Assembly (NCBI GenBank): GCA_948470475.1
Contig: OX419337.1
Span: forward strand, 36,476,536-36,540,535
Direction: 5' to 3'
DNA length: 64,000 bases
From: Galaxea fascicularis
Lineage: Eukaryota; Cnidaria; Anthozoa; Scleractinia; Euphylliidae
The translations under genes were made by a program, and so were the position numbers. Of this stretch, positions 1-64,000 are shown one piece after another; position 1 is the first letter of the stretch; the number at the start of each line of letters is the position of its first letter. Under the pieces are notes generated by a model. It saw nothing but the letters and a program-made list of their open reading frames with translations, searched no databases and was not told the origin of the DNA.

Positions 1-3000
1 GAGGGAGGCAGACGAAGTGTATTATCGGAAACCTGGAAGTGGCGAATTATAAAGTGGTTTCTTCTGCGTCTTTTAGCAAGCGGCTAGAACTGTTTACTAA
101 AACGTCTTCCAACTTAACTGGTCTTTGCTATACGGATTAAATAAATGACAAAAACACTAATTAACATTGAATATCGTTTTTTTTTTCAAAATAGCCGAAA
201 TTAAAAACTTGCAAAATACGCCGTTGTGTGTCTGTGTCTGTGTGTTTTTTTTTGTTTTGTTTTGCGAACATTAGCTACCATGCGGTATCTAAAAACAGGC
301 CACAATGTTCAGACGTGACCTGCAAGCGATCTGAAATACACATCACGTACAAGTTCGGGGCACCTGCTTTAAATAGGACATGTAAATTAGTGCGATACAA
401 AGGAAACTTCATAGGCCGATATAATTTCTTAGCCTCGATAGCAACAACACAATATCATTAGCATATTTAAAATACTCATTATATTAACTGAGTTGACCGG
501 GAAATATCGCTAAGAGTTTTGATTTCTCACTTATAGAAAAAACAACAGTAAGCTTTGATCCAATTTGATCATAAATGTCTATCAAAGTCTGAGCTGTGTG
601 GGAGGGCTGGTAGTGTTCTTTCTACCTGAACTGAACATCCTTGCAAATTCTTTGTCAAGCCTGCAAATCCTTTATCCGTGAAATATTGCGTACAACTAAT
701 TAAGTTAAGTGAGAGCTATCTATTGAACACTGTATTTAAACCACGTGTTGGGTTGCCAAGGTGTTTTGTAAATTTATTAGGCAAAGTATACCCTGATGTA
801 TTTTCAAGTAGCCTTTAGACGGAGGACCTCCTGCCTCGTGGTTTCCAAATGAAATACTAAACAATTGGCCATCTTTTCAGAATTAGAGATCATTGGTTTT
901 CGTCCATGGCAGGTTTATTTTCACAATTTCGCCGCAGCATGAAAAACGTGAACGATCCACCAAAAATAAGAGTAGATGAAAAAACTCGGGTTTACATCCT
1001 ACATCTATACAAAACATGGCACAAGCGAGGGACTAATGAACACCACAACAATACTGCAGTTTTATAATAGTAATAAATTAAGCGTTCTTCCCCGATCCGT
1101 TTTAAAGAAGACAACTTGTTTTATATACGGAAGAAAATGGTAAACAGTCGCTTTACCACCAACAGGCAAGTTTACTTTAATTTTCGAGATGAAGTGTTCG
1201 CCGGCTGGATTCTTATCATGTTATAACAACACCTTCAGGCGTTTGTTAAAGAGAATAAAAGCACGATGAGTTTTGCAGTAGACGAAAAGGCGGCATTTTC
1301 AATGAAAAGGTGGTCCAACGCCCCCGTTAAAATTTAAGAGTGATCAGCATCAAATTTCTCCTTGGAATATCAAGGCTCTATATAACAGAGAGATCATGAG
1401 AATTAAGGACAGAATCACATAAGATTAATTTGCTTGATATTTTACCAACTTCCCCCCACTACTTCTTACAAAATGTGTACGGACAAGAATTGAATATTTA
1501 TAGTTTGATCTTACGGTTTAAAGGGTTAAAAAATATCCCAGAACCTATGTTCTCATGTTCAGGCAACTAACCCACTAAAAACAGAGTTTTTATTATGCTG
1601 TATTTTAAAACAATGCTCATCTTTGGAGAACAGCTTCCGTGAAAATCACCACTCATTTGATGAGATTTTTTTTTCTAATCATGTCACCGCGTCTGCAGAT
1701 AGAATGCTAAATCATGCCGGATGTTTCAAAGGAAAGCTCTTGAATGGTACGTCCCGGAAACGTCAGTTATTAGGCTGTTTTTCCCACGGCCGGTGATGCT
1801 GTTTTGCCTTTCCAGAATCGGCCATTTCTTTCCGGTGTACCTGATATACAATACTTTAATTTACTTAAAATGGCACACTGGAAAGCTGGGACTGAGAATA
1901 ATACTCGAAAAGCTTTCAAATCGCTCGCCTCCCGCTCATGATTTACAAGCTTTTCTCGTGTTCGAATTCCGCCAACATCCCGCGTGGGTTTATTTCGCCG
2001 GAAAATCCAAAGTGCCCGCCCTCCGCCCTGGCAAAACATACCCGGTTGGTTAGTGACTACCAACGTTTCAGATGGATTTTGTAAAAAAAAAAAAAAAAAT
2101 GAAAAGAAAAGGAAAGAAAAAAAATAGAAAAAACTCAAAGTTTTGACAATTCACAGTCTGAACTATGCAGATATACTTTCCGCTAAAACTGTCATTTCTT
2201 GATATTTTTTCTTACTGGGAAATACAGACTTTATTTCACCGGGAATTGTTTGTTATCACCGTGTCGACGGCCACAAAAACCTTGTTTTACAGCTGACAAT
2301 GAATCCTGCGGAGTCGCACTTTCCGGTAATGCGTTATTTCTTGATATTTTCCTCGATAACTTCGGAGTTCATTTATCCCGGCGTGCTTTTGTCATGTTGT
2401 GACAAGGTAGCTCCGTGGTCGACACAACCTAACCCCTAACTTGTGACCTTTTGTAAGGGAAACTGTTGAGTGTGTCTGTGAACGATGCTGTAGGAAGATA
2501 AGCGCTTTATAAGAGTCATGGCATCAAGCATACATAAGTGTGTGTTTTGTTATTTCTTGATTTCCTCTTCGACAAATTCGGATCATAAAATTATTTCATG
2601 CGTCGACCAGTGCCGCATCACCTGACCACGTGACTTCAAATAATTCTGTATGCATAGCACGTAGTACTTCGGTAATTTGAAATAGATTTGTCTGAGGTTC
2701 ACGCCATCTAATGATGGCTTTTGTTCCAGAAGCGTCACATTAGCATATCTGACACACGTTTCTACAAAACACTGAAGTACCGCTTCATAATATCTTTTGA
2801 AAGACAAACCGAAGAGCCAGCTAAGATATACGGTAAGAAAACTGTCTCGTAATTTCACTATATGACTGTTTATTCCTAGTGTATACCTTATTTGATTTAA
2901 TGTGGGAGGAGAATGACATATTCGAAACTTACTCAGTGTGAAGCGTGACTATCAATTTTCTGCCAGACTGAGGTTTTTATTATGAATATAAAGTCTCAAC

Positions 3001-5406
3001 CTGGCAGAAAATTGATTAAAAATGGTTGACTGAAGGCTTCGAACTTGAACTGGGCACGTGTATGAAGACCGCCAGCTTCACCGCAAGAGATCAAGCTGGG
3101 CACCAAAACAAAGCTGATCAACCCGTAACTTCGCTATATACGGCGAAGAAGGTCCACTATAAATGTTTTTATATATGGCTCCAGTTTTAATCTCAGTCTG
3201 GGAACTGTGTTTTATATTACTTAACTTTTAAATTGTAATACTGGATGCAGAATATTGGCGTCGTTTTTCCTATAAATGACTTTGGAAATCTCGACGGATA
3301 CCCCAGTGTGCCTCCAAACCATTGTATCACCTGGATCAACAGCGCACACCCAAAGCCGACAACAGACGAGAGATGTTAATTTCAAAATATTGAAATGATA
3401 TTGAACAGTGACAACGATGGCCAAAAATATCTGTTTTAAAAAAAATAGAAAAGTGGCGTTCTCGTAGCGGAATTTAATTTATGTCGTGATCATGTTCAGC
3501 TAATATATTGCGTTGTAAAGTAAATATTGAGCTTTGCAAAATGTCAGTTAAATTCTGAGTTTATTCGTACGTTTCGACTATTGCGCCGAGCGTGGCAGAT
3601 ACACCGCCAATCAATCGGATGATTTTACCTCAAAAACAGTTTTGTTTTAATTGATGTTGTTAATCAGAATCCTTAGATTGATGTGCGAAATCTCCTCACC
3701 TGATAACATATTTCCCCCTCGACAAATATTATGAGAATTTATTGATACATCAAGTGATCAGGTTTTTCTTGGCCAGCCACATGTGTGCTTGAGGATGTAT
3801 TGATATTGAAATAGGATGAAAACCAATCATAGAATTGAAAGTGCACGTATAACATATGCATCCTGATTAACACTTAAATACTCCCCAGAATTTGCGTCTA
3901 CGAGTCCAAATGCCATACCCATTTGACAACATGTTCCGTTTCCCATGGCTTATGCATGATTTTTTTTGGCGTCGGGTTCTGTTTGGACAACACTTGGGTG
4001 TTAAATCGGCAAACAGTATGAGAACAAACGCCAAATTGACCACAAAACAAGAAATAGTTTTGTGAACGTGTCCTGTTTTAACCAGATCTGTAAATAAGGA
4101 AATTGCTTTGCGACTTGGCTGGCGAGACAGGACAAAAAACTCTCCCAGCAACTTGTGAACGTGACCAAGTCGCGTACCTTTCAAACACTTTTTTGCTTCG
4201 GTGATAATTCTGATTTTTATTTCTGTGGTTCTTTGCTGAAAACACAGTGTCACTAGAATCGCTTTGGCATGACTTTGGACAGAAGACTGACTGGTATTTC
4301 CGCTGTTATAATTTATGTAAACAGGTGGACATTTTTACGGAGTGAACTACTTCCTCAGAACACGGCAAAGAAAAGCGAACCGTTATGGAACGTGCTTCAA
4401 CACACCGCGGATGGGGACTCAGAATGAGAAACGAAACAGTGTGCTCTGTTATCAAGTAAGAAATGTTTTTGGCTTCTTTAACAAACTCTTAAAATACTTC
4501 CTGTTCGTGTGATATTCACGTCCGAGCACAAAGGTAAGTTACAGTATTCAAAACATCAAATTCAGTCATGTTGAACGTTTACTTTGCACTTCGAGCCACG
4601 TTCGACAAACGTGAGGAAATAGTCATCACGTAATGTTTTGTTTAAGGTTGCCTTCTTCTGTCTACAATACGTTCACCGTGATATCTTTCCTTATCTTCTG
4701 TTCTATCGGTGAACAATGGTACCAGTTATTATCATGAAAGTCCTTACCGTCGAATGCCATTAAGAGACAAGAACAAGATCACAAACCCTTTTGGTACATA
4801 CATGCTTTCAACCGGACCACTTATACTTTTTATACGTGTTGTTACAAATGAACTCATGTTTGCAGTGATAGCAGATAATCATGCCGGGTGAGAAAATACG
4901 GTTTTAGCGATGAACAAGTGTTGAATGTTTTAATGAGCTAACTCAAAATAGCCTTGGAAGAGAGTGACGGCTACTTGCTTACACATAGCCTATGGTGTAT
5001 AACTTCTATTTTTACAGAGTTTACCAAACAAGGCTTGCAACCAAATAAAGCATAACTACAGCATTCTCATTTCGTAACGCAGTGATAGGAAGTTTGCCTC
5101 GCGCACTAAAATAAGACATAGATTTTTGCCTGTTTACAACCAACAAAAAGGAAACACGTCAGTTCTTGGCTGAAATCAGAAGCGAATCAGCATCAGAAAT
5201 GCAGTTAACTCGGCAATAGGCCAGGAAAAGCAGTGAGTTCTGACTGCAGTAACGTAGCTCTTCTGTGGAAAATTCGGAGCAAACTTCCGATAAGGTCAGC
5301 TAAGCCGGATTATGAAACAAATGGGCCTCATGTATGTCCACTGGAAGCTTGCAGTTTGATCATTTGTCCATGCCATATCGACAGCTTGGTTATTCAAATC
5401 TATAAG
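1..5406. other. Intergenic stretch, no gene recognised
   Basis: I find no exon with a recognisable protein domain and plausible splice sites on either strand. Open frames here are short and of low complexity; one on the minus strand near 1770-2138 is driven by a poly-A/T run at 2083-2130. The stretch is AT-rich with no obvious tandem repeat. A short inverted repeat at 2951-3016 is listed separately. It could still contain UTR or non-coding exons of a neighbouring gene, which the sequence alone cannot show. Confidence 0.5.
2951..3016. repeat. Short inverted repeat (16-bp perfect arms)
   Basis: ATCAATTTTCTGCCAG at 2951-2966 is followed 34 bases later by its exact reverse complement at 3001-3016. 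The spacer is AT-rich. It could be the remnant of a small foldback element or a transcribed hairpin. No flanking duplication was seen. Confidence 0.7.
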
Positions 5407-5407
5407 G

Positions 5408-5773
5408 AGGTTAAACAACGACGACGACGACGGCAACGCGAACGTCATTTCAAAATATAACTTCTCTTTTTTGTAACTCTTTCGGGTTATTCCAATTTGT
5501 TTAACGTGAAAAATGCTGGCGAGCTGTCGAGGGTCTGAATTACTGTGAACGGTGCTAAAGCAAAGAAAACGAAAGAAAAACTTGCCGTCATGCGCTCGCG
5601 TTCTCGAGAAAAACTAAAACTAAAATTTGGTCATTTCACGTTGTCGTTTTGCAGAGGACGGCAAAGAAATGTACCAAATGTAAAACGCACGTGCAGAGTA
5701 TTGTTTTAGCTTATTAATCCTATTGTTTTGTAGCGTTCTCGTTGCCGTCGCCGTCCTCGTTGCGTAAGGTCCC
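5408..5773. mobile_element. MITE-like foldback element with GCCGTCG-rich ends
   Basis: The left end (from about 5409) carries an AACGACGACGACGGCAACG-type sequence. The right end (about 5732-5773) carries the inverted counterpart, CGTTCTCGTTGCCGTCGCCG. The arms are imperfect over roughly 35 bp and enclose an AT-rich, non-coding interior. I recall very similar ends in abundant non-autonomous repeats of coral genomes, but that is memory and not a search. Exact boundaries and target duplication are not resolved. Confidence 0.6.
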
Positions 5774-6140
5774 TAATGATGGTCATGAACGGGAACAACA
5801 CGTTTCGACAGCCACAAATGGTTCTTCACGTGCCCTAGTTCTTTTCCGTTCTCTTCGCAACATGTCAAGTTTTATCGTTTTGTTTGTGGGGAACATGAAC
5901 GGGGAAAGTTTTCTCATTGTACTGAACGTGCATGCCAATGGCGTTTCCGTTGCCCGCGCTTCCGATCCGATGCGTTACTTGTGGTTTGATCATTGCGCGG
6001 GATTTGGAAACAAATGTTTGAGGGTTGCCCAAAGAGCCCTCCGGGGCTCCAAGCCGCTTTTAGGGAAATCCGCTGCAGGCCTTATGCCAGAACGAGTAAA
6101 ATCTTTCATTACACCCATTTTGAAATCACTCCCAGTCATG

Positions 6141-6400
6141 AAATCTGATTGGCTCTCAACGGTGAAATTTATTCCCAAATTGCACCATTTTATGCTCTAA
6201 ATCACATCCTTTTTTTGGTTTTCAGAAGTGAACATTAAATAGATTTTAACATTGACAAGGAACTGTGTGATTTCAAAATGAGTGTAATGAAGTCATGTGA
6301 AGTGGTAATTGAACTTCGTGTCGTGCAATTTTGGTCTGAAATTTAAATCTGAAATCACAAATACACTTGCACTCCACTCAGTTCAATCACCATTATTAAA
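6141..6400 (+). repeat. Interspersed repeat, copy A
   Basis: This segment shares extended similarity with 13138-13440. Shared landmarks in the same order are AATCTGATTGG, CAAATTGCACCATTTT, GTGATTTCAAAATG, CAATTTTGGTCTGAAAT and TGCACTCCACTCAG, ending in CACCATTATTAAA. The last part is partly self-complementary. It has no coding capacity. An open frame from 5742 runs into it and is probably spurious. Confidence 0.75.
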
Positions 6401-6602
6401 CAAACAGTCCGGCCCAAACAGAGACAGAAAACGTGAAAAATGGTGGCCGGGGAAATCTTGGTAACGTGGTCAGTGATCTTTATCTTTCGCGTAAAATGTA
6501 TCGTGACTTGATGTTGAATTTGCCTAGTTACAGCATAGTAGCCTTATTTTGGTTCTGACACACTGAGAAAAAGGAATGAAGTAAGGGCGACTATTTGTTT
6601 TA

Positions 6603-6823
6603 TCGCCCCATGTAAGGTAACCGGATTCCGGAATCCAAGAAATTTTCGCTTGTGGAATCTGGATTCCTGGGCTCTGCAATCTGGAATCCAACTCCCGAAA
6701 TCCGGAGTCCCGCCAAAGATTGGAATCCGGAATCCAAGTAGTTGAAAATTCACTCCAAATCGGGCTGATTGGAATCCGGAATCCGAAATCCACATATGCC
6801 TCGAATTACCTTACATGGGGCGA
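6603..6823. mobile_element. 221-bp MITE with 18-bp terminal inverted repeat
   Basis: TCGCCCCATGTAAGGTAA at 6603-6620 is exactly inverted at 6806-6823. The interior consists of repeated GGAATCCGGAATCC-like words in both orientations, making the whole element highly self-complementary. It is non-coding. No clear target-site duplication is visible next to the ends. Superfamily is not assignable from this copy. Confidence 0.85.
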
Positions 6824-7560
6824 GTTTCAGATACAAGCGCACAAAGGGGATTCCTTCGCACGCGTAACGAGGTGGCACAGGGTGCAAAAAAAGGCGGGAA
6901 AATTCCTACCTCAAGGTTTTTGCTCAAGTGCCGCGCTGCCTTCGTTTCGGGTAAGGAAAATGGTGTTTTCGTTTGTATTTAAACTCCAATTAAACAATCT
7001 ATGCATGTTTTGAAAGGGGATAGGTCGCTTTGTAAGAGAGACTACGGACCAGGGTAAAGTTAGAAGGGATTCGATTGTTGCAAGAAAACTTCGATCGAAA
7101 GAGAAAATCCTCGCGCAGACAAAATGCAAAAGAAAATGTGCTTATCCGTTAAGATAAAATTCAAAGCTCTACAAAATGAAATGAGCCAAATAGTGCAAAA
7201 AACGTTCGATAGTTGTTGATAGAAACTTGTTTATTTGCAGTTTTAGTTAAGCTGGTTTTCTCTATACCATTTTCGTCCGCGGTGCCGGGTAATTTTGTAA
7301 CTACGTTGGAGACCCAGCTCAGTTAACTTTACAACTTAGTCTCACATGAACAAAAACAACACACCAATGTTTTTAAACGTTTTATTGCTCTTTCGGCAAC
7401 GGTCGTTTGGAAATACTATGTAGTCTTCCCATGAATAATATAGTACGAATGGGAATATACAACACTCTTTGTTGCTGCCAGTCAATTCCATACTTGCACT
7501 GACCAGCAAGTTCAGCTAGGGAGGGATGAACATGTTCACAGCTGCGTTTCTCTCTTAAAC

Positions 7561-7585
7561 TATGATACCACTTTGTGGTATCATA
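7561..7585. repeat. Perfect short hairpin
   Basis: TATGATACCAC, a 3-nt TTT loop, then GTGGTATCATA: an 11-bp perfect stem. It lies upstream of a minus-strand polyadenylation-like AATAAA at 7381-7386. It may be a transcript hairpin or chance palindrome. No histone-type processing context is evident. Confidence 0.7.
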
Positions 7586-9570
7586 CAAACGTCAGGGAAA
7601 GTTTAGCATTTAGGCGCAAGTAAAAAGTGAGTTGGGAAAAATCAAAATGATTTCTCTTTAGCAGTGAAATGTGCCGTACGTAGCTTCATCTTGTGAGCAT
7701 TCGAATACTCGAGTGTTGCCAGCATTCAAACTAGATTTCCTATGGTGCTGTTCAGCAGCTATTAAGGTGACTCTTGCTTTTGAGACAAAGGATGAAGTCC
7801 GAAACACTGTTTAACTAAACGTTCGCTGTACAAGATGGTTCTAAAAATTTCTGTGTGCAGATGTAATTCTTAATTAAGTGCCACTGTTAATCTTAAATCA
7901 ATAGAGCAATACCGTAGCTGTTACGTTGGTACTAGTGTGACCATGCACTCAGATGAACGCTAAGGAGGATTTTCTTGTCGTTTTGACTGAATCTGCATTT
8001 TGAACACTAAACCGAGCAGTACACTTACAGAATTGACTGCAGACGCAGCACTTAATGAGAACATTTGCGAAGGGTAACACCAGTATCCTTCTAAAAAAAA
8101 TACAAGAATACAAAGTTGGTGACTATTAAAAATGGCTACAATAAACATTAAGGCTAACTACAACTTCATTGCTACAATCACAGTACAACAAAGAGGTTTC
8201 TAGATTTAGCATACAATCGACTAAAAGCGCAAAAAATCTGCTACTGTTATACAAACTGATCACTACAAGCTTCACTTGAAAAGCTTAAAAGTCTTGCCGA
8301 TATATTTCTATATAATATGTACTTTGCCAAATGCAAATTATTTTATGAAAATAACTACTGAGCGTGCTCGGCGCGCTTGTATTTTTCATCACTTCGCCAG
8401 CATTCTCGTCTACAATCGTTTACGCTGCCACCACAAATTGGTGCAGGTTTGAAAAAGCTCCACTCGACTTAGACTTTTTCATCTCGCAGAGGTCTTCATG
8501 CCACATTAGTTTCAAGTAAAATGACAGTCTTGCTTTCTCATTCCTCATCAAATGCGAACCTTGATATTTTTCAGTGACAGCGGCGTGAGAGCTATGTGAT
8601 AAAGTGACCCAATGTGGCTATGCTTTGAATATAATGACTCGCTGATAAACACACAGAAAGCAAAGCTGGTGTCGACTGAATTTAACAATGAAATTTAAGT
8701 GTTTCACGACTCCTCAGACAGTGCTACATTTTAGTCACTCCCATTCACTGTATCTTGACTGTTTTGGCATCAAATGTGTGGTTAATATTTTCCCCACAAA
8801 ACTGGCTCAAAACTTGAATGAACTCTTTCCTCTAATAAATCCGTGACCTCTACAAGATGAAATGAAGAATAGCTGCGTGCTAAAACACCCCGACAACTAT
8901 TCAGATAATTTAACAATACAAGAAATGCTGACGAAATGTCTACTTAAGGTGGCAATGGCGGAAGCTATTTGCTGAAAACAGCATTTATAAGCCTATGTTA
9001 AACTTATCTCCAGATAAGTCCGGAATGTGATGAATATGCCTTCAAACGATCGGAAAAAAAACTATGAAGCACAACAAATATTGTCATGCTTAAAACATTT
9101 GTGGAAGCGAGATACACACTAATTACAATTGTTGCCATAGAAGTTCTGGCTTGAAGAGAAAGTATAATTAAAAAAATGTCGACTAGTTAAAAGGCTAGTT
9201 TCACTAGCCTGAACAAGGTTACTTTTTCTGTCTATCTATACAGGTTTTCTCCCAAATAACTAAATTGCTCGATAATTTGTCTTCTTGAACAAGTATAAGG
9301 CAACCCTAAATATCCAAAAAAACTTTAGCACAAACCACAATCTCTAAAATCCTGGTTATAAGTGTCCCTGTTTTTGAGACTCATCGCACTAATTAGGTAA
9401 CTTTTTTTTTATTTCAATCCTTCACTGATTCCAGCGAACACACTGTTCACACCTTTTCTTTTTATTTCTCGAGCCACGACCCAAACGAAAATAATATTTC
9501 TTTTCCTTACAATGACACCAAAAACATGTGTGGTTGGAGCAGGTCTTAAGTGCCTATAACCCCAAAATAT

Positions 9571-9926
9571 TTTTTTCGCTAACATGTATCTTTGCACCTG
9601 TTCGAAACGGATTGCGGCACTTTTTGTCCTTTTTTGTCCAAATCTTGACTTTTGTAGGCTTTGAAACAGAGCATCATTTGATTCACGACCGAGTCAGAAG
9701 AGGCGTGGGTCTATTCCTGATTTGACCTCACAAACTGGTTTGAATGCATGTTTACAAAGAGTTAATGCGATGCAAAGCAGTTTGTGACGTCAAATCAGGA
9801 ATAGACCCACTCCCTTTCTGACTCGGTCATGAATCAAATGATGCTCTGTTTTAAAGCCTGTGAAAAAAGGAAAAAAATGCCGCAATCTGTTTCCAACAGG
9901 TGCAAAGATGCATTTCAGCGAAAAAA
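9571..9926. mobile_element. Foldback (long inverted repeat) element, about 356 bp
   Basis: The left arm begins TTTTTTCGCT...ATCTTTGCACCTG and runs to about 9735. The right arm starts near 9776 and ends ...CAGGTGCAAAGAT...AGCGAAAAAA. The arms are about 150 bp, imperfect, and separated by a short central loop. Internal landmarks such as CAGGAATAGACCCAC and AATCAAATGATGCTCTGTTT appear in both orientations. It is non-coding. The arm divergence indicates an old insertion. It probably lies in the 3' UTR or flank of the bHLH-PAS gene. Confidence 0.85.
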
Positions 9927-10954
9927 GAGTTGATAGCGACTAGCCTGTGATGTGGTTAAAAGGAAAAAAAAAAGAATGTACATTCTCAGCAAGTCATCCT
10001 TTGGATCAGCAGGTATCTGCCTGCCCAGTGAAAGTGTCTACCTAAAAAATAATCAAGTCACTAACAAACAAGTAATAATTGGTCCAAATGAGCAAGCCTA
10101 ATCAGTTTTTTTTCGGGAGATACCTGACTTCTAGTTTAAACAGAATTGAATGCCACATGAAACCCAAAACTTACTTCCATGCAGATAACATTCCTCCACC
10201 CTTTGTCTCAATTATAGGTTTCCTAACTCTTGGTTGCTTCACCCTTCAAAGCCTCATATCATATTCTCCACACTCATCACTAAGCATTTTCTACGGTAAT
10301 GATGACGAGAATTTTTTAAACAATCAAGACCATTGCTACTTGTTGATCACTTCCATTTTTCTCACAACCTTGATTGAGCAATGTTACTATAAGGCGAAAT
10401 TAAACAGTGGTCATTCTTTGGGGTTTAAAACCGCACACTGAGTTGCATTATCTCAGGGATTATAACCAGGATTTTGAGGAGAGTGTAACAGACGTTATAC
10501 TATTGTGGCCAGTGCTGCTAAGTTCGTGATCTGGGGTCACTGTACATCAAATGATTATCATTCTTGGTATTAATTATAATTATAATGAACTATCTATATA
10601 CACAGGTAAAAGAACTTTTCACTTTCTGCCTTTGACCTACATTGACATTTAATTCATGGACCCATAGTCAATAAGTACTACTTAATTAAGTTTATTGACT
10701 ACACCGTAATATGTATATATTACTAAAAAATTGCACCATTCATTCCTTCTTCTGTTGAAGATGAGGACTGAAATGTGAAACAATGTGCATGGATGTTTCT
10801 GTATAATCACAAATACTTAAGGAAAATAATCGACAAGTTTGACACAATCTTACCAACAAAAAGTATCTTACACAAACACAAATACCAAATGTATACAATC
10901 ACTAAGATGCTACCTTGCCCAGGAAGGCTGGGTTGGAAGTCTACAATCCACTTG

Positions 10955-13900
10955 TCAGAGCTTTCTGGTCATGTCAAACTTGACATGGTTCTGACTGCCG
11001 AACGGCATATTTGTGCCATTGATGTTCTGATAGTTTGGAGTGGGTAGTTGTCCAGACTGAAGCAGCGAATCTAACTGGCTCATGTTTGTTGGAACCACAC
11101 TCACATTAAGAGAACTGCCTTGAGGGATTCTCGAACCATTCTGAGGCACCAGGTTGAGGTTCTGCTGTTGTATGAAGGGCATGCTAGACTGGGGCCGCAA
11201 ACCAGAGTTTGACCGTTGGTTGGAAGCAGACAAGTTGCTAGTATTTTGCAGCATGTTCCTCATTCCTTGTTGCATAACGTTTTGCTTTGGAAGTATGTTT
11301 GTATTCCAGGAAGTGTTGCCAGGCAACCCAGTCTGGTTATTTGGCAAAGAGTTCAAAAAGTTCATGTTAGTGTCCTCTTGATTCATGAACTGTGTATTAT
11401 TGTTCGCAGAACTCTGGTTGTTAACAGTTCTGTTTTGTTGTCTTTGAGGTGATCCCATGAATGTTGTCTCACTTCCATTGAAGGTATTTGTAGTGGTAAA
11501 AGTGCTAGTGGGCATTTGAGGCTGACAACTTTGTGTCGCCATGCTGTTAGATATGGAGGGAAAAGCAAAGGTCGACTGTGGCATTGTGGGTGTCACTACT
11601 TCTTGCTTGATAAATGGCTCTGTCTGCATGAACCCTCCCTGCTGCAGAAGAGAAGCAAGTCGGATGTCATCTTTTCTCCTTTGAGCCTCATCTTCCTGAT
11701 CAACCATCATCTCATCTACCAAGTCAACTACCATTTGATCAGTGTAAGTATTCTCTGGAAGGGCCTCTTTGAGCAATTGCGCCAACTGCAACTGAGTCTC
11801 CTTTTGAGAGGCCATTGGAAGAACTGACCCTGATGATGTCACCGTTGATGTAACGGCGGGTGCCTGAGATGGCAGCCTTCCAGACATTATGACTTGAGGT
11901 GCAGAGGCATAAGCGACATTTGTAAGCACGGCACCAGATGTGTCCATGTTATTAGCAGTTCTTAAGACTGGCATTTGCTGAGCTGCATCCACCATGGAGG
12001 CACTTCCTAAAGTATTCACATGGTTCACAATTGGACCATTCTGTTGGAAACTTCTGTCCACAGCAGAAGTAGTACTGCCGAACATACAAGGGCTGTTGAT
12101 TGCACGTCTCTTAGAACTTGGCAACTGATAGGTCATGCTGTCGTCTTCCATGTGAATCAAACTGGGTTTGATATCATCGGGATAGCTTCCCACAGGTAAG
12201 TTTCCAATACTCTGAGTGGGTATACTGGGGGGCTGAATATTCTGCCCATCGTAACTTATGTCATCATCTACTGGAATTGCTTCAATTTTTGGAGCTCCAA
12301 GAGGACGACCACTCTGAACAGTACCATTTGAGGAAGGTCTACCAAGCCAGTTACCGTTAAGCATGTTTTCGAGGTTTATGTCCGGCAGCTGAGGTACTGA
12401 CATATCATTCGAGCCATTTGCCACATAATTGACAATTTCACGATCCAACTTAGTCAACTCTGCATTGATGATTTCAGTCAAATCCTCAAAGTCGTCTTCC
12501 AAGGTACTTGTTGATCCATCATTACCCTTGTTGCTAAATCTTGTACCCCATGAGGTGCTGGTAGTTGCTTTACTGAGTGGTTCAGACATGGTCGTGAACA
12601 CTTCATCGGCCAATGTGGGTACATCATGAGCAGCAACTGTTGGATAGCCTGATCTTGACAGGGCCAGTGTGTCCATGAGTGTTGGTTTAGGAACCAGTTT
12701 GTCAGCTGAAAGGCAAAGCAATTTGTGAGCTTGCATTTTCAGGGTTGTTATTAGAAGTCGGGACACGGGTACCAGCACCCATATACCGTGAACACAGTAC
12801 CCGGCCTTTGCAAGGACAAGCCAGAGAAATCTTAGGGGTACCCGCCTATTTATGAAACCCCTGCATTCACCACTATTACTTTTAACACTATGCAGATAGA
12901 TGTAGCTTGCTAGTAGAATTAATTCACTGGAAAGATTTCATGATCTTCTGGGATGTCAGAGAATTTGCACTCTGCCTGTTCAGGTAACTATGCATAAATT
13001 ATTCAGTGACATTCTGGGAATATTATTACAAGAAATGAAGACAAAACGGAGACCTTACAGGTAGAATGTGCCATAAAACAGGGCTCATGCTGGGACACCT
13101 CCTTTATCATGGTATGTTTACAATGTTTATTACACCCAATCTGATTGGGTCTAAACGATGCAATTTATTCACAAATTGCACCATTTTTTGTTTTAAATTG
13201 CATCCTTTTCTCAGCCTATAAAAATTCAAAACCGGGTTTCCTGAAGTGGATCTTAAATAAATGTTAATACTGACAAAAAAACCCCTGTGATTTCAAAATG
13301 GGTCCAATAAAGTGGCAATTGGACTGAGTGGAGAACAATTTTGGTCTGAAATCATACCTGTGATTGTTCAATTTTGAAATCGCACGTATGCTTTCAGACC
13401 AAATTGCACTCCACTCAGCCCAATTACCATTATAAATTTCAATAAATGCCAACTGATGAAAATCCTCTGAAAGTGATAGAAAGATGGTGTTACTTGGTAA
13501 CCACAGTCATAGTCAAAATTGAAAGTCACATTTCTAAACTAGAAAGTTGTGCTTCTGTTATCAGAAGACACCTCTCACACTTTTCTAACTTGAAGGTGCT
13601 CTTTCCAAGATCACAATTTAAATTCTCATTTGTTACTTGTACAAATTTCCCATAGAAGTGGTGGGGAGAAGTGGTTAAAATATCAAGCAAATTCATTTTG
13701 TGTGATACTGTCCTAAATTCTCGTGACCACTCTGTTTTGTAAAGCATTGAAATTACAAGGAGAATTTTGACCCAGATCACTCTTGAGATTTAAAGGGCTA
13801 AAGAGGATTACTGTTAAAATATCTATAAAGAAAGTGATCACTGATACCGGTAAGTATGAATATATAAAATAACAGTGTTTGCACCAGGTTTTAAAAAAAG

Positions 13901-16900
13901 CATCTTGGGTCCCTCAGCTTCAAATATTAGGGGGCCTGAACAATTAATTTTAAGATAAAACAGGCCTTGTGTTTGTGTGTCCCACCAAACATTTATGTGT
14001 ATATGCGCATAACTTGTGTGCAAATACAAACACTGAAATAGTATTATTTTGCGATACTGGTGGAGTGCTCTACCAACTGAGCTTACAATCTAACCACAAG
14101 CTGGCAGTTGGCTTGTTAGTTCATTTGGTAGGGCACTGCACTGGTTTGAGGTTTGACTCCCATACAAGCCTGAACTATTTTCAGACTTCTTTTTCACGAC
14201 TGCTCAAGCAGTGTTCACAACTGCGATAATCACATTCATCTTCAAAGTGATCACTGTGTGTGGGTGGATGCTGCTGCTCCAGTATCGCCACTAACCAACA
14301 ATTCAGCATGCATTACTTACAGTTCTCATGCCATTTGGGGTACACCATGACTTGATCATCAAATTGGGCGTCCTTGAGCTGTCCCGTCTCATCAGACTCA
14401 TTTTCCACCTCAGTAATGTAAGCTCTTGGTTCCATCGAGGGTTTGTCTTCTAATTGAGTCATTCCCAGCACAACTCCACGATGCTCCACATCACTGTAAA
14501 AATCCATAAAAGTCATCGTCATTTGCATTAATAATAGTTTAACACAAATCAAGCCATTTTCCCTGTAAACTCATACTGCACCCATTTACTTGAGAAATTG
14601 GAGATTTCCCCACTGCAAAAACCATTTATTTTTTATAATGCCATGTACATGACAATGCCAAAACAACCAAGATGCATGCATGTTGCTACATGCATGATCA
14701 AATTTTAAAAGAGAAGATGCATCAAGGCCATACACTGCTGAGCTATAACAAATTATTTCCAGAATTTGCTTTTGCCCTACCAAATCACCTTCAATATAGG
14801 TTTTTCCTTTCCTTTTCAAATGAAGTTGCAGTTGACTTGAGCAAAGCAGACAGACATGTCTGGGTGCATCACCAAAAATCAATAACAAATTAATTACAGT
14901 CGCCCGTGACTGAACCATTCACACCCAGCAAAAATCGCTGGTTGGCGGCCAGAAAGGAAAACCCTGCGAAAGTGCATTCCTACTATGCAGTTTATGACAT
15001 TGTACAGCCTGCAAGAATATTATTTTTATCATTTGTTAGACTGCAGTCTCCCAACACAGTATTTCACAGAAGTAAAATTTAAAAAAAATTCAGTAAACTA
15101 TTTTAGGTTATCGTTGTAGAAAGGTTAGCTTACCTGACAATGTAATTTAGGCATAACATTTGCTTCAGCTCTGGGTTTGTTGGATGTGGAATAAGAGAAG
15201 CCTTTGTTTGCATCCAAACCCAGCCGCCATTCTTGTTCATCCAGCGGTAGTACTTTGTGAGCACCTGACCCTTTGTTAGAACTGTTGATATGGCAGTAAA
15301 GTTAGACACTGCAAGCAGTGTACCTACGTGAATATTAAGTTGCATCCAAATGGACGATGAAACCCAGTCACTAAATCTACATGTATGAAAATTTTCATCA
15401 CACCCTAATTAAAACCAAATTGTGAAATCTAGGTAATATTAATGTCATAATAAAACTGATCTATAGCCCACTTACACTACACGAAAAACTGGGTCCAGAG
15501 TAAATTATCAGTACCATGTTTTCATGAAATGCATCTGGACCCATTTATTTCTGGTTTACATGCTACTGAGTATATACACAACCGCAGCATCACTGAAGGA
15601 ACCAGCCTGGCAACGATGATTCTTGGAAAAAGATTTACACCTAAATTTTACATCTGTATTGTCAAATGGTAAAAAAAAAATGCATGCTTACACTTTGCAT
15701 GATGGCCCTGTATCGCACTGATGTCATTGGCATGGTAAAAGTCATATGCTGAAATGCCGACAATGTCTCTTGCAAAATAATCCATAAACCTGTGGATCCT
15801 ACCAAAAATCAAATGTGGCTTTCAATCAACTGTTTCTACTCAAAAAAACATTGTACAAGTTGTATTTTTTCATACTCCACTCCACCACAGTCTGCTTTAA
15901 GATACTAAAAATGTCAAAATCTTTAAAAACTCTAAAATAACATTTGAAGGAGTTTACTTATGCAGGACTGTGTTACTGTGCTGAAACTACAGTCATCAAT
16001 AATGTCTTCTTCTCTTATGGATGGCACGGATAGAATGGATAGCAGTTTCAAAAATTTAACCTAAATTTTTCAAATTCTCACACTTCAGCTAACAACCAAG
16101 GCCAAAAATGTACTACAGATGATTACTCCTACAAAAATCAATTGATATCTTTCTCCTACATGTCACGGAAGATTTCAGTATGAGTTAATATTAGGGTCAT
16201 TAAATAGCATTTCTGTGAAGTCTGGGCTGGAAAACAGCAAAACTCCCATGACAGTGCCCCCTCAGGTCTTTTTATTAGCGATTCTTTAACTCTACATACT
16301 GTAGCTATTTACACTGCAAACACCAGCTGATCGCAACATATTGAGATCTCTGGTTTAAAAACCGAGAACTTCAAGGTGTGTTGTTTTACTGGCAAGCCAA
16401 AACTTTCATGAGGAAGTTTTTCAGTTCATTTTTAACTTCACTTTCTCCATGAAAAACCCGGAAAAGTAGAACTTTACATGTACACAGTTGCACAGGAGTA
16501 GAACAGTTGAGTGACTTCTCTCACTACCTTCCTTCACAATAAACAATTTTGAGGTCCATGTTTACACGGCTCACAAACATATTGCACTCCAGGGGCAGCT
16601 CATTGATGTTCATTGTAGGCAGGGGTTGTCCAATAGCCACAAAAGCATATTTTATGTCTGGAAGGCCTTTGGCACGGTACTTCTTCATTCTGCCCATGCT
16701 GTGAATAACCTTAAAGGCAAGCATTTCAAAGTAAGAAACGTTCTGTTAAGTTCTGTTAAGGTGAGGATTTTCCCTTCCAAAATAAAGTACCTGCACATCC
16801 CTAGGGTGAATCTCCCAGAGTGTGAACTACATAATTTATGAATTTCCTCCAAAACAAGTCCACCAGTCCATTGAATTTATGCCCCAAAGAAAGAAAATGG

Positions 16901-19900
16901 TGATCATGCCGTTTCCACCTGCATCCAATATTTTGATGTGTCCCCAAGCAAAAACAATTTTCCAATAAAAAGGATCATTATTATTTTTTGCACTGTTAAG
17001 GTCATCATTCTTCATCAAAAGGCAGGGCTCAAAATAACGGCCAGTCAACAAACAATATCTGGCTAGAATGGCGACTTGACTGGCCAAAAACTTCAATCGC
17101 CGGTCATGTTGACAGGCCAGGTGCACGTACTGTCTTCAATAAACAGTGAAATCCCATGAATTGTAATTATATTAGATTTTGTCTCTTCGTAAACATAATA
17201 ATTACATTCACAAATGAAAAAGGATGATGGTTTAAGGCATGCTGTGCATTAAGCCACTGATGTTTTGGGTTAATAGGCCGCCATTAGTCAATTTCTTTTT
17301 TTTCAATATTTTGACCGGTCAGAAATGCAACATGACCAAGCTAAAATGTCTTCGGCCAGTCAACATGATCAGCTACTATCCAAAAATTAATTTTAGCCCT
17401 GAAAGCTACCTTTGAAAATACTGTAAACCTGATAGTGCCAGGACCCATGGTTAACTAAATAATTCTAACCTTGAAGCCTGAAGATTTGGTGTAGGCTCCA
17501 CCTCGCCGGACAAGAGTACACTTCATTCGAATAAAGAACGACTTTGGTTTTTCCTCCTCAGGACCATCTCCATTCATAAAAGCTGAAAACGTAAGACATA
17601 AGCAAACCAAATTAAAAACATTACATTTGTGATGCTCACACAAAACAGTAGCAGTTCCATGGCAAGATGGCCACAAGCCATGATTCTGCTATGGGCGAGT
17701 CTTTCTCGTAAGTTCTAACAGACATTCTGACAATTGATTAACTCAGCTCAAAGACTAACCACAGATCAATGTAAAATCTACAATACAGTTTGGTGGAAAA
17801 CGTGAACAAATTCACAATGTTTTACAACCAGCTGCTCAGTCAGTTCCAAGGGAATACATAAGAAATCATGTACATACAGTGTATGTATTTTGACTGGTGG
17901 AAGCATATAACCTATTTATTCATTTAGTGTAGGTAGTCCAAGCCTGCAAATAATTATTATTGTTGTCCATAAGCAGGTCAGAAATGCCTGGTCACAGTGT
18001 CCAACCTGGCTACGCTTTTGACGGTCAACATTTGTGACCTCTCACGCGAAAACGTCAACAAACGGGTTCCCGTTTGAAACGGAATTCCGTTCACAGGCCG
18101 TTTGTTGGCCGTTCGAACGGCTAGGGTCACCCGTTCGGGCAACTTAGGTATCCGTTCAGAAAAAGTCTTCATCCGTTCGAACGGCTTGCGTCAGCCGTTC
18201 AGAAAAAAATACCATCCGTTCGAACGGCTTGGGTCAGCCGTTCGGAAAAAGTCTCCACCCGTTCGAGTGCTTGGGTCACCCGTTCAGAAAAAATTACCAT
18301 CCGTTCGAACGGCTTGAGTCAGCCGTTCGGAAAAAATCACCATCCGTTCAAACGGCTTGGGTCAGCCGTTTGGAAAAAATCTTAATCAATTCGAACGGCA
18401 TCCGTTTGGAAAATTCTAGATCCATTCTAGTACTGAACTGCCTGGCAACAGGAGTTGAAAATGAATAGTCTGAGTATCGGGCTTTTCTCAGGACGGGTTA
18501 ATGTTCGGGTTAAAAATGAGCGGCAATTCTCTTTTGATCGATGAGGTTATTATTTTTCTTATTTTGAGGACACCCGTGTGTAAACACAATAATTACTCCG
18601 CGATAAGATCAGCTAACCCAGACAGAAATAATGATGCCCACGAATTCGTCAAGACACGCCAAGTCTTCAGAACTTCAAAACAGTCTTCCGTCTGACTACC
18701 TTTTTTAATTAATTAATCTCAAAACGCTGATCCTTTGCTTGTAAATGCCACGGTGATAATCCTTGATGATAATACACAACTTTTAGCGCACAGATCTGGC
18801 TGTTGCGTTACCTATCACGTGTTTCGAAGTGACGATGAGTGATAAAAATATCAGTAAACAAAAGTCTTGAATAATATTATTATTTGCACTCGCATTCGGT
18901 AAGAATCATCAGTCTCATTTTGTTTAAGCCTTTTGTTTAAGTTAATCCATTCTTTTAGGTCGCTTTTGCGCCTAGTTCAGAATTTTTGTTATACTGTCTG
19001 GATCACCGTTGAGTCAGAGACACCGAACATTCTTTTCACTCAGAACAGTAAAACGCAGATGAGATAATGTAGATTACACAGAACTCGTGCTGCATTCAAT
19101 CACCGAGGAAAAAGAGAGAGCATGGAGGTTTATAAAAAGCAAGATCAATTCGAAGTGTCGTGCTACCCGCAAATCTCTAGCGGACGAATTTTCTCCGGCT
19201 CGTTCATTGTAATATATTTCCTGTCACTTTTATGGCTCGAAGAAAAATACTCTGTTTAATATAATTTTGTATCTCTTCTTGTTTATTTATTATTAAAATA
19301 GTTAATACATTGTTTATTCTGTAGTTGTTACTATTATTGTATCAGTATGAACTGCCTGGTCTCACCCGCGAGACAGTTCATAATATGGGTAAGGAAGTTA
19401 CCTTTCGGGAAAAGAAATTCCCTGAAAAAGCTTTACTTTCCGTCGACTGGCAGACGAATTTTTACCTAGTCGTTTTATACATCGAACGAAATAGTTACCA
19501 GTAGTTTGCGTTCGCACTGTGAATCATCTGTACTCATCTATTAAAAGCAAAGTGGCGCCGTTCAGTGGAGCAATCGCCATGCTAAAACGTAAATGTAATT
19601 TATGCATTTGATTCAATGCGTCTGAAGTGCGACGTCTAAAACCAACATGCATTTCACACGTTTTATCTGTGTGGGGCACGCGGATAAAACGTCTGGACGA
19701 ATTTAATTATTAGTTTCGTTTTATACGTTGCTCTACAGACGAATGTAATCGCTAATTAAATTCGTGTCAATTATATTCGTCCGTACTGCGACATATAAAC
19801 CAGGCCTAAGTAATTGGCGTGACACGAACATGAATGAATAAAGGGGTTTATTTAGTTCTTAGTTCTACTGGCATAAATGCTCAATCTCTTACAGGAACCC

Positions 19901-22900
19901 TAACTGAAAAGAACAAAGAAAAAACTGAAATACTTCACCGAAGTTATTTACTGTTAAGACCTTGACAACAGCGCAGTTCGGACTCTGGAAGTCTGGCGAA
20001 CTAACTACTCGGCCATCACTTGGTTAAATATGACGTCATAATCATAAAAATAACAGTCATAGCATAACAGTCATAAATTCATAACAGTCACAGTCGAATG
20101 CTCGAGCTACAGGATTTCTCACGGGGCTGGAGCAACCAGATCTTCCGTTCCAGGCTTGCAGAACTGACGAATCTCGCGATACAGGTACTGCTTCCGCTCT
20201 TGAGATAATCCTTCAGGATTGAGCTTGGATGGAAGTTCGTAGGGTGGCAGGATCGCGGGATTCTTAAGCAGCTGCGTAGATTGTTCAGGTGATGTGCTGT
20301 ACTGTCTGAAATAAAGTTTTCCAGGTTCGTCTTTCGAAAATCGGAAATGATGGAACTTTTTTATGTTGGGAAGCTTGGTAAAATAATGTTCCAGGAACGC
20401 TGACCAATTATACACCAGCACGATAACCTTTCCATCGTGCGTCCCAACAAGCTGGACTTTGTTGACTCCAACAGTGCTAGATGATTCCACCATCTGGGCA
20501 AATTCATACAGAGAAGAAACGTAGGTAACTTTGTACAATCTCTTGACCATTCCAAAGCAGCGATCCGGGCCAAACTTTGTATGTCCAGCAATTAAAAAAG
20601 AGTAACTGATTGAGTCATGAAGTTGAACAATAGTTCTCCAAGCCAGGTACCAAAGGAAATAGTTGTTCTTATTCTGCCCCGAGCAGTTATCGGCATGAAG
20701 ATGGACACGAGTCTCACCCAGTCCATGGTTCTCCAAATAGTGGTGAACGAAACTTATTGTTGTGTTGGCCCCTTTGCCAACTTCGCTTGCCTCGTCGATT
20801 AAATAGTTCACTTGTCTGGGGATCGCTTCGCACATGACGCCGAAGATTCCGCATTTGCGTGGTGTTTTAAAGTATATTGGTCCGGGCTGCATCGGGTTAC
20901 AAGGAATGTGAACTTGTTGCGCAAAGTCAAATGAATAATGTATGGTTGTATCAAGGGAACATGCATCATGCTGTTCATCCAAGTCGATTGTGTCTTCAAA
21001 TTTTTCAAAGTTCCTTTTTGACTCTTCACAAGCGTTCCTGTAGACATCTCTCTCTGTTTGTGCACAGTTTAAATGTTCTTGTTGAGCCAGGACGGACTCA
21101 GCCTTTTCGCTGTCGGGAAGGTTCGCAGATCGAAGAAGTTTCGATGTGTTCTGTTGGCATGTTAGACACAGGTCGGTCATAGGCTTGGCGACAACAACAT
21201 TCGGGTAAAACTGCTCCCAAAATTTTATAAATGTTGTATAGCAAACAGCTTGCTTGTCTGTATCTTCACATGCTCTTTTAAACGCGCGCCACACGCTCAT
21301 TTTTGTGTCCGACGATGGTAGCAGACTAATGTCATCTTTTTTAAAACCTGGGATTCTGCCGGGAAGTAGGACAGCATTTTCTTCAACATAGTTACTTAAG
21401 AAATTCTTAACGTCCTCCGCCACGGCTTGCGGTAACGTGTTGTGTGGAAGTTTCCTGCTGTTTCCATGTACCCTTAGAGAAATCCCGTGTTCTTCGTAGT
21501 GATCTTTTAATCTCCGAAAGCGTGAATAGCTGATGCCGTACATGTTAAAAAACATTTCCTTGCAGATCGGGCGGGATTGATAAAGGAAACTGTATGGCGC
21601 GCTTCGACTTCTTTTTTGGCCAATAAAATCGATGCTCGTGAATGCTTGTATGTTCACCAGTATGACAAGATCGAGTTCTCCGTGGGAAAGTTCCAGGCAA
21701 TTACTTAAATTAGACAGCACGGCTTCCTCCGAAAATTGCTGAGAACACTGGCCACCGTTTCGACCTTGAGAACACCCGCATCCATCTTGTAGAAACTTCT
21801 TAACTTTAGCTACAATTTTCTCACTCTCAAGGACATCAGTCTGATCACATTCCGCCATTTTAAAGGTCTCCAACGAATTTAACACGCGAGTACGTGTAGC
21901 AAGGAAAGCTAGTGCAGTTGCTAAGACAACGCGCCCTTCTGTCCAGATTGGCTCAGGTATTGGCTGTTGTTGCGTTACCTGTCACGTGCTTTGCAACTCG
22001 TATGCAAATTTTTGGCAAGTGAGCAAAAACACAAGCGTTCGGGCCAGGATAATGATTATTTGACCTTAATGGTTTCGTTTCCTTTGCATTCCGGAGAGAA
22101 CCACTTCATTCTGTTCAAGGTTAATTTAATCGCTTGTCTTAGACCGCTTTAATAACCGGTTCGAAGTTTTGCGTTCACACTGTGTACTTGAGTCGTTCAC
22201 CCGTTCATGACCATCCGTTCGAAATTTTCAATGAGCCGTTCAGCTTCTCAGGGCCACCCGTTCGAAATCTTTTAATCACCCGTTCAGCGTTCATAGCTAT
22301 CCGTTCGTAATTTTTAATGAGCCGTTCGACAGCTCAAGACAAGCCGTTCGAAATTTTTCATCAGCCGTTCGGCGCTCAGAGCTACCCGTTCGGAATTTTT
22401 AATTAGCCGTTCAACCGCTCATGACCAGCCGTTCAAAATTTTTCATCAGCCGTTCGGCGTTCGAAGCTACCCGTTCGAAATTTTCAGCGAGCCGTTCGGC
22501 GTTCAGTCTCACCCGTTTCAAACGGGTTGACCACCCGTTTCTTAGCCGTTCGATAGCCGTGCGTTTCACCCGTTCGATGAAACCCGTTTGTTGACGTTTT
22601 CGCGTGAGAGGTCACATTTGTCTGATGGCTGACCTTTATTTGCAGGCTTGGTAGTCATTTTTACACTGGGCTGTAACAAACAGAGTTCACAACCTAAACA
22701 TTATGAACACGCCTCTTCACAGATGGCTATTTAATATATTTTTCTAAAGTACAGTATGCAACTTCTACCTACCCAAGTTACATAATTATACAATTTACAT
22801 TCATTAGAAAGTGAGCCTCAATATTCTCAAATCAGCTCTATTAATGGTACACTGTATCAGTGTTCATGATTTAAAGAAATTTTTCTAACAGTGTATTAAT

Positions 22901-24772
22901 GACTGTGAATGTGCTTGAGCAACTTTGTTTTTAATTGGTAATATTGGAGATAAAAACTTACCTTGCTGATTTCCAAAGAAAGGAATATTGTCAGTGAATG
23001 TGCTAGCAGCGGGCTGATTACTGGGGTTTTCAATTTCCTCCTTAGCAGCCTCCAGCACATTGAAAAGGTCTTGATGGTCCTCAGGGTGAATGTAACATGT
23101 TATGTTACTTCCTGTTAACTCCACCTAGATAAATAGAGATATAAATTATTTGCCACTGCTGTGGAAAGAGTAACTGGTCAAATCACATTTTTTCTTTACC
23201 GCAGATTGTAGATGCAGGCTAGTTACAACATCTTTTGTAAGCTCAACGCTTCCTTGTTATAATCAACAAGTCACAATCTATCGAGTATTAGTATTTGGCC
23301 AGAAGCTAACTTGCCTCAAAGCAATACAGTAAACTAGAAGTTTAATGAAAACAGTGCATGCCCACTATCATCTGGCAACTCAGTCTGTTTACATTAATTT
23401 TTACTTATTATTAACTTTTATGTTATCTTATGCATATAGGCAACTAAAATGTGCAGGACGCTACCAACAAAACATGTACTGGTTATCCTGGGCATTTATG
23501 GCATCTGATGAACTGTCTGACTGCTTGATACACACCTGTGACAATCCAAGATGATTGGATACCGTCTCTGACACATACAAGACCTTTCCGTCACTGGACA
23601 GGACAAACAAAAAGCCATCTAAAGCCTTCAGAGAGGAAATCAAACAAATATTCAGTGATCAAAACTGTTATTTAATTGTACCATCCTGAGACCATGTTTT
23701 CACGGAGATACAGGTACCAAAGGTTGATTCTTCAGAAAGTGGTGTTTCCTAACTTCAGATTCTGTAGACTATCACTTGCACTGTATATGTGACCATTCAC
23801 TTGAAAAGATGAGCCATCCTACCATAGCAATGATTCTTGTGGGACAAGGCAGTTCAAAATTTTCATCACTAACAATAAACAAGCATTGCATGGAATCTTT
23901 AAACTGACCTGCAGCAGAAATATGCCACTGTTATCAGCAAGTTCCTGGAGAGTTATGTCACTTTGACTGTAAGGAACAACTGCACCTATCAATAAGAGAT
24001 TTCATACATCTTCAAAACAGACCACAAAATCATAACCAACCATACTCACAAGAGTTTTCACCAGCACAGACCACGTGACATGGAGCGGATGTTTCAAAGC
24101 CATTTCAAAAGATGTCTGGGATCAGTATGAGTGACACTCAAACAAGGAAAACTTAATTTGCGATTGAATGATAAACAGGAGTGAGTGACAAGAATCTTAA
24201 TGGTAAGGAATTTGCATGCAGTTGGCGTTTCATGTGATGTACATGATATCTGAAGCACAACAGCACCTCTTGCATCCAGTCAATATCACCTCAAACAATC
24301 CTCAAGCTTACACCCTTGAAACAGCATGATTGTACAGATGATGATGACTCTACTTCACCTGGTTACGATATGACTCCTGGGTTCAAACCATTTACAACAG
24401 TTTATTTACTTGTTATTTCTTGATACATGCACATAATATATGTCTGAAGAAATAAAATTACACAGACTACACATGGCTTCAGTTGACATAAACTACTGCC
24501 TGTTTTGCCTCACCTGTAGAAGTACTGGCACCCACTGTTGGTGATGAAACAGAGGAATGAGGTGACAGACTCCCTGGACTTCCAAAATGATTATCTGCAA
24601 AAACAAGGTAGAGTCAAGAAAATTTAAGGTTTGCAGGCAGTTTTGATTCTAAATTAAACTTGGTATACTGTACATGTATGTTGTACAGGAACTTTGTTGA
24701 TTGAAGAAATAGGAGCCCTAGGATTCTAAATAGGTGGGTACCACTGAGACATTTCTTTAGTTTGCTCTTTAC

Positions 24773-24803
<31 letters not shown>

Positions 24804-27800
24804 TTTAATATTTCTATAGCACTTTTTACAATAAAAGATCAAAAGCGCTTTATAAAAAAAGGCAAAAAAGGCAGGTATTGTGTTCAGGGGATATGGATGC
24901 TCTTACCTGGGTCCAGGGTCCCGTTTCTCAAAAGTCCCATAAACTTTTCGGGCCCGAAAAGCCATTTCAAAATCGGTTATTCTAAAAAGCTGGTCTTTTA
25001 CTATGATTTCAAGAAACAAAAGGGCAAATTTGTTGCAAAATTTCATGCCTGTAAAGGTCTTCATTTTTAAGAGTATGAAGGAAATTATGACACCCCAAAT
25101 GCACCCCGAAAGTTTCAGGAATTTCAAGAAACGCACACCTGGCCTCTAACAACCACCTAATACTGTCAGTGGGTTTTTTTGTTTAAATTACCAATAAATT
25201 GTTCAAACCAGTTTAACCTGTTTGCTCTTAAAGGTATCAGTGATAAACGTTCCACAAAGAGAAAATGGAAACTAAACTGGATTTAAAATTCACAAATAAT
25301 TTGAACCAGTCAGTCAGAGCAATATTTATCTATCAGTGGTTCAAAAAATTAATTTTATAATTGTTATTGACGATTACTGAGTAATGAAAAAATTTTGATT
25401 AACGGCATTTGCAGCTAACAAAGTTAATAAGAACCAGATCTTGAATTCTCTGGCCCAATATCCAGACTCAACCATATGCTCCTTCAAAAGGCCATAAAAT
25501 GTGACATTCCTTTTACTTACCAATATCCACATCAGATGGGGGTGAGGCTGATGATTCTGACAGAAATGAGCAGTCTGAAGGTTGGCGAAACCGTTTAACT
25601 GATGAAATACAATGTGAAAATAGTAGATGCTGGCTTACGGTTTCAATGGTATGCTTTATTCCTACAATGTAATATGCAGAATCTACACATACACAAATCA
25701 TGGGGTTGGTTGCCGGGAAGAGAAAAGGAAAATTTTTGTTTTTTCTTTTGCAGAGAGTATTTTCAATAGAATCATTTCAACCTGAAGCTGAATAGCTGCT
25801 GGACAATTACATTTGGTGGGTACACTGTTACAAACACACCAAACAAAAAGATGACTCAGAATTCTTATAAGATTATAGACACCAATGAAGTGGCTAAAAG
25901 GCAAATACCCTGATACTCCTATTTCCAAAGAACTAAAAAAAGCAAGGGATTTGAAGTGTTAAAGTAATATTAAATGGACTTGAGTCGTGTCTGTGTTAAT
26001 CCTATGTTGTAATTTAACATTTAAGTGTAAGCCCCCCCATGATGAGCTTACTTAGCGCTTGGGGTGAACATGTAATGGTGATGCAATTTTTTCTAGAATT
26101 GTTGCGTCACCAGCACATGGTGGTGGCTATTTGAGTGACAAAGTCTGTGATTTTGTTGCGAAAAGTTCAACTCCTGGAATTTCTTGCCATTTTTTAGCTG
26201 TCACCATTGCAGCACTTGAGAGGGTAGCTACATGTGTAATTTTCACCACACAGTGGCGACACGACCAATTTAGAAAAAATCAGATCACCATCGCAAGCAA
26301 AAAATTGCTTGTGTAGCCCCGGCTTAAATGCATACCTATTTTGGGAAGATTAAACTGCTTCATATTCAAGTAGCTGATTGTCAATCGGACAATCGATGCC
26401 TTGTCCAGCTGCGATGTAATGGCACTTGGTAAAGGAAGAAGTTTTGCCAGTTCATCAAACTGGGCATTTTCTTTGCCACGTCTGCTTCTGGCTGCATCTC
26501 GAGATCTCTCTTTACGAAGTTCTACAGTTCTGAAGAAAAGAAATAACACATTAAGACTTATTAATTAACTGGCTAAGTACAGTGTGGTTAGCAATAGTCT
26601 TCAATGCAAAGTGTTGTTTAATAGCACTTCAAAAAGTCATTAATAATACATAAAGGAAATACAAAAGAAATTAACGTTTAACGAGCCTCTTCATATCTGA
26701 TATAGACATGGCTAGACACAGCTAAATTTACAGCCGACTCAATCCGGTATTTAAAATAACAATAAACCTGATGATTATTCTACAAATGAATAGATCTACC
26801 ACAAACGTTTTTTTTTGAAGCTGTTCAAAAAAACTTGCTAACATGTTTTATCCAGTATAATAAACACTCAGCAAGGCCTTGTGCTTTTAAACCCAATAAA
26901 ACACTGCTGCTTGTTTTTTAAACATGACTTAATTTTCAAGAGGGAGTGCAGGGCATATGCGACTGCATGGCACGTGTACTCAGCGCAACAACACATGCAC
27001 AGCTTCTCCACAGTGGCATCTGAAAGTGCTATTGTGAACCCTGAAAAGGATCCAAATGCAGTGACTACAGTGCAACGAAACTGTTTGGATGAAGACAGCA
27101 TCTCATCATACTCTCTGGGGAAGATGAATTCAAACTGCAGCAGTTTTTAAGAGCAGCTACAGTGTATGTTCAGCACCCACAATTTAACATGTTTCTTCAG
27201 CAGCAGGGAGATAATGCAGCAAACAGTATGTCAGCAATGACCGTTGGTAAAAAATGTGCAATTTTATATTATTATTATTATCATCAGCGGTTTCAATAAC
27301 ATTTGGAGTAGGCAGCTGGTTGGAGAAAAGTAACCGACTTTTCTTTAATTTAATTTCAAAGAATCTTTCTTTAATTACTTAAATTTAGGGGAAAGAGTAG
27401 CTGACTTCTCTGAGCGAAGTAGCCAACGCTTTTCGTCGGCCGTCGGTGCTTGTTGAAAGCACTGTATCAGCAACCATTCAGCAACCATGCAGGTGTACGA
27501 CTGCACACATGTATAATAATTATAATTATTAATAGCACTCGTGGCAGGCAGGGGTTTTGTTAGAAGCCAACAACCGGTGAAAACCATCACCTACTTTGTC
27601 AGAATTAACCTCTCAGTACTGCCTACTTTGTCTAGATTTTCACTCAAATGATTAAAAAAAAGTTGATCACATCACCACGGTGCCTACTTTAAATAGCTTA
27701 GACTACTATTTAACCTTTAACGACCGAGAGTGCCATATGGCACAAGATGCCATTACATGTTCAATATTAATTTTTATCAATTTTTAAGAAATTTTCACAA

Positions 27801-30800
27801 CTAAAAGGTCATTGAAAGATCTGCACATTGGAGACATAAAATCATGGCCCCCACCTAAGACAGTTTGATTTCCCCTTGGACGGTTAAGGGTTAAAAAATT
27901 ATTGAAAACTATACATATATGCGAAACCCATTAAATACCGCGACATAATGACCAACACATTTCACTGCAACTAAAATAGCAAAAACAAACAAGAACTGAG
28001 CATGTGGTAAGGTCGTGCACATGGCCCAACCTCAAGGGCACCACGTGCACTTAAACATATCCATGCCATTTCTCACATGGATGTTTTCTTTGCCAACCAA
28101 CTACAAACGCATTATTTAATAATACTATTTAATTGTATGATTGCATTTTACATATCATTTTTCAAACACTAAATACATACAATGTATTTGAGAGTATCAC
28201 AGGTGACAGAGAAACTAGTTATAAAATATTTTGCACAGTTCATGCACAAGTTCAGGTTTAATACTTGAATAAAAAACATGAGCAAAGTGCCTCTTATCTC
28301 CCAGTAAAAGCCGCAATGAAAACATCATTATAATTATTTCTTTCTTTTTTTTTTACAAGATTTTGTTGTTTCTGTTAGCAAGTTGGAATGTTTAGCAGCC
28401 GATGCTAGATGACATCCCACATTTTTTCTTGTAGAAGAGAGTTTTGCTCTCAATCTAACATTTTGGTTGTCTTTTGTTTAATGACATTTAACTAATGTAT
28501 GCATCTAACATTGTTAATAGTAAGTAATAACTTTATTTCAGTGTCAATCTTCTAGCTAGCCTATAATATAGGCCTACTAATCGGGGACACCGATAATAGC
28601 AAAATGTATGACATGTTATGTTACAAAAAACATTTAGCCTGGGCTTAAGATTTTGCCTTGAAGCTTTTAATACCAAACTATGGCCTGAAGGCAAAATAAA
28701 ACCACAATTAATTCTGTTCTCCTTGAATCCTGAAAGAGCTTCTTATAGAAACACTGTAGTTAGCACCCATAACATGTTAACAATAATTCCATTTAAACAT
28801 AACTTCATTTTAGGAATTTCTCTTATTTTCATTTGTAATTCCTTTTTCAAGTTAAAAAAAAAAAAAGGATTATTCACTGTAAAGTTATAATTTATGCAGT
28901 AATTAGCTGGAGAGCATGAAACATGCTTAATCATGATAGCCCCACACCCCTGACTGCATTATAATATATTTCCTTCTGCGTTAGTCATGGTCATGATCAA
29001 GTCCAAACACTAACAAGAAATAATTTCAAATCCCAGGAGATGGAGAAAAAACAAAGCCAAGTAGATTTAACTTACATGTATACATGATCACACTTCCACC
29101 CACCCTAAAAATCTACAGCAGCACAACAATAATTATTCAATGTACATGAAAGAAACTGTTGCTTGATACATGAAAACTACATTTTAACAGTTAAGGATTT
29201 CATCCATGGACTCAAAAGTCAGCAACATGCTTTGAACAAAAATAATAAACTATTGGCTTTTGCTTCAATGGTCAATATAAACCTTCCCTTAATAAGCCTT
29301 ATTAAATCTTTCATCCACCCACTCAATCACATTTTATGGAGATTTAGTGTTCATTGAGGTTTCGTCAAACAAAATGATATGAGGTTTGACCCTTTAAGAG
29401 GGTCATGCATTGGATAGTTAATCTTCCTTTTCTAAGCACCAGGAAAGTTTAAAATCTGCTTTTCACTTGGGGAAAAAATGCTCAATACTCTCTTGCTAAC
29501 TTCAGCAAATGATACACAAGTCTGCATCATGCAGAAGGTGTACTTGTTGGCCGACAAATCTTGACTAGTGTTTAGATTTTTTGGCAGCATTATGAAATGC
29601 TTGATGCCTTCCTTTGCTGTTCAATACAATGAACACAGTGTTCTCCCTTGTTTTCAGCACAACAGGCAAAACAGGCTTTCAGACCGGTAGAGCAATTAAT
29701 TGCAGCTCCATGTTTATAAATTACATCTGCTTTAAATGATTTTAGGCGGTAATAACTGGTATCACAAGCGGTAAATTTTACCAGTTACCACCTGAAAAGG
29801 AGAACATTGTGAACACAATGAATGGAATACAACAAAGATCTGTTCAACAACACAATGTTGAATGGCCCATTTCAACTTTCAACACTATTGCTAAACGGCA
29901 GTCAAATATTACTTTGTGTATCCTCGGCTTAAGACCGGTTTTGTCTTTGTCTGTCCAAATTGAAGTTCATTTCAAAAGTTTCCTTGCCAAGGTTTCATGA
30001 CAGAACTACATAAATGTAATTATGTACTTGTACATTGTTAGCCATGACTTGCCAGATTTCTGATTCCACAAAAAGAAACACAAAACCTTTAGTTTTAATG
30101 TGAAACCACTCTTGCTGGTGGTCATACACCGTATCATCAAAGGATTACAATGGCTCAAAGCCAACAAAACATTAGTTTTATGTAAAATGTTAAGCTCTTA
30201 AGAGACAAGGCAAATTCTAACAGTGATTTCCATTATTTAATCCGAGCACGTGTTTCATTAAGATCAGTAACAATGAAACACCCTCACAGTGATAATGGAA
30301 TTGTTTTTTGTCTGTTTAACCATCAGGTTTCATTGACCTTCAGTTAAAACAAAGGAAACATTCCAGAGGATTAAAATGCATGAAATGCCTCTTAATATAG
30401 GTTAACAATTTAAGTGGTGGCAGAGCAACTGAAAATAACACTACAAAGACAAGACATGTTTTAGAATTACGGCAGAAATTAGAACAACGATACACCTGTT
30501 TGAGGTAAAACAGTGAAACAGTATTTTACAGACCTTCACATGTACAGTGCTGCACATTTGTTTAGTATAAATAAATAAACATACAGTGGACATAGTCATA
30601 TACCAAAAGATATTTGAACCAAATGCCTCTGTTTCAAAATATGACTGTGATTCACTACATGTATCTTTGGTTTGTACAGGTCTGTACTTGAAAGACCTGG
30701 CACATAATATTCTTTTGTTAATAAGACAAGAACTTAGTGAATGAAAACCATTGCTAACATCCAGTTGCTTGTTGCAACAGGGTTGAATAATGACACTAAT

Positions 30801-33800
30801 ATTAATGTACCATAATGGCTTGAAAAGGAATCACTCTTGATGATCAATGAAATAATTTTTATATTATTGGTAACTGCACTACAAGTCCACAAGTAATAGA
30901 CCACAAGGGAAGTCACAACAAGAGGTTCTGTAAATTTGACATGTAATTTGTAAACCACAATGTTTTTAACAGAGGTTCACAGTGAAGTTTAAAACCACAT
31001 CAAAACATGCTAACCACAAAATCCTCCTTCTGATCAATTGGTGACACAATGCCATGTTATCTTAACCACAATACAGGTTTACATATGCACAAATGTAACA
31101 CACTACAAATCGCACTTGAATTTGTGCCAGAACATAGCTTGCCAAGTCTTATTGCCTTCCTATACCTGCACCTCTCATCTGCATTTGCACCAACCTCAGA
31201 ATGAGTGGAACTGAATGAATAATTACATGAACTGTACATTTAGCAACACAGCAATTAGCAACAATGTGGCATATATTTGAGACTAAGAGTGCGGTGAAGG
31301 AATTGCTTTAATTTTGACAACAGAAACACATGGATAACTAGACCAGTAAAACCTTTAGATTTTCATATACTGAACTTCAAGTACGTTGCAACAGGCTAAC
31401 AAAGAAATACACTGCTTTTAAGTTCCACATTGTCGTTAGAATGTTTCACCAAGATTGAAAAAAATCCTAATTTCATTTTCCACCTGACAGCTTTCACTTT
31501 AATCAACAATCTCTTTCCAAAACAATCACCACTCGTTCCACAAACTCATCACAATGCTGAAGATAAAGATCTTAGCTTCAGACAAATTTTTCTGTCAGAA
31601 TAAGTAAATTCTTTACATTCAAAAATAAAAACTACATGTACAGCTGTAACACTAGAAAAAAACAACCCTTCGACTTAATCATCAGTCATTTTCAAGTTGC
31701 CTCCAAAATTAGCATATAAATATTACAAATATTACATGTACATATTATATCCTTTTCAGATGGAAATTTTTAAAAGCAATGTTGGAAGGTGTCAAAATGT
31801 GTAAAACATAATGCTTACAAACTAAAATACAATAAAAAGCAGAAACTATCAGGCCAGCTAAAACACATGAACTTTTAGCAAAAAACTTGGATTTTTACCT
31901 TCAGGTAGTGAAATTTGCAATCCAAAAATACCAACTGTACATGCGTGTACTGTACCACCAATCGGAAAATAAAACCTTTTTGTAATGCAGACAATAGGCA
32001 TTAAATTTACATTTTTCAGTAGTTGTTCTGTCATCTTTAACTTGATAAGTTGTACCTCAAATTTTACTGACACATTTTTGTTTTTAAACACTGAACTTGT
32101 TCTTTGTTAAATGCATTCTTTGGAAAAATAATTAATACATTGTTGGTACCTTCAAACAGTGCAAATTAACAAAAATATTATCCTGAAGAAATAACCAGAG
32201 GCAACTAAATGTTCCTAAAAATATGCATTGTCTGTCACAGCCCAAGACCTGAGTGACCTAAAACAAGCTTATAAAACAGACAGCAAAAATGAACAGAACT
32301 TTGTAAATTCATTACGAAAGATTCCAAATCCTAATTGGATAAACCAGCCACAACCTAAACAAAACAAAAGATCACTCAAACCGACACTAAATACATGTAA
32401 ATCATTCCTCAGAAGCTTATCTTTACCAAAAAACAACAATAACAAGCCAGGTTAGACCATCTGAATTTACCAGAACAGTCCAAACTGGAAACTTAAACTG
32501 TGGGTGAACAGCCCACTGTTCAAGATCTCCATACACGTACATTATGTATTTCATAAAATGAAACGTTTTGATCACTTAAAAGTGCTCACTATAACCTGCA
32601 GGATAATTACAAGAAAGTAAAGGTTTCAGTAGAGTCACAACAAACATGTCACTTTACAATTCTTCTGGGTGGTGAGATCAGACATCAGCTTGTAAAAGCA
32701 CCTCTGGCTGCCGCAAGTTTCAGTCCATGTTTGATTTCACCCACCCAACCCGACCCATGCAGGAGATAGATAGATCACCACACCGGAGACTACGTCCCCT
32801 ACTCTTTTTGAACAGTGTGTGAGTTCTTTAACGTCCCACAGATTATTAGAAACAAGTGTTGTGAGACGGGACCTACGGTTTTATCATCCTTATCCGAGAA
32901 GACTAGAAAGTCAAACCGTTTGTAGATGTCATTACAAAAGCAGCACTTTCTCCTCAGTTATTTTAAAGACCCTGAGTGTTGGTGTGGCCGGGTTTTAAAC
33001 CCACAATGCCCCGCACTGTGGTCCGGTGCTCTACTAACTGAGCTGACTGGTCTGTAATTACATGCTAATTAAAAATTATTGTCACAATGTCACAATTTAA
33101 GTGCTGCCCTTACTCATGAGAAACAACAAAAATAAATGAGTTTACAGTGTACTCCTTTTCAGGCAGTAACCAGTACAATTTACCACCAAAAATTGCTTTA
33201 AAGCAGACCTAATAAACATCCGCCACCGCTGCTTTACCAGTTTCAAAACCTCTTTTTTCCTGTTGTGCTAAAAACAGGACAGACCACTGAGTATATTATA
33301 TGAAAGAATCTAGGCCCTTGGTATAAAGGTAAATGTGGGTGAAAGGCCAAACAGCCATGAGCCTGACCCAACTTCTGTTTCATTAGGCAACCAGAAACAA
33401 CACCCCACCCACCTGGGTAAATACAGCCTACACTGTAATAGTTCACTGCAGAATTATTCTAAAAAGTATTTCGCTAACACTCATTCACACACCATGACAG
33501 GAGTACATCTAAAAAACAACAGAATTACATTGTATGCAGAGGTCCACCTTGGCTAAAACCAATTACCATCCAAAATTGTAACCAACAGTCCAACATGCTA
33601 ATTATGACTCACACCACAGCTCCACTATTGCCCAATGAAAAGCTTCATCCAAACTAAACCCCAGGCCCTGGTTGTTCAAACATTGGAGAGCGTTATCCAC
33701 CAGATAAATCACTATCCAGTGGATAAGTATCAGGAATGCTAATTGCACTATCCAGTGGATAGCACTATCCAGCCTTTGAACAACTGGGGCCAGATAAACA

Positions 33801-36800
33801 GCAAGAAACCAGCGCTGGAAACAACAATTGGTCATCGGACATTGTCTAACCAAATAATTATTTTGAAAACATCTGGCCACAGAATTTAATCACCTAGTAT
33901 ACTGAAGGTTTGGCTGTTTTAGTTCCATGAATACATGTACATAAACATGTATGTTGCAGGTTAACATTTTTTAACCAAGGTTGAAAAGCAATTTCCTTCA
34001 CAAATCTCTGAACCCTAATTATGAATAATTAGGCTTAGGAGACAAAGGGATTTCAGAATCAACCTGGGTTAAAATTTTTTTACTGAAACTTAATTTTTAC
34101 CTGCAACATACTGTATACATGATGTATATGAAATGAATCATATGAACTGCAAATATGAAAATCAAATGAAGACTGATCCTCACAGTTGTGTATGCAATTA
34201 TATGCAATTGCAAAAGAAGCCTGAAAAAAATTCAGGACTTCAACTAAATTCTCTAGAACAGCATGATTTGAAGTGGTTCAGCTGCATCTTAAGTCACATT
34301 TTTTAGAATGTTTTGATGGTGTCAAAAGCATGCCAATATTAATAACAACTAAATTATCACCTGGATATTATCAAGTGAAACCTCATTTGTCTGGAAATTA
34401 TGCACAGCGCCTACATGTAGATACCTCAATTGGCCAGAGAAATAATGCTTCAATGGCTTGATTGGTGAGAAATAATATTTCAGCAATCTGATCAACATAC
34501 ATGTCTTTCTTGAGAAGTGTGCAATTTAGCAGTACAAGCAATAGGCAATATTAACCCATCAGAAGCATTAAAATTTTTAAGAAGTGAGGATATGCGATTT
34601 AATCCAATTCACTTGCACTGGCCATTATCCCAAAATCTATGTATAAAAGAAGCATTTGGGTTTCATGCACATGCAAATCTTTATCAGTATTTTCTCAGCG
34701 TTGATGACTTCTCAACATTCATGTACATTGCTGTCTAATGAAAATGCACAAAGTGCATACATGTATATTGATTCAAGAGGTTTTCTCTTTTCTCTAAATG
34801 TATGCAAACTGTCTGTAATTCAAGTTCATCTCAATATTGTAAAACTTTAATCATTCCTATCCAGAGGCTTAAAAGGCAGAACCATTCTAGTACAGTCCCA
34901 GGGGCTCTGTTTTACATGAAATAATAGGAGAGCGTAGGATTCTAAACAGGTTGAAATCCCTAAGATTTCTTTCTATTACGTCTTCAATACCTTAACGGCA
35001 AAGGCAGGTACTATTTTCAGAGGACACTGGTGCCAGCACCTAGGTCTGACTTCTAATGACAAACCTCTCGACCACACCACAGGAGATATATACTGTTTGA
35101 AAGCACTTTTATCTGAATGGTCATACTTTAGGATTCCCCCATCCCCCCCCCCCCCCAACATAAATTAATACAAAAGTTGACAAATGACTGTATGGACATA
35201 ATTAACATCCATATATTACAGCAAATAATATTGAGTAATAATAACAAATCTCACCCAGATACTCTTGAAGAAGATAGAAAGCCCTACAAAATGAGTACTA
35301 CCAACTTTGTTTTCAAATTGCCAGCATTGAAATACAGTGAATGGTTTGCTGATCAAAGATCACATGGAATTGCACTAAGCCAGACATCAGAAATGCTTAT
35401 GCGGGGTGTCAACCACGTGGAATTGATATAATTCATGTTTGATCCTATCATAGATGCTAAAATTACATCAAATCAGGTGATATGCTAAAATGTGTTACGC
35501 TAGAGGTTCATTTATATCCACAAATGAACTGTAAAACAACACAAGGTCACAAACAGGTAAACCACAGTAAACACTAAAGAAATATGAGTCTGGTTTAAAA
35601 AATAATGTGTTCTTAGTAAATTAATGCAATTTGTTTTGTTCATTTTAGTTTCAGCAAGTCAAGTTCTATTTTGGAACTAGCTAGATTAAAATTAAGCAGA
35701 AAATGGAGCCAGATAATCATGAAAGCCATTGAAAGCAATTTTCGTTCCTACATGAGCGGAAATTTTATAGTTCACTGTGTGTTGTTAAAAAAGACTGTCA
35801 TTCAACGTTATTTCCATATTATTTCAAAAGATACAGAAATCAGAGTAGAATTCCTTGGGTTGATGACAGAAAATGGAAGCATATAAGAAGTTATAACGTT
35901 CAAAGACGTCATTTTCTTTAATGTGAAAGGAAAATACTATCCAAAATACAATAGACCGGAATGATATTGTTACGGTAAAATCTACACATTAAAATAAAAG
36001 TTTTTATCCCCTGGAACGCTCACTGAGAAAATGACGTCTGAACTCCATGGTATTCCTTTCGATTCAAAAGAAACACCGCCGACTACAGTGTGTCTAGAAA
36101 AACATTCGATATTCGTGTTTCCTAAAAGGCAAAGCTAGCAAACAAAATACCGTTAGCCTCAAAGTTTTCGCCTAATTAATCACGACAGGCAGTTGCTACG
36201 CTTGTACATAGATAGTACACGCGCAAATTACGAAAAGTTAAATTTCTATCCGTACACCTAAAAAAATATATAAAAAATATATCAATTTCTAGCTAAAAAC
36301 GGCCAGCAATAACCGCGAATGAAGCAGGCAGACTTCGCCGTTTCTAGTACAATAAAACAACGAAAAAACAGCTGTCATTTACAGGGATGATGGGCTTCAC
36401 TTGCACAACATAACCGCTCCGACATGAACGTATGTAAACAAAAAAATCTCCTGGGAGGACAAGGACTCTCAACATTTCTAACCACCGACGTTAATGGGAA
36501 GAGGCGAGCCTTTTCTTGTGTTCAAAAGGAATGCGACTTTCGTAAATAGATCTTAAAAGCGATCGCGTGATTGAAGATTCCAAAGAAGAGAGAAGACCTT
36601 CGAGAGGTCTGTTACTAGTTTGAATACAATGATTCAAAGTTTTTATTTCGTTCCAGTTCGTATCTCAAAGAGCAAAACGCCCTACAGTACTATCACAACC
36701 CAAAAATCATACCCATCATAACTTCAGACAATTGTACTAATGTTCGATGCGCAAACCTAACCAAATAGGAGAAGAAGAAGAAAGAAACGTTTAACGAAAC

Positions 36801-39800
36801 TTGTCAATTAAAATATTGATGTTCGGCTAATTTATGCACGACAAACCGGCTCGTTTTGAACAAGGTTGCGGCCTAAAACAAATTTTCAAACACTTGAAAA
36901 ATTGTCGACAGTCATTAAAAGAGGAACAGTACTTCTCCAGATCAAACTCTGTGGCACATCAAACGGATCATGTCGAAGAAGTTGCTTCAAAAAGGCGGAT
37001 CTACCCGACCCGGGAGAGATACGTTGACTCAAAGCTCTCGGACACCGTATCTAAACACACATGCAAACACCACATACATGGCCTTTATTTCCGTTCACGG
37101 AGAACTCTGTATAAAACCTATCAACTGGCAGCTGTTAATATTCAAAAGCGCTTTGTTATGGTTGTAGCGATTGCGAGCCACGGCTGTGCTGTCCGCAGGA
37201 AAAATTTACGGAAAGAGCGGCGACGCGACAAATGCACGCACTCAGACGAACAAAATGCAGACTTACCTTGTGTTGTCCGTGCTCTTGGTCCTGAAAAACA
37301 GAAAAATGAACCCGGCATTAGAAGATCTCAATATGCACAGGTCCTGCATTCTGAAAAGGTTACACTAACGCACGCGATCACTGCACCACGACTGGTGTAA
37401 CTGCAATTTAACTTTGGTCGAACACTTTCAGCTCCCTCGACACGCACTTGAATCAAACATACCTCGGCTTCTGCTGTAAGCGCTTAACAGGCGGCATTTC
37501 TGCAAAATTTGTCCCCAGTAAGGACCCCAAAATCCTTAACCAGTAATTCACAATATCTCACGGGCCTTCGGAGATGATGGAAACCAAAATCATCTCCGAA
37601 GAAACAGCAATTCCAAAGGTTATTACACACAACCAAACTAAAGATGGCGATTGTTTATTGACTGACGGCGGAAATACTATGCGGCATCTTCCATTTCTCG
37701 CACCGTGATTGGTTCGGGGCTGCCGTCAATATCACGTGATGGCCCTACCGGGGGTCCTATGATAAAAAGTTCAATTTCGCACACGCAAAATTAATGAATG
37801 ATTCGATTTCTCGTTGGTTATGTTTGATGCGATGACGACTATATTTGCTTCTGTTATCAAAGGAAAAAAAATCTGAGCTACCGTCTACTGCGAGAGACCA
37901 GTGATAAGGAAATAATGTCGTCCGTCGTGAAAAAGACTGGCACACAGCCGCGGAAAAGGACATTCAAAACAACGTGACAATTTTATGAAACGGGAAGAAA
38001 ATAAGTAGGGAGTTGAAAACGAGTCCTTCTGTCAAAGCACCCCCAATTAAAAAGGAATCGAAAAAAAGGAAGCAAATATTTACTCAAGCATAAAAAGGTA
38101 TGTGTCAAGCACCGTTCGATCAAGTATGTCGTATACGCCCCCCGGGAATAAGTTATTATAGGTGGCGTAAAAATGTGGGGGTTTCGCTCGAAGAGATATC
38201 AAACTTATTCGTGACTTATGATGAACTGACATATTTAACTCATAACATGCCGCCCAATTTTTGATTTGATAAACAAATTCTGGCCGAATTTCTTCCGCGA
38301 AATTTTGCCATCATTTAATCGATTGGGCTTAAGTATATCTGAAACTATTTGCCTTCCGGGGAATTTTTACATCGTTACCTGGGAAATAACTAGTAACAGA
38401 GTAAATGAACTCCTGCGTTTTGTGGATGATGGCGTATGTTCAGCAGCTGGCGAAGATGGAGGGAATTCGAATCTTCTAATGATTTTCTCTCTTGCATTAA
38501 ATCATGAAAAAGGTGGCTCGAAATATCACTTCACCCTTGGCGTTGACTCGATTATGCTAAATTGGTTACTTTAACACTTGTAACATCAGCAGCCTTTTTG
38601 TTTCTCTTTTAAAAAAGCTTCATCAACTTTTTATTTTTGTACTATGTGCCGTTTCGGCAAATTTAAAAAAAACGAAATAAACTTTGCATTTGACTTGCAT
38701 GTAAAAAAAGCCAAGACTGTAACTGTATTTAGATGAACTGCAAATAGAATATATTCTAAATTTGCCATAACTCTGTTCGATGAGATAACTTGATTCGTGT
38801 AAGGAAGGAAGCCAGAACTAGTGCTTCGCCCTCGTTAGAAGGTTTCGCTCTGATATCTCGGTATCTTGGAAAACGAATAAGAAGCTAAGGGTAACCACAA
38901 GAAATAATTTTCTGAAACCTCGCGCCGCTCGCAGTAGGTTTGGTCCTGAGGAAGGTGTTCGCCCCGATAAAGTTCGATAAACTTGACACATAAAATGGCT
39001 TGTGAGAAGCTCGATTGATAAGAAACCAATATCTCGTTCATTAGCAAAAATCCGTGACAAATGCATCGAAATGCACGTGCTTCGGTGAGGATTCACGCTG
39101 TGCTCACACCACCCCTGTTGACATTTCGAAGTCACGAAACCGTGCGAATGACAAAAGAATTTAACAGGCTAATAAAATCATATTGCTCTGAGATAAAAAG
39201 AAATGCGAAATTTTTTACATAAGTAAAATTGAAAACTGAATTTTTGAAATCAATAAAATTAACTGCCAAAACAAATATAAACAAAAAATTGTTTACGGAA
39301 ATACATTTGTATTACCAGTGGAAAAACAAAAAAAAAAAGTTCTTGGTATCAATCATTTTACACTGCAGCTGGCAAAATAACGAATCCGAACAAAGAAGGA
39401 TTTTCAAAGCGTTTGTTTTGCTGCAAATATTTCTTCAAACCATAAGATAGGAAAATAACATTTCTAGCACAAAAATGTGCTTACCCATACTATCAGCTGA
39501 GAATATTTCTTCACTGGAGAAGAATTTATAATATATCAGTACTGTGTGTTTTTGTAGGATCGTTTGCACTAGAGCATGACACTAATCACAGTCACCTGAA
39601 GATTTTGTTAAGTGCAAAAGAGGCTTTAACTGGCATTTTTGGCAAAGAAAAAGAATTCTTAAAATGCTTTTAACTTATCAAGTATTCAGTCACATCTAGC
39701 CACAAGTTCATTACTGACAAGAAAAACCCAAGTTGACAATTTTCTCCTTTTTGCAGGCAAACAACAGAAAGATGTTGCTGTTTGCACTTCCGTGATTTGA

Positions 39801-41991
39801 TGCAGGGTCATTGTGAAATCAAAACCTCGCAAAGATAACAAGGAAACCAGACACAGCCAGAAACTGTGAAATACATGAATTCACACATGCTGTACTCTAG
39901 CATTATTCTTTTTATTTTGAATACTGATAATAATAAAAACACCTGATAACAATAAAAGACAATCACTTATTCCCTTAAACCTTGTTGTTGGATAGTAAAC
40001 AATCCAGTGAAGGGTTTTTTGAGGATTGTGTTGCATCCAAAGGGGTCTCTTTTTTTTCTGTCCAAGGCTTTTGACTTGCCTTGATGCTACATCTTTCCAC
40101 ATAGATTTAATTTCCTTGATGTCTTTGATGATTGTCACAATATCATTACTCATACATCAGGCCCCGGTTGTTCAAAGGCTGGATAGTGCTATCCACCGGA
40201 TAAATATCTATCCAGTGGATAGTGCAATTAGCTTTTCCAATACTTATCCACTGGATAGTCATTTATCCCGTGGATAGCGCTATCCAACGTTTGTACAACT
40301 GGGGCCAGTACTCCATTCCTGGAGTCTCCATGTACCCACCAAAAAATATAGGGTGTTATTCTTATGGGGAATAGAAAGAAATGGGTCAGAATAGACGTGA
40401 ATAAGAAAAAAAAGAGAGATGCAAGGTTGATCACCCACCCCTCTGCAGATTCCAATTTAGCGCCATACTTTCTTTTAACATGTTTAAATAAGGGAGGCCC
40501 TTCCCTAAGATCCAACACTGATCAGTAACTGGTAATTACAGATTGTGGCCAATTCACTGGGGCACAAAATACTGGAAGACAGGAACAAGGAAGGTAATAT
40601 CCTGTTCATTGATCACAAATTTGGTGTGATGTAACCCTAATAGGTAGAAGAAAGATGCTGTGTTTGTTTGATAATTCTTCCTTTAAGGAGCATGCATTAA
40701 TGTTTCTTTCTTTTCAGTTGCCTTTCTCCTTTTTCTTTTCCAAAGAAGACTTGGTTTGGTTCCAATATGGTTCCCAACACCCCTAAAACAACCTTTTAAC
40801 TGTCTTTAACAAGTGTTAACTTAATTGAATTCACCTCCCATTCGTAAGACCCCCTGATAATTTGTCACCACAAATGAGATTAAAGAAGAGATTAAAAGTT
40901 GCAGATTAAAGAAACATACTCCAGGTATTATGCAAATTTTTGGGTGATACATGAAATGTATAATCAACATTAAGCCCCACCCCCCAAAAAAATTATTTGA
41001 GAGTGTAATTTGTCTGACAGCGGTTCCGTTTCTTGTAAAAAATAGCCTTATCTCAATTTCAGAATCCATTTCCTGAGTTGTATTAGATTTGGTGGTGGGA
41101 ATTTAGCTAAAACAGGAAGGTCAAAACTATCTACTTCCTATACCTGTGCTGTAGCTTGCCATTGCCAACTTGAAAATTATATTTTCTGGTTAATTTTCTG
41201 CTTATACACACAACAAACCCATATTACTTTTCCATCATAAACTGGTACCAGACCTCTCAAAATTAAAATACAAGATTTGGTAACACACAATGGTCAAGGA
41301 TAATATTAGTTAAGTCCTATGATTCAAAAATTACTTTCAACGGTGTACTGATCACAACCAGTCTTGGAAAAATAGATATTGCAGCCATCACGGATTTCCT
41401 ATCATTGACACTAACCCGCCATAAAACATTGCATGACCTAAGAAAGATTTTGTTTTCAGATTAAGGGAATGTTCTGAGACATGCATGTCACGAGGCATCT
41501 TTTCGTAAAAAATCGCTTACATCATCAAGAATGAGTAAATTTTGAGTAATTTCCTTTTTCATTCACTCTATTACATAAGCTTAACTTGACGGCAGTTTTG
41601 CCCAGCAAAAACAAAATCTTTGCTCTTGGGTGAACTCCAAGGTATCAGATAGATGACTGTGTTTGAGAATCACGTGTTTAAGAATAACTCCAAAGACAGT
41701 GTAGATATAGCACACAGAGCAAAAAATAGCATTTCAAATTTCAGGATGGCAATGGCAACGAGACAGAAAAAAGACAAAAGAAGGCTTTATTTATGATATG
41801 AATTTTCATCGAATTTATGAAGACCAGAAATAAACTACCGCACAACAAAACAAAGCGTTTTGGAATATTTGTTTTGACAGCTGTTACTTTGTGTTCCGAT
41901 CGTTCATCAATTAAGTAACAAATAAAATAGTTAGATGAGTATAATACCTTCGCGTCCTTGTCCTTTTCCGGCGCCGAGTATTGGAAGCCAT
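10955..41991 (-). CDS. Class I bHLH-PAS transcription factor (HIF-alpha/SIM/NPAS clade), 14 coding exons
   Basis: A nuclear DNA-binding factor expected to pair with an ARNT-type partner. Exons, in transcript order: 41991-41948, 37290-37267, 26529-26336, 25598-25521, 24594-24514, 23985-23909, 23625-23536, 23124-22962, 17582-17470, 16709-16528, 15798-15692, 15308-15134, 14493-14321, 12705-10955. All introns are GT-AG and all phases join, giving 1083 residues. The bHLH is at about 24-87 (basic [14 protein letters not shown], then [20 protein letters not shown]). PAS-A is about 150-300 ([27 protein letters not shown]). PAS-B is about 335-445 ([28 protein letters not shown]). After PAS-B, a [17 protein letters not shown] linker resembles HIF-alpha. 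The bHLH is closer to NPAS3/SIM. The last exon (about 501-1083) is Gln/Asn/Ser-rich with a KRR basic patch and has no canonical LxxLAP or HIF C-terminal activation motif. One intron holds a 4.6-kb transposon. Membership of the clade is clear; the exact paralogue is not. Confidence 0.88.
13138..13440 (+). repeat. Interspersed repeat, copy B
   Basis: This is the second copy of the family at 6141-6400, sharing the same ordered landmarks, and lies in the intron before the last bHLH-PAS exon. It is slightly longer, with extra sequence after CATCCTTTTCTCAGCC. Its last 130 bp form an imperfect hairpin (TGGACTGAGTGGAG against CTCCACTCAGCCCA). Non-coding. Confidence 0.75.
14104..14232 (+). mobile_element. 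tRNA-derived SINE-like fragment
   Basis: The segment has a box A-like TTAGTTCATTTGGTAGGGC and, about 35 bases on, a box B-like GAGGTTTGACTCC. A body follows with GCCTGAACTATTTTCAGACTTC and CACGACTGCTCAAGCAGTG. This is the layout of a tRNA-headed SINE. The tRNA part is too divergent to be a functional tRNA. It lies in an intron of the bHLH-PAS gene on the opposite strand. Confidence 0.55.
17023..17401. mobile_element. hAT-like MITE (CAGGGCT...AGCCCTG ends)
   Basis: CAGGGCTCAAAATAAC at the left end matches the inverse of the right end (AATTAATTTTAGCCCTG) with a few mismatches. The interior repeats GGCCAGTCAACA-like and TGACTGGCC words in both orientations. CAGGG-type termini are typical of hAT elements, which make 8-bp duplications. 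I see only a weak AAAGG/AAAGC match at the flanks. Intronic and non-coding. Confidence 0.6.
18029..18034. repeat. Target-site duplication, left copy
   Basis: CATTTG immediately precedes the left inverted repeat, and the same hexamer follows the right one at 22615-22620. A 7-bp reading (ACATTTG) is possible if the terminal A of the right end is counted as target. Confidence 0.85.
18035..18068. repeat. Left terminal inverted repeat of the transposon
   Basis: The 34 bases begin TGACCTCTCACGCGAAAACG and end in CAAACGGGTT. They are identical to the reverse complement of 22581-22614. Immediately inward the two ends diverge, though both continue with CCGTTTGAAACGG-like or ATCGAACGG-like words. Confidence 0.93.
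18084..18410. repeat. Left subterminal array of CCGTTCGAACGG motifs
   Basis: About 13 CCGTTC words occur, many extended to the palindrome CCGTTCGAACGG. The order repeats as a unit of about 43 bp: CCGTTCGAACGG, CTTGGGTCAG, CCGTTCGGAAAAA, T-rich or ACCAT spacer. Spacing between motifs is about two helical turns. Such arrays are expected to be transposase-binding sites. Confidence 0.85.
18801..18821. repeat. Internal 21-bp direct repeat with CACGTG, copy 1
   Basis: TGTTGCGTTACCTATCACGTG here recurs at 21968-21988 with a single A/G difference, in the same orientation. Both lie inside the transposon, flanking the transposase frame. Each ends in the palindromic E-box CACGTG. Confidence 0.8.
20119..21885 (-). 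CDS. Putative transposase of an unassigned DNA transposon, 588 aa
   Basis: An intact open frame in the centre of the TIR-bounded element, presumed to cut and paste it. Visible parts: a Cys-rich start (C36, C38, C47), a helix-turn-helix-like segment around 113-140 ([19 protein letters not shown]), a TDLCLTC zinc-knuckle-like pair at C240/C243 followed by a charged helix, then a core resembling an RNase-H fold: YSFD320, [13 protein letters not shown] (D399) and KFGPDRCFG (D441). These aspartates are candidates for the catalytic triad; this is inference. I recall abundant uncharacterised animal proteins with the [11 protein letters not shown] motif (annotated as DUF7869), but no search was run. 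A second in-frame ATG ten codons in (MAECDQ) is an alternative start. No introns or stops are evident. Confidence 0.8.
   Translation of the reverse strand: MLNSLETFKMAECDQTDVLESEKIVAKVKKFLQDGCGCSQGRNGGQCSQQFSEEAVLSNLSNCLELSHGELDLVILVNIQAFTSIDFIGQKRSRSAPYSFLYQSRPICKEMFFNMYGISYSRFRRLKDHYEEHGISLRVHGNSRKLPHNTLPQAVAEDVKNFLSNYVEENAVLLPGRIPGFKKDDISLLPSSDTKMSVWRAFKRACEDTDKQAVCYTTFIKFWEQFYPNVVVAKPMTDLCLTCQQNTSKLLRSANLPDSEKAESVLAQQEHLNCAQTERDVYRNACEESKRNFEKFEDTIDLDEQHDACSLDTTIHYSFDFAQQVHIPCNPMQPGPIYFKTPRKCGIFGVMCEAIPRQVNYLIDEASEVGKGANTTISFVHHYLENHGLGETRVHLHADNCSGQNKNNYFLWYLAWRTIVQLHDSISYSFLIAGHTKFGPDRCFGMVKRLYKVTYVSSLYEFAQMVESSSTVGVNKVQLVGTHDGKVIVLVYNWSAFLEHYFTKLPNIKKFHHFRFSKDEPGKLYFRQYSTSPEQSTQLLKNPAILPPYELPSKLNPEGLSQERKQYLYREIRQFCKPGTEDLVAPAP
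21968..21988. repeat. Internal 21-bp direct repeat with CACGTG, copy 2
   Basis: This is the second copy of the sequence at 18801-18821, about 80 bp upstream of the transposase start. Its position makes it a candidate promoter element for the transposase, with the CACGTG E-box as the recognisable core. Confidence 0.75.
22195..22580. repeat. Right subterminal array of CCGTTC motifs
   Basis: About 17 CCGTTC words occur, spaced roughly 20-25 bp, alternating CCGTTCGAAATTTTT and CCGTTCGGCG/CAGCG types. They read in the same direction as in the left array, so the arrays are not simply inverted copies of one another. They end in CCCGTTTCAAACGGGTT-like palindromes next to the right TIR. Confidence 0.85.
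22581..22614. repeat. Right terminal inverted repeat of the transposon
   Basis: The 34 bases end GTTTTCGCGTGAGAGGTCA. They are the exact reverse complement of 18035-18068 and are followed directly by the CATTTG duplication at 22615-22620. Confidence 0.93.
24290..24412 (+). repeat. Retroelement-like 3' tail fragment
   Basis: GATGATGACTCTACTTCACC and ATATGACTCCTGGGTTCAAA, followed by CCATTTACAAC, match in order a segment at about 48910-49435, where the same words surround a MITE. This is probably the tail of a dispersed retroelement. No coding part is visible. Confidence 0.5.
24773..24803. repeat. (AAT)n microsatellite
   Basis: About ten AAT units. They are followed by TTTCTATAGCACTTTTTACA...AAAGCGCTTTATAAA, a combination typical of the tail of a dispersed repeat. 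Confidence 0.85.
24914..25140 (+). repeat. Inverted-repeat element with CGGGCCCG words, copy 1
   Basis: It starts GGTCCCGTTTCTCAAAAGTC and ends CAAGAAACGCACACC, with TTTTCGGGCCCGAAAAG near one end and ACCCCGAAAGTTTC near the other, so the ends are imperfectly inverted. The same family lies in opposite orientation at 51640-51850. Non-coding. Confidence 0.65.
32799..33053 (-). mobile_element. tRNA-derived SINE, family 1, copy 1
   Basis: Read on the minus strand, it starts with a box A-like GTCAGCTCAGTTAGTAGAGC. A box B-like GGGTTTAAAACCC follows about 40 bases on. Next comes a conserved body (ACTCAGGGTCTTTAAAATAA, AATGACATCTACAAACGG, TCTTCTCGGATAAGGATGAT, CTGTGGGACGTTAAAGAAC). The same order recurs at 48001-48250. 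Confidence 0.75.
33664..33791. mobile_element. Palindromic GGCCC-ended MITE, copy 1
   Basis: The ends GGCCCTGGTTGTTCAAA and TTTGAACAACTGGGGCC are inverted. The interior is built from GGATAGCGCTATCC- and CTATCCAGTGGATA-type palindromes. Sister copies lie at 40161-40306 and 61777-61923. Non-coding and intronic. Confidence 0.85.
33952..34109. mobile_element. Foldback element with TGTTGCAGG ends, copy 1
   Basis: TATGTTGCAGGTTAACATTT at one end and AATTTTTACCTGCAACATA at the other form an imperfect inverted repeat. Internal GGAGACAAAGGGATTT is shared, inverted, with the related copy at 47824-47993. Confidence 0.65.
35142..35157. repeat. Poly-C run
   Basis: Fourteen consecutive C bases after a CCCCCCATC segment. 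A simple repeat prone to length change. Confidence 0.9.
37267..37290 (-). CDS. bHLH-PAS gene: 24-nt micro-exon
   Basis: Exactly eight codons long (adding TKSTDNTR around the split codons). It has a strong acceptor (TTTTTCTGTTTTTCAG) and a consensus GTAAGT donor, both on the minus strand. Because its length is a multiple of three, skipping it would keep frame, so it is a candidate alternatively spliced cassette just upstream of the basic DNA-binding region. Confidence 0.6.
37291..41947 (-). other. First intron of the bHLH-PAS gene
   Basis: About 4.7 kb. It contains a GGCCC-type MITE (40161-40306). A CpG-richer patch around 37650-37760 has ATTGGTT (CCAAT-type) and CACGTGA words and could be a second, internal promoter driving the alternative ATG at 37349. 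No other coding exon was recognised. Confidence 0.5.
40161..40306. mobile_element. Palindromic GGCCC-ended MITE, copy 2
   Basis: GGCCCCGGTTGTTCAAAGG at the left and CAACTGGGGCC at the right, with the same GGATAGTGCTATCC / TATCCAGTGGATAG interior as the copies at 33664 and 61777. It is the longest-ended copy and preserves the full GGCCCC terminus. Confidence 0.85.
41948..41991 (-). CDS. bHLH-PAS gene: first coding exon
   Basis: It encodes a 14-codon very basic start, [14 protein letters not shown], followed by a split codon and a GTATTA donor. I chose this start because it is phase 2, joins the 24-nt micro-exon and the bHLH exon in frame, and lies upstream of both. A competing start is the ATG at 37349-37347, which would read through the micro-exon acceptor. 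That is less likely because an excellent polypyrimidine tract and AG precede the micro-exon. Confidence 0.65.
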
Positions 41992-42692
41992 CTTCTCCTT
42001 CTTCGAAACTCTTTGCGTTGCTTTTTCGCTGGGTTCAATCCTCAGTTGTTTGAGTACCACCCCAACGTGCTGCGTCGAGGGAGAGCTTTTTACGTTCTAC
42101 GAAAATATTCCCGGGAAATAAACAATTAAGCAGATCAGACGCAGAAAGCGTGCAACAAATTCAACGTAATTGGTCTGAAAAAAATTGAACATTCCCGCTC
42201 CAAGCAGGAAAATCGAGATTTGCATACTCACAAGCATTGAGACGAATTCTCGATGAAAAACTCCAAGGCGTGTAAAACTTCCCAGTCAACTTTTCCCTGA
42301 GAATATACGAGAATGGAGAACAATATATTCTCAACGCAAAACGTAACACACAGATCAACAAACGATGACGCTGCCGAAAGTTCTTCCGAATTCAAGAAGG
42401 AAACGTGACAGAAACCCACAAACTTGTTTGAACTGTCATTTTTTTTACATAAAAACAATTGACTTGGTGAAATAGGCGTGTCTAAAAATAGCGATTGTCG
42501 GAGCGCTTCATATATTTTCACTGTTAAACCGGAAACAGGAAACACAGTGTGACGACCTTTTTGACGGAAGTAGAATTCAAGCGTGGTTACATAGCTTTGA
42601 TCTGTTTTGCCCGCGTCGCACTCGATATACCTTTGTGGTGAAGAAATTAGTTGTAATTTTCACTCGTTTTTCCAGTTTGATATGCTGCAGAA
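41992..42692. promoter_or_regulatory. Shared (bidirectional) promoter region of the bHLH-PAS and ING genes
   Basis: Only about 700 bp separate the two divergent start codons (41991 minus, 42693 plus), so both 5' UTRs and core promoters must fit here or overlap. An ATTGGT (inverted CCAAT) word occurs near 42170. No convincing TATA box is visible close to either ATG. An unspliced minus-strand frame at 42228-42545 has no recognisable domain and is not called. Confidence 0.55.
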
Positions 42693-42698
42693 ATGACG
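42693..42698 (+). CDS. ING1/2: ING gene: two-codon first coding exon
   Basis: Only Met-Thr is encoded before a GTGAGT donor; the next exon opens with SSESAIS. The 5' UTR is upstream in the same exon. Vertebrate ING1 uses alternative first exons to make isoforms with different N-termini, so a near-empty first exon is a natural place for alternative starts. Confidence 0.75.
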
Positions 42699-45600
42699 GT
42701 GAGTTAATCATAAAGCCCAGTTTACCTAGAAGTACATATTGAACGGTTTAAACATAATTTATGTGTTCTTCCTTGCAGTCAAGTGAGTCCGCAATTTCTG
42801 CCACGGCGACTTACGTCGAAAACTATTTGGAATGTGAGTACAAAATGTTATTTACGAAATTCCTGTCCAAACTAGTCAGCAATTGAATATTTAGCAAAGA
42901 AACAGGCAAAAGTTCCCTTCTTGATACAGGCGTGGACTTGAAACCTGAAGTTCGCTGCTTGCCTGTCCTTCATAAAGCTTAATTAAAAAGAATCGAAATT
43001 ATTAGCTTAAGCTTGAAAGGTAGTATTAGCTATATAAATATGTTAAGTAAAACGGAAATCTTGGCTTACAATATTCCTTTCAAGTCAATATGTCTCTATC
43101 ACAGTTTAAAAGTCTCACCGCCCTCAAAACGGGACTTCATGATCATATGAAGAAAAACCAGAAAAGAGATCTGGCTCGTCTAGCTAGCGCTGCGGAACAC
43201 TTTTAACTCGAATCACTTACCACGTCAACGTCAAATGCCTTAAATCCCATGGATTTTGTTCATCCTTGTTTTGACTGTCGGATTGTTCTTACGACCACTA
43301 GTTGATGAGAAAATGCAGTCTCGGTGCCAAAGAGTTGTATGATTGAAAAAGTGAGTGTCACGCTCTTTCATTTGTTGTTCGGAAAGGTGACGCACACCGA
43401 CGAAAGTAGTGACGCCAGAATGTCACGCAGGATTTTGCGTACGTGATCTCCGCTCATCTCCTATTGTCCATTGTTGACAAAAAGAGTTGCCTGTTTTCAC
43501 ATGTAGTTCCAAGTGGAAAGTGAAGATCTGCCCTGTTTTGACCCTTCTTATTAAATAATCCGTTCATAGCAAAATTGTTTGCAAAAACTAAATGGATTTT
43601 TTTCAAGTGGCTTTGATCATGCAGCCAGCGTTCATTGAGAGGCATCCAGTTTTGTTTCGGTGAACAGCAATGTAGTTAGATGTTAATTTTCAAGGTTTTG
43701 GTCACCAGCAGATGTATGACATTTCTGATCCTTGACCTTATAAGTGGAGAACATTATCACCTTGCAATCATGAGATAGCCATAATAAATTTATGCATATC
43801 ATGTGAATTTTTTTGTTATGCAGTCATGACAAATAACACACTTCTTGAGGCTGGGGTACCACACCTCAACTCATGGAAGCCTAAGATCAAGTAGATTGTG
43901 TTTGAAAGACAAGGGTAGTATTTGAATTTAAGAAGGCTCCCAAAATATGAGCTACATTTTGCTATAGTTTGAGAGGAGCCCTTGTGTTTTGATATAAAGT
44001 AAATGGGTTTTTACAAAATCAGTATTATTCCCTTGACCTTGCTTGGCATGCACACTTTGATGTGAAAATGCCTTTGTGTGATAACCAAAATCTTACAGCA
44101 ATATGTCCATGTACTTTTCTTGTTAGTCTTTTCTTTTAGATAGGCTTGCAAAATTTTGAAAAGTCATGGAAACATCAATCTTGGGATAGTGTAGAGGGGT
44201 GGAATGAAAAACTGGAGCCTAATAAAGAAAACAAAAGATGCCCGTTTAAGAGTTATGGATGCTAAAAGGTTTTTGTGAGCAATCTGAAGTCTATATTTTA
44301 AATTACTCTCTGACTGGTTCTAGAAAATATAGACCCCCCTCCCCTCTGTACTTTTTTCCATATTAGTCTTTAAAAACCTTTCTTTGTCCCCTCCCGCTTG
44401 GAATTTCCTCTGATTTTCCATGGGGGGTATCGATATTTTCTGGGATGGGTGGTCTAAAATTAATCACTTTGGCACAAACTCTTTATCATGAACAAATTAT
44501 ATTACCTTGACTGGCAACAATTTCCTCTTCGGGAACCGAATGCTCGGACCAGTGAATAGTACTTTGCTAATCACCTCTGAGTTAACCAATCAGAACGTGT
44601 GAAATGCACTATTTACTTCTGTGATATAATAGTAATGTTCAATAAGAAACAAAACCATTAATGCAAGGATTCATTCTTTTGATGTTTGAACTAGGTGTGG
44701 AATCCCTGCCTGATGATATGCAGAGAAACATTTCTCAGATGAGAGAGTTGGACCTTCATTATCAAGGTATAATATCATGAGTTCAGACACTAAAAAAATC
44801 TACTGTAAATGCATGAAGCTAGACATGGGGAGCATGGTTGGCGCAGTGGTGAGAGTGCTCATCTTCCACCAATGTGTCCTGGGTTCAATTCCTGGACTTG
44901 GTGTCATAAGTAGGCTGAGTTGGTTCTCTACTCTGCTCCGAGTGGTTTTTCTCTGGGTACTCCAGCTTTCCAGGCTTCTCTCCAAAAACCACCATTTGAT
45001 TTGATTTGGTTTGATTTGAGAATTGTAAAGAATTTAGAATTGTAAAGATTTCAAATTGTAAAGCTTATTATTGGGTCCAACACTACTTACAACAGTTAAT
45101 AGTCTTCTTCTGTTATCTTCGTTATGTGACAGAGAGACTGAAGGAAATCGAAAGGCTTATCAACAATTATTTAAAAGAAAAGGAGCCAGCGGCTAGAAGA
45201 AAGTGGTTGATTCAGATACAAAGACGGCTTGTTAAGAGTCAAGAATATGGTGATGACAAGTTACAGCTTGTGGGAAATATGATTGATTTGGTAAGTCGTA
45301 GCTTTGTTACAGTGGTTTCAAAACAATCCAGCAACTGCTGGAGTTCTGCCAGCTATGTGATTACATGTTGCCGGTTACTCTGGTCATAGCAATCAGCTCA
45401 GGTCTTGTGACCCCTCACTTATCACAGCCGCCTACTTTTCCAGAGTCTGGCACCTACTTCAAGACATTTTGAAACGGTCCCCTCTTGTTAAGGGTGGTGC
45501 ATCCTGATTTATAACTATGTGCCAAAAGTGGATCTTTATAAAGGCCATTGAAATCTAAAGAGAAATTTAAGGCTAACCACTATACATTTTTCATATATTA

Positions 45601-47143
45601 ATACATGTATTAAATAACATGTAGCAGAACTCTGAAAAGCTGTAAAATGTACTATTGTTGCTTAATTACTTTGGCTTTTGTTAGTTTTAGTGTACTCATG
45701 CTATTTAGAAAAAAACACTCAGTCTGACTATCTGAATGCATGCACAAAAAGTGGCACAACTGTAAATTTAATAGGCAATGTGCATCATTCATGACAAATT
45801 CAAGTAAAAAAACAGAACTCAAGTAAAACAAAAATTTAAAGTGCTACTATGATCAAATTTTTACCCCTTGAACTTTTAGGTTTATCACATAGAATTCCAG
45901 GAAAGATTTAAAACGCTGTTTACCGTTTTCAAATATCTGCATTGGTTCCAGAGATATTTGAGTTTGAAAAATGTATAAAATATGCAAATGAGTTGACTGG
46001 TGACGTCACAAACTCAACTCAAAATTTAAATCAAGTATATAAACAGAACTATCTCAGTCAATTTGAAACAGAGACCATTGAAACTTGACAGGCTGATTAT
46101 TCTACAGGCAACACACCTACGACTATAAAAGAATTTGGTTCCCATTGCAACTTACTCTTCTCCAGTCCCTCCAACCTGATTTCAATATTTTAGTGATTTT
46201 CAGCTTGAAAAAAATTGAACAAGGCCACAAACTCGACTTAACATATTTATATGCTTGCTGGATCACACAAATGAGGCACCATTAGCAAATATCAAAATAG
46301 AATGCCAAAGGTGGCCAGTAAAGTCATTAATATCTGGGAGGTCTGGAACCCAGTATGTTGCCATGGTGACAAAACTTGTAAGCTCATTTTGTGGAACACA
46401 TCTGGTAGAATCTTACCGCAAAAAATCAAGCATGTCTGATAGAAATTGGTGGAGATATCTTTTTTTCATCACATTTGATTAAAATGTGGTTGAGTTTATG
46501 ACGTCATCACTTGGCTAATTTGCATATTTTAAAAACTTGAATATCTCTTGAACAAAAAGAGATTTTTCAATATAGTAAACAGCATTCTTCTTCTCATACA
46601 GACTACTTGTTTGTATTTTAAAATGGCTCAGAAAGGAAAGATGTAAATTTCGTCATAGTAGCACTTTAAATTTTGTAAAAGAATGCAATGTCTTTCAAGA
46701 GCGATGCAAAATGTCCTCGCCTTAACCCTAACCCTAGGTCTAGAGAGAAAACTAGTCATAAACTCAGAGATCAAAAATGCATCTTTCTCTCACCTAAAAA
46801 TTCTTTTATCATTAATATTCATGCCATCAAAGGTGTTACCTATTTGGGGTGTGCATTATCAGACAGTGTGTCTCATAGTCTATATAGAACAAGGCATTAT
46901 CCCTGTAGTGTGGTTAGCCCAAGTTTGTTTTTGTTTTTAGTTTACCTCTTACAACCATTACTTTTAAGTCTATGCTTTTCCTCCATCAACTTGGTCCTGT
47001 GACCTGCTAGGCCTTGCATAAATTTCCTATCATTATACTTGTCTTATTTGTGTTAATTTATTTATGTTTGGCATTACCGGTAATATTTATAATATCCCGT
47101 TGAAGCCCTGATTTTTTCAGGCTTCTTCTTTCCAGTTGCTTAA

Positions 47144-47174
<31 letters not shown>

Positions 47175-50100
47175 ACTTGCTTATTTATGTTTATTAATAT
47201 TTGTCATACTTTTTTGTTAGTTAAAGTTATTAAATATGTATCTTGTTGTTTAGGACCCTTTTGAAAATAATGTTGTGTGAATAGGGATTCCTAGTTAAAC
47301 ATTAGTTATAAATATTACCGGTAATTAGAATTAATTATTTTATAATAAATTAATTAATGTTTAAGGGGGAGTCGTTGAGAAAGTGCTAATAAAAGTGGGA
47401 TATTTAGATGAGGCTACACAAGTGCTCTGGTAAGATCTGAATGCACACATCTTATTCTATCAAACTAAAATTTTAGAAACCAATGATATTTTTGGCAGGT
47501 TGACACTCGTACTCGGCAGATAGAGGTTGATGTGGAGAACCTTGACACCTGCCGCAATGAAGATTTACCACCGCTCTTGAAACCAGAAGCTCCACCAGGT
47601 ATCAGACCAGTGATATTATATAGCATATTGTTCTCTTCTGAGTGTGATGACAGCACAGGCTTTAGTTATAGTCCAATTGTATTTCTTTTCACCCGAACCA
47701 TTTTAGTTCATAGTAATTTTTTGGATAATTTTGTCCAAGGGGAAAAGGTACAATGAGGTCAACCCTATTTGAAGCACCAACCAAAAGGCCAGATCGCAAT
47801 ATTGGGAACTATCTAAGTATATATGCTGCAGGTAAGAATTAGATTCAGGTAAAAAATTCTTTTAAGTTGACTGTCAAATCCCTTTGTCTCCTAAACAAAT
47901 TCAAAATTAAGGTTAGCTAGGAGACATTAAGGAAATTGATTTTCAACCTAGTTTAAAAAAATTTTACCTGAATTTAATTTTAACTGCAACATATACATCT
48001 CTTACTCTTTGTGATCAGTGGGTGGGTTCTTCAACGTCCCACAAAGTTATCGTGAACAAGGGTTGTGAGATGGGATCTATGGTTTATATCGTCCTTATTC
48101 GAGAAGACTAAAACCATTTGCAGATGTCATTACAAAGGCAACACTTTCTCCTCAGTTATTTAGAGACCCTGAGTGTTGGTCTGGCCAGAGTTTAAACATA
48201 CATCCTCCCATACTTGCGTCTGGTACTCTACCAACTGAGCCATTGATCGGCAATTTAATTCCCAAGAATCAAAATGTGTATTCTCCTTAAATACGGTTCT
48301 CACTTATTTGATGTATTACATGTAGGCATAATTTTAATATATATATATATATATGTGTGTTAACTCTACTGATCCTTCAGTGATCATTTCCTGTATTCTC
48401 ATGTCCATTGTTATTGACAACTAGTGATATTAAGGAGAAGTTAGATGGTGATCATCATTGAGACATACAAAGGGTTAAAATTGTTTTTTTTTTTTGTACT
48501 CTGTTACTTTTAAACTTCTAAGCTGTCATGCTCATTCTGTACATTTCTTTGTTGCAGTTATTGTGGAAGAACACCACTCAAAGCCTGCTGAAAAGACAAA
48601 GAGTAAGTAGCAACCACAGATAATTAATTTTAGATTGAAGCTTATAACAGACATGATTTACCAATCTGTAGGCCATTGAAGGAGAGTCAAGTTCAGAGAA
48701 ATTTGGATTTCATACCAAATTTTTAATGAAAAAGTATATTATTTAATATAAATTAAAGTAACTGATAATCACTCACTGTGCACAGTCTTCACAACCAATC
48801 ACAACTAGGTTTAAATGACAGTCGACCAATAACATCATGACTTTGTTGACCAATCACACCAATGACCAGAGTATTTATACCAGCTACTGATGTTACACAA
48901 ATCGCTTGACTCTGATGATGACTTCCGCTCAGGTTGTCGAAACGTCAGTCAGTGTCACCACAAACAGTCTAGCCTGCGAATAGGCGCCCGGCTTCGAGGA
49001 GCACAACGGCGCTGAGCAGAGCGAGGGGGAGTCTGCACGCAAGTCTTAGAATATCTAATGTCTGCATCCAAAATTTGGACGCAAAGCGCTGATTGGTTGA
49101 TTTTAATTATTCATGACATAGCCTTAGTTTTCACTGTCATTTGTTTGTTTACTGTTTTGGATTTTGACTTCCGACACGCGCTGATTGGTTGACATTTGAC
49201 AGTTAAGATAAGTTAAGATAAGTTCTGCGCGGGGGTCTTGTGGGAGGTAGCCACGACTTAGTAAGATGCCTGCAGGCTCTCCCTTCCTGTGTCCCCACCA
49301 TCCCACTGCCTGATTGAACGGGGAGCCTGTTCGCAGGCTACAAACAGTCCTTCTCAGGACTACACTACATTAACCCAGACGATCGTACTCTACTTAGTTA
49401 TTATATCACTCCTGGGTTCAAACCATTTACAATCAAAACAATGTATTGTTCTGTTTAACTATCTGTCATTTGATAGTAATTAACATTCTACTTTTCAGGA
49501 AACAGAAGGCAACGGAATCATGACAAACACGAACGTGACTCCGAGGGGAAGGGCGCTTCAAGCGGTGCCGGTGGATCCGAACCCACCAAACCTGTTAAAA
49601 AGAAAGCTAAGACAAGCAGAAAGTGAGTGTCAGAAAAAAAGAGATAACTTAAGTTATCAGTTTAGTAACATATACATCTGTGGAAAGCTGGCATTGCAAA
49701 GGGGAAAATTATGAGTTGGCAAAATGTGAGTAAGGGCCCGTACGCACTGGGTTGAAAAGACTTGTTTGGCTCTGACAAAAATCTCGACAAATTTTGTCTC
49801 CACCAAATTTTGAATTTGCTAATCGCGTATGCACTTGAAAACAGCAAAATATCTGACAGTTTTGACACTTGACAAAAATTTGACCTGCTCTGAGGCAGAA
49901 CAACGGCTTGACAAAATGTTGGTAGGACTAAAAGTGCCATTCACACTCGCAGAACAGAACTGATGCCAAGTCCGGGAATCGAACTCGGGACACATTGGTG
50001 GAAGGCGAGTGCAGAGCGCTCAACCCTGCTCCCCAAGCAAAACAAGAGTTGGGTGGTAGTGATAAGCTTAGGACAAACTCTGCAAACATGTTCCCCAGAA

Positions 50101-51959
50101 ATCATTACAATGTACATGTTTGTGGTTATAAATTAAATTCACATGTAACTCAAAGTGAAGTTGACTTTATCTCTTTTTTGACTCAGAGGCAAATCAAAGA
50201 ATCAAGGCTCGCCCACACCGGAGTTTCCAATCGATCCTAATGAACCAACATACTGTTTGTGTAATCAGGTAATGTAAGATAGGGTACCAGCAGTCATTTA
50301 GTCCACATGTATTTGGACAAGGAGCTTTTGATGAGAGCTGTAGTCGTGGATGAAACTGCTTTACAGTATTTAGAAATCAGGCCTCTTGGAGTCCAGAAAT
50401 CTTTGTCTAGTATGTGTAGCTCAACAAAAATATTTGCCCTTTAAGTCCTGGTATCAGCATACATATTCTCCTTTATTTTTTTATAGTACTTGCTCAGAGA
50501 ATTTGTTTGAATTTGATGATCATTTCTTGTAAGGAGAAAGTAGGCTCTGGTCACTATCACAGGGTTAAAAAGGCATTGGTGTGTGACTTTTGTTTTTCTT
50601 TTTTCCATGCAGGTTTCATTTGGAGAGATGATTGGATGCGACAATGAAGAGGTTTGTTTACAAGGAATTCCTATCACAGCCAGTGATGGCGCATTCTCCT
50701 ACCGCATTTTGTGTCAGCATGGTGGGACAGTTGGATCTAACACATCTCCCAGGAGCAGGAGTTTTGAAAAACGTTCTGTTCCAGGGAGTTAAAGGGGCCT
50801 TCTTTGGTTATTTGTTCTTTGAATTAAAAAAAAAAATGCTCTTAAAAGTTCCCAGCTGTTTTTTTAGTGTCGTCACGCAGTCACGCAACGCACCTCCCCT
50901 CCGGAAGTTGCGTCACGACACTAAAACGGCTGCAGAGAAGACTACTCAAAGGGTCGCGACTAAGCCCCTTTTCCTTCTCCAAACAAAGTAAAGGCAAAAA
51001 AAGTTGATAGTTTGATGGAGGTGCCATTGTTCACCAAGGCAATGAAGGTGAGCAGCACATCCTGAAGAATTGCTTTAAATTGCACTCAAAATCCAGACGA
51101 AAATTTGGTAAAAATGTTTTTTCTAAATGACTTAAAAGGTATGTCAAGATTTCCTGCTGCCAGGGTTCATCCTAGTTGTTCCAAAAAGACGTGAAATTTC
51201 TTACAGGATCTTCCCAGGAACTGGTGCACGGACGATTAACCCTTAAACTCACAGGAGTGATTAACATGTAAATTCCCCTTGCAGTTTCAATACATTATAA
51301 AGCAAACAGGTGACGAGAATTGACAAATTTATCAGGTGGAGGGTGTTTTCTCAATATAATACCCAATTCTCTTAACTCATTTACAATGAAATGTATGGCA
51401 GCTTGTCTTAACTCATTTACAATGAAATGTGTGGCAGCTTGAAGGGAGAATTGCTGACCAGATCTTGGTATATTTGTTTTACAGTGTCCCATAGAATGGT
51501 TTCATTTCCAGTGCGTTGGTCTTTCCACTAAACCAAAAGGAAAATGGTAAGTGGAAAATAACTAAGTTTTCCGTTTATTCCAAACGCTGAAAATTCTAGT
51601 TGTCCTTGCTATCAGGTATTCATTTTGTTTAAAACCCCAGGGCGCGCGTTTCTCGAAACTCCCGAAACTTTTCGGGTGTATTTCGGGTGCCATAATTTCC
51701 TTCGTGTCTTAAAATCGAAGACGTTTCTAGGCATGAAATTTTACAACAACAAAAAAATGCCCTTTCCTATCTTGAAATCATAGTAAACTCCCAGCGTTTT
51801 AGAATAAGAGGGTGAATTGCTTTTCGGGCCCGGAAAGTTTTGGACACAACTCATCCCTGATACAGTTTTCCTTAACTTGTTTAAAACCCGTTTTCATTTC
51901 CCAGGTATTGCCCGAACTGCTCATCTGAGCGCAAGAGAGAGCGAAGCTGTCTTAGATGA
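42693..51959 (+). CDS. ING1/2: ING1/ING2-like protein (inhibitor of growth, PHD finger)
   Basis: A nuclear subunit of histone acetyltransferase or deacetylase complexes; its PHD finger reads trimethylated lysine 4 of histone H3. Exons: 42693-42698, 42779-42833, 44695-44766, 45133-45290, 47499-47598, 48558-48602, 49499-49622, 50187-50268, 50613-50651, 51485-51546, 51905-51959. All introns are GT-AG and all phases join, giving 265 residues, close to the usual 270-280. The ING dimerisation domain spans about 12-110 ([36 protein letters not shown]). A basic linker follows ([19 protein letters not shown]). The PHD finger is at about 209-258, with [29 protein letters not shown] and KGKWYCPNC supplying all Cys4-His-Cys3 ligands and the Tyr and Trp of the methyl-lysine cage. 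A short basic tail (KRERSCLR) ends it. AATAAA lies at about 52011. Vertebrate ING1 and ING2 are equally good comparators. Confidence 0.93.
44826..45070 (+). mobile_element. tRNA-derived SINE, family 2, full-length copy
   Basis: Box A (GTTGGCGCAGTGGTGAGAGT) and box B (GGGTTCAATTCC) are spaced as in a tRNA. A body follows with GTTGGTTCTCTACTCTGCTC and TTTCTCTGGGTACTCC, then a TTTGA-rich tail. At 45018-45063 the tail carries three copies of AATTGTAAAG. It lies in ING intron 3 in the gene's own orientation. Confidence 0.8.
45840..46665. mobile_element. 826-bp TTAA-flanked inverted-repeat element
   Basis: AGTGCTACTATGA...AAATTT at the left end is inverted at the right (AAATTTCGTCATAGTAGCACT). TTAA lies directly outside both ends (45836-45839 and 46666-46669), the target specificity of piggyBac-type elements. 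The interior has no intact transposase, so this is non-autonomous. It sits in ING intron 4. The ends do not start with the usual piggyBac CCC, so the superfamily is tentative. Confidence 0.75.
47824..47993. mobile_element. Foldback element with TGCAGG ends, copy 2
   Basis: ATGCTGCAGGTAAGAATTAG at the left and TTTTAACTGCAACATATA at the right are imperfectly inverted. The interior words AAATCCCTTTGTCTCCTAA and TAGGAGACATTAAGGAAATT relate it to the copy at 33952-34109. Intronic. Confidence 0.65.
48001..48250 (-). mobile_element. tRNA-derived SINE, family 1, copy 2
   Basis: On the minus strand, the box A-like sequence is TGGCTCAGTTGGTAGAGTAC, with a degenerate box B (GTTTAAACTCTGG). The body (ACTCAGGGTCTCTAAATAAC; AATGACATCTGCAAATGG; TTGTGGGACGTTGAAGAACC) matches 32799-33053 throughout. 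Inserted in ING intron 5, antisense to the gene and directly beside the 47824-47993 foldback. Confidence 0.78.
48337..48352. repeat. (AT)n microsatellite
   Basis: Eight AT units followed by GTGTGT, in ING intron 5. Confidence 0.85.
48780..49440 (+). repeat. Older retroelement-like repeat interrupted by a MITE
   Basis: Sequence before 48970 (CCAATCACACCAATGACCAG; AGGTTGTCGAAACGTCAGTC; GTCACCACAAACAGTC) continues after 49340 (CCTTCTCAGGACTACACTAC; ACGATCGTACTCTAC; CTCCTGGGTTCAAACCATTT). The tail is shared with 24290-24412. It is a dispersed repeat of unknown class, non-coding here, in ING intron 6. Confidence 0.6.
48970..49340. mobile_element. 371-bp Mutator-like MITE with 9-bp target duplication
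   Basis: The ends TAGCCTGCGAATAGGC and GCCTGTTCGCAGGCTA are inverted with one mismatch, and the next bases remain partly complementary. CAAACAGTC flanks the element exactly at 48961-48969 and 49341-49349. A 9-bp duplication is the signature of Mutator-like transposons. The interior is non-coding. It is inserted into an older repeat inside ING intron 6. Confidence 0.88.
49961..50038 (-). mobile_element. tRNA-derived SINE, family 2, truncated copy
   Basis: On the minus strand, GGGTTGAGCGCTCTGCACTC (box A side), CCTTCCACCAATGTGTCCC and GAGTTCGATTCCCGGACTTG (box B) match the first 80 bases of the SINE at 44826. The body and tail are missing. It lies in ING intron 7. Confidence 0.75.
50862..50926. 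repeat. Short palindromic element
   Basis: TTTTAGTGTCGTCACGC at 50862-50878 is inverted at 50910-50926 (GCGTCACGACACTAAAA) with one mismatch, around a GC-rich loop with CACGCAACG and GTTGCGTC. Probably a solo or deleted MITE in ING intron 9. Confidence 0.7.
51371..51442 (+). repeat. Tandem duplication, two 36-bp units
   Basis: CTTAACTCATTTACAATGAA...GGCAGCTTGT occurs twice in a row (from 51371 and from 51407) with a single A/G change. Just upstream of the ING exon that encodes the second half of the PHD finger. Confidence 0.8.
51640..51850 (-). repeat. Inverted-repeat element with CGGGCCCG words, copy 2
   Basis: Same family as 24914-25140 but in the opposite orientation: CCCGAAACTTTTCGGGTGTA, CCATAATTTCCTTC, GAAGACGTTT...CATGAAATTTT, TTGAAATCATAGTAAA, CTTTTCGGGCCCGGAAAG. 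It fills much of the last ING intron. Confidence 0.65.
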
Positions 51960-52010
51960 TATCATTAAACTGCATGGAAGTGGGATCTCTTGACTTCAAG
52001 ACTGGTGACA

Positions 52011-52016
52011 AATAAA
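52011..52016 (+). terminator. ING1/2: Likely polyadenylation signal of the ING gene
   Basis: AATAAA about 50 bases after the ING stop codon, followed by TTAGACTTTTTAATT. A short 3' UTR is implied. Confidence 0.65.
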
Positions 52017-52715
52017 GCGAAACGTTAGACTTTTTAATTACCTGTCCTTAAGTTTAGTCTTCGTTAAAACACCGTTTGCTAGACAAAAAACAACTGCTTT
52101 CCTCTCCAAGCATTTCATTTTATAAAATTAGAAGCTTGTCCTTCGCAAATGGATATGTGAGTGTAAACTTCAACTTCAGCAGTCCAAGTCACAATTCATG
52201 GGCTTCCACGTGCGTTTTTTTAGAAATCGAAAAAGACTACTCAAAGTCCATCTCATATTTAATTTAATTTTGCAAAGTAACGTGAGAAAAAGAAAAACAG
52301 GACATATTTCTCGGTAGCTTTTATTTGAATCCACAGACTCAAAAAGACAGTCCTACAGTGAAGTACAATTTCTTCTTGTGATCACATTTGTGTTCGTCAA
52401 AATTTTATAAGTTTTAATTATCGTTGTGTTGAGCTGGTGACAACGTCAATGTATCGTTTAGTTGGTAAGAAATGTCCTTCTATTTCGTGTAATTTGTGTA
52501 GGATTTAAACGGTCGTGTGTTAGGACCTGTTGGACTTTGTGAAAGATCTGTTTGCCGCATGTATCGATTGTACTGATTTTTGTCTATTTGAAATTGGTAA
52601 GTCGAATTGTAATAAAGTGCGTGATTGATGAGGGTGTATTCTAACTTCTCAAACCTCACGTCCTTGTCTGAAATTGACTAGAAAAGGAACTACGTAAGAC
52701 CTTTTGGTACGATAT

Positions 52716-53227
52716 CAGGGCCATTTACACGAGGAAAATAAGCCGCTTCTTAAATAAAACGCGAACTTAAGTTGTATAAACAGTACTTTTTAACCAGTTC
52801 GCGTCTTACACAGGCCTCGGCTTGTTTAAGACGTGGGTTTTGAGCTCGGCTTAAATTAGTATAGGAAATCGCCCGACCTAGAATACAATTCAGGATTCAT
52901 AGGTACGAGTGATTTTGAAAGTTCTCAAAAGAGCCTTTAGGCGAGTACAATTTGAGAACTTTCAAAATCACGAGTATCTATTGATCCCGAATAATCAGAA
53001 TTGAGTAATTTTGTTGAGTGTACTATAGGCTGCAAAACTACCCGTTTGAATGGTGTCGCGACTTGTTTTCGGCTTACGCAAGACACGAACTCGCACTGTT
53101 TTCGATCGCACGACCTCTCGTGCAAGGCCATTAGTCACGAATAAGCCATTTAAGTCGCGCTCGTGTCAATGGTCTAGTTCGCATCTCATTTAAGCCGAAG
53201 GTTATCTTTCTCGTATAAATGGCCCTG
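52716..53227. mobile_element. 512-bp element with CAGGGCCATTTA...TAAATGGCCCTG ends
   Basis: CAGGGCCATTTACACGAG and CTCGTATAAATGGCCCTG are inverted with one mismatch. Subterminal words on the theme of CTTAAATGGCTTA and TTTAAGCCG recur. An internal GTACGAGTGATTTTGAAAG is inverted at about 52956-52974 (CTTTCAAAATCACGAGTA). No transposase. CAGGG ends suggest hAT, but no 8-bp duplication is seen. Confidence 0.7.
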
Positions 53228-53864
53228 TTGTTAACCTGTTTACGGATGTTCTTATCGATAATGGCGATGACCACGACGATCATGGTGGTGGTGGTGATTT
53301 TGGAGGTGATTGTGGTCACCATAGCGTCTGAACTGCTTTACCAATCTGATACTTTAATGAATTGGGTATACTTACAGTTAATACAAATTTGAAAATTCTT
53401 GGACAGCTTCTTAGAAACGAAGGTAAAGTTAATATTTGAATTTGAGATGATGAGGTGGTTTTCCGATAGGTATTCCGGCTTTTAACTCTCAAAAGTCAAA
53501 GCGGTTTTTAAACAGCACATATTGTAGCACAGTGATCCTTTTATTGCGCATCTCTTTGATATATTTTGCACAGGACAACCATCCCTTACATTAAGTTAAG
53601 TTCGCACTGTAGCCAACCAAGGATCCTTCCTGGAAGTTGTGAGTTGTCCCTGCGGAAACAAAAAATCAAGAGACAGGGATAATAATTAATGACAGATGAC
53701 CGTATCGGAAAAGCAGACGTCAGACGGGGGCGCTGGGGTTTAAAAGGAATTTGGGGAGTCCACACATTTTGAGACGGCAAGGATCTCATGGATATACCCA
53801 CCACGAGTCCCCAATTACGTCGTAGTACAACAATTTATATAATATCTTAAACACATTCATTCAC

Positions 53865-53993
53865 CCCAACTTGCCTTTATCTCCCTTCATCCTCATTGCT
53901 TCTCCTACATTTAAATTCATTTGCCCCTAGTTGCCTCCAGCTACCTGTATCCACAATAATTTACCCCCAGTTGCCTTTATCTCCCTTCATCCA
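53865..53993. repeat. Imperfect pyrimidine-rich tandem repeat
   Basis: TTGCCTTTATCTCCCTTCAT occurs near 53872 and again near 53973, with related words between (TTTGCCCCTAGTTGCCTCC; ACCCCCAGTTGCC). A decayed minisatellite-like patch. Confidence 0.6.
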
Positions 53994-54287
53994 AAACTAA
54001 TCAGTTGTAAAAGGCTGTGAGACAAGAGAGGAGAAAAGGCTAAGATCTTCGTTTCCCGCATGATTACTCACCCAATAATATTTATCTGACCTGTTCTCAT
54101 GGGTGGAATGCTGATTGCATAATCTAATTTTGTCAGTAACGTGACACATTCTCTAAGAGGCCTGGCAAGCCGAACATAAATGCAGGAATTACAAAATATT
54201 TGCATGAGCCAAGTGTTTTGGATGAAGTAGAGATTGCGTGACACGTTCCCTTTTAGATTGGTGTTACAGTAGCGTGTCGTCTTACGT

Positions 54288-54430
54288 TCATGGTGCTGGG
54301 TCCACACAAACAGCCGCACAGCCATAACCACAGCATTTACTGTTTCCGCCGCATTGAAAATCGTAAGTACACTCTTTTAGGCAGCCTGGAACTGTAACGC
54401 CACTAGGACAGCTGCCAGGGCCTTGCGGAA
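54288..54430 (-). CDS. WAP gene: last exon with a complete WAP core
   Basis: The acceptor TTTGTTCTCAG precedes about 46 codons. Cysteine spacing (C-P...C...C...C...CC...C...C-x-x-P) matches the four-disulfide core, and a TGA follows DPAP. Confidence 0.75.
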
Positions 54431-57400
54431 CTGAGAACAAACATGGTAGCATTGTTAGCGGACTATCCTAAGAGGCATAAGTTATTTTAGTTTTCAAAAT
54501 CCTATTTATACACGCAGTTTTCCGTGATTTTTCACCAAAATGGAGAATATAGCACAGGGGGTGGCCGGAGTCACAGCCAAAACCAAAATTTCTCGCATCG
54601 CTTGGTTACCATAATTTCTGACCCATAGTGCTCCGCGCGTGCTCTGCGCTCGTCTAAAATACAGAATGTAAAGATGAAAGTAAAGCAATAAATATCTAAA
54701 CAAGCTTTAAAATACGTAACAATTTATGGTATTTAAGTTGGAAGTTGAGCTCAATTATTCCTGAAAAAAAATCGTGGTTAACCCCATTCTTTTCATCTCT
54801 TCAAAAAGACCTGTTTTTCCCACAAATTTATAAGGCGCACTGAAATGGCTTAGGAAGTTCTGTCCTTAAGACATCCTATTCTCTCGGGTAATCTCAGGAT
54901 GCGCAAAATGTATGTGCTGTACAGACCTTGAAACTGATTAAAAAAGATTTATAACGTAAGGGACCCGCTTAAGTTGTCTGCTCCCTGCAGGTTGGTTTAT
55001 CAACAAACGAACTGAATGAGCGTGCCAACTTCTTTCCCAGGACCTTTCCCCTCTCTTTGGGGGTTGGGTATGGCACGGTCCTGGAAACGAGGTTGTGGAT
55101 GCACATGGCCGCCACTAAACCATGTCCTTAATAAAAAGCCGTTCCACTACCTGAAATGCATCTGCGCTGACAGAGGTGCAGCATAGCTGGTTTTCGGAGC
55201 AATCGGAATCGTGAAAGCAAAAAAATTGCGTATGAATACACACGATGCCGGGAAGGCTGGAGGAAACGTCAGGGCAGAAACTACGCTTCGAGATCAGTGT
55301 AGCGTCTGAAAAAGAAATAACTGAGGTGAGGATAAACGTATCATTCTGGTGAATATTATTTTCCAAATAAATGTTTAGTCGTAAGCGTAGGTCAATGGTA
55401 GCAACTCTGTGAGTAGGTATATAATCGTGAGAAATTGTAGCAAACACTGCTAAAATAGTGCTCAATACACGTTTGTGTAGAGCAGTGTATAGAAATAGAT
55501 GACTAAATGAAAATACACAAGATTCCCTGCGACTCTGAGTTACATGCGTATGCACTCATCAGGCAGATTTAATGAAAAACAAACTTATCGGTTGGCTATA
55601 TATACATGTTTACGATAAGTAGAACAATAGGGTTCTAATTACAATGGGTGAGAGGGGCGGGACTATTACATAAATAGGGGGTGTGATAGTTAGTGTTTTA
55701 GTTCAGACAGTTTCATATCACACACCCCTATACACTATTAGACAACACCTTGATTGCAAATCCAAGGACGTAATTTATTTGGCCAGTTGCAAGAAATGTA
55801 AGGTTCAGTATGTAGGTTCTGTTACCGCGAAACTAATCCAAATTTTTCCTTTAGTTTATTTCGTGTATGTCGCGTCTACTTGTTAATTAGCTGTCCTTTT
55901 TTGTAGTTTGTATTCCTTCTATTGTTTACTTTGTCTTTAGTGTCACCATGTCGTTACGTAACGTTACGTAATTTCTCTAGCTTTAGGTTCTAAATTCAGT
56001 CTCGTTTGTCAACGTTTTTTGTCGCAATTGTTTATGGAGGTTTACGGACCATTACTGTTTTTTCGTTAAGTCAGTGCACCGTTAAGGTAAATATATTTTT
56101 TAACTCTATCATACATTTGAACGTTTCTTCGTTTTCGTTACTGCATTTTCTTAACTTTGTATTGTTTGTATTTTTCATTTTATCTTGTACAGTACCGTAG
56201 GAGTGTGGATATTTTTACAATAAACTGTATGAGCACGAATACGCGTAACTTCGGTTACAGGTTCAACAACCAATGAATTCAAGGTCAGGTTTCGAAATCA
56301 CAAGTCGGCTATGTTAACTAACAAGACCACGTGCGAATTAGCCGTGCATTTCAATAGGGTTGAACACCTGATGTCTGACTTTGAATTCATTGTGATCGAA
56401 AAAGTTGTTAATGAAAGTGAAGATCAAATTGATAGGCGTTTACTCACAAGGGAAGCTTTTTGGTGCTCCCAGTTTTGTACTCTCCATCCCCACGGCCTTA
56501 ATAAACGATCAGAATTTAACTCAAAAGATAGAATTAGGTTCAGTCAATAAGTTTCACGCATTTTTAGCCATTATCAGATACCTTTTTCATTTTTAGATTT
56601 TTAAGTCCTTAACTTAATGTTCTTATTTTTATTTTAATCAGCAAGGTACATTGATTTATCCAAGTGTGACGTTAGGATTCTTTTAAAACGTTCAAAGGCT
56701 TCACTTTGGGAACTTGTTATTCTTGCCTACATAGGCTGGCTCAGTGGCTTATATCGGGGATTTTATTACGGCATTTGCCGTTTAAGGGCCCCCTTATGGG
56801 AAACTGTTCCCTTCCTCACTGTTGCAACTATTCAAGGACTTTGGGTTAGGATTTTGTTACGTTAAAATCTTTCGTCGTACCTTTTTCTACATTAACACCT
56901 TGCAATTTTTATATTTTTCATCATTTGTTACGCAACTTTTAGTTACAATGCTTTATTTTTATTGTGATGGGTGCCACCCATCTTACAATATAATTAACTC
57001 TATATTGTTTACTTTACGAGATATTGGGAACTAACTAATTATCCATTATTGTAAACCGGGTTGTTCTTCTATATTCACATGCCAGCTCATTTTGTCACCA
57101 ACTCATTAGTACTTGTGTGTAATTTTCCCGCAATTACGTAATCTGTAGACTTCGTATCTATCACCTTTCCACATATTTAAGATCTTGTAACCGACTTAGT
57201 TCCAGCCAAGTATTTCTTAGATTGCACTGTGAACACTGAAGAAGCCCGAAGGGCGAAACGTTTGTTCCCTACATTAAACATGGACCTGTGAGTGGTTTGC
57301 TTTTGACTTCATTTTTCATTCAACCTATATATATATATATAATTACCTCGATAATTCCTAATGTTCGCCGACATCACGTTGGCCTAAAGAAAAAATATCT

Positions 57401-58532
57401 CTTTATTAAATGTGACATTGGTATCATATGTTCCAACTTACCCATGTCTTATCTAAACCAAACTTACTGATTTGAATTGCACTTTCAAGGCCATATTAAC
57501 GCTTTAAGACCTGACGTCAACATCCATATTCTCTTAACTGGTCTTCCATATTTCTTATACTATTAGTTGAGAGTAAGGAGAAAGTAGGCTCTGGTCACTG
57601 CTAAAACTGAATCCAACACAATGGCGTACTATACTGTGCAGATTGAATTGGAGCGAATAACTAATACAATAAAATGAAGTCATGTTTAAAGTGGTCACTC
57701 TTGCCAAATCACAACAGGGACAACCACCGAAACGAATAGACCATTTCCGAGATCGCTTGAGCCTCTATTTCAAAGCGAGTCTAAGTGAGAAGTCTTTGAA
57801 ATAGAGACTCAAGCAAACTCGGAAATGGCCCATTAACCAGAATTCGAAGCAGTTACATTAAACTGAGGCCTAGCGTAAAAATAGCCCGCGAACAAATCAC
57901 GATTGGTCAGTGGATGCGCTTCTTATATTACTATATTACTGGTTCTCATGGGAAAAAGGCGCGAGTTTTACCAATCAATCACAGAGCAGCGTGTAAAAAC
58001 GACCAGCAAACAGTAGCAATTTCGTCCCGCTGTACTCAAATGCACTAGTTCATGGTTGTCATTTATTTTCAGCATCAAAAATATAATTTCTTCCCCCTTA
58101 AATGTAGTCTCCTTCGCAGCCGCTTTTTAACATTTAGAAATATTGAAAACTGCCCTTCCAATCCAGATTTCGTTAACTTTAAAAATCTCTCTGCATCGCT
58201 ATTAAGGGGTAGCGAATGATAAATATCCGAGACTCGCCGAGACCCAGACACCCTTGTTTGAAAATCCAAGGCCGAGACCAAACATGCGAGACTTCGAGAC
58301 CGAAATAAATGAGACTCTGCGCAAAGGATGTCGAGATTTTGAGATCGGAGGAAAAGTTCACAAGACCCAAGGTTTGAGAGGTATCATTCGCCACCCCTCT
58401 ATTACGATGGCAAAAAACAAACGCTTGTTTTGATTGCTTTGCTATCCCGGAGACATAAAAATACCGCAGACTTACATTCCACATTGAGCAAACGACGCAA
58501 AACAGCGCAAACGTGGTGATCAAACGATCCAT
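54288..58532 (-). CDS. Secreted WAP-domain (four-disulfide core) protein, incomplete model
   Basis: Small cysteine-rich WAP proteins are secreted and often act as protease inhibitors or antimicrobials; the activity of this one cannot be predicted. Visible exons: 58532-58476 (signal peptide MDRLITTFALFCVVCSMWN, GTAAGT donor), 55305-55151 (FCPDVSSSLPGIVC, FFCFHDSDCSENQLCC, first six cysteines of one WAP core) and 54430-54288 (SCPSGVTVPGCLKEC, TYDFQCGGNSKCCGYGC, VCVDP, then stop; all eight cysteines present). The first and middle exons end in phase 0 while the next exons each need one carried base. An exon is therefore probably missing at each junction; the one after the middle exon should hold the last two cysteines of the first WAP core. 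Attaching the signal exon to this gene is inference. The intron holds Penelope and LTR debris. Confidence 0.55.
55151..55305 (-). CDS. WAP gene: middle exon with a partial WAP core
   Basis: The acceptor TTTCTTTTTCAG and donor CAG-GTAGTG bound 155 bases. The translation has CP, two single cysteines, a DC and a CC pair, i.e. cysteines 1 to 6 of a WAP core, ending SADAFQ. Confidence 0.65.
55683..57300 (+). mobile_element. Degraded Penelope-like retroelement, 3' part with GIY-YIG endonuclease
   Basis: Two pieces of one reading frame flank a solo LTR. The first (about 55740-55819) has CKSKDVIYLASCKKC and QYVG, the GIY and YIG motifs plus a Cys pair. The second (56260-56547) has FKVRFRNHKS, CELAVHFN, DFEFIVIEKV, LTREAFWCSQ and LHPHGLN, the catalytic Arg/Glu region and conserved end of Penelope-type endonucleases. 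The reverse transcriptase part is absent. The following sequence to about 57300, with AAGAAGCCCGAAGGGCGAAACG, is probably its 3' end. It is a 5'-truncated, dead copy. Confidence 0.75.
55820..56259 (+). mobile_element. Solo LTR inserted in the Penelope-like fragment
   Basis: It starts TGTTACCGCG and ends CGGTTACA (TG...CA). GGTTC is duplicated exactly at both sides (55815-55819 and 56260-56264), a 5-bp target duplication typical of LTR integrases. It is 440 bp with an AATAAA at about 56219, some 40 bp before the end, as in an LTR with its polyadenylation site. No internal coding region remains, so it arose by recombination between two LTRs. The Penelope frame resumes exactly at the duplication. 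Confidence 0.8.
57735..57834. mobile_element. 100-bp palindromic MITE
   Basis: AATAGACCATTTCCGAG and CTCGGAAATGGCCCATT are inverted ends, with CTTGAGCCTCTATTTCAAAG inverted inside. The whole element folds into one hairpin. Non-coding. Confidence 0.8.
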
Positions 58533-58673
58533 GACAAAACAGTACTCCTGTAAGGAAAGAACGCTACATAAACACATGATTGAAATTCACCCAAAAATCT
58601 GACGGAAGGCAGCTGGCTAACGGCCAAGAACATCTGTTTCACTTATTGAACTATAAATTTAAGTTACATACCT

Positions 58674-58825
58674 CTTACTAACCGAGTTCGAGGTCCGTAC
58701 TGTAAGTTACCGAGTTTTTTCCCGTTCGCTTGTGGCCCAAGCGCGAAGCGCGCGGGCCATAAATCAACGGGAAAAAACGAGGATCCGTAACTTACAGTAC
58801 GGACCGAGAAAAGGAGGTTAGTAAG
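58674..58825. mobile_element. Foldback element with CTTACTAACC ends
   Basis: CTTACTAACC at 58674 is inverted at 58816-58825. Inside, GGTCCGTACTGTAAGTTAC is exactly inverted at 58787-58805, and TTTTTTCCCGTT is inverted as AACGGGAAAAAA. An adjoining block to about 58955 (GCCGTACAGTGAAGTACGGC palindrome) probably belongs to the same or a related element. Confidence 0.75.
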
Positions 58826-59017
58826 ATATTTATTATATCTCTGAGGTTTATCAGGCGCGAGAAAAAGGAAACTTTTAAATTCAGTGGGCCGTACAGTGAA
58901 GTACGGCCCGCTAAATTGGCCAATCACAGCGCGCGTACTAACTGAGAGATATAATAAGGGAAGTTAAAGCAATGGCAATGACAGCGGGGACGAGAGCGTC
59001 ACAAAAATAACAGGTTT

Positions 59018-59147
59018 AAGGCCCCAGAAAACGAGGAAACCGTTGTTGCGGTAACATCTTGTTTCCCGGGAAGAAAATGTTGCGTGTGCACGCAAACGGG
59101 GAAAACTATGTTTCCGCAACAATGTTTCCTCGTTTGTGGGGGGGCCT
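59018..59147. mobile_element. 130-bp MITE with TAAGGCCCC ends
   Basis: TAAGGCCCCAGAAAACGAGG and CCTCGTTTGTGGGGGGGCCT are inverted ends. Internal GAAACCGTTGTTGCGG is inverted as CCGCAACAATGTTTC. Non-coding, no clear target duplication. Confidence 0.7.
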
Positions 59148-59299
59148 AATGAGCAAAAACAAGCGCTCTGCACGTGCGTTTTACATTTTGGTGCGCGCAC
59201 GTGCACTTGCCGTCCTCTGTAAAGCACAAACCTGGAATGACCAGATTCAAAGTTTTGTCAAGAACATGAGCTTGAGGACGGTAAGTTATTAGTTCAATC

Positions 59300-60800
59300 T
59301 TTTAGTTGTTTTCATAGTAATTTTAGTTCTTGGTAAGTTCGCAAATTGAAGCATACTTGGAAAACAGCTTTTGGTTCTACTAAGTTTTTGGGCCGTTAAG
59401 TGTAAGTTGACGGCTGCAAAAATTCTCACCTTGTTAATAGTACCGTGTTCCTACTGAGTCAAATTGAGAATTGTGTACTATTCAGGAAACGTTCGTTAAT
59501 AACACAGCTGAGATCCACACAAACACTCATAAAATTGTTTACTTTACTCACACTCGATTACAAAACTTTAACGTAAATGAACCTAGAGCACCCAAAAAGT
59601 TTAGAAAAATCGTAGATAATTTGTCATTGTGTTTCATTTTATTTTATCAGCTGATCTGTAAAGTGCCGATAATCGGCCTTTGAATATTTCTAAAACACCA
59701 GTGTATTTTTTTCATTCAATTTTAGTCGGATGTGTTTCGGGACATGTTTAACAGCGTTACTCTTTCGGAGTTTATTTAATTTTGTTCGGGAGCTCTATTA
59801 TGTACGGCCGTTTGGTAGTTGTTTTTCTTGTTTCTTCTTCGTCGTCGTCGTCTTTTCTATCGTGAAGGAAACATTAATATAACCCGTTCTCGCATTATCG
59901 TGTCGTTGCTATGGTGATCGCTTTTGAGCACTGTGCAGAAAAAAAGAAAGGAATTGGGTGATGATTTATTCGCAAACTGGAGAATTTTCTTATCAGGTAC
60001 GCCACTTCTGAATTAAGCTCTCACCTTATTTAATAGAGGAAAAATTTAATTTAGCACTGAAGCTTTCGACTAACTACCGTACGTTATAAAATATTTGTAA
60101 GCCCAGAATTAACAAAGCTGTTTTCAATGTAAACGTTTTTAAACTGACCTTATTCAATTGTTAAGACTAGACTGGAAATGAACCAAATTTGAAACTTTCG
60201 AAGGAATACCGTTTACAAACCTGTGCGACGTTTGTATGACCTCCTGAAATATTTTTAAATCTTAACTATCCTATTCAAGTTTTTCACTGAGAAAGTTTCC
60301 TGTAACTAAGGCATTTAATTTACTGAACGCACTTATTGTGGAAATGGTTTTTGTCAGTCTTCAATATTTGTCCCGGGCTCTTTGACATTGCAAGATAACT
60401 ATTAAAACCTTTTGGTTCATCAAGGTTTTGGACTTTGCAAAATATTAAATGTTGACAAAGCTAGCTTAAGCCTGTATCGAAACAGCTGAGTTCAGGGCAA
60501 ACAACATACGTATATATTGACGGAATTGATACAATCAGAATGACAATTTTTGTTACCGTTAAAAGGAGTCATCAGATTATATTCACGCAATGCTGAATGA
60601 CATCATTTCAACCCTCTTTGAAATTTAGTTTATATAATCCGCACTGGGGACAGTAAGACAACTCCATAAATGATTGAGAGAATATTAATTAATAGTTATC
60701 TATTTTATTACCCCAGCCAGAGAAGTGAGCAAGAAAAAACGAGTCTCAAACAGAACGGAAAAAAAGTTAAACAAAGGGTGGTTCACAGCGTATCGTGGTT
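59300..60800. other. Intergenic, nothing recognised
   Basis: AT-rich sequence with no recognisable exon on either strand, apart from a short TCGTCGTCGTC tract at about 59838-59852. Confidence 0.45.
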
Positions 60801-60848
60801 CAGTTGGTTGGTTGGCTTGTTGACTGGTTATTCACTTTCCGATCGGTT

Positions 60849-60960
60849 GATTCCCTAGTTGAATGGATTGGTTGATTCCCCGGTTGAGTGGTTGGTTGAT
60901 TCCCTAGTTGAATGGATTGGTTGATTCTCTGGTTGAGTGGTTGGTTGATTGCCTGGTTGT
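60849..60960 (+). repeat. Minisatellite, about two copies of a 50-bp unit
   Basis: TTGATTCCCTAGTTGAATGG, then ATTGGTTGATTCC and CCGGTTGAGTGGTTGG, then the whole block again with small changes; the shorter theme is GGTTGATT. The frame open through it (minus, Gln/Pro/Asn-rich) reflects the repeat and is not a gene. Confidence 0.8.
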
Positions 60961-61027
60961 CTGGCAACCTGATTGATTTGTTGATAAGGGAAACATTTTA
61001 TGGTTGCTGTGTTACGTTTTCTCAGCA

Positions 61028-61080
61028 ACCCAGTCTCTGTCCCAGTCCCCGCCCCCGTCCTTGCCCCAGTCCCCGCCCCT
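61028..61080 (+). repeat. Cytosine-rich tandem repeat
   Basis: CCCAGTCCCCGCCCC / CGTCCTTG-type words repeat about three times between 61028 and 61080. A short GC-rich simple repeat. Confidence 0.7.
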
Positions 61081-61776
61081 ATTCCTCTTTTTCCCCCTCC
61101 ACTAAAAGAACATTTTTGGTCGTTGAGAAGGATTAAGCTTCTAGAAACGTTTAGAAAAACAAAGCATCGTTTTAGTGAACTCAAGGACGGCGAAAACGAA
61201 ATGAAAATGTTAGTGGCACAGAAACCATTTGGTATGGACGGAAATCCCATAATCCATCATCCATTTTCATTATTTTAGCCGGCTTTGATTGTTAAAAGCA
61301 AAGACGGGTCTTTAAAAAAAAAAAAAAAACAAAGCAAGATTGGGAAAGACTGATGTGCGAGGCTGATCTGAACTGAGTTCGAAGAAAACAAGGCCTCTTA
61401 ATTTGGCAAAAATCATGGAGCACTCTCATGGAACAGAGACTATGTGTAAAATCACGATTAACTCTTTTATTGGTTATTCAGAAACACAATATGTTTCCTG
61501 TGCACTGGGATGTTACTCTACCACTCTACTTGACTTGCTTGTGCACAGCATACCAATCCCCTTGTTTTCTCTAGAAATGAAAACATTCATTAGTGTTAAT
61601 ATGTTTGGAAATCTTGGCATAGCATCAAAGTGATAACAAGTAATCTTATGTTAAAAATATCCACTGAGAATCAAATGTGTAAGTTTAGCTTCAAAAGCTT
61701 CCTTGAAATCCAGGGGCAGGACTCACGAAAGCATCCTATGTCCTAAGAGTTTCCCAAGATATGACTTAGGACATCA

Positions 61777-61923
61777 GGGCTCGGTTGTTCAAAGGCTGGA
61801 TAGCGCTATCCACTGGATAAATCACTATCCAGTGGATAAGTATTGGGAAAGCTAATTGCACTATCCACTGGATAGATATTTATCCGTTGGGTAGCGCTAT
61901 CCAGCTTTTGAACAACTGAGCCC
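61777..61923. mobile_element. Palindromic GGCCC-type MITE, copy 3
   Basis: GGGCTCGGTTGTTCAAAGG and TTTTGAACAACTGAGCCC are inverted ends, with GGATAGCGCTATCC and CACTATCCAGTGGATA inside, as in the copies at 33664 and 40161. The terminal bases have changed in step at both ends (GGGCTC / GAGCCC). Confidence 0.85.
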
Positions 61924-62312
61924 AGGTGTATTTACGAAGACCTCCTAAGTTAAGACAAGTCCTTAATTTTCCTCCTATATTAGGTTAAATTTGACCTCGT
62001 TGGTTCTGACGTCTTAAATTTCGTGACCGTTCCAATCTTCTCGAGTTCTAAAACAAAAATCTGCTGAAGCAATATCGTTTTCCCTGAGACGAAGTTGAAA
62101 ACATACAGAAATTATTAAGATAAACCTTGGAAAAATCCATACGTTGCTCACAATTTTATGATTTGGGCAGACGCCGGGTTTACGCCACTCTAACCACCGG
62201 GCCACTCGTGTGCCGAACCTAATTGAGTTAGGTTCGCCTTTGGATTCAGACAAAAGAGGACGTTTCCCCGGCGTGCTTTGCGCGCCTAGTCAAAGTATAT
62301 TATCAAATCATT

Positions 62313-62666
62313 TTGTCACGTGACGTGTACATTCTCACATATTCGAGTGGAGAGATCTTCCACGCGATGGAGATCGTCGATGGAAGTTGCGCTCCTTTCT
62401 CTACCTCCGACTTACTTTTTATCCATTGCATCGACTCCAGCGTGAAATTTGAGTATTCCTTTAGTGGAGTAGCTTCACTAAACCTGATAACCGTGCTCGG
62501 ACGCTTAAGTTTCCCATCCGATCTTCGCTCAAGACGGCTAGGTAAAATGGGGTTGGAAGGCCTACACGACTCCTGTTCGCGTGTTTGCCGGTTCTATCGC
62601 GGTTCTATTGACCGATTTAGCTTCTTGCTTGTTTTAAGTGGGGCAACATGGTGTTTTAGAGGATAA
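62313..62666 (+). other. Unassigned 117-codon open frame
   Basis: An open frame with balanced composition (segments such as FIHCIDSSVKFEYSF and FSFLLVLSGATWCFRG) and no low-complexity bias. I cannot recognise a domain, a signal peptide or a splice context. It may be a fragment of a dispersed repeat or an unspliced transcript. Not called as a gene. Confidence 0.2.
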
Positions 62667-63900
62667 CATGATGATGATAGTGATTGAAACAGCCATGTGC
62701 TTAAATGTCGCATGTTACGTATTTTGATACCAAAGGTCATTTCCGCCTGGGTTTAAATTCTACGTTTGTCGCCTGTTTGTTTTGACCCTTGTTGTCACTG
62801 TTTAGCGACTATGGTCCCTTATAAGCCATTTTGTCTAGCTTTGGTTTGGCTCGTTTCAGTGCGTTCAGTGACAGTACAGCATCTCTCTCACGGTTGTTAT
62901 CACGCAAGGATAGGAATTTAACCCGCGTAATATAATCTTTATCCTGCAGTGTTTGTACATTACCGGGCCCAGTTATTTGGTTTTGTAGCAAGACGTTGTG
63001 TTTCTTTTGCGTCTATTCGTCTCTTTACCCTTTCTTTAGTATTGTAGCTTCTTAGAGAGCTATGCAACACGTGAAATTGAGCGCTACAATACGCTCTAAT
63101 TACGGCTGTGTCTTTGTCATCGTTTCCCTCCACTCTGTAACTGCGGTTATAGTATTTTCCTCCTTTTATTTATGCCAGTGGTTAAGCAACAGTGTAGTGA
63201 AAATACATGTGCTTTTGAATAGCGGCATCCCCGATCTGGGAATAATTTCCTTCACAAACTCACAGACTCACAGAAATCTAGATTGAAATCGTGCCGCGAG
63301 TAAAAAATGGCGCCTACTTTAAGCACAAATTCGAATAGCCGTATCTCTCTTTAACCTGGAGACCTTAGGAGACCTAAGCGTTTAAAGAAAGTTCAGTACC
63401 TAAACTAAGCATAAAGGCAAGTTTTGTCGCAAGGTCTTGAGGTAAATCGGATCAATGGGCCGAAACGTCAGCCGACCAGTCGCTCTAAATTCACAATGAA
63501 AGAGCTAATGACCCATGTAATATATGTTCGTGAAATGATTACGGGTCATCTTTCCGACCAAAATACCTCTTTTCCAGCCAAAATAACGATCAAACGTTAA
63601 ATTAATCCAAACTTCAAAAGGTATTTTAGAAACGGTTCTTGGGGCCGAGATTCTCACCCGAGAAAATAGGCCAAAAATGGCGGGAAGGCAGCTTCCCGGT
63701 CACCATTTTACTAACAAACACTCAAAACACACCAAGCTCGCAAGGCACGCCGGTGAAACGTCCTCCTTTGATTCAGACGGCGTACCGGTATGTCGAACCT
63801 AATATGTATTTTATACACATTGTCATAATTAATGCATTTGGTTCAGCACATGAAAAGAGCGCTGTATGAATCAGTTGCCGCTCCAATGTCGAATAATGCC

Positions 63901-63933
<33 letters not shown>

Positions 63934-64000
63934 TCGAATTAATCATTTGAGTTTACACTTCACACATCAAACCGTTTGATTGATAGCTACCGACTCTTTT
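62667..64000. other. Intergenic, nothing recognised
   Basis: No exon with a known domain, no long repeat pair and no structural RNA recognised on either strand. Moderate base composition with short open frames only. Confidence 0.4.

Follow-up and report, generated by a model that had tools for sequence, protein, structure and literature searches.

A probable DUF7869 transposon in an apparent coral intron and its relatives in bacterial insertion-sequence-like elements

Results

The window analysed here is a 64-kb stretch of the Galaxea fascicularis genome, and inside an apparent intron of a coral gene it contains a DNA transposon of 4.6 kb. The features of this element, in window coordinates, are as follows.

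18029..18034, no strand: left target site duplication (TSD) CATTTG; 8-bp alternative ACATTTGT at 18028-18035
18035..22614, minus (strand of its gene): whole element; 18036-22613 if the TSD is 8 bp
18035..18068, plus: left terminal inverted repeat (TIR), 34 bp, perfect, with AAAACGT at TIR positions 15-21
18087..18371, plus: left subterminal array, 14 CCGTTY motifs, period 21.39 bp, rms residual 0.37 bp
18450..20118, no strand: interval between left array and stop codon, about 1.7 kb
20119..21858, minus: putative gene for a 579-aa transposase (from ATG); PF25273 (DUF7869); three conserved Asp in a predicted RNase-H fold
20563..20565, minus: putative catalytic D441 codon, conserved in 207/207 aligned sequences
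20689..20691, minus: putative catalytic D399 codon, 206/207 aligned sequences
20926..20928, minus: putative catalytic D320 codon (588-aa numbering), 207/207 aligned sequences
22215..22540, plus: right subterminal array, 16 consecutive CCGTTY motifs, period 21.30 bp, rms residual 0.43 bp
22581..22614, minus: right TIR, 34 bp, perfect inverted-repeat match
22615..22620, no strand: right TSD CATTTG; 8-bp alternative ACATTTGT at 22614-22621

An initial annotation had called this a complete DNA transposon, and the paired ends, the target duplication and a single intact transposase-like gene bear this out: the 34-bp TIRs are exact on both sides, and the single 588-codon frame that it described is intact at 20119-21885 on the minus strand. 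The first 20 TIR bases occur at just two sites in the window when up to three mismatches are allowed, against a chance expectation of 0.00. The annotation also reported a CATTTG duplication, which is indeed present on both flanks; its length of 6 bp did not hold up as the only reading. Testing repeat lengths of 4-11 with the ends shifted inward by 0-3 bases, we obtain two equal solutions, 6 bp (CATTTG, with TGACC..GGTCA ends) and 8 bp (ACATTTGT, with GACC..GGTC ends), and the length is ambiguous because a single copy cannot discriminate between them. In 200,000 trials with pairs of random window positions and these four offsets, a direct repeat of at least 8 bp arose with a frequency of 0.00027.

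Between the TIRs and the gene lie the two arrays, whose CCGTTY motifs have identical orientation on the left and the right and whose period of 21.3-21.4 bp corresponds to two helical turns. An extra CCGTTY at 18098, between motifs 1 and 2 of the left array, was excluded from the period count. The palindrome CCGTTCGAACGG also occurs five times in the left array, once with a single mismatch and otherwise exactly. In the interval from the left array to the stop codon, the stop-to-stop frames that fit completely inside are 73 aa or shorter, and a search for a second gene in 18035-20118 gave no long frame.

The 588-codon frame starts at a GTG (21885), while a relative, P0010, begins at an ATG that corresponds to codon 10 of the coral frame, so that the protein is likely to have 579 residues. 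It matches Pfam family PF25273 (DUF7869) with E 1.5e-19 and 70.8 bits against a curated cut-off of 26, and the same family is matched by all 15 members of set A2 at E ≤ 0.1. At E ≤ 1 the coral protein matches four Pfam families, namely DUF7869 and the sub-threshold Bfc, HTH_28 and HTH_29, and thus no described catalytic transposase model. Other collections add little: a PDB sequence search gave a single match at E 0.82, PHROGs nothing below E 0.1, and NCBIfam one sub-threshold ISNCY match (residues 117-165, E 7.3e-4, 18.8 bits against a cut-off of 250), with nothing of note in NCBIfam for the bacterial proteins of loci L001 and L005 described below. The ISAzo13 DDE model matches one of the 15 A2 members weakly (E 0.0019). 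DUF7869 is a domain of unknown function, whose entry name and description, as shown, carry no word on transposase; a literature text search returned no paper naming DUF7869 or PF25273 and none for three motif strings, and in a broader search no title among those listed names the family.

The predicted structure of the coral protein has RNase-H topology, with moderate, integrase-like fold matches. In Foldseek the first five ranks go to Tn7-like/CAST complexes, and Mos1 is also among the structural neighbours of the predicted fold. The three aspartates are spaced D320-78-D399-41-D441, the 41-residue gap being constant in 207/207 sequences. Predicted structure and conservation together suggest that the protein is a DDD transposase of the RNase-H kind.

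We find 1212 relatives of the coral protein; among the 120 listed (P0001-P0120, all treated as animal), the seven that carry an organism name are all from corals. Our tree comprises 207 sequences over 557 columns with a midpoint root: the window protein, nine loci and 197 of the 240 found proteins, 43 proteins of 540 aa or less being left out. In this tree L010, and then L007 with L009, adjoin the coral-like clade, and since the root is arbitrary without an outgroup we claim no direction of transfer.

Genome surveys, which overlap one another, were made at the level of phylum and order. In the phylum of G001, 1/297 genomes match, and in the phylum of G003 (by Pfam family) 1/398, in both cases the centre genome itself (controls for the latter 0/14). 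The order of G003 gives 2/42, G003 included, and the order of G001 gives 11/389, including G001, G002 and G005, with at least five of the matches being fragments only. Scans of IMG/VR with coral, bacterial and mixed alignments gave 10, 68 and 22 pattern matches, with no relative among them; a scan with the exact coral TIR gave none, and plasmid and phage searches no match.

DUF7869 relatives occur at 14 bacterial loci; in eight the match is nearly full length, with 33-36% identity. TIRs of 36-61 bp with TGG..CCA ends bracket seven of the 14; of these seven, L001-L005 match over nearly full length, L009 over residues 92-572 and L012 over 316-588 only (29%). TIRs were sought and not found at the other seven (L006, L007, L008, L010, L011, L013 and L014), L008 and L014 beginning near a contig end. 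Of 13 loci given to another TIR scan, four had a frame with the motif on the single strand read and were assessed: TIRs were found again in L019 (the genome copy of L004) and L053 (apparently that of L012), and were absent from L044 and L046. The bacterial elements, at 2046-2717 bp, resemble an insertion-sequence family of about 2.1 kb. By eye, none of the seven shows a clear TSD. At 14/14 bacterial ends an A stands 3 bp outside the TGG, and therefore these ends may be misplaced or the target may be A/T-biased. At L004 there is a possible 3-bp ATG duplication if the ends are shifted outward. A search of four genomes for a second copy of the L001 left flank gave, besides the locus, just a 52-base inverted piece that lies inside it.

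The seven bacterial loci with TIRs look like an undescribed insertion-sequence family. With the coral transposon they share a homologous transposase, 5'-TG...CA-3' TIR ends and, inside the TIR, an AAAA block (positions 17-20; 15-18 in the coral). They differ in being shorter, in their TGG ends and in having no clear TSD, whereas the coral element has 4.6 kb and a 6- or 8-bp duplication. Two findings go beyond the initial annotation: the membership in DUF7869 with its 1212 relatives, and the position of bacterial relatives within IS-like elements.

Discussion

We consider it highly probable that the coral element is an autonomous cut-and-paste DNA transposon that encodes a DUF7869 DDD transposase and is related to the bacterial IS-like elements, a statement that does not imply its absence from Repbase. 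How might such an element move? In the protein, conserved Cys residues and perhaps a helix-turn-helix would occupy the N-terminal part, alongside a second Cys motif (DLCxTC) and an RNase-H domain with the putative catalytic D320, D399 and D441. We infer that it binds the TIRs and the CCGTTY arrays, whose 21.3-bp phasing would put every site on the same face of the helix, and that it brings the two ends together; metal-dependent DDD chemistry would then excise the element, which would be joined to staggered target strands, and gap repair would leave the 6- or 8-bp duplication.

To which superfamily does the transposon belong? The initial annotation recognised none that fits. For the superfamilies tested this stands, but the possible 8-bp TSD makes hAT, P, Zisupton and Novosib candidates again by that measure. 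Some groups can be set aside by their TSDs: piggyBac requires a TTAA duplication and Tc1/mariner a TA duplication, where the coral has CATTTG or ACATTTGT. The best reading is that the transposon belongs to a so far unassigned DUF7869 group, which does not match those described superfamilies that were compared here. The wider proposal, that DUF7869 is a new transposase superfamily comprising coral cut-and-paste transposons and an unrecognised bacterial IS family joined by inter-domain transfer, with phased binding arrays of 14-16 sites at a 21.3-bp period at the coral ends, we advance tentatively, giving it slightly less than an even chance.

The strongest competitor of the best reading is that the transposon is the same but the superfamily is already in Repbase, as Novosib or another group found only there. 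The relatives are common in coral genomes, the 8-bp duplication fits equally well, Novosib is in the Repbase superfamily list of 2015 and its TSD is 8 bp; nothing positive, however, ties the coral element to Novosib, and we regard this explanation as a real but doubtful possibility.

We think it unlikely that the element belongs, as a divergent member, to one of the described DDE superfamilies (hAT, P, MuDR, Kolobok, Dada, IS3EU/GingerRoot, ISAzo13/Zator or ISNCY). A TSD of 6 or 8 bp does overlap several of these: hAT usually has 8 bp, and hAT elements with 5-7 bp also exist. IS3EU and GingerRoot share with the coral element an integrase-like DDE fold and a 6-bp TSD (one of the two coral readings), and GingerRoot ends, mostly TA..TA, are occasionally TG..CA, which by description would allow the TGACC..GGTCA ends; the weak ISAzo13 and ISNCY matches point the same way. 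Yet IS3EU ends are TA..TA (TAYGG..CCRTA in fungi), unlike either pair of coral ends, on which ground we reject it, and we found no link of IS3EU or GingerRoot to DUF7869. Dada, which shares animal hosts and a 6-7-bp TSD, is rejected for having no TIRs where the coral element has a 34-bp TIR; it also targets small RNA genes, and its far larger transposase (1402 aa in the example) is a DDE enzyme with a DxxH motif. Transposases of hAT, P, MuDR and Kolobok are defined by a C/DxxH motif between the second D and the last acidic residue. For Zisupton/KDZ, with the coral TSD at 6 or 8 bp, no KDZ model is among the four Pfam families matched, in a collection that may hold none. Against the whole group stand the Pfam result, where DUF7869 is joined only by three sub-threshold non-catalytic models, and the constant 41-residue spacing.

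A little less likely still is a dead or domesticated copy retained in the intron, for which one may cite that no second copy was found in the 210 kb sampled. Perfect TIRs, an exact duplication and an intact frame are instead signs of recent insertion, and close relatives exist (P0001, 85% identity over 99%; P0050, 96% over 68%); judging from intact ends and frame alone, the coral transposon is apparently recent and may be mobile.

Contamination or misbinned eukaryotic DNA as the source of the bacterial loci, which would leave no bacterial IS family, is suggested by record titles that start with MAG at 9/14 loci and by L010, the sponge-symbiont MAG locus adjoining the animal clade, with downstream sequence that by eye is repeat-rich and non-bacterial-looking, but as the whole bacterial story we reject it as very improbable from the context of L001 (a 148-kb contig of the Desulfocicer vacuolatum DSM 3385 genome record, where an rve-type transposase frame overlaps the TIR with its end) and of L005 (a 48-kb contig with bacterial-looking frames, by eye, in the 17.8 kb viewed), and the matches in the order of G001, fragments included, and the compact bacterial ends, unlike those of the coral, also speak against it.

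If the preferred reading of a DUF7869 transposase is right, a family of "unknown function" or "hypothetical proteins" becomes a transposase family, and the annotation of coral genomes gains a transposon superfamily. The same kind of enzyme in bacterial IS-like elements may represent an overlooked jumping gene common to animals and bacteria, and would be a further enzyme shared between bacterial insertion sequences and eukaryotic transposons, like IS481EU, Merlin/IS1016 and Zator/ISAzo13 as named in PMC10045372. The intact copy with its perfect ends is a natural start for a mobility assay.

From the phased arrays one could derive a model, open to testing, in which an integrase-like transposase uses many DNA sites lying on a single face. 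The Foldseek neighbours invite comparison with TnsB of Tn7/CAST at the level of structure; the coral element has a single gene. Both ends of Tn7 carry binding sites of some 22 bp, a handful in number, whereas the coral motifs number 14 and 16 and recur every 21.3-21.4 bp.

Coral element

The initial annotation's proposal of a transposon at 18035-22614 (4.58 kb) is borne out by the perfect 34-bp terminal inverted repeat (TIR) that brackets it and by a direct repeat at both edges: the element is a real, complete transposon and apparently autonomous. The edge repeat can be read as 6 bp, CATTTG, leaving element ends TGACC..GGTCA, or as 8 bp, ACATTTGT, leaving ends GACC..GGTC; the 6-bp duplication, the only reading originally given, fits, but the 8-bp one fits too. 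In 200,000 trials, random point pairs of the window showed direct repeats of 8 bp or longer with a frequency of 0.00027. The first 20 bases of the TIR have no other site in the window, even when up to 3 mismatches are allowed.

By eye, the minus strand carries a bHLH-like frame at 26283-26564 and PAS-like frames at 23464-23658 and 22888-23124, which we take to form a bHLH-PAS gene of the NPAS/trachealess type (22888-26564). Since the element lies downstream of these frames in the same orientation, its earlier placement in the PAS-A intron is plausible from the sequence.

Its single intact frame, as first described, is indeed open:

20119-21885, minus strand: transposase-like gene, open frame, 588 codons

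The protein likely starts at codon 10, giving 579 aa, because P0010, one of its listed relatives, begins there in the alignment. About 1.7 kb of the element (18450-20118) holds no coding frame of note. A Pfam search matches the protein to DUF7869 (PF25273), a domain of unknown function, at E 1.5e-19; the other matches at E<=1 (Bfc, HTH_28 and HTH_29) are all sub-threshold. Among 5.8 billion proteins, 1212 relatives were found at E<=1e-3, and 7 of the 120 listed have a named organism: Montipora capricornis (twice), M. foliosa, Acropora cervicornis, A. palmata, Stylophora pistillata and Oculina patagonica. All of these are stony corals, and on that ground the host, too, is taken to be a coral. 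The listed relative P0001 shows 85% identity over 99% coverage, while P0050 shows 96% over 68%, with a tail that looks unrelated, and is probably a truncated or mispredicted copy. The coral assembly comprises 416.6 Mb in 170 contigs.

Each TIR is followed on its inner side by an array of CCGTTY motifs, with 14 copies at a period of 21.39 bp on the left and 16 at 21.30 bp on the right, each with rms scatter below half a base. The periods refer to the regular series, excluding off-series copies at 18070, 18098 and 18402 (left) and at 22201, 22546, 22570 and 22584 (right). Both arrays share one direction, whereas the TIRs are inverted. In that direction the 4.6-kb element has 40 copies of CCGTTY, against 27 in the rest of the window (59 kb); the reverse direction gives 9 and 20. 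Such a spacing corresponds to two B-DNA turns, and we infer a row of putative transposase-binding sites along one helix face. Tn7 and Mu have sites of about 22 bp, which the coral period of 21.3-21.4 bp resembles; the likeness is so far one of spacing rather than of sequence homology to TnsB.

Superfamily assignment

Compared with published superfamily descriptions and Pfam models, the element can reasonably be treated, as a working claim short of proof, as the representative of a new superfamily; it may yet belong to GingerRoot, hAT, P, Zisupton or, above all, Novosib. A literature search by the Pfam name DUF7869 found no paper. We reject IS3EU, which has TA ends against TGACC..GGTCA or GACC..GGTC here, and Dada, which is without TIRs against the 34-bp TIR here. 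The duplications of piggyBac and mariner differ from that of the coral element.

Bacterial relatives

The surprise lies in the enzyme family rather than in the target duplication: a large family, so far without a known function, is common to a coral transposon and to bacterial insertion-sequence-like elements. A scan of 84,980 bacteria and archaea, one genome per species, gave 14 loci (L001-L014), hosted by Desulfocicer vacuolatum DSM 3385, Desulfobacterales, other Deltaproteobacteria, Thiomargarita, Legionellales, Nitrospirales, Verrucomicrobia, Anaerolineales and a sponge-symbiont MAG (two loci). L001-L008 align to the window protein over nearly its full length, with 33-36% identity in the best segment, L009 over residues 92-572, and L010-L014 only partially; at least one of the loci, L010, may be sponge DNA. 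In 7 of the 14 loci (L001-L005, L009 and L012) the gene is bracketed by TIRs of 36-61 bp, in elements of 2046-2717 bp, for example:

L001:7763-9886: insertion-sequence-like element of Desulfocicer vacuolatum, 43-bp perfect TIRs around the DUF7869 gene
L009:203-2921: DUF7869 element, 61-bp TIRs, 95% complementary

The left arm of L009 has a second, nearer partner within the element: 210-263 pairs with 2441-2494 at 76%. All 14 ends of the seven elements start with TGG (13 TGGG, one TGGC), carry AAAA at positions 17-20 and have an A located 3 bp outside the TGG. The coral TIR starts with TGACC and has AAAA at 15-18, a resemblance to the bacterial ends that is no more than suggestive. None of the seven elements shows a clear target duplication, and their true ends or target rule may differ from the boundaries set here. 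The L001 element starts within the last part of an rve-type transposase frame, whose remainder, by eye, is not continued beyond the element's other side.

With L001 as the protein query, 551 of the 7996 scored candidates were relatives. Among the 120 that were listed, no entry bears a transposase name; most are nameless, some are "hypothetical protein" and one is "chaperonin". Contigs of about 2.0-2.3 kb carry many of them, as expected of repeated elements of that size. The bacterial family is thinly spread, since four genome surveys, which overlap and whose counts include the seed genomes, found few matching genomes (1/297, 1/398, 11/389 and 2/42). More distant homologues occur in the order of G001, a survey centre: no TIR was found in a search around the 659-aa open frame of L046 (1318-3297), which, with L045, shows 29% and 33% identity to L001, respectively.
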